28,447 nt of DNA from a virus. How positions within the stretch are numbered: the stretch's first letter is position 1; each line of letters begins with the position of its first letter. The DNA lies in IMG/VR virus record IMGVR_UViG_3300029266_002429, positions 1 to 28,447 of that record, one strand, 5' to 3'. Positions 1 through 28,447 of the stretch are shown here, in pieces. Below the pieces are notes generated by a model. That model was not told the DNA's origin, did no database searches, and worked only from the letters and a program-made list of their open reading frames with translations. The position numbers and the translations under genes were made by a program.

Positions 1-1020
1 AATAGTTTCTGCTATTTCTTGAATTCCTGGAGCATCATTAGTGTCTATTAAATTTTGGATAATTCTTCTAAATTCACTACTTTCTTTCCAATCTGGGTTT
101 CCAAAAAGTGTATCAAATGCCTTTATAAGTATTTTTATGTCTTTATCTTCTAAACTATGACCTTCAGCTATTGCTTGATCATAAGTCATTTCTTTTCTAC
201 CTTTTAATTTAGCAATTGCTTTATCAATACGATTTAATTTACTACCATATTCATCAGCAATTGACCCACCTTCTGGTTCGGCTTCTTGCTCCATGTCTCT
301 CATTAATTGCTCTCTTTCTTTTTCAAGAAAAGCAATTTTACCTATATTAGCTAATTTTCTAAGTGGCTCTTCTTTTGCTCCACCTCGTTTAGCATTTTGT
401 ATTTTTTGTTCTTGGTCTTTCTCAAATTTTTCTATTGAAGCTAACCTTTTAGCCATATCAGATTTATTAGCTCTCATTTTCATAAGTACTGGGTCATTCA
501 TGTCCATTTCATTCATAGACATATTGTCTATTTCATCACGTACCCATTCTTTTTCACCGGAACCTAGTTGGTCATAGTCCATACCAAATTCTGATTGTGC
601 TACTTCATCGTAATCGTATGATTCATTTAACGATTCATTAGATTCTTTTGGAACTACAAAAAACGATATTGAAGCAGGCCATGTTCTGTCATCATCTATA
701 TCTGTTTCAAAATCCGTTGTATCGTGAAATTCAAAATTATATTTTTCAGTCTGTTTATTTGTTAATTCAATTGCTTTTTTAACAGCATTTACCTCTTTAT
801 CTTCCCAATATTTTAAACTATATACTTTTAGGTAATACCCATCTCTGCCATTATACCCCCCAGATCCAAATCCATCATCAATTTTACCAATTGCCTTTTC
901 TATATTAGATATTAATATTTTAGCATCTTCTTCCTTACCCATTTCATAAGAATTAGGTAATGAATATGCTTCGTTTATATATTGAGATTTAAAGTAAGAA
1001 TGGAGGTCAAAATTGCTCAT
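1..1020 (-). CDS. Hypothetical phage protein, 3' end outside window (340 codons present)
   Basis: An open frame on the minus strand starts with ATG at 1020 (MSNFDLHSYFKSQ...) and stays open to base 1, so the C-terminus lies outside the window. The N-terminal ~115 residues are a mixed, aromatic-rich segment with a Gly-rich turn (GFGSGGYNGRDGYY). An acidic stretch (DTTDFETDIDDD) follows. Residues ~190-300 are a highly charged, predicted coiled coil (MAKRLASIEKFEKDQEQKI and after), and the last part is helical (TYDQAIAEGHSLEDKDIKI). I recognise no family. It follows the zinc-ribbon gene after a 29-nt gap holding a promoter-like motif, and its leader is A-rich without a Shine-Dalgarno. It could be a virion or DNA-processing protein, but nothing decides this. 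Confidence 0.75.
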   Translation of the reverse strand, partial: MSNFDLHSYFKSQYINEAYSLPNSYEMGKEEDAKILISNIEKAIGKIDDGFGSGGYNGRDGYYLKVYSLKYWEDKEVNAVKKAIELTNKQTEKYNFEFHDTTDFETDIDDDRTWPASISFFVVPKESNESLNESYDYDEVAQSEFGMDYDQLGSGEKEWVRDEIDNMSMNEMDMNDPVLMKMRANKSDMAKRLASIEKFEKDQEQKIQNAKRGGAKEEPLRKLANIGKIAFLEKEREQLMRDMEQEAEPEGGSIADEYGSKLNRIDKAIAKLKGRKEMTYDQAIAEGHSLEDKDIKILIKAFDTLFGNPDWKESSEFRRIIQNLIDTNDAPGIQEIAETI

Positions 1021-1031
1021 GTTAATTTTAA

Positions 1032-1041
1032 TTATAAATAT
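1032..1041 (-). promoter_or_regulatory. Promoter-like motif TATTTATAA
   Basis: The minus strand reads ATATTTATAATT, ending 11 nt before the ATG of the gene that runs off the left edge. It is one of six near-identical motifs placed in the same orientation in the longer intergenic gaps. A role as promoter is inferred from position and recurrence only. Confidence 0.4.
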
Positions 1042-1049
1042 ATAAAGAT

Positions 1050-1628
1050 TTATTTACTTTTAATACTTTGCAAATACTCAATAGTTTTAGCTAAACCTTC
1101 TAGTACTTTTTCAGCATTAGGCCTTCCATCCCATTTTTCAACATCACCTTGCTCTGTTATAAATGAATTATTTGATATAGATAATTCAGCTTCTATAAAT
1201 AATTTAAATTCTTCTATAACACCATCAATGTCAGCATTATTAATTTTTTTAACATACGCTTCATATAATCCGGATGTTTTTAAATGGTGTTCAAATTCAA
1301 CAACACAGTTAAAGCATTTTTTATGAATGTTAAAATAAGGTTTGTCTAAATCAGTATGAAGTTTTGCTCTACAATTAGGACAAAATAAGGGCATTAAATG
1401 GGCTTTTTTTGCTTTATCTAACTTTGTTATATTTTGTTTAATACCATCCTTAATAGTCCACTTACGACCATCAATTTCCCAAATATCTCCTTCTTTATAG
1501 TGTATTTCTTTTTTAGCGTAACCTACACTCTGACCTGTTTTTTCTCCATGTTTACCTTGAACAAGATTACGCATACGCTTTACATCTTTTTCAGTAAACT
1601 GTTTATTTAACCCCTGTACTTTACCCAT
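1050..1628 (-). CDS. Zinc-ribbon phage protein of unknown function (192 aa)
   Basis: The N-terminus is basic (residues 11-45, rich in K and R) and is followed by a short beta segment with EGDIWEIDGRKWTIKDG (47-62). A C4 zinc ribbon comes next, with C83-x2-C86 and C105-x2-C108. The C-terminal third is helical and acidic. The EGDxWxxDGxxWTIKDGIKQ block resembles a conserved hypothetical family I associate with T4-like environmental phages; no biochemical function is known to me. The zinc ribbon and basic N-terminus suggest nucleic-acid or protein binding, which is inference. It sits 4 nt after the 68-aa gene, so the two are probably cotranscribed. The start at 1628 is the first ATG in frame after that gene's stop. 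Confidence 0.8.
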   Translation of the reverse strand: MGKVQGLNKQFTEKDVKRMRNLVQGKHGEKTGQSVGYAKKEIHYKEGDIWEIDGRKWTIKDGIKQNITKLDKAKKAHLMPLFCPNCRAKLHTDLDKPYFNIHKKCFNCVVEFEHHLKTSGLYEAYVKKINNADIDGVIEEFKLFIEAELSISNNSFITEQGDVEKWDGRPNAEKVLEGLAKTIEYLQSIKSK

Positions 1629-1632
1629 AAAA

Positions 1633-1839
1633 CTATATTTTATTTAATTCTGTTATTATTGTTTGGATTTCTTCTGATGTTAAATCACCATCTAATTTCC
1701 ATGTAGCTATTTGATTGATTAATTCATTAACTAATATTTTAGGTTGTGGGGTAAATTTTGGTGGAATTTTAACATTTTCACTTCTTACCCTTGGGGAACC
1801 TCCTTTATAACCTCCATTTATTGAATTTAATTTACTCAT
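1633..1839 (-). CDS. Small hypothetical protein (68 aa)
   Basis: The first half is low-complexity, basic and rich in Gly, Ser and Pro (MSKLNSINGGYKGGSPRVRSE is its beginning), so probably disordered. The second half (residues ~35-68) is predicted helical and resembles a short helix-turn-helix-like pair, ending DLTSEEIQTIITELNKI. I recognise no family. The ATG overlaps the stop of the upstream four-module gene by 4 nt (ATGA), which supports translation by coupling. Being so tightly sandwiched between two clear genes makes it a probable real gene despite its size. Confidence 0.65.
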   Translation of the reverse strand: MSKLNSINGGYKGGSPRVRSENVKIPPKFTPQPKILVNELINQIATWKLDGDLTSEEIQTIITELNKI

Positions 1840-3419
1840 AATCCTAATTTTTTTAGTTGTGATATTGTATCAGCAGCTGAAGTATGTAATATACCAATTC
1901 CTCCTTGTGATACCCACTGATCTATATTTGATTTTCTATCATCAATTAATATGTGATTAGGAGCAGCATAATTTTGTTTTTTAGCTGCTTGAGCTAATGT
2001 TAATTTTGTACCAGGCATATTATTTTTAACCCATAATCTTTTACCTAATCTAGATGTTGATGATCTTGATGGTGATGATAATAATTCTGTATCATAGTTT
2101 TTAATATAATCCCAATATTGTTTTCCATCTTCCATCCAAGGCATCCCAACCCAAAATCCTACCTTACCTGTTCCATCAATCAATTTCCAAAATTCTTCCT
2201 TACCATATGTCTTTTCATATTCTCTTGGTGGTATTCCTTTAGAATATTTTAAAAATGATTCATCAAAATCAGTTAATACACCATCCATATCTGAGAATAT
2301 TTTATATTTAGGTTCATCAACTATTTCTTTAACTAATTTATCTAAACCAAAATAATCTTTATCTTCATTTATTGTATCTGTCCAATTTCTAAATGTCATT
2401 GTACCTTTTAGGTTAGCTTCTGCTTCAATGTCGTTTAAGTTATCGTCTTCAGTAGTATTGGTTGTTGTAATATCACCTAACCTACCTTCTAAATTTTGCA
2501 TGTGATGTATCATTTCATGCGCGTAGCTACGCGTTATATCCTTAGGGTGTCTGCCTTCCGTATATAGTACTATAGTTTGAGAGGTTGGGTCGTAATACGC
2601 AGTTTTGCCTAAAAATTGACTAGCATTTTCGCTATCACCATCTGCAAATTCTAACTTAGGAAGCGGTTCAATATTCATACCTTTATCTAACATATGTTGA
2701 GTAAAAGCTGCTAGATTATCTACTAAATTTATTTTTTTAGTATAGGTAGCATTTTCATTTACGTGATCAAAATTTTGTTTTTCCAAATATTCAGTATTAT
2801 CATGATTACACTTATGACAGATAAACAAATCAGCACCACCATCTTTTATCTCCCAACTCCAACCACAGTTATCACAATGGATTTTACTACCTACTATTTC
2901 TTCATTAACTGCTTTTCTAACAATATTCCAAATTTCTGATTTTTCTTTTACTTCTAATGGTATAAATTTTATAAATTCTTCTTCATTACCTAATGCTTTT
3001 CTTGCATTAGTACCACTCATACTTGCATCAGCTGTTCCTATAGTCTTTACTATAAGATTTGGATATTTTTCTTCTAGTTTACTTCTATCTGATATATCTC
3101 TTGTGTCGTCATCTCTACCTTCTCTATAACCTAAAATAAAATAAACTATATCTTGAGGATTCTCTTTAGCTAAATTTAAAACATCTTTTATAGGTGCTAC
3201 TGATGGTTGTATGTCAACTTTATCTGCTAAATAATTTTCATATATTTCCCAAACTAATATAGCTTCAGTTTGATCAATACCATCACGCTCTTTACCCCCA
3301 ACATATATTATAAATTCATCTATTTCAGGAAATTTACTAAGAGCTCTTTTAACTATTTCGAAATGACCTGCTGTTGGTGGTTTAAAACCACCCCCATATG
3401 CTGCTAATACTCTACCCAT
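1836..3419 (-). CDS. Four-module protein: nucleotidyltransferase - zinc ribbon - HExxH zincin-like - HAD phosphatase (527 aa)
   Basis: Residues 1-~170 look like a HIGH-superfamily nucleotidyltransferase (NMNAT/cytidylyltransferase type): GFKPPTAGH at 11-19 is the (T/H)xGH motif and SGTNAR at 135-140 matches the distal (I)SxTxxR motif. Residues 182-204 form a C4 zinc ribbon (C182, C185, C201, C204). Residues ~230-345 carry HEMIHH at 301-306 with acidic residues at E332/E334, as in zincin metallopeptidases. Residues ~372-527 are a HAD domain: DMDGV with D377 and D379, a possible motif II near S448, and the acidic motif IV IDD at 492-494, resembling 5'-nucleotidase-like HADs. Substrates cannot be read from sequence. 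The ATG overlaps the upstream kinase stop by 8 nt, so the kinase, adenylyl- or cytidylyl-transfer and phosphatase activities are probably made together, perhaps for nucleotide/cofactor or nucleic-acid end processing (inference). Zincin activity is the least certain part. Confidence 0.85.
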   Translation of the reverse strand: MGRVLAAYGGGFKPPTAGHFEIVKRALSKFPEIDEFIIYVGGKERDGIDQTEAILVWEIYENYLADKVDIQPSVAPIKDVLNLAKENPQDIVYFILGYREGRDDDTRDISDRSKLEEKYPNLIVKTIGTADASMSGTNARKALGNEEEFIKFIPLEVKEKSEIWNIVRKAVNEEIVGSKIHCDNCGWSWEIKDGGADLFICHKCNHDNTEYLEKQNFDHVNENATYTKKINLVDNLAAFTQHMLDKGMNIEPLPKLEFADGDSENASQFLGKTAYYDPTSQTIVLYTEGRHPKDITRSYAHEMIHHMQNLEGRLGDITTTNTTEDDNLNDIEAEANLKGTMTFRNWTDTINEDKDYFGLDKLVKEIVDEPKYKIFSDMDGVLTDFDESFLKYSKGIPPREYEKTYGKEEFWKLIDGTGKVGFWVGMPWMEDGKQYWDYIKNYDTELLSSPSRSSTSRLGKRLWVKNNMPGTKLTLAQAAKKQNYAAPNHILIDDRKSNIDQWVSQGGIGILHTSAADTISQLKKLGL

Positions 3420-4212
3420 TTAAAAATTGTTTTAATCTCGTTTGTGCTTCTTCTTTTGACATGGTATATTCAATTACATCATATAAAAATTCATCACTTA
3501 ACATATCTTGAATTTGAGCATTTAACTCTGCTTTTTGCTCATCAGATTTTTTCTGTTGAGCTGGTGATTTTGGTTTAGTATTTTCTGGTTTAAATGGGTT
3601 AAGATATTTTTGAACTATTTTTTCTATATCCCCAATTTTTTGACCTTCTAAAGTATTAGCAACCGCTACAAAATTATCACCAAATGCATTAGCATATTCT
3701 GGTAAATTATCAGTTACACTTTTCCATGTACGTAACACAATTGCAGGAGCTAAACTCCTATCTTCACCACCTGATTTTTCAAATCTATTTTGATTTTGTC
3801 TTAATGAACGTTCTAAATCAGTATAAACATAAAGCATAAACACTTCATACCCTGCTTCTTTTAATTCATCTTTTAATTTAAGAGTATTTCTTAATGAAGC
3901 AGCTGTACCATCTAGTATAAATGATTCTTTTTTAAAAATTACATCAGCTACATCACCTTTAAATTCTTTATTAGCAGCAGCCATTGATTTTGCTTGTTGG
4001 CTTCTTTCTTCAGGTGTAGCATTTTTTAAATCTAATGAAACATTAGCTTGCTTTAACATATTAACAAAAATATTGTCAATGTTTAATACTTTCAAACCAC
4101 CTAAATCTAAACCTTTTAATATAAAACCTTTACCAGCACCAGGTGCACCTGCTAATATAATAGCTTTAGGTGTTTCAGTTGCTTCTTTCAATAATGTTAC
4201 TAATGATATCAT
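3412..4212 (-). CDS. P-loop kinase-like NTPase (266 aa)
   Basis: A Walker A motif GAPGAGKG lies at 22-29 after a hydrophobic strand (KAIILA). An Asp at 46 (LNIDNIF) sits where small-molecule and zeta-type kinases place a catalytic or substrate-binding acid. FILDG at 98-102 is Walker B-like, and an Arg-containing lid-like segment (RSLRQNQNRF, 135-144) follows. The fold resembles phage polynucleotide or zeta-type kinases, but the phosphate acceptor is unknown. A Lys/Pro/Gln-rich linker (~205-230) leads to a short helical tail. The N-terminus MISLVTLLKEA resembles the T4 capsid-targeting peptide pattern (MKTYQEFIAEA), a possible sign of packaging in the head, noted as a finding. The start at 4212 follows a gap with a promoter-like motif; the next gene overlaps by 8 nt. 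Confidence 0.8.
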   Translation of the reverse strand: MISLVTLLKEATETPKAIILAGAPGAGKGFILKGLDLGGLKVLNIDNIFVNMLKQANVSLDLKNATPEERSQQAKSMAAANKEFKGDVADVIFKKESFILDGTAASLRNTLKLKDELKEAGYEVFMLYVYTDLERSLRQNQNRFEKSGGEDRSLAPAIVLRTWKSVTDNLPEYANAFGDNFVAVANTLEGQKIGDIEKIVQKYLNPFKPENTKPKSPAQQKKSDEQKAELNAQIQDMLSDEFLYDVIEYTMSKEEAQTRLKQFLNG

Positions 4213-4227
4213 ATGATAAATGTTTTG

Positions 4228-4237
4228 TTATAAATAT
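4228..4237 (-). promoter_or_regulatory. Promoter-like motif TATTTATAAC
   Basis: The minus strand reads GATATTTATAACAAAA, ending 15 nt before the ATG of the P-loop kinase gene. It belongs to the recurrent set of same-orientation motifs and would drive the kinase/four-module operon if functional. Confidence 0.4.
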
Positions 4238-5010
4238 CACAACTTTCGTTTAGCTGTAGTTCTAAATTCAGTAAATACCGGTTTGTGACGTGGGTTTTCT
4301 AAATCAAACAATTTCTTAACTGTATTAAAAATATCAAGATTAACTTCTTGTGAGCGTTTAGATTCATACATTTCCCATCCTTTACCCTGCATGGCACCTT
4401 CTTTAGGTCCTCTTTTAGATGATTTTAACCATAGTACACCATATCGATCTGGAGTTTTACCATAACATTCTTCATAGCACTTGCCATAAACCGCTGTTTG
4501 AAGATCATATGTTGTTTGTAAATGGTTAGATGTTTTAAAATCAATAACCCATAACTCACCATCAATTTCACATATCATATCACAAGTACCTGCTACCTTT
4601 AATTCATCTGAAAATATGTGTACTTCAGTTTCAATTAATTTAGGATTGTAAGTTTCCCACCAATCAACAAATCTTAAAAACATTTGCCATACTAATGGGT
4701 TATACATTGGGTTACCATTTGATGATAAAAAATTTAATTCTTTACCATTTAAATAATCTTCACACATTTCATGTACTAATGTACCTTCCTCACCAGCTTT
4801 TTTAACGATCCAATCAGCACTATAACCAACTTTTTTTAACCATTCTTGGAAAAATTTACCTTTTGGATAATATTGTAAGACATAAGTTATAGATGGATAA
4901 TAATTTCCATTTCTTCTATAATATCTTGAATCTGGTAGTGTAATTTGTTTTGCATCTTCACTGATTTCTAAAACCCGGTTGTAAGATGTTTTTATACTTT
5001 TTTTACTCAT
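4237..5010 (-). CDS. PD-(D/E)XK nuclease, Cas4/RecB-like (257 aa)
   Basis: The protein has the ordered motifs of the RecB/Cas4-type nuclease core: GTLVHE around H80, a glutamate in IETEV (E127/E129), AGTCDM with D144, the catalytic VIDFKTS with D157 and K159, and YDLQTAVY with Q171 and Y175. The four-cysteine Fe-S cluster of Cas4 is not evident, so it is better compared to phage exonuclease-like members. By family it should cut or trim DNA with divalent metal. Its ATG overlaps the stop of the gp61-like primase gene by 4 nt (ATGA), placing it in a replication/recombination operon. The exact role (recombination, packaging-end processing or host DNA degradation) is not visible. Confidence 0.85.
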   Translation of the reverse strand: MSKKSIKTSYNRVLEISEDAKQITLPDSRYYRRNGNYYPSITYVLQYYPKGKFFQEWLKKVGYSADWIVKKAGEEGTLVHEMCEDYLNGKELNFLSSNGNPMYNPLVWQMFLRFVDWWETYNPKLIETEVHIFSDELKVAGTCDMICEIDGELWVIDFKTSNHLQTTYDLQTAVYGKCYEECYGKTPDRYGVLWLKSSKRGPKEGAMQGKGWEMYESKRSQEVNLDIFNTVKKLFDLENPRHKPVFTEFRTTAKRKL

Positions 5011-5942
5011 ACTAGTTGTAATTTTTTCTCCATTAAATCATATTGTGTTAATGGAAATGTACTTTGGATTAAATTTGTAAAATAGGTAAATCCCATTTCA
5101 CTAGGGTCTTTCCCTTCGAGTTCTACCAAGTAGACCTCCTTTCCTTCATCCATAAACTGTTCAGCAAATTTTAATGCTTGCTTTCTAGCGTCTGTATCCA
5201 GAGCAATATATATTTTCTGCACTGTTGATTTTACAATTTTCATTAATAAATTTTGTTGTAAATTTTTACCTAATAAAGGTATAGCATTACGTTTAATTGC
5301 TATAGCATCAAAAGGACCTTCACATAATACTAATGGTAAATTCCAATTAATAAATAATTCAAATGGAATTATATCTCTTGATGTTTCTGGATTACGGTAT
5401 TTAATATATGGATCTTTTTCAAATGACCTGCCCGTAAAATAATTTAAATGACCACTACCATCATAAGATGGTATTATAATCATATTTTGATATCTACCTG
5501 ATGTACAATATGATAAATTGTATTTAATTATATCATTTTCAGTAATTCCTCTATTTAATAAATAAGCTAATGCTCTTCTGCCTTCAATATTAGAAGGTGT
5601 TATATCTGAAAATTGTTGTAATTCTTCTGGTAGCTTTAATTGAATCTTACTTTTAGTTGATGCATTGTACTCTTTTTCATTACCTATTAATTTGAATAAC
5701 TCATCAAATTTTTCAGATGGAGCTTTAACTATTTTAAATAAGGATGAGATTCTAGTACCTTTTTTATTACATACCCAACAATGCCATGGGTTGTATCCTT
5801 TTTTATTTTCAGAAAAATTTATTTCTAATTTTGACTTATGGTGGTTGCAATAAGGACAATTATGAGCTTGATTGCCCCTAGCTGTTCGTTTACCTGTTCC
5901 TATAACAGAATTGACTAGATTTACTAATAGTTCATTTACCAT
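5007..5942 (-). CDS. DNA primase, T4 gp61-like (311 aa)
   Basis: A CHC2-type zinc finger is formed by C29-x2-C32 and C55-x2-C58, flanked by the typical HNCPYC and WHCWVC contexts. A TOPRIM core follows: LVLCEGPFDAIA gives E208, and IALDTDA gives D249 and D251, the metal-binding acids. This is the layout of DnaG/gp61 primases, which make RNA primers for lagging-strand synthesis with the phage helicase; the helicase is not in this window. At 311 aa it is close to T4 gp61 (about 340 aa). It follows the GIY-YIG gene after a 43-nt gap containing two promoter-like elements, and overlaps the downstream nuclease gene by 4 nt. Confidence 0.9.
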   Translation of the reverse strand: MVNELLVNLVNSVIGTGKRTARGNQAHNCPYCNHHKSKLEINFSENKKGYNPWHCWVCNKKGTRISSLFKIVKAPSEKFDELFKLIGNEKEYNASTKSKIQLKLPEELQQFSDITPSNIEGRRALAYLLNRGITENDIIKYNLSYCTSGRYQNMIIIPSYDGSGHLNYFTGRSFEKDPYIKYRNPETSRDIIPFELFINWNLPLVLCEGPFDAIAIKRNAIPLLGKNLQQNLLMKIVKSTVQKIYIALDTDARKQALKFAEQFMDEGKEVYLVELEGKDPSEMGFTYFTNLIQSTFPLTQYDLMEKKLQLV

Positions 5943-5947
5943 GTACC

Positions 5948-5958
5948 GTTAATATACG
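5948..5958 (-). promoter_or_regulatory. Variant promoter-like motif CGTATATTAAC
   Basis: The minus strand reads TTCGTATATTAACGG, ending 5 nt before the primase ATG. TTCGTATATTA recurs exactly in the gap upstream of 27523, and it resembles the TATTTATAAC motif of the other gaps. Function is inferred from recurrence. Confidence 0.3.
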
Positions 5959-5975
5959 AAACTAATTTTAAGCAT

Positions 5976-5983
5976 CAAAGCTA
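5976..5983 (-). promoter_or_regulatory. Candidate Bacteroidota-type -7 element TAGCTTTG
   Basis: On the minus strand TAGCTTTG matches the known Bacteroidota -7 consensus TAnnTTTG, about 33 nt before the primase start. I see no good TTG at the -33 position, so this is a weak call. If used, the primase operon could be read by the host sigma factor. Confidence 0.25.
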
Positions 5984-5985
5984 TA

Positions 5986-6435
5986 CTACTGGAAATCTTT
6001 AGTAAAGAATTTTCCGAGGATGTTATCGTTAAAGTATTCTTTTGGGTTTTCTAAAACTTCATGTAAAAATTGATACTTAGTTTCAAAATATGTTAATTCC
6101 TTTTTACTGGCACATAAATAAATAATTGTACGTTTAAAATTATTTTCGGGTTCTTGCTTAACTAATTCTACTAAATGTTTATTTGAACTCCAATATGTTT
6201 TCCAATCTGATTCTTTAGATACTACTTTGAATTTAGGTGGTCTACCTTTTTGACCTTCAAATATTTTTAATTCTTTTTTACCTAGTTTTTGTTTACGAGT
6301 AAACACAAGAAATTTTTTACCTATATAAGATTTACCTGAGGGAATGTGGTCTATTCTATATACAAACCCCATGATTTCTTTTTTTAATTGTTGAACGTCT
6401 GTAATTTCTTCATTCTGGTATATCCAATTATTCAT
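5986..6435 (-). CDS. GIY-YIG family nuclease-like protein (149 aa)
   Basis: The GIY-YIG core is present: GFVYRI at 23-28 stands for GIY, SYIGKK at 36-41 contains YIG, R47 can be the conserved arginine, and E118 (YFETKYQF) is in the place of the catalytic glutamate, with asparagines near 136-138. The SDWKTYWSSNKHL segment (76-88) is typical of small phage GIY-YIG proteins. No obvious separate DNA-binding domain is present, so it may be a free-standing homing endonuclease-like protein or a phage-adapted nuclease. It sits at the border between the tail genes and the replication genes, with its start overlapping the upstream stop by one base (TAATG). Confidence 0.8.
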   Translation of the reverse strand: MNNWIYQNEEITDVQQLKKEIMGFVYRIDHIPSGKSYIGKKFLVFTRKQKLGKKELKIFEGQKGRPPKFKVVSKESDWKTYWSSNKHLVELVKQEPENNFKRTIIYLCASKKELTYFETKYQFLHEVLENPKEYFNDNILGKFFTKDFQ

Positions 6436-7445
6436 TATGAATCGTAATTAATTACTATTGTTGTATCTGTAAATTGAGAAATTGGTAAGGGAAATGATAA
6501 TTTTCCTACTGCAACTAATTCAGTGTTTTCATTATATAACCCAACACAAGTAACGTAAGGGTCAAAATATGAGGATGTTGCAAAATCTTGATATTCAACA
6601 TTATAACTTCCGCTCCCCCCATTATTTTTTAGTATTGAAGGATTAGTTGAAAAACCATATTCATTTTCTAAAATTGTACATTTATATTGTTGTTCAAAAA
6701 TAGTTATAGAAGATGAAAATTTAAGGTTTAGATTGCTAATATCTGGGTCTAAGTCATTATTAGTAGTTTTACCTATAAGATTAAGTTCATCCCCACCATT
6801 ACTTCCTGTTGTTATTACAGCTATACCTTGGGCATAAAATATTTGACCTACTATTAAATTATCATTAGGTTCAATAGAACTACTTATTAAATTTCCTTCA
6901 CCATCATCAGTTATAAGTACACTATTATATCTGGAATCACCTTTATAAGTAAATTCAAAAGTTGTTGGAACTATTTTTTCACCATATAACTTTTGGGGGA
7001 TTGATATTGTTGTTGTAGTCGAAGATAAAGATGCGTTGTTAGTATTTTTAGGATAATTTACAGTACCAATAAATCTTGATTGTGTTAATGTTGATTGTAA
7101 ATAATTTTCAAATCTTGGACCATTAGTAGGACCAATAAATTGATCATCTTGGAATACAGCTCCCGGTACTACACTTGCTGTTGTAACATTATCACCTGTG
7201 CTTTGGGTTAAGAAATTTGTGTAAAAAAGTTGTTTTACACTATTGTAAGCATTTGAAACAGATTGTGTATAAACAAAACCAGTATCAGTATCAGTAACAT
7301 CATTGTAGGGTACATTTCTTCCCCAATAGACATTAATACCTACATCAGATCCAGTTATTGAACTGCCTGAGAAGTTAAATCCTTTAGACGCGTGAAATGG
7401 AGTTATAGTAACATCCTTAGTTGTAAATTGTTTGAATGCTGTCAT
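6435..7445 (-). CDS. Tail structural protein, paralogue of the 347-aa neighbour (336 aa)
   Basis: The protein is beta-rich and high in Ser, Thr, Asn and Gly, as in phage tail or fibre proteins. A central block has YGEKIVPTTFEF (154-165), LITDDGEGNL (177-186) and GQIFYAQGIAVI (200-211), a pattern seen in environmental phage tail proteins. The last ~75 residues (FSTNPS, then YFDPYVTCVGLYNENTELVA) align by eye with the C-terminus of the upstream neighbour (YSTNPS, then DPQVYITSVGLYNNNQELVA). The two genes are separated by 3 nt and probably arose by duplication. A role as receptor-binding or tail-decorating subunit is inference. Confidence 0.75.
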   Translation of the reverse strand: MTAFKQFTTKDVTITPFHASKGFNFSGSSITGSDVGINVYWGRNVPYNDVTDTDTGFVYTQSVSNAYNSVKQLFYTNFLTQSTGDNVTTASVVPGAVFQDDQFIGPTNGPRFENYLQSTLTQSRFIGTVNYPKNTNNASLSSTTTTISIPQKLYGEKIVPTTFEFTYKGDSRYNSVLITDDGEGNLISSSIEPNDNLIVGQIFYAQGIAVITTGSNGGDELNLIGKTTNNDLDPDISNLNLKFSSSITIFEQQYKCTILENEYGFSTNPSILKNNGGSGSYNVEYQDFATSSYFDPYVTCVGLYNENTELVAVGKLSFPLPISQFTDTTIVINYDS

Positions 7446-7448
7446 TCA

Positions 7449-8492
7449 TTAGAAGTCTAACTTAACTCTTACAAGTAATTCTTTAGTAAAGTCCTTCAAT
7501 AACGGTCTAGATAGTTTAGCTACTGCTACTAATTCTTGATTATTATTGTATAAACCTACCGAAGTAATATACACTTGTGGGTCGTTAATAAATGAATCAA
7601 ATAAAACAGCTCCAGTTGAACCTGAAATAAATGAGGGGTTAGTTGAATAATTAAATTCATCTGATCTTGCCCTAACGAATACAAAGTCGGATGATAATTG
7701 TTCTTGTGAATTTAATGTCCAGCCTGCATTTGTAAATCCAGTTCCTGCTACATTTAATCTATTAAGTAATTTCTCTGGGTTATTATTAGCTGTGTTAGAA
7801 TCTCTACCAATTGATAAATTAATCCCACCATCAGCAAAAGTTCCATCTAATGCTGGACCATTTAGTAATAATGTACCTATATCAGGCATAAACCAACCAT
7901 ATGATCCTGAATTTACAGTCCAACCACTTTCTTGAGTACCAGTAAAAACTGTACCTGCTGATCCTGATACTAAATTATAAATTCTACCAGCTTCTGAAAA
8001 TTGAGCTGCTCCGCCTAATCTACTATCATCTGTAAGGAATAATCGTTCAGTAGTACCAGATCCTGAAAGACATAATGTCATTGTTCCTGGTAGAAGTTGT
8101 TCTTTATATCCTGATCTTTCAATAGGTAAAGCATAAAAATACGATGCTGATTGGTTACCAAATACAAATGAACTTGCTTCATCACCTACAATTAATGATC
8201 TATATTGACCATAATTTGTTCTTGTTGGTGAGAATTGATTAACATTTGGATTATATAATAAACTACCACTACCATCAGCATCACAATAAGCCATTGCAAA
8301 TTGTATTGATCCTGTAGCTTGAGATCCATAATAAATGTTATAATAAAATTGTCCAGTAGTACTTGCTACTTGAACCGAAGATGTGAAATATGCTTGTAAC
8401 GTAGGTGAATTATTTAACCAAATTGTATTGGTTATATTTTCATTACTTATAAGTAAATCTCTTGGGTCTAATGTTTGAAATGCTCCAGCCAT
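7449..8492 (-). CDS. Tail structural protein, paralogue of the 336-aa neighbour (347 aa)
   Basis: A beta-rich, Ser/Thr/Gly-rich protein without signal peptide or membrane segment. Residues 129-185 (KEQLLPGTMTL, then FLTDDS and GRIYNLVSGSAG) match the block KIVPTTFEF / ITDD / GQIFYAQG of the next gene. Residues 278-332 (EFNYSTNPS to VAVAKLSRPLL) match its C-terminal domain. The shared ends and divergent N-termini suggest a common assembly module with different exposed parts. It follows the 222-aa tail protein by 10 nt. It is probably part of the distal tail or baseplate periphery, given its place just after the giant protein; no enzymatic motif is seen. Confidence 0.75.
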   Translation of the reverse strand: MAGAFQTLDPRDLLISNENITNTIWLNNSPTLQAYFTSSVQVASTTGQFYYNIYYGSQATGSIQFAMAYCDADGSGSLLYNPNVNQFSPTRTNYGQYRSLIVGDEASSFVFGNQSASYFYALPIERSGYKEQLLPGTMTLCLSGSGTTERLFLTDDSRLGGAAQFSEAGRIYNLVSGSAGTVFTGTQESGWTVNSGSYGWFMPDIGTLLLNGPALDGTFADGGINLSIGRDSNTANNNPEKLLNRLNVAGTGFTNAGWTLNSQEQLSSDFVFVRARSDEFNYSTNPSFISGSTGAVLFDSFINDPQVYITSVGLYNNNQELVAVAKLSRPLLKDFTKELLVRVKLDF

Positions 8493-8502
8493 ATTTTAAT
8501 TT

Positions 8503-9171
8503 TTATGATGTTTTTGTAATATTAATTGGGACTTGCAATCTTGCACCTGAATCTCTACCTACTATAGTTAATAAACTATATAAAACAGATGTTGCTGTTC
8601 CTACATTACCGTATAATGTGTTAACTCCAGTTGCTACTAGTGTAAGTGTAGTTCCTATTACTGTTTTAGATACATCCGTTCCGTTTGTTACAGTTCCATT
8701 TAAAGTAGCAGCTTGTGTAGTATCTATCCCTGCTCCTAATACTGAGCTAAATTGTCTTACATCGCTTATAGAAAATACATAACCTGATGATTCTACAACT
8801 GTATTGTTACCTAAATAATTTAAAGTTTGGGGTTGTATTGTTGTTTGTGCTGTTTGTGCTAATTTAACTAATGCTAAACCAATGTCAAGTACTGGCATTT
8901 TAGCTGTGTCTCTTGGGAGAGTAGCTAATTTATATTTTACCATTTGTTGTTCATCGGGAAATGCTTCTAATAAAGGCATATTTTGAATAGCTTCTCCATA
9001 AAATGCTGACCCTGATGGATTAGTTGGATTATAAAGTGTATAATCTATTTCATCATCAGATAAAGCAAATTGTGTAATGTTAAAAGAACCATCTCCTCTT
9101 GCTAAGAGTTCCCTTCCTTTTGTTGTTAAGATAGCATCTACTGTCACTACCTGATTATTTAAATATCCCAT
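8503..9171 (-). CDS. Tail-associated structural protein with conserved N-terminal domain (222 aa)
   Basis: Residues ~7-50 (VVTVDAILTTKGRELLARG, then FNITQFALSDDEIDYTLYN) match a pattern I recognise in many phage tail-region proteins, in which an N-terminal VDAxLTxxGRExL segment is followed by FALSDDxIDY. The remainder is hydrophobic and beta-rich with many Val, Thr and Gly residues (TLNGTVTNGTDVSKTVIGTT). Molecular function of the family is unknown to me. It starts after a 56-nt gap with a promoter-like motif and precedes the two paralogous tail proteins, so the three probably form one transcription unit. The start at 9171 is preceded by an A/T-rich leader without Shine-Dalgarno. Confidence 0.75.
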   Translation of the reverse strand: MGYLNNQVVTVDAILTTKGRELLARGDGSFNITQFALSDDEIDYTLYNPTNPSGSAFYGEAIQNMPLLEAFPDEQQMVKYKLATLPRDTAKMPVLDIGLALVKLAQTAQTTIQPQTLNYLGNNTVVESSGYVFSISDVRQFSSVLGAGIDTTQAATLNGTVTNGTDVSKTVIGTTLTLVATGVNTLYGNVGTATSVLYSLLTIVGRDSGARLQVPINITKTS

Positions 9172-9187
9172 ATTAAATGTATTTTAG

Positions 9188-9197
9188 TTATAAATAT
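9188..9197 (-). promoter_or_regulatory. Promoter-like motif TATTTATAAC
   Basis: The minus strand reads ATATATTTATAACTAAAA, ending 16 nt before the ATG of the 222-aa tail gene, in the gap after the giant gene. It is a member of the recurrent, same-orientation motif set. Confidence 0.45.
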
Positions 9198-9227
9198 ATG
9201 ATTTTTTAGTTTCTACTCCAAGTTATA

Positions 9228-12200
9228 TTATACTGCGTTTTGAGGTCCAATTTTTCCTGGATCTATTACTTGAGAGTCATCTCTAAATGCATTTTGTGCT
9301 TTCAATTGATTAATTAATGTTAATGTGTTTCTTTTCTGTTGGGGTGTAAAGTCATTTGGTATTAAATATCCACCACCTGATCCAGTTGTTTCACCTGTAC
9401 CAAAAGCATTAGGTTGAGATTGAAATACAATAACTCTATCATCAGCATTTACTCTTCTTCTAATTATAAAAGCTCCCATTTGACCTCCTACAATGTTTAA
9501 AGTTGATGGGTCAGGATAAACCTTTATAGCATTACGTAAACTACCATTTATATTAGACATTGCTTTGCTTGAAAAACATTGTTGATCATCACAATATGAA
9601 GATGAAAATTGACCAACATCTGTACCAGCTTCTCCAAATGATCCTGATAAACCTGTTACTGTAAATACTTGGGTATCAAAAAATACATCCTCATTACTCC
9701 TAAAGTTAATTTGATCATTTATTACACATTCAATTTCATCATTTACTTTTATTATAAATGGTAAAGCACCATCTACTTCTTTATAAGCTCCAACTCCGCT
9801 TGCAGAGAAATTTGTTCTCCAATAAAGTTCTTCATTATTTACTCCATTCGGTCTTTTAGATATTGAGCCAGATAATATTGTAGGAATACCTATTGCTACT
9901 AATGCATTTCCAGATGCAATTGTTCCTCCGGCTTCTGTATCAAATGCTGCTGGGTTTGATTCACTTACTGCAGTGTTTAAAGTGTTTATAATAGCTAAAC
10001 CAGGGCCTGATATATATTGAACATATGAAAAATTACCAGCTCCAGTTTGTGATGTAAACATAGGAGCTTGGCCAAAATCACCATTTCCTTTTAAAAATAA
10101 ACATCCACTCCCTGTTACTATATAACCTGCTTGTGCTCCCAACCCTGGTAATTTAGCAGATGATGATACTTTTTGGTAATTATTACCAACTCCATTTACC
10201 CAACTAGCTGATACAAATGACATGGTAGGGGTAAATGTTGGAAATGAAAATTGATTAGAAGGACCTGTTCTTCCAACAGTTGATGCTCCGATTGTACCAT
10301 ATTCTAAAGAACCTTGAAATATTTTTTTTACTCCCGTAGCTATATTAGCATAATTAACACCGTTAAATTTAATTGAGTCATAAGCTACCGATACTCCTCT
10401 ATCTAATTCAAATGTACTCCTAACTTCTGTTAAGTTATTTCCACTACCATCTACTTTAATTACTACTGGTGAATCTTTTCCATCTGTAATATCTCTTGAT
10501 AGTGATTTAGATGGTGATGCTATTAATGAATCTATTTCAAATGTATAAGTACCTTCTAAATTTAAATTATTATATGAAGATTTAAAATGGGCAAAGTAAA
10601 TAGGATTATGATCAATTACTGCTTGTTCTCCAAAACTAGTATCACCGGGCCATGATGATTGTGAAGTACTACTTCCACTTAAAGCATTTAAAAATACTAT
10701 ACTTGACGTTTTGGGTGTGTATTGATTGTAATCAGCACTTTCAATTAAAGTTCCATCATATCTTGGATTTATCCATGATTTTTGGACATAATTACTATCA
10801 GGAACTGATGCTTTTGGAGCTGTTCTGTTTATTATTAATGGGAGATTTGAAGGTATTTGTTCGCCTTGATCATATTCTACTACTTCAATGTATGTATTTT
10901 TTCTACTAGAAGTAGCATTATTAATTAAAGGATTAAATGGTGTATTGTAAAAATTACTTGATTCCGGTAAGCTTGGACTGAATATAAATGTTTGACTGTT
11001 TTGATCTGCTGATGCTGAAAATAAAGATTGGGAAACTGTTGCTGAGGATACTGTCCAGTGTGATCCACTTATTGTATGGGCTAAACCTACATTTCCATCT
11101 TTTAACTCACTATTAAAATCAGTAAATGTTGTATAATTCCAACCAGTCATTTGACCATTATTATTGAAAACACTACTTAATGGGTCAAGCACATTAATAG
11201 GTAAGCTAGGTGAACTTTTTTGAACAAATAAGCCACCGGGTCTATTTAATTGAGTATATCTAATACTCTTGGTTTGACTTATACCATTTAATGTTATAGG
11301 TCTTCCACTTTGACTTGCATTAAGTAAAAAATTAAAATTTGGATTATTTAATAGTGTCGTTTCATTATTAGTTACTATCCCAGTAATTGGATCCGACGTT
11401 TTTTCATTTAATATTAAATTTGGTATAACATATTGGCCATTATCATGAAAATAAGATGATGTAAATGAAGTTCCAATAGCATATAAACTACCAGTTCCAA
11501 TATTTTGATTTAGGGATGGTATTGTGCTTCTTGAAGCAGAGATTTTAGTTTGGAATCTACTTAAATTAAATTTTAAATCTATTCCTGGTGCTTGTGTTGA
11601 AGGGTAAGTTGAAGTTGCACTACAAACAAGATTACAAAAAGTTAAAGCATCTGCAATCTCTCCTACTACATCTGTGTTTGCTAATATAGCTTTCATTGCT
11701 ATTGTATTACCTTCTTGCATCCCTGCCTGGGTTAGAGGAGAATTAAAAGAACCATAGTAATAATAGGTAAAATACCCATCAGCTAAATAATTATAATTTT
11801 TTACATTTTCTGGTAGGATATTTTTGGATAGGTCAGAATTCTGTAGATTTGGGGAAGTATTTCTTACAGTATACCATCTTTCATTTGCTCCAGTTATACC
11901 TAAATATCCAGTATGGATAATGTTAGTTGGTAGAAAAAACTCAGTCTCATTGGAGTTTTGTTCACTAGGATCATCATTAAAGGGAGATGATGCATAACCT
12001 CCATTAGCACCTGCTACCATATTTGGAAGTGGTTCAAATTTATACCAAGGATTAATTAAATTAAATTGAGACATTTGCTGTCCTACTGCTTCTTGTGGGG
12101 CTCTATCAAAAGATTCTGCAGCTCCATATATTGGTCTACCACTCTGATCTGCTCCTTGAATACCTTGCCACTTGCTCTCAGGAGGTAAGTTTTGAAAGTT

Positions 12201-15200
12201 AGGCATTGGAATTAATTCATCTGATACTTGTTCATTGTAGGGTAGGATTGTTCCTGAAATATTTACTCCTATTTTTTCAACACTATTAGGAAGAATCATT
12301 CCCGTTATAACAAAGTTATCAACATTTGCACCAGTTCCACCTTGAGGATTTGCTACCCATTTATTTATAAAAAATGCACCTGTATTGAAGGTTGATCCAA
12401 AATAATTAGGGCTAAGGGGGTTTGTTAATGCATTAGTAGCAGTTTCAAAACCATAGTTGGAGGAGTCATCAACTGGAATAAACAGCATATGAACACTATA
12501 CTCTTCATCAGGATTTAAACTTGTGTTATTGTTAACTTTTGAAGTTGGGCCAAAATCTCCAGCATCCATTGTAACATTTAAGTGGTATGGTGTATCACTA
12601 GGTGTTGATGACGCGAAAGGATTATTTAATAGGGATTGAGTTACTACTACAAACTCACTACCACTATATTCTCCATTATAAAATTGTTTTTGATCATCAT
12701 CAAATGTTCTAACACTACCTGATATAGTTTCTTCATAATTAAACCAACCTTGTTGGGACATAGGTTGACGTAGAGTACTACTAATAGAACCTGAAAATGA
12801 TCCATTACTACTATGATCTCCTTCTGGTAGTTCACCGAATCTAAATAAGAAAGATACTCCAGTTTGGGCAGTTGCTCTAAATCCAAAAAATAATCTTTCT
12901 TCAGGATATATCTGTAAATATCCTCCATCGGTTGGACTGATTGAATTTATAGAATTTAATTCATCATTAGCACCAACACCCGTAAATGTGCAAAATTCTC
13001 CACTTCCATTATCAGAAATAAAACCTCTAACACTAGAAGAAATAAATACACGTATATCACCTATTGGCTCACTAAATTCAATACTAAATGCACTTCTAAT
13101 TTGTTTCGTAGATTCTAAATAAGTACTCCCAAAAGAAAATCGATTAACATTAAAAATATCATTATTTACTCCAATAAAAATATTACTGCCTGTCATAAAT
13201 CCTCCAGAGGATGTTGGACTTGATTCCCAAAATGGATTTGTTGTTGCTGGGTCTAAATTAATACCATCTGACTGACTATAATATAAAGATCCTGTTTCTT
13301 CAACTTTATTAAAGGATGCAGTTGGGGTTGTTTCAAATGCGGCACCACCTTCAATTTTATATATAGCCTTTCCAACATTTCCAACATCGGCATTAAACAC
13401 CAAATTTTGCATTGGTATTATATTATTAAAAGAATTTGGGGAATATGATGATGATGCTAATCCATTTTCTCCATATAACCCTGTTCCGTATAACCCTGTT
13501 CCATATAACGCACCTGTATCTGTAGATGCTGTTACTGGTGAGCCTGTTACATAGTAAGCTACCGTAGTATATGAATTTAATGTTGTGGGTGGGCGACGAT
13601 TACGCTCCAACATATGTTGTTTGATTATAACACCTGTAGTTACACTAGTACGAGCTGGTACATATGATTTAATAGCTTTAAATAGTGAATTATCAAAATA
13701 TTTAATTAATCTTAAATAATCCCAAACGTTACCTTCTGTGTATTTTTTAAAGTAATCTTCAGCTACATTTCTTAATTTTGGATAATAATTTAATGATGAT
13801 GTTGCAAATTGAGGATCTGCAATAGCATCTGCTACAACTCCAAAACCATAGGTTGCTATAATATCATCATTTACTTCATCTTGAGGTGAAAAACCAACTT
13901 CTAAATTAGTAGTATCTTCAGTATAACTTTGACTTATTAAATAGTCTTGATCTATACTTATTTCTCTTGATAATACTTTACCATAAGCATTTCCATCTGC
14001 TATTTGGATTTTATTTGATACTCTATTTCTAATTCCAATTGCGGGTTGATCTAATTGATAAACCTCATAATTAGGTTTACTATAAGTTCTTGTATTTAAG
14101 TTATCATATACAATCCAATCATAACTTGAAGTAGTTGTAAAATCAAAAGGATTTATAAATGATTGAGTAAAAACAGATGGTGCTGATCCTGTAATTGCTG
14201 GATGTGAGGATGATATTTTAGTTACATATAAATTACTTCCAGATGAAGTATATAAATTTTCTAATTCATTTCCTAATGGTGCCCTAAAGTTTACTATATC
14301 AAAAGATGATTGAGAACCTGAGATTGAATTTCCTTCAACTGATTCAGGATTCATTACAAAATCATTAAATACTTCTTGCCCTATAGCATTTGAATAGTAT
14401 CTAAATTCCTGTAGGGATCCTGAAAATATTTTTCCGGGAAATGCAAGTGTTCTTTCTCCAACTTGTGAGCCAGATACAAAACCTCCTACATAAACACCAT
14501 TAACATCCCCAACAAAATCACTCCCAAAACTATTCCATGAATTATTTAATGATGATGAAACAGCTCCTACTACTGTAAGACTTGCTGATCCTGTCCATCC
14601 TATCGTATTACCATCATCCCCATTATATTGGTTATTTCCAGCAAATAGAGTATATGTTACATTTCCAGTATTATTACTAGATGTAACGTGTGAATCTCTT
14701 TGTAATAAAATTGTCCACCATCCTTTATTAAAAAATGGTAAATATATTTCTGGGGATTGTTTTGTTCCACCTTCAGCTGTAGATCCTGATAGGAAAAATG
14801 ATAATTTTCCATAATCATAATAATCACTATTACTTGAACCACTATAGGATCCAGTTGGTGAATCATTATAAACTAAACTTACACCCCAATCAAATTGTGT
14901 ATCTTCAATACCATTTGTTTTCTTAACCATTAAAGATTGGCTTCTAAAATTACCACCAAAACTTGAAGATGGAAAGCCGGTTGTTTTAAACCTCATACCT
15001 ACCCCATCAGGTACTATAAATTGGTTATCACCATCTTCACTTATATTAGCTAAGTAATTTCTTTCTAAAGGCATCCATGGTACTCTAACTGATGAACTGG
15101 CACGTGATTGATTAGCTACTGGTGTATAAGCATAACTAAATCTATTATACCATAAATCATAGTCATTACTATTATCTTTATTTTTACCACCAAATTCATT

Positions 15201-17372
15201 AATTCTAAGAATTGTATTTGGTATACCCCATATATTAATTAATTGTCTTAAACCTGATACTGTACCTTTCTTTTTAGTAAGATAAGCCATATTGTGATAA
15301 AGACGTTTGTAAATTTCTTTACTTACTTTGTCAATAGCATACGGAAAACCAGCATCAACAATTTCTTCTACATAATCAGCAAATGAATAACCTGGATCCC
15401 AATAATTTATTATTTGGCCATTATTAACAGCTACATATTTGGTAATTAATTCACTTCCTGTAGGTGGAACATATACTCCATTATCAGCACCTGCTAATCC
15501 TATAAAATTATCTTGATTATTATAATTGTTTCCAAAAGTTTCAAACCCTAAACCTTTAATAGCATCCGCTGCTAAACCTAAAGGTAATCCCGAATCTGGG
15601 TCATTTGTAGTATTATATCTTTCACTTAATGCTTTTGTATAAAGCCAAACTTCATCAAAAGATTGACCTACCATATTACAAAAGGTTACATAATCTACAT
15701 TATCGTTATTATCTACAATATATTGCGGTATAGTGTAGTATAACCAATTTTGATTATTTTCATCATATAATGACGCAGAATTAATAATACCGCCATAATA
15801 TACGTTTGAATCTATATCACTACCTAACCAATTTAATACTGTAGTACTATTTGTTGGTAATAATTCAAATGGATATACTGACCCTGTTTTTGGGTAAGCA
15901 TATAAAGATGAAGTATTGTAATATAAATATGTTTCATACCCATCAAAATTTTCAATGAGGTTGGTTATGTTAGTTTGCAAACTAGCTAAACTCTGTGATA
16001 TGGCACTTACATTAGGGTTACTAGCTACTGTAGTTTGAATTGAATCTATATCAGCTTCATAAGCTTGAATTTGAGATACCTTTTCGTAAAAATTATTTAC
16101 TCTTTCTTTTGCAGATGAAAAATTAACAAATTCATTAAAAGTTTTCCAAGAGTAATCAGGTGTTATTGCTACACCTGTTGTATTTAAAATATTTTTTACA
16201 TTATTTAAAGATGCCGTTGAAGCAGTATTTAATAAATCTTCTTTAGATTGTAGTACTGTTGAGTTATTAACTAAATCTTGTAATGATATATTAATATTAG
16301 GACCTTTAATGTAATTAGCATTTAAAAATGTCCATACACCACCTGCAGCTATACATTCCGATTGTGTTTTATATTGGGGTCCTAAAGAACAAACACCACC
16401 GCTTAAATTTTGTAATTCTTCAGCAAAGTTTATTTTATAAGCTACACTTTCACCTACTTTAGTAGCAACATACAATTCATCTTTTACTCCAAATTGAGGA
16501 GGAAGTGCATCATATAGTTTAATTAATATTTTAGGATTATCAAATGTTGAATCATCTGATTTTATTATATTAATACCTATTTGATATTGGTTGTTAAATA
16601 GGCTAATGTAAAATTCATCAAAGTTAGGTGAAGATGATAATTTTTGTTTAAGATTTTGATATCCATCCTCAATTTCTTTTGAACCAATAAAATTTGACTG
16701 TATAGAAATTTCTGTTCTATCCCCTGATATTTCAGATATATAAAATGTGTTTTCTATAGTTGATCCTAACTCATAATTAATAAAATTGTAAGTAGCAAAT
16801 ACCTGACCTGAATCAAAACCTGAATTAAATACATCCATTGTTGGATCTAATGACAAGGCATTTGTAATAGATGAGGTTGGTGGATTTGGAATATCTACTC
16901 CAATACCTTCTTCATTAGTGTAGGATCCTGTTAGTAATGTGTTATCACTATCTTTTCCTATAGACCATTCTGTAAAATTATAATTTACACTAGATAAAGT
17001 TTTATTAGCATCATATATAAAAAATTCAACTAAATCATTTCCAGGTTGAAATGAACCTGTAATATTTTCTTGAGGTATAATTTCTTGATCTTGTAATTCA
17101 AACCCATCATCAGATAATAGATTTGGGTTAACAGGAACACAAGAAGCACTAATTTGAATTATAGGGCTTATAGGTGCTAGTTTTGGAATTTTAACAGGGT
17201 TAGGTAATTTTATAACCCCTTTTTTAGAAACTTTTTTAGTTTCAACCTCAGGAATTTTTATGAATCCACCTTTAATCTCTTTTTCTCTCCTATCAATATC
17301 TTTTTCTTCGATATCTCTAAATTTTCTCTTTTCATCCTCTTCGTCGTATTGAGTATAATCTATTGGTGCCAT
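9228..17372 (-). CDS. Giant tail/baseplate protein with gpI/gp7-like motif and LamG-like domain (2714 aa)
   Basis: I place the start at the ATG at 17372 (MAPIDYTQYDEEDEKRKF), one base after the upstream stop; an in-frame ATG at 17444 would overlap the upstream gene by 71 nt and adds an unlikely His/Leu-rich peptide. Order: a charged, probably disordered N-terminus (1-~60); a CxxG...TQSECIAAGGVW motif near 327-346; helices at ~380-460; a segment near 660-735 with KKGTVSGLRQLINIWGIP, resembling the HRxKGT...G signature of P2 gpI/Tail_P2_I, the family counterpart of T4 gp7; a LamG/concanavalin-like region at ~800-1015 (WWTILLQRD, VYVGGF, FPGKIFSGSLQEFRYY); a conserved helix at ~1211-1261 (SYVPARTSVTTGVIIKQH); GLYGTGLYG repeats near 1290; then >1400 residues of beta-rich Ser/Thr/Asn-rich sequence, probably fibre-like. 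Its place after gp6 fits a wedge/periphery component. Confidence 0.85.
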   Translation of the reverse strand: MAPIDYTQYDEEDEKRKFRDIEEKDIDRREKEIKGGFIKIPEVETKKVSKKGVIKLPNPVKIPKLAPISPIIQISASCVPVNPNLLSDDGFELQDQEIIPQENITGSFQPGNDLVEFFIYDANKTLSSVNYNFTEWSIGKDSDNTLLTGSYTNEEGIGVDIPNPPTSSITNALSLDPTMDVFNSGFDSGQVFATYNFINYELGSTIENTFYISEISGDRTEISIQSNFIGSKEIEDGYQNLKQKLSSSPNFDEFYISLFNNQYQIGINIIKSDDSTFDNPKILIKLYDALPPQFGVKDELYVATKVGESVAYKINFAEELQNLSGGVCSLGPQYKTQSECIAAGGVWTFLNANYIKGPNINISLQDLVNNSTVLQSKEDLLNTASTASLNNVKNILNTTGVAITPDYSWKTFNEFVNFSSAKERVNNFYEKVSQIQAYEADIDSIQTTVASNPNVSAISQSLASLQTNITNLIENFDGYETYLYYNTSSLYAYPKTGSVYPFELLPTNSTTVLNWLGSDIDSNVYYGGIINSASLYDENNQNWLYYTIPQYIVDNNDNVDYVTFCNMVGQSFDEVWLYTKALSERYNTTNDPDSGLPLGLAADAIKGLGFETFGNNYNNQDNFIGLAGADNGVYVPPTGSELITKYVAVNNGQIINYWDPGYSFADYVEEIVDAGFPYAIDKVSKEIYKRLYHNMAYLTKKKGTVSGLRQLINIWGIPNTILRINEFGGKNKDNSNDYDLWYNRFSYAYTPVANQSRASSSVRVPWMPLERNYLANISEDGDNQFIVPDGVGMRFKTTGFPSSSFGGNFRSQSLMVKKTNGIEDTQFDWGVSLVYNDSPTGSYSGSSNSDYYDYGKLSFFLSGSTAEGGTKQSPEIYLPFFNKGWWTILLQRDSHVTSSNNTGNVTYTLFAGNNQYNGDDGNTIGWTGSASLTVVGAVSSSLNNSWNSFGSDFVGDVNGVYVGGFVSGSQVGERTLAFPGKIFSGSLQEFRYYSNAIGQEVFNDFVMNPESVEGNSISGSQSSFDIVNFRAPLGNELENLYTSSGSNLYVTKISSSHPAITGSAPSVFTQSFINPFDFTTTSSYDWIVYDNLNTRTYSKPNYEVYQLDQPAIGIRNRVSNKIQIADGNAYGKVLSREISIDQDYLISQSYTEDTTNLEVGFSPQDEVNDDIIATYGFGVVADAIADPQFATSSLNYYPKLRNVAEDYFKKYTEGNVWDYLRLIKYFDNSLFKAIKSYVPARTSVTTGVIIKQHMLERNRRPPTTLNSYTTVAYYVTGSPVTASTDTGALYGTGLYGTGLYGENGLASSSYSPNSFNNIIPMQNLVFNADVGNVGKAIYKIEGGAAFETTPTASFNKVEETGSLYYSQSDGINLDPATTNPFWESSPTSSGGFMTGSNIFIGVNNDIFNVNRFSFGSTYLESTKQIRSAFSIEFSEPIGDIRVFISSSVRGFISDNGSGEFCTFTGVGANDELNSINSISPTDGGYLQIYPEERLFFGFRATAQTGVSFLFRFGELPEGDHSSNGSFSGSISSTLRQPMSQQGWFNYEETISGSVRTFDDDQKQFYNGEYSGSEFVVVTQSLLNNPFASSTPSDTPYHLNVTMDAGDFGPTSKVNNNTSLNPDEEYSVHMLFIPVDDSSNYGFETATNALTNPLSPNYFGSTFNTGAFFINKWVANPQGGTGANVDNFVITGMILPNSVEKIGVNISGTILPYNEQVSDELIPMPNFQNLPPESKWQGIQGADQSGRPIYGAAESFDRAPQEAVGQQMSQFNLINPWYKFEPLPNMVAGANGGYASSPFNDDPSEQNSNETEFFLPTNIIHTGYLGITGANERWYTVRNTSPNLQNSDLSKNILPENVKNYNYLADGYFTYYYYGSFNSPLTQAGMQEGNTIAMKAILANTDVVGEIADALTFCNLVCSATSTYPSTQAPGIDLKFNLSRFQTKISASRSTIPSLNQNIGTGSLYAIGTSFTSSYFHDNGQYVIPNLILNEKTSDPITGIVTNNETTLLNNPNFNFLLNASQSGRPITLNGISQTKSIRYTQLNRPGGLFVQKSSPSLPINVLDPLSSVFNNNGQMTGWNYTTFTDFNSELKDGNVGLAHTISGSHWTVSSATVSQSLFSASADQNSQTFIFSPSLPESSNFYNTPFNPLINNATSSRKNTYIEVVEYDQGEQIPSNLPLIINRTAPKASVPDSNYVQKSWINPRYDGTLIESADYNQYTPKTSSIVFLNALSGSSTSQSSWPGDTSFGEQAVIDHNPIYFAHFKSSYNNLNLEGTYTFEIDSLIASPSKSLSRDITDGKDSPVVIKVDGSGNNLTEVRSTFELDRGVSVAYDSIKFNGVNYANIATGVKKIFQGSLEYGTIGASTVGRTGPSNQFSFPTFTPTMSFVSASWVNGVGNNYQKVSSSAKLPGLGAQAGYIVTGSGCLFLKGNGDFGQAPMFTSQTGAGNFSYVQYISGPGLAIINTLNTAVSESNPAAFDTEAGGTIASGNALVAIGIPTILSGSISKRPNGVNNEELYWRTNFSASGVGAYKEVDGALPFIIKVNDEIECVINDQINFRSNEDVFFDTQVFTVTGLSGSFGEAGTDVGQFSSSYCDDQQCFSSKAMSNINGSLRNAIKVYPDPSTLNIVGGQMGAFIIRRRVNADDRVIVFQSQPNAFGTGETTGSGGGYLIPNDFTPQQKRNTLTLINQLKAQNAFRDDSQVIDPGKIGPQNAV
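13471..13510 (-). repeat. Short in-gene tandem repeat (15-bp unit, ~2.7 copies)
   Basis: On the plus strand the 15-base unit CCATATAACCCTGTT is followed by CCGTATAACCCTGTT and a partial CCATATAACG. It encodes the YGTGLYGTGLYG segment of the giant protein. In-frame 5-residue steps suggest slippage-derived length variation in a flexible linker. Confidence 0.7.
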
Positions 17373-17373
17373 A

Positions 17374-17823
17374 TTATGGTGTTGTAGGTGTATTATTAGC
17401 ATTTGATACAGCAGATGCCGGAGAGGAATTACTAGCAAGTGCATTTGACAAACTACCAGCCAACCCTGTGGCTTGAGCTGTTATCACATCTGCTAATTGT
17501 TGTCTAACTTCTAAATTTTCTTCTCTCAATTCTGCAATTTCTTCTAGTAATGATTCTATTTCTTCTTGCTGTGGTGTATAATCAGCATACTCACCACTAG
17601 TTTGGGCTAAATATTCATGTGAATTAATATCTCCAAACTTAGGTATTATATAAAATAACTTTTGATATAAGTTCCAAAAATCATCTAACGTAGCCAAGTT
17701 TAGATCAAAGAAAGATGGGTCAACTACATTTACTAACTGTGTAAAATTAGTATCTACAGTTTCATTAAATTTATCTTTATCAAAAACTGTTCTTTGTATT
17801 TTTATGTTTTTACTAGTGCTCAT
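17374..17823 (-). CDS. Small coiled-coil tail protein (149 aa)
   Basis: The N-terminal ~70 residues are mixed and aromatic-rich (FDKDKFNETVDTNFTQLVNVV, then DDFWNLYQKLFYIIPKFG). Residues ~83-115 form a strongly charged heptad-type coiled coil (EEIESLLEEIAELREENLEVR). The tail is low-complexity Ala/Ser/Asn/Thr/Pro, probably disordered. I recognise no family. The ATG overlaps the stop of the DNRLRE-like gene by 4 nt (ATGA) and its own stop lies 1 nt before the giant gene, so it is likely coupled to both. A role as an oligomerisation or chaperone-like partner for the giant baseplate protein is inferred from position alone. Confidence 0.75.
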   Translation of the reverse strand: MSTSKNIKIQRTVFDKDKFNETVDTNFTQLVNVVDPSFFDLNLATLDDFWNLYQKLFYIIPKFGDINSHEYLAQTSGEYADYTPQQEEIESLLEEIAELREENLEVRQQLADVITAQATGLAGSLSNALASNSSPASAVSNANNTPTTP

Positions 17824-18971
17824 CCTTTAGCTACTTTAAACATTATATTTTCATCAAAAACTTTAACAGTACCATTTATAGTAGTTTTAACTAAAATAGT
17901 ATAATATCTTTCAGGTTCTAAACCATTACAATATAAATCAAAAAAACTTGAAGTAGCATCCGCACTTATTCTAGTGTAATCTGTATCAAAATCAATTACA
18001 AATTCATTAGTATCTGTATCTTTTATAGCATATAAAGACTGTGATTCAGGTAAAAAATAATTTGTACCATATAATGATGCTGTTAAGAATACCCTATCTG
18101 GGTATTTAGGCATAGCTGCAAATCTTAATCTTGGAATGCTTTGTGAATAGTAAGTTCCTTGATTATTGTATATTGAGATAAAACTTTCAACTTGTGGTAA
18201 AACAACATTATTTGAGGATCCTGTATTGAAAGTATAATCATTCCACCTAAATTCTAATTGGGGAGGATATATAGTATTAGTATCAATAGAAAAATATTTA
18301 AACGTTGTAGTTGAATTTGGATTATTAATCCATTCAACAGATTCTGTATTTTTAACTAAAAATCCTTCATTAGGAAATCCTTCAGCTGCATTAAGTGAAT
18401 AACTATACCAAGTTTCTACTGTGTTTTTAACATCAACTATAATATCTTTTGTATCTGAATATGCAAATGTTTGAGATTGGGTTATTGGGTCTAAAGTTAA
18501 ATTTGAACCTGTATACCAATTTCCACCTCCTGTATTTGTACTACCTGAGTAAGAAGCTGTTACATAAATTGGAAAATTAGAGATGGGCCATGCATTTGAA
18601 CCAGAATAAGATTGCCATTCCCAACTTACACCATTTTCTACTTTAGGGACATCATTAAATTTTCCAGTACCCATTGCCCAGTTTCCAGATATTGGGAAGA
18701 ATTCTAATTTTTGGTCTAAATTTAAACCTGTTACTACAGCATGGAAGTTTCTAAAATATGCTGTCCATTCTGAAGTGCCATTCCCTATTTTAGTTGATAT
18801 AACATTTGTAATTTCATTTGTAGCAAATTTTACTAAATATCTAGTAACTTGAGCATTTGCATTTGATAAATAAGTTTTTGCTTCTAATAGTTGATCTCTA
18901 CCCGTGTTTTGGGATCGGAATTCGCTATACATAGTAGCATCTTTTTCGGGAAATATTTTATATATAGCCAT
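17820..18971 (-). CDS. DNRLRE-like virion structural protein (383 aa)
   Basis: The first ~240 residues fit the DNRLRE fold: an N-terminal DATMYSEFRSQNTGRDQLLEA (residues 11-31 region) with RYLVKF, then GNWAMGTGKFNDVP and GVSWEW, then DIIVDVKNTVETWYSY and GFLVKN. These are the usual conserved spots of this beta-sandwich, which is known mainly from secreted bacterial surface proteins. The C-terminal part (~245-383) is another beta-rich segment with a fibronectin-like ending (LEPERYYTILVKTTINGTVKVF). No signal peptide is present. Placement between gp6 and the giant protein argues for a baseplate or fibre-attachment role, perhaps sugar or surface binding (inference). Confidence 0.75.
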   Translation of the reverse strand: MAIYKIFPEKDATMYSEFRSQNTGRDQLLEAKTYLSNANAQVTRYLVKFATNEITNVISTKIGNGTSEWTAYFRNFHAVVTGLNLDQKLEFFPISGNWAMGTGKFNDVPKVENGVSWEWQSYSGSNAWPISNFPIYVTASYSGSTNTGGGNWYTGSNLTLDPITQSQTFAYSDTKDIIVDVKNTVETWYSYSLNAAEGFPNEGFLVKNTESVEWINNPNSTTTFKYFSIDTNTIYPPQLEFRWNDYTFNTGSSNNVVLPQVESFISIYNNQGTYYSQSIPRLRFAAMPKYPDRVFLTASLYGTNYFLPESQSLYAIKDTDTNEFVIDFDTDYTRISADATSSFFDLYCNGLEPERYYTILVKTTINGTVKVFDENIMFKVAKG

Positions 18972-18974
18972 GTT

Positions 18975-19568
18975 TTATATTTTATCTGATAATATTGATT
19001 TTTGTTCTATCATATAATCCATGTAGGTCCTATCAGGAGAATACGCTTGAAGTTCTTGGTTTGGAACATCTTTACCATCTCTATCTTTTAATGGAGTACC
19101 ATTACTAGGTGTAGGAGTAAAATTATTTCGTGTATCCGGGTAGCTTGTTAATTGATAAGTACCATCACTTCCAACTGTATTAAATTGGTTAGTAGAATTT
19201 GTTCTATTAGGTCCACCCTCAGCACCTTGCTTTACTCCAGCTTCGGTTGATGCTACATCTAAAGCTGTTACTTTTAATGTTCCTAAATCCGTAACATCAC
19301 CCCCGGGTTCTACTGCTACTAAAGATGATTTTTGATTACCATCTTGAATATAGGGTTCAGTTGGGGAGTATTTAGCTGAAAAACCACCCAATTCAACACC
19401 ATTTATAGTAACGGGGTCAGTATTAATAGGACCACCTAGTGGTTCTTTATTTTCTAAATCTAAATTAGTTTGGTTAAAACTATCTTTTAGGGATGTTCTT
19501 GATTTTTCTTCAGGAGCTGCACCTGATGCTGGTTTAATATTTGGTATTGAATTATTTCCTCTTGCCAT
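18975..19568 (-). CDS. Disordered baseplate-region protein (197 aa)
   Basis: The sequence is rich in Gly, Pro, Asn, Ser, Thr and Asp with few hydrophobic residues, so most of it is predicted disordered. Only the last ~25 residues (SPDRTYMDYMIEQKSILSDKI without the last base steps) look helical. I recognise no family. It lies 12 nt after gp6 and 3 nt before the DNRLRE-like gene, inside the baseplate cluster, and has an A-rich leader (AAAAATAAAAAATTATG). It may be a linker, chaperone or assembly protein that becomes ordered upon binding other wedge parts; this is inference from context. Confidence 0.7.
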   Translation of the reverse strand: MARGNNSIPNIKPASGAAPEEKSRTSLKDSFNQTNLDLENKEPLGGPINTDPVTINGVELGGFSAKYSPTEPYIQDGNQKSSLVAVEPGGDVTDLGTLKVTALDVASTEAGVKQGAEGGPNRTNSTNQFNTVGSDGTYQLTSYPDTRNNFTPTPSNGTPLKDRDGKDVPNQELQAYSPDRTYMDYMIEQKSILSDKI

Positions 19569-19580
19569 AATTTTTTATTT

Positions 19581-21443
19581 TTATAATGGTACTACTCTAC
19601 CCTTAATATCTGTATTTGGAAATTTAACTTCAAATATCATAGGATCTATTGATGGGTAAACAACTCCATCAATTGTAGCTCCTGGTATGTCATAGGCAAA
19701 ATCACTATAACCTAAAGCTTCTCCTGCTAAGTTATTAACTTGAACATTTTTAACTGTTTGAACACCTTCTACTTTATCTAATAATACAAATAAATTTGAG
19801 AATATTATAGGTTGATTTAATTGCCAATCATCTAAGTTGAAATAATCACTCATAGAGTCAATACATTTAGTAATTGTTTCACTATTATTATAATTAGGTA
19901 ATACTATTATATCAAATATTACTTCTATGTTTATAATAAAAGCATCTTTAATTTTAATAGAATCATTAATCATTCTATATTCTGCTAAATAAGTTTGTAA
20001 ATTTCTTTTAATTAGAGGAGATGCTGTTTTTAAATTACTATTAGCATCATATGTTAAAACATATAAATCTAAAATTGTTGGTAATTCACCTGGTTGGTAA
20101 TCTGCTATTTTACAAGGCATAGCAAGTGCTTTTGCTATAGTACCTAAATTAGAAGGCATAGATAATGTCCTAATTAAATAATCTTCTTTTGTTACTGCCC
20201 TTAGTTGATTTTGAAAATTACCGACAGCATTTAATCTTAATTCTTCGGTTGTATCTCCGTCTTGACCTCCATCAGCTGCTATAACATTATTTGAAGATAC
20301 TGATTGGAATATTTGATTTGCTAAAGCTGTATTTGCTAAATTTGGATTTATAAATGTAAAATTAGTATCATCTAAAACTGTTAATGTTCCAGAGTCTACA
20401 TTTGAAGTTACACCACCACCTGTTAAATATCTTACTGTTAAAGTAGTATTATAAGGAGCAATCCCATAGGTATTAGTAAAAACAAAATTTAAAGGTGAAA
20501 ATGCTGTTGTAAGTTGATCTCTTTCAAAAGATAAACCTAAACCTACATTATCAGGATTTGGTACTATATCTTCATCATTAGATTTTGTAGAACCTGCCCC
20601 AAATTGGAATTGTAAAGATCCTGAATCTAAAAATCTAGTTACAAATCTTCTTTGAACTTGTTTTAATTGAAGTAAATATGGGGCATCTACTTCTAGATTG
20701 TATGTTGGGTCACTAGCATTTGTGTTTCTAATCGAATTAAATACGTTTTCCTGCGCCATATTTGGTACTTCATACCAGGTATTATCATCTGAATCTTTCA
20801 CGTCTAATACGCCTATAATATTAGTATCATTAAGAATTCTTTCATCAAATCTTACAGCGGCAGCAAATGTAAGTGTAGTTGTCTTTATTGTAGCTGATAT
20901 TGCTTTTCTTGTTTTCTTTAAAAGATAATAGGTTGGGGTAGTACCAGTTATTTGATAAACTGATATGGTTGTTGGATCTAAAGATCCAGATGCTGAAAAG
21001 TCAATTACATCTTCTATTAAAAACTTTTGTGAACTATTTACATTAGAAGTTATTTGTGTATTTTCAGGAATAATCATAGCATAATTAAAATCAGGCTCAT
21101 ATTCTCCCCCTACTTGAATAGCAGGTACTTGTTGATAAAAATCTACATTAACACTAGCAGCTGTCGTTACTTTAGGAGTGTATCCTAATAAATAAGCCAT
21201 TTGATATAAATTTTCCTGCTGTCTTGCTTTCTGTATAAATGTTTCTTGTATTTGGTTATCTAAATAAAATGATAAAACATCACCCACATAGGAAGCCATT
21301 TCCATAAATAGCATACCTGTAGATGTATCTGTAAAATCATTAAATGTGTCAGGAAAGTATGTTTTAGAATAGTTAATTAAAGCATTTCTAAATTGGTTGA
21401 AATCCCTATCAATATACCTTATGTCTCTTTTTAAATCAGCCAT
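19581..21443 (-). CDS. Baseplate wedge protein, T4 gp6-like (620 aa)
   Basis: The N-terminus (RYIDRDFNQFRNALINYSKTYFP, then GMLFMEMASYVGDVLSFYLDNQIQE, then YLLGYTP) is the typical start of gp6/gpJ-type wedge proteins. The VTKEDYLIRTLSMPS segment in the middle and the C-terminal FDIIVLPNYNN region also fit. Length is close to T4 gp6 (660 aa). In T4, two gp6 copies bind one gp7 to form the core of each baseplate wedge and close the inner ring. The ATG overlaps the gp25 stop by one base (TAATG), a conserved gp25-gp6 pairing across contractile tails. Confidence 0.93.
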   Translation of the reverse strand: MADLKRDIRYIDRDFNQFRNALINYSKTYFPDTFNDFTDTSTGMLFMEMASYVGDVLSFYLDNQIQETFIQKARQQENLYQMAYLLGYTPKVTTAASVNVDFYQQVPAIQVGGEYEPDFNYAMIIPENTQITSNVNSSQKFLIEDVIDFSASGSLDPTTISVYQITGTTPTYYLLKKTRKAISATIKTTTLTFAAAVRFDERILNDTNIIGVLDVKDSDDNTWYEVPNMAQENVFNSIRNTNASDPTYNLEVDAPYLLQLKQVQRRFVTRFLDSGSLQFQFGAGSTKSNDEDIVPNPDNVGLGLSFERDQLTTAFSPLNFVFTNTYGIAPYNTTLTVRYLTGGGVTSNVDSGTLTVLDDTNFTFINPNLANTALANQIFQSVSSNNVIAADGGQDGDTTEELRLNAVGNFQNQLRAVTKEDYLIRTLSMPSNLGTIAKALAMPCKIADYQPGELPTILDLYVLTYDANSNLKTASPLIKRNLQTYLAEYRMINDSIKIKDAFIINIEVIFDIIVLPNYNNSETITKCIDSMSDYFNLDDWQLNQPIIFSNLFVLLDKVEGVQTVKNVQVNNLAGEALGYSDFAYDIPGATIDGVVYPSIDPMIFEVKFPNTDIKGRVVPL

Positions 21444-21850
21444 TATTGTAGTAGTATGTTTATTTCATCAGTTATACCAAAATTTACAATATCATATGTT
21501 AGTGTAAAATTAATAGTATTGTTATCTGGTTGGTTATTAAATTTTATTTCTGCAACTACAACATTTGGAAAATAGTTGTTAATATCATTTTGAATTCTTT
21601 CTTTCAATTCATCTGTTGTACGATCTAAAATATTTTCAAAAACTAAATTTCTTAAATCTGCTCCAAAATTAGGATTAAATACTCTTTCTCCTCTATTAGT
21701 TAATAAATAATTAATTAAATTTGACTTAGTTTGAGCTCTTGTTGTAAACGTTGGATTAAATACTGCGGGGCCATTAAAAGGAAGTGAAAACCCTACTGCT
21801 CTTCGAGCAATTGAATCTATTGGGTACTTACTTTGAATTATTCTAGCCAT
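21443..21850 (-). CDS. Baseplate wedge protein, T4 gp25-like (135 aa)
   Basis: The conserved gp25 core is clear: SNLINYLLTNRGERVFNPNFG (starting near residue 43) followed by ADLRNLVFENI. The GERxFxPxFG motif is the hallmark of gp25/W/TssE. Length matches T4 gp25 (132 aa). gp25 joins the wedge to the sheath and helps start sheath polymerisation. It is followed by gp6 with a one-base overlap, and it starts by a one-base overlap with the 116-aa gene, which suggests coupled translation. Confidence 0.95.
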   Translation of the reverse strand: MARIIQSKYPIDSIARRAVGFSLPFNGPAVFNPTFTTRAQTKSNLINYLLTNRGERVFNPNFGADLRNLVFENILDRTTDELKERIQNDINNYFPNVVVAEIKFNNQPDNNTINFTLTYDIVNFGITDEINILLQ

Positions 21851-22200
21851 TATTTTTTCATTAAGCCTGCTATCATTGACATATCAACTTCTCCTGTTGG
21901 TAGTGTTCCATTACTTGTATCAAAACCTGGTTTAGGGGCAAAAGATTGAGGGACATTTGCGGATGTAAATTGAGCTCCAGTTTCTCCTAAAATATTAGCA
22001 TATGATGCTCTTTTTTCTTCGGCGCTCATTTCTGGTTGTTGGGACTGTTGATGCTCTACAACCGGTGCTGGTTGAGCATAAGTTGGTTGAGTTAGAACTT
22101 TAGGAGTCTTGACAGCTTCTAATAGAATATCCTTCAATTCTTCTTGAATTGCTTCTCTTACTGCTTCTTTAATTATTACCTTTAATTGTGATGACTTCAT
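21850..22200 (-). CDS. Small helix-plus-linker protein of the baseplate cluster (116 aa)
   Basis: Residues 1-~30 are an amphipathic helix (MKSSQLKVIIKEAVREAIQEE). The middle is Pro/Gln/Ala-rich and probably disordered (TQPTYAQPAPVVEHQQSQQPE), and the C-terminus ends in a short helix (DMSMIAGLMKK). I recognise no named family; short phage proteins starting with LxxIIxEAVxEAI-type helices are common near structural genes. It precedes gp25 with a one-base overlap and follows a 31-nt gap with a promoter-like motif. It may be an assembly partner of the wedge; this is inferred from location. Confidence 0.75.
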   Translation of the reverse strand: MKSSQLKVIIKEAVREAIQEELKDILLEAVKTPKVLTQPTYAQPAPVVEHQQSQQPEMSAEEKRASYANILGETGAQFTSANVPQSFAPKPGFDTSNGTLPTGEVDMSMIAGLMKK

Positions 22201-22206
22201 TTTTTA

Positions 22207-22215
22207 TTATAAATA
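22207..22215 (-). promoter_or_regulatory. Promoter-like motif TATTTATAA very close to start
   Basis: The minus strand reads AATATTTATAATAAAAATG, so the motif ends only 6 nt before the ATG of the 116-aa gene. If it acts as a -10-type element, the transcript would be nearly leaderless. It belongs to the recurrent motif set. Confidence 0.4.
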
Positions 22216-22231
22216 TTATATTGGTTAATTT

Positions 22232-23812
22232 TTATGACACTATCCGCAAATAAGCTTTACCTCCTACGGATCCATTTATATTTGACTGATTTATTATTTC
22301 AAGTTTAAATATATAAGAACCTATAGCATTATAAGTAAACTTTTGTATTAAATTATCATTGGTAGAGGTTATTTTGAATCTTGTTAAATCTGGGTATGTA
22401 CTAGGATCCCAGGTTTTAATTGCATCTGGTGTGAATCTAGCTACTATTTGTGGTAATTGGTTATTATTAAAATTACCTAAACCAACACCACCCCCAAAAT
22501 CAGATGTTCCAGAGTCTAATAAAATATCTATAGATTGAGATACTTGGGTTGTTACTATCCTACCTTGAATTATATTAAATGCCGGATTATTTAAATTTGT
22601 TGGAATTAATATTTTTTTAGTTTCAGTATTATTAAATTCTAAATTATCAGCTATAAATCTAATAGGTTCTAAATTAACAACAGTATCATTATCTACAGTA
22701 TCTATACTAACAACACTCTCTGCTCCCTGGTTATATGAAAGGTTAGTATTATTATTTTTATACCATTGCACAGATAATTGTTCAATTACAAATTGAGCTT
22801 CCTGGATTAGTACTTGTACTGATAAACTATATGAGTATTTTTTACCAAATATATTATATACTACAATTCCTTTAAAAGGGTTACCATCATATTGGTTAAT
22901 ATTTTCTGCTCTTATTCTTCTTTGGGGAAATTCAAACTCATTATTTTGATTAACTTCAATTGTAAACTGCCAATCAGCATTACTAAAACCTGTTTTTTGA
23001 TATCTATAGGGATCAAGAGAATTAGCATTTAATCTATCAAGTAAAATATCTTCTTCAGCCTTATTAAGACTGACATCAACATTAGGTCCGGATTCAGCTG
23101 CTACATTTCCTATTTCAGTTCCTAAGTTAATTCTTGCTTCTACTAATGTTGAAGATGTCCAAGATGGGGGGACAGTTACTGGTACTGGGGATATGTTTAA
23201 ATTTGGTTCTATTAAAGATTTAAAATAACTAATTCCATCTCCACCACTACTATCACCACTACCATCTCCTGTATTATTACCAAAGGTAACAACATTACCT
23301 GTTCCGTAAGTTTTAGCAGGATCCCATGCCATATTTTCATCATTTAATAATTCTTCAAGGCACACATTTAATACTCCATCTAATATAGCTAATTTATCAA
23401 GAATTTTTTGAGCTGCAGATGTTATAGTTTTTGCAGCTCCTGGAACTATTTTTAACGATCCCTTTGCTGATTTTAATAAATTGCTTAATAAATCTAAACC
23501 TTCAGCTAGCACACCAGATGGAAAAAAGGGTGGTGCAGGTATTACTGTTATAACCTTGGCTGCAACACTTACAGCTGTTACTATACCCGTTGTAATATCT
23601 ACTGTCGTTTGAATCTTTGCAAAAGTATCTAATACTTGAGATAAAGCTGTTTGGATTTGGTTTTTTTGCTTTACAATTTGTAATAATTCATCTTTAGGAG
23701 GACATGATTCCTTAAATCTTTCTATTAAATCATCAATAGTTATTTCAAACTTAGTAGTATTTTTAATTACTTTAGATATTGTTGAAACAAAAAGTTTTGA
23801 TAATGCTGACAT
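22232..23812 (-). CDS. Baseplate-region structural protein with carbohydrate-binding-like motif (526 aa)
   Basis: The N-terminal ~155 residues are helical with a hydrophobic, Gly/Pro-containing stretch (72-103, including TTGIVTAVSVAAKVITVIPAP). Residues ~162-218 follow the spacing of CBM5/12-type modules: AWDPAKTYGTGNVVTF, a Gly/Ser-rich loop, then YFKSLIEPN and PPSW. The remaining 300 residues are beta-rich and unrecognised. No catalytic motif is seen. It begins one base after the spike gene ends, in the place where hub or spike-associated proteins are found, so I infer a baseplate hub, tail-tube-end or cell-surface contact role. The carbohydrate-binding call rests on pattern only and could be a chance W/Y arrangement. 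Confidence 0.75.
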   Translation of the reverse strand: MSALSKLFVSTISKVIKNTTKFEITIDDLIERFKESCPPKDELLQIVKQKNQIQTALSQVLDTFAKIQTTVDITTGIVTAVSVAAKVITVIPAPPFFPSGVLAEGLDLLSNLLKSAKGSLKIVPGAAKTITSAAQKILDKLAILDGVLNVCLEELLNDENMAWDPAKTYGTGNVVTFGNNTGDGSGDSSGGDGISYFKSLIEPNLNISPVPVTVPPSWTSSTLVEARINLGTEIGNVAAESGPNVDVSLNKAEEDILLDRLNANSLDPYRYQKTGFSNADWQFTIEVNQNNEFEFPQRRIRAENINQYDGNPFKGIVVYNIFGKKYSYSLSVQVLIQEAQFVIEQLSVQWYKNNNTNLSYNQGAESVVSIDTVDNDTVVNLEPIRFIADNLEFNNTETKKILIPTNLNNPAFNIIQGRIVTTQVSQSIDILLDSGTSDFGGGVGLGNFNNNQLPQIVARFTPDAIKTWDPSTYPDLTRFKITSTNDNLIQKFTYNAIGSYIFKLEIINQSNINGSVGGKAYLRIVS

Positions 23813-25045
23813 CTATTTAGTTTTACTTATTTTAGATTTATAAGATGTTATCTTATTTAACATATTTTGAGCTTTAACAAGTGTTTCTGTTGCCGGGGCC
23901 GGAATAGCTCCATTTATTACAAATGGTGGTCCTGCTCCTATAGGTGTACCTAATGCCCCACATAACCCAATTAATGATGTTAATAAACTTTGAAAATCAT
24001 TTAAAAATTTATCTCCAAATATTACAGGTTCTGTTGCACTTTTATCTCCTAAAAATATTTCTGGGGATTGAATAACTGTTTTTGGTGAATCTATATTTAC
24101 ACTATTAACTGAATTTAAATTGATAGTATCAAATGATGATAATAATATATTATCGGTTTTTGAGTTAAATAATAATCTTCCTGAATTTATAATTACTTGT
24201 TCTCCTTCGAATACGGGTGCAGCTTCAGGGGATGAATCATATGATTTATAATTACTACTAGCTACTTCAATGGGTATTTTTTGAGTTGATGTTAGATAAA
24301 TACTAGATAAATCTGTGTTTATATCTTCAACTTGAGGTACCCAAGGTTCTGTATCTTCTTCATGTTGACCATTTTTAATAATAGTAATAGGATCTCCATC
24401 TTCACCAGCATCTGACCAAGGATTAGGTATGTTAGCATCTTGTAATGTAGACCCAAATCTAAAAGTTTGACCCCATCTACCTTGATATATTAAATCTCCA
24501 GAATATGGTTGAAGATTTCTTATTTCTAATCTTTCATTAAAATCTTCACCTAAATTAATTTCAGTCCCACCATCAGTTACTCTTCTTACAGATCCTGCTT
24601 CTGTTTGTTGATAATCTGCTTGTTGTGATTCTGGATTAGCGTCTCCAAATACTGGGTCAGGTATAGCATTGTGGTGTGTACTATTCCATATATTAATTGC
24701 TTGAAAATAATAGTATGCTACTTCATTAACATCAGATTGGACATTACTGTTAGGCAAAGCCATGATATATACTAATTCGTTTTGAAGGGGTATATTAGAA
24801 TTATTTGGAAATAAAGGTCTTGCAAAATTATCTGATGTGAATTGAGGATTTGGGTTAGGTTTATTTAATCTATCGAAAAAAATACAACCTATAGAACTCC
24901 ATTCCCCAAAATCTAAAAATACTTGACTTTGTTGAGTATCATCTACCATTGCAAATTTTACTCGAGCAGGAAAAACCCCAGATTTAACAGATTGAGCTGT
25001 TGTTGTTGGGGTAAATGATGCTAAAGTAGTTGATAATAGAGCCAT
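23813..25045 (-). CDS. Baseplate central spike/hub protein, T4 gp5-like without lysozyme domain (410 aa)
   Basis: The N-terminal ~120 residues (VFPARVKFAM, then WSSIGCIFFDRL, then NELVYIMALP) look like the OB-fold of gp5/VgrG-type spikes. An extended middle follows with GDLIYQGRWGQTFRFG at ~198-213. Residues ~285-350 are a run of short beta strands (INSGRLLFNSKTDNILLSS, then NLNSVNSVNIDSP, then TVIQSPEIFLGD) that fit the triple-stranded beta-helix needle, ending in the LGDKSATEPVIFGD motif common at spike C-termini. The last ~50 residues are helical. No lysozyme domain like that of T4 gp5 is present, so peptidoglycan must be degraded by another protein. It precedes the 526-aa gene directly. 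Confidence 0.85.
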   Translation of the reverse strand: MALLSTTLASFTPTTTAQSVKSGVFPARVKFAMVDDTQQSQVFLDFGEWSSIGCIFFDRLNKPNPNPQFTSDNFARPLFPNNSNIPLQNELVYIMALPNSNVQSDVNEVAYYYFQAINIWNSTHHNAIPDPVFGDANPESQQADYQQTEAGSVRRVTDGGTEINLGEDFNERLEIRNLQPYSGDLIYQGRWGQTFRFGSTLQDANIPNPWSDAGEDGDPITIIKNGQHEEDTEPWVPQVEDINTDLSSIYLTSTQKIPIEVASSNYKSYDSSPEAAPVFEGEQVIINSGRLLFNSKTDNILLSSFDTINLNSVNSVNIDSPKTVIQSPEIFLGDKSATEPVIFGDKFLNDFQSLLTSLIGLCGALGTPIGAGPPFVINGAIPAPATETLVKAQNMLNKITSYKSKISKTK

Positions 25046-25053
25046 TTTTATGC

Positions 25054-25389
25054 TTATTTATCTAACTGAAGTTTGTCCATTTCAGCTAATAATTGTTGTT
25101 TTTCTTCATCGGTAATGAGTAATGCGTCACCACTTCCTTCATTTTGTAGTACTCTTTGTACTATAGTTGCCATTTTTATTAAAGCATCATCATTTTTAAC
25201 CCCAATCTCCATATATTCTTTAATAAGCGGCACTATAAGAGTTGCATCACCTATTTCTTGAACTAGTGGTTTTAATTCTGATATTAATGCTATTACTTGA
25301 GCATCTCTCTTTTTTTGATTTTGGTAAATTTCTTCCAATATATCGGAAAATGATTTTTTACCAAAAACTAATGAATCTAATTGTCCCAT
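25054..25389 (-). CDS. Small helical phage protein (111 aa)
   Basis: The protein is nearly all helical and charged (SFSDILEEIYQNQKKRDAQ, then VIALISELKPLVQEIGDA, then EEKQQLLAEMDKLQLDK). Coiled-coil tendency is visible at the C-terminus. There is no cysteine, no membrane segment and no enzyme motif. I do not recognise the family. It lies between the sigma-factor gene (31-nt gap with a promoter-like motif) and the spike gene (8 nt away), and it probably is the first gene of the baseplate transcription unit. Small helical proteins of this type often act as assembly chaperones, but nothing here proves it. Confidence 0.75.
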   Translation of the reverse strand: MGQLDSLVFGKKSFSDILEEIYQNQKKRDAQVIALISELKPLVQEIGDATLIVPLIKEYMEIGVKNDDALIKMATIVQRVLQNEGSGDALLITDEEKQQLLAEMDKLQLDK

Positions 25390-25398
25390 AATTTTTGG

Positions 25399-25408
25399 TT
25401 ATAAATAT
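25399..25408 (-). promoter_or_regulatory. Promoter-like motif TATTTATAAC
   Basis: The minus strand reads ATATATATTTATAACCAAAAA, ending 9 nt before the ATG of the 111-aa gene that heads the baseplate block. It is a member of the recurrent, same-orientation motif set and the best-placed candidate for a late promoter. Confidence 0.45.
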
Positions 25409-25420
25409 ATATTTTTAAAA

Positions 25421-26236
25421 CTATTTTGGAGGAAAATATCCGTGTTCTAAATAAAATAAATATTTTACTTTAAATATGCCATATAGTTTATTTGCTATTT
25501 TAGTAATTTTTGGTGTTTTAACATCAACCATTTCACGAATATAAATATAAAGTGCTTTTTTATTAAAAACATCAATATTATCTCTTTTTCTAAATAATTC
25601 TAAAATTGCGTCTGCTATGGTAGCATCATTACCTTTAGGAAATAATTCATATATTCTATCAGTACAATATTCTACATATTGGTCTACAAATAAAGATAAA
25701 CGGTCTTCATATTTATAATCTTTAGGTATTTTAGATGCTGTTACATCGCTAAATCCTTCATTAGCTACAACATTTGCAACGTCATCTTCAACCCTCTTAG
25801 AGGTTATAAAAGCTGGGTCTGTAGTATCTAATTGAGAATAATGGTTTAAATCTGATATGGAGATATTTTTAATTTTTTTCCCATAATTTTTTTGATTATA
25901 AACTATTAACCACCTTTTAACGATGGTGCCAAAATATGAATAAGCTTTAGCTCCATTAGTAGGATCAAATTTATGTATTTTAGATAATAAAAATGTAATT
26001 ATTTCGTGTTGAAGATCCTCTAAATTTTCAACCCCATCAGTATAATAAAATTTGAATGTGTGAATTATATTTTCTGTTAATTTATAAAAGGCCCAATGTA
26101 TACTATCTTGATATAAATCACTTCGTTCTTCGGGATCAGAAGAGCGATTGTAACTAACAATCGCGGCTTCTGTTTCTTTTGTAAAATATACTCTGCTCTG
26201 CTTTTGAGCTTTATGCTTTCTTATTATCTCATCCAT
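25421..26236 (-). CDS. Late sigma factor, T4 gp55-like (271 aa)
   Basis: Residues ~40-118 fit sigma-70 region 2: DLYQDSIHWAFYKLTENIIHT, then NLEDLQHEIITFLLSKIHKFDP, then YSYFGTIVKRWLIVYNQKNYG. The LEDLxxExxxFLLxKIxKFDP...AxxYFxxIVKRxL pattern is that of phage gp55-type late sigma factors, which redirect host RNA polymerase to late promoters together with a sliding clamp. At 271 aa it is longer than T4 gp55 (185 aa); the extra C-terminal ~140 residues are helical and basic (KTPKITKIANKLYGIFKVK) and may add a region-4-like DNA contact, not clearly identifiable. It sits just upstream of the baseplate genes and shares a one-base overlap (TAATG) with the TM-protein gene. Confidence 0.82.
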   Translation of the reverse strand: MDEIIRKHKAQKQSRVYFTKETEAAIVSYNRSSDPEERSDLYQDSIHWAFYKLTENIIHTFKFYYTDGVENLEDLQHEIITFLLSKIHKFDPTNGAKAYSYFGTIVKRWLIVYNQKNYGKKIKNISISDLNHYSQLDTTDPAFITSKRVEDDVANVVANEGFSDVTASKIPKDYKYEDRLSLFVDQYVEYCTDRIYELFPKGNDATIADAILELFRKRDNIDVFNKKALYIYIREMVDVKTPKITKIANKLYGIFKVKYLFYLEHGYFPPK

Positions 26237-26529
26237 TATTTAAATTTTTTCAATTGAAATTCATTTAAAATTTCTTGTACTTTTTTGATTTGTTTGAAGA
26301 AAAAACCTATTTCATCATCGGATTCAAATGAACCTTTGATATCAATTTTTTTAATTTTAGTATCTGCTGCCTCAATTACTCTAGATATTTGATCTAGATA
26401 TGTAAGATAACCCACAACAATGTCTTCTGCTTTTTCATTTTTTCTAAGTAAATTTAGAGTTGTAAACCCTAAAAGAAGTACAATTATTGAAAGAAGTATT
26501 ATAAATATAGTTGAACCTGATATGATCAT
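26236..26529 (-). CDS. Small single-pass membrane protein (97 aa)
   Basis: Residues ~4-26 are one strong transmembrane segment (STIFIILLSIIVLLLGFTTLN), followed by a charged, helical cytoplasmic-type part (residues ~30-97: LRKNEKAEDIV, then RVIEAADTKIKKIDIKGSFES, then a helix). There is no lipobox or cleavable-signal Ala motif, so it is probably anchored by the N-terminus. I recognise no family. Its ATG overlaps the HD gene stop by 4 nt (ATGA), and its stop overlaps the sigma-factor ATG by one base, so it is translated with both. Candidate roles include lysis control or host-membrane modification; none is demonstrated. Confidence 0.75.
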   Translation of the reverse strand: MIISGSTIFIILLSIIVLLLGFTTLNLLRKNEKAEDIVVGYLTYLDQISRVIEAADTKIKKIDIKGSFESDDEIGFFFKQIKKVQEILNEFQLKKFK

Positions 26530-27308
26530 AATTTATCGAATAAATTTTTTAAACCTTCACTTTTAATGGAACTTAAAGCTTTATTTTTAATATTAGCGTT
26601 ATTTTTCTTGCCATTGTTACCCAATGTAAAATTATTTTTTTGCCCATCCAAGTTATTCTTAAACTTAGGCAACCATTCAATTTCAAACTCAATTCTAGCT
26701 GCCATCATATCTGCCTGATGTAATATAAAAGGTAATGATGTTCTTGGTTTTTGTTCTACCATATACCCCTTTAAATATTTATCATTTGCAATATCATATA
26801 AACCATCATGTGTTTGAATTGCTACCATTTCATTAAAGGTATATTTAATATCATGTTCCTGGAGTAGAAATAATCCACGATCTGGAACAGCAGCAAATGC
26901 TAGCTTTTTATTAAACATATAATCCTCACCTAATTTATCCTTTCTCCATTTGTCTGTTTGTGGGATGTAAGATTCATGTTCTGAATCACCCATTTTCCCT
27001 AAATCATGGTTTATAGCTGAGAATACTAACTCTTCTTGGGTAAATGTAGACATATCTGCTCCAAACCCTTCCCAAACAGCAGACATAGATAATGCAGCCT
27101 TAACTACTCTATTAACATGGTCAACATAACCACCTGGAAATGCTGAATGGTATTCTTTTTTATGTGAAGCAGGCATTAATGATATACGCTCTTCATATTT
27201 TTTATAGAAGTCCAATAATTTTTGTTTACGGTCTCCGGTAATATGTTGTTCAATATTTGTATTGAATTCAACCCAATTCATTTGGATTTTTTCTGCTGTT
27301 AACTTCAT
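26526..27308 (-). CDS. HD-domain metal-dependent phosphohydrolase (260 aa)
   Basis: The protein carries the HD superfamily motifs in order: H64 (YVDHVNRVV), H101-D102 (INHDLGKMG), H167-D168 (IQTHDGLY) and D200 (ILHQADMMAAR). These residues bind one or two metals in HD phosphohydrolases. The substrate is not readable from sequence: family members cleave nucleotides, cyclic dinucleotides or other phosphoesters. The C-terminal ~40 residues are a basic Asn/Lys-rich, probably flexible tail. HD proteins are common in T4-like environmental phages, where nucleotide turnover or neutralising nucleotide signals used by host defence have been suggested for other HD families; that is inference here. It starts after a 17-nt A-rich leader. 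Confidence 0.88.
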   Translation of the reverse strand: MKLTAEKIQMNWVEFNTNIEQHITGDRKQKLLDFYKKYEERISLMPASHKKEYHSAFPGGYVDHVNRVVKAALSMSAVWEGFGADMSTFTQEELVFSAINHDLGKMGDSEHESYIPQTDKWRKDKLGEDYMFNKKLAFAAVPDRGLFLLQEHDIKYTFNEMVAIQTHDGLYDIANDKYLKGYMVEQKPRTSLPFILHQADMMAARIEFEIEWLPKFKNNLDGQKNNFTLGNNGKKNNANIKNKALSSIKSEGLKNLFDKL

Positions 27309-27325
27309 AACTTTTATTTTTAATT

Positions 27326-27523
27326 TTAACCGTTTCTTAATTCTTGAGTTTCTCTTTCAATGATTGATTCAAGATCTTCAACTGTTTCATATAGATCCTT
27401 TAAACCATTACGAAAATCTTGTTGAGATGATTGACCTCTAGCTACCATAAGGTCTAAATTTTTTGTTTTAGCTTTAATTTGAGTGAATCTTTTGTCCACT
27501 AGTACTTTATTTCTAAACTCCAT
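27326..27523 (-). CDS. Small coiled-coil hypothetical protein (65 aa)
   Basis: Apart from a short N-terminal beta-like segment (EFRNKVLVDKRFTQIKAKTK), the protein is a charged helix with a coiled-coil pattern (FRNGLKDLYETVEDLESII). I recognise no family. It follows the longest intergenic gap in the window (165 nt), which holds the G-quadruplex motif and a promoter-like element, so its leader may be specially regulated. It is followed 17 nt later by the HD gene. Coding is supported by codon-like composition and by position; function is unknown. Confidence 0.7.
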   Translation of the reverse strand: MEFRNKVLVDKRFTQIKAKTKNLDLMVARGQSSQQDFRNGLKDLYETVEDLESIIERETQELRNG

Positions 27524-27547
27524 GACTTTTATTTAATTAATTAATAT

Positions 27548-27560
27548 GGTATAATATACG
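27548..27560 (-). promoter_or_regulatory. Promoter-like motif CGTATATTATACC
   Basis: The minus strand reads TTCGTATATTATACCATATT, ending 24 nt before the ATG of the 65-aa gene and lying directly after the G-rich tract. TTCGTATATTA also precedes the primase gene, and ATACCATAT is shared with the motif upstream of 28292. Confidence 0.35.
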
Positions 27561-27571
27561 AACACCTATTG

Positions 27572-27615
27572 CCCCATCCACCCTTATTCCCACATCCCTT
27601 ATTTCCCTATTTCCC
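27572..27615 (-). other. Six-run G-quadruplex-forming tract
   Basis: The minus (coding-sense) strand has six runs of three or four G, at 27613-27615, 27605-27607, 27596-27598, 27589-27591, 27581-27583 and 27572-27575. The loops between them are 5, 6, 4, 5 and 5 nt. Any four adjacent runs satisfy the canonical G3N1-7 rule, which is striking in a genome this AT-rich. Folding itself is not shown by sequence. Confidence 0.7.
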
Positions 27616-27640
27616 TAATCATTCCTAATTTTTCAAAATT

Positions 27641-27663
27641 CCCGTATTTTCAAGGTACCGGGG
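27641..27663 (-). terminator. Weak candidate terminator hairpin
   Basis: On the minus strand CCCGGTA pairs with TACGGG (one bulged G) around a loop of about ten bases, and AATTTTGAAAAATT follows. It lies about 25 nt after the stop of the 138-aa gene. The U-run is short, so it is a weak candidate. Confidence 0.3.
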
Positions 27664-27688
27664 AGGAGTTGGGTAACCAAACTAAAAT

Positions 27689-28105
27689 TTAAAATTTCTG
27701 GGAGATTTTTAATATTTTGAGGATATGGGCACATTTTTCGTATTCTTCGGTTTTCTGGAAGTGTTTAATTCCAAGTTCTAAAGATGTATTTAAATAATCA
27801 TCCTTATTACTCTTTATTGCTTTTATATGGTCTTCATCTTTTAAATCTATGAATTTTAAGTAATACCAAGCCCTATTAAATACAACATGCTTACCAGCTT
27901 CGGCAACATCCTCAATATTTAATTCATCCGAACTAGTTTTAAAAAATTGTAAGATTTTTTTATTAAAATTAATATGATTTAGAATGAGTTTTTTCCACAT
28001 CCCAAGATGGTATGTGGGAGATTCTGTAAAATCTACATAGACTTCATCATTCTGAGAAATATCCTCAGGAGGAAATAGATTAAATAAATTATCTAGGTTC
28101 AACAT
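27689..28105 (-). CDS. Hypothetical phage protein (138 aa)
   Basis: The N-terminal ~30 residues are acidic with a FPPEDISQNDEVYVDF segment; the rest is helical and rich in Lys, Phe and aromatic residues (WKKLILNHINFNKKILQFF, then FNRAWYYLKFIDLKDEDHI). The C-terminus ends with FQKTEEYEKCAHILKILKISQKF, of which EYEKCAxI is a pattern I have seen in several uncharacterised T4-like phage proteins without a known function. Its ATG lies inside the end of the 67-aa gene (17-nt overlap in another frame), so the two are probably expressed together. No enzyme motif or membrane segment is visible. Confidence 0.75.
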   Translation of the reverse strand: MLNLDNLFNLFPPEDISQNDEVYVDFTESPTYHLGMWKKLILNHINFNKKILQFFKTSSDELNIEDVAEAGKHVVFNRAWYYLKFIDLKDEDHIKAIKSNKDDYLNTSLELGIKHFQKTEEYEKCAHILKILKISQKF

Positions 28106-28292
28106 TCTGATTTTTTATAGATTCACCACCTTTTATTCTATACAGAGCATAATCCCATCTCTCTTTAGATGTTTTATATCTATGCTTATCTTGATAAGCC
28201 ATTTTCTCTAACTGTTTATCAAATAAAGGTCTTAACCCTTCTTTTTCAACTATTTGATAAATGTACATTAAATCATCTTCGTAATATCCCAT
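28089..28292 (-). CDS. Small hypothetical protein (67 aa)
   Basis: The protein is charged and mostly helical (YEDDLMYIYQIVEKEGLRP, then LFDKQLEKMAYQDKHRYKTSKER), with a short polar C-terminal tail. The WDYALYRIKGGESI segment is compact and may pack as a small helical domain. I recognise no family. It is the first gene after a strong terminator and a promoter-like motif, and so probably heads the transcription unit that continues into the 138-aa gene. Confidence 0.7.
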   Translation of the reverse strand: MGYYEDDLMYIYQIVEKEGLRPLFDKQLEKMAYQDKHRYKTSKERWDYALYRIKGGESIKNQNVEPR

Positions 28293-28308
28293 ATAATCTT
28301 AAATATAT

Positions 28309-28318
28309 GGTATAAATA
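28309..28318 (-). promoter_or_regulatory. Promoter-like motif GTATTTATACC
   Basis: The minus strand reads AGTATTTATACCATATATT, ending 18 nt before the ATG of the 67-aa gene and 38 nt after the terminator of the upstream unit. It shares TTATACCATAT with the motif upstream of the 65-aa gene. Confidence 0.4.
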
Positions 28319-28356
28319 CTAGAAACCCAAATAATAATTAAAAAATATTAGAAAAT

Positions 28357-28408
28357 AAAAAAGTTGTATATAATTAAGTAAATTGAATTACATATAATTA
28401 CATACAAC
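28357..28408 (-). terminator. Rho-independent terminator of an off-window upstream gene
   Basis: On the minus strand a 14-bp stem (GTTGTATGTAATTA with TAATTATATACAAC, including one G-U pair) is extended by an inner GTAA/TTAC pairing with a 6-nt loop, and TTTTTTATTTTC follows directly. This is the usual layout of an intrinsic terminator, though its stem is AT-rich. It would end transcripts of a gene to the right of the window. Confidence 0.65.
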
Positions 28409-28418
28409 TAATGTTTGA

Positions 28419-28446
28419 ATGCGTTAAAACGCATGAAAATGCGCAT
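28419..28446. repeat. Cluster of ATGCG/CGCAT palindromes
   Basis: The perfect inverted repeat ATGCGTT-AA-AACGCAT (28419-28434) is followed four bases later by the palindrome ATGCGCAT (28439-28446). It may lie within the end of an off-window minus-strand gene: one frame there ends with TAG at 28409-28411, right before the terminator stem. No function is assigned. Confidence 0.5.
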
Positions 28447-28447
28447 T

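Follow-up and report, generated by a model that had tools for sequence, protein, structure and literature searches.

A four-module protein from an uncultured phage as a possible shuffling polyprotein with prohead-protease-like sites at its module borders

Introduction

What kind of phage protein carries a nucleotidyltransferase motif, four clustered cysteines, an HExxH motif and a phosphatase motif in one reading frame? The question is raised by P0001, a 527-residue modular protein encoded at 1836..3419 on the minus strand of a 28,447-nucleotide stretch of viral DNA (IMG/VR record IMGVR_UViG_3300029266_002429), the whole of which is referred to here as the window. A sequence-only reading of this DNA had proposed four modules of separate families, joined in an order known from no described system, and had suggested either a self-processing polyprotein or an enzyme that both installs and removes a nucleotide modification. 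Most proteins of uncultured marine phages carry no annotation, and Flavobacterium phage immuto, which is cultured and encodes a relative of P0001, offers a directly testable case. Prohead proteases are familiar as trimmers of capsid and internal proteins.

The protease gp21 of phage T4 cleaves C-terminally to L/I-x-E, and propeptides of 10-19 residues direct T4 proteins into the head (PMC9026906). The analysis described here addresses the folds of the P0001 modules, their arrangement in relatives, and the peptide motifs at their borders, which resemble gp21 sites and suggest that the protein may be cut in the phage head.

Materials and methods

A pattern search of IMG/VR matched 311 stretches of viral contigs, 309 of which encode relatives of P0001. 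Eighty fetched stretches, together with the window and immuto, were dereplicated to 58 loci, which stay partly dependent on each other even after this step. The family alignment was made with whole proteins, and AlphaFold2 was used to model P0001 (40 related sequences). The PDB search with the whole model was filled by the nucleotidyltransferase (NT) domain and listed no zincin, and the zincin region (residues 218-353) was therefore folded alone (50 sequences). Border motifs were counted in windows of 20 residues. In the motifs given below, a slash marks the putative or known point of cleavage.

Results and discussion

Four modules in one reading frame

The P0001 gene starts with ATG and has no internal stop. 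TAGH (residues 16-19), SGTNAR (135-140), the cysteines at 182, 185, 201 and 204, HEMIHH (301-306), DMDGV (377-381) and IDD (492-494) were all located where the sequence-only reading had placed them, and the invariant columns of a 40-sequence alignment (G10, P14, P15, G18, H19, R140, H301, E302, H305, H306, E332 and E334) show that these motifs are more than chance matches. A Pfam profile search of the protein returned only CTP_transf_like, below the cut-off, and by itself would have left most of the sequence unrecognized. The AlphaFold2 model (mean pLDDT 84.8, pTM 0.40) consists of separate, confidently predicted domains with no fixed mutual arrangement, and confidence is low at residues 171-176, 215-228 and 362-368.

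The first module (residues 1-171; 2907..3419, minus strand) is modelled as a HIGH-type adenylyltransferase of the PPAT/NadD type, with a Rossmann-type fold, an (H/T)xGH motif and an ISSTxxR-like motif. It matches E. coli PPAT with a Z of 17.6 over 152 residues and NadD with a Foldseek E of 1e-6, and the columns of GGGFKPPTAGH and SGTNAR are invariant or nearly so. The second module (about residues 174-218) is a predicted four-cysteine zinc ribbon, CDNC..CHKC, at residues 182-204 (2808..2876, minus strand). A regular-expression search of the loci and three genomes found no such module outside the P0001 family, a weak negative in which genes crossing the borders of 20-kb pieces were missed.

The third module (residues 223-349; 2373..2753, minus strand) contains the zinc-binding motif HEMIHH (2502..2519, minus strand). 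Modelled alone, the region reached a pLDDT of 87.6 and matched Wss1 (Z 8.7), IrrE (Z 8.0, Foldseek E 5e-3), ArdC (Z 7.3) and selecase; these Z values are modest, and the leading matches in both lists are nearly all metallopeptidases. The HExxH motif, the histidine that follows it and a downstream ExE are invariant in 50 of 50 zincin sequences. With HExxH, a downstream glutamate in the next helix and a zincin fold, the module is, by model and alignment, a gluzincin metallopeptidase. The fourth module (residues 370-527; 1839..2312, minus strand) is assigned to the HAD phosphatases of the 5'(3')-deoxyribonucleotidase type, a predicted activity, by its DxDGV motif, its acidic motif IV (IDD), a match of PHROG 2643 (5'-3' deoxyribonucleotidase) to residues 369-527 (E 2e-23) and its fold, which resembles the deoxyribonucleotidase-like structure 3bwv (Z 15.1).

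All four predicted folds are present, three by modelled structure and the ribbon by its cysteines, and the proposal of four modules in one frame was thereby borne out. The region at residues 230-345, about which a structure prediction had been called for, is a zincin whose best PDB matches are all zinc metallopeptidases, and both the NT and HAD folds were recovered with intact catalytic motifs. A fusion of separate genes by sequencing error could be dismissed, since NT and HAD share a frame in 31 of the 58 dereplicated relatives, which come from other metagenomes.

Exchange of modules among relatives

The 58 loci display more than 20 architectures. The NT module comes first, except for an extra N-terminal domain in immuto, and the HAD comes last; the zincin is found in nearly every relative, always between the two. 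The zinc ribbon is portable, and either precedes the zincin, follows it or is missing, and other inserted modules measure up to several hundred residues. Besides the loci with a fused HAD, 22 of the 58 carry it as a separate neighbouring gene. The module order of P0001 is one snapshot and not a conserved system. This picture of permuted modules, added insertions and a HAD that is often a gene of its own lends no support to the idea of one enzyme for both adding and stripping a nucleotide modification.

Individual loci locate the exchange points. L004 shares 89-92% DNA identity with the window but has an additional module of 565 bp placed precisely behind codon 173, and in L003 the ribbon and the zincin have changed places, the breakpoints lying at the P0001 borders. 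In the polyprotein of L039 (3071-6829), an Fe/Mn superoxide dismutase (E 5e-29) occupies about residues 488-684 and a plastocyanin-type cupredoxin (E 7e-14) about residues 826-910. Their Pfam borders, which are independent of the motif, are flanked by ITE/N...LGE/N and VNE/N...VKE/N, and [LIV]xE triplets also occur inside the superoxide dismutase module. Extra HEIEH zincins were seen by eye in L033, L070 and immuto.

In immuto, NT and zincin are joined in the 907-residue gp182, and the HAD is encoded by the next gene, gp183, with a tag-like start; the protein differs from P0001 in its extra N-terminal domain, a second HEIEH zincin and the unfused HAD. By eye, the N-terminal part of gp182 (L002 4122-6845) resembles a Pol-beta-type nucleotidyltransferase (GSxxAGSKADFGDLDI), and the second HEIEH zincin-like part, at the C-terminus, follows VMAE/GRYD. 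A check for spread into bacterial genomes gave only seven relatives of the zincin in the genome collection, all on MAG contigs, including Flavobacteriales and Winogradskyella.

A peptide motif at the module borders

All four borders of P0001 carry an [LIV]xE motif, with V or I at P3. Putative cut-site 1, VNE/E (residues 171-173; 2901..2909), lies in the low-confidence stretch 171-176 and at the insertion point of L004; site 2, VNE/N (residues 220-222; 2754..2762), lies in the stretch 215-228; and site 3, INE/D (residues 350-352; 2364..2372), precedes a connector, DKDYFGLDKLVKEIVDE (residues 353-369; 2313..2363), predicted to form an amphipathic, tag-like helix and ending in VDE/P (all on the minus strand). 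This last, putative site 4, is the weakest of the four because of the proline at P1'. The low-confidence linkers of the model thus coincide with putative cut-sites, and the exchange points in L004 and L003 fall exactly at [LIV]xE.

Such a triplet is short and common by chance in Glu-rich linkers. Among the dereplicated relatives it occurs in 93% of the border windows of the ribbon, 92% of those of the zincin and 91% of those of the HAD, against 53%, 29% and 52%, respectively, when the same windows are shuffled; the baseline is 12% for windows inside modules and 25.5% genome-wide. Just upstream of the ribbon, [LIVM]xE is present in 17 of 17 dereplicated copies, and the P1 glutamate stands at -8 from the first cysteine in 15 of 18 copies, whatever precedes it. 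At the border sites P1 is always E and P3 is L, I, V or M, which together were the search criterion, and the informative features are the frequency of the sites and the freedom of P2 and P1', which vary, as do the codons. This variation points to selection on the peptide rather than on the DNA; a DNA-level recombination motif cannot alone explain the borders, as the codons of P2 and P3 vary.

The same figures bear on the possibility that P0001 acts in the infected cell as an uncut multi-enzyme protein, fused for co-expression, with Glu-rich linkers that are merely site-like. Many relatives keep the modules fused in one unbroken frame, P0001 lacks an N-terminal tag, and a literature search found no virion proteomics or cleavage reports for the family, all of which suit such a protein. 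However, site frequencies well above those of shuffled linkers, fixed P1 and P3 next to free P2 and P1', exchange points that fall exactly at the sites, and a HAD that alternates between a fused module and a tagged standalone protein make this explanation unlikely.

The upstream kinase, N-terminal leaders and the candidate protease

Cleavage at the borders by a prohead protease, the reading that we prefer, is also suggested by the gene upstream of P0001. This gene encodes a zeta-toxin/AAA_33-type P-loop kinase of 266 residues (3412..4212, minus strand; Pfam Zeta_toxin E 4.5e-15) and shares 8 bp with the beginning of the P0001 gene. A fusion of kinase and NT by -1 frameshifting in this overlap was rejected on the reading frames, the NT frame not being the -1 frame of the kinase. 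The kinase begins with a putative capsid-targeting-like propeptide, MISLVTLLKE/A (4183..4212, minus strand), and the pattern of this ten-residue leader is that of the starts of T4 gp24, IPII, IPIII and Alt. It fits 49 of 54 distinct kinase N-termini exactly, and one to three genes per genome fit it, compared with 0.3-0.5 expected. In three kinases its place is taken by a leader of the MDNFDYKKYIAEGKLLKE type, found at the start of unrelated genes as well. This second class, M(E/D/N)NFDLKKFLxENKLLxE, was seen on several unrelated proteins per genome (G001, G006, immuto; L097-L123) and can stand in for MISL..LLKE on the kinase.

Standalone HADs start with a tag-like leader ending in xE in 23 of 25 cases by a loose criterion, and fit the strict pattern in 3 of 23, and distant NT proteins begin with MNxLxKFLxxxILNE. 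On P0001 and its nearest clade no N-terminal propeptide is present; these proteins start directly at the NT domain. Homologues of gp21 and gp23 are encoded by seven of seven longer relative genomes, the window being a 28-kb fragment without a gp21 of its own. The gp23 homologues of the relatives have V-M-E/E or V-S-E/A where the T4 cut falls, an assignment by position only, and this makes V at P3 plausible.

Two further leader-bearing proteins were observed. Just upstream of the polyprotein gene of L065 (1748-2206) lies a tagged protein of 153 residues, MIKLKDILTE/IN..., with weak PARP/Tox-ART similarity that recalls T4 Alt; ADP-ribosyltransferase-like modules were noted by eye, with weak Pfam support, in L045 and upstream of L065. 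In the window, a 116-residue protein (21850-22200, minus strand) adjoins a gp25-like gene and starts with MKSSQLKVIIKE/AVREAIQEELKDILLE/AV. This start recurs in its counterparts in three relative genomes, and the protein may be a further component of the head or core.

Of the sequence-only proposal of a self-processing polyprotein, the polyprotein part is favoured by the cut-site-like borders, whereas the likelier cutter is a gp21-type prohead protease and not the protein's own zincin. A gluzincin that itself cleaves the linkers, without any prohead protease, would accord with its near-universal presence in relatives, its fixed place between NT and HAD and its invariant HExxH and glutamate, and zincin self-processing has been proposed by Iyer et al. 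for polyvalent proteins, P1 DdrB and N4-type proteins (PMC5512222). Nevertheless, the border motif is the L/I-x-E of gp21, gp21 is encoded by the relatives, and the same type of site ends the tags of the kinase and the standalone HAD, neither of which contains a zincin; self-processing is accordingly rather improbable. We know of no zincin that cleaves itself after Glu at an [LIV]xE-type motif.

Least probable is a cytosolic metabolic cassette, in which the kinase and an NMN-adenylyltransferase-like domain would act as a split NadR and the HAD would trim nucleotides: NadR does unite this NT fold with a P-loop kinase (PMC9503650), the immuto copy is annotated as NMN adenylyltransferase and the NT fold comes closest to NadD and PPAT, but the kinase matches Zeta_toxin/AAA_33, the match to both PPAT and NadD does not single out one substrate, and zincin, ribbon, superoxide dismutase, cupredoxin, tags and shuffling are left unexplained. 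Such a role and packaging are compatible and not mutually exclusive.

A possible head-packaged polyprotein

The explanation that we favour, and hold to be somewhat better than an even bet, is that P0001 is a shuffling polyvalent polyprotein of T4-like phages of Bacteroidota, packaged in the head, cut by a gp21-type protease and injected as separate modules. P0001 would be one version of such a protein in the T4-like (gp21- and gp23-bearing) phages of marine Bacteroidota and would be drawn into the prohead core alongside the tagged kinase of the adjacent upstream gene. A gp21-type prohead protease would cut it at [L/I/V]-x-E between the modules, and the freed adenylyltransferase, ribbon, gluzincin and deoxyribonucleotidase would pass into the host along with the DNA, to act there at an early stage; the cut-sites would double as shuffling borders. 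In this account the packaging, the cutting, the injection, the substrates and the phylum of the host are inferred. Proteins of the host or of the phage may be what the zincin trims, and nucleotides are the probable substrates of NT and HAD.

The chief weakness of the packaging argument is the missing tag on P0001, which would have to rely on its internal connector helix or on a partner to reach the head. For the same reason P0001 is not classed as a T4-type internal protein and would only work like one. Whether the family as a whole amounts to a plug-in effector cartridge is finely balanced, with even chances: interchangeable enzymes (adenylyltransferase, deoxyribonucleotidase, metallopeptidases, superoxide dismutase, cupredoxin and more) would be packed, freed in the head by the capsid-maturation protease and exchanged between phages at its sites.

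If the favoured explanation is true, the prohead protease would in addition make several injected enzymes out of a single gene product, and the free swapping of these enzymes among phages would be explained by a site of only three residues. Moreover, [LIV]xE borders and tag-like N-termini would provide a sequence rule for injected proteins in uncultured marine phages.

Relation to known systems

In comparison with the internal head proteins of T4 (Alt, IPI-III, gp24 and gp22), the likeness lies in the ten-residue propeptide of the kinase and in the L/I-x-E sites. The packaged T4 proteins lose an N-terminal propeptide, whereas here the sites separate folded enzyme modules of a single chain, and P0001, unlike the T4 proteins, has no N-terminal tag. 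Head proteins of phiKZ and SPN3US, also large myoviruses, likewise have multiple prohead-protease sites ending in Glu; the parts of those papers drawn on here describe an A/S-x-E motif and propeptide removal and report no shuffled enzyme modules (PMC10052503, PMC5694885).

A literature search for shuffled head polyproteins yielded nothing closer than the polyvalent proteins of Iyer et al. (2017), which share with P0001 a single chain built of many unrelated enzymatic domains, a zincin hub and variable architecture, include zeta-like kinases among their domains and are predicted to travel with the DNA (PMC5512222). The P0001 family has at least two unrelated domains, variable architectures and a zincin hub, the last being a common but not universal feature of polyvalent proteins. 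In the portions of that account used here, a HIGH-type adenylyltransferase in first place and a deoxyribonucleotidase-type HAD in last place are not named, nor did a term search of the paper bring them up, and processing by the zincin is stressed, whereas in the P0001 family the borders bear gp21-type sites at which the exchange points fall (PMC5512222). Three things appear to be new here: a border motif of the gp21 type, the match between this motif and the points of module exchange, and this set of modules.

Genomic neighbourhood

P0001 lies directly beside primase and exonuclease genes, on the same strand as baseplate wedge and late-sigma-like genes. A SegE-type GIY-YIG endonuclease is encoded at 5986-6435 (minus strand; Pfam E 5e-30), and the PHROG to which it belongs, 447, bears the family name 'NAD synthetase', apparently in error. 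Downstream of the baseplate genes, a protein of 2738 residues is encoded at 9228-17444 (minus strand). Finally, two genes downstream of P0001, a 192-residue protein (1050-1628, minus strand) shows a ribbon-like CPNC...CFNC pattern, and a protein of similar appearance is encoded after the HAD in immuto (L002 7427-8002).
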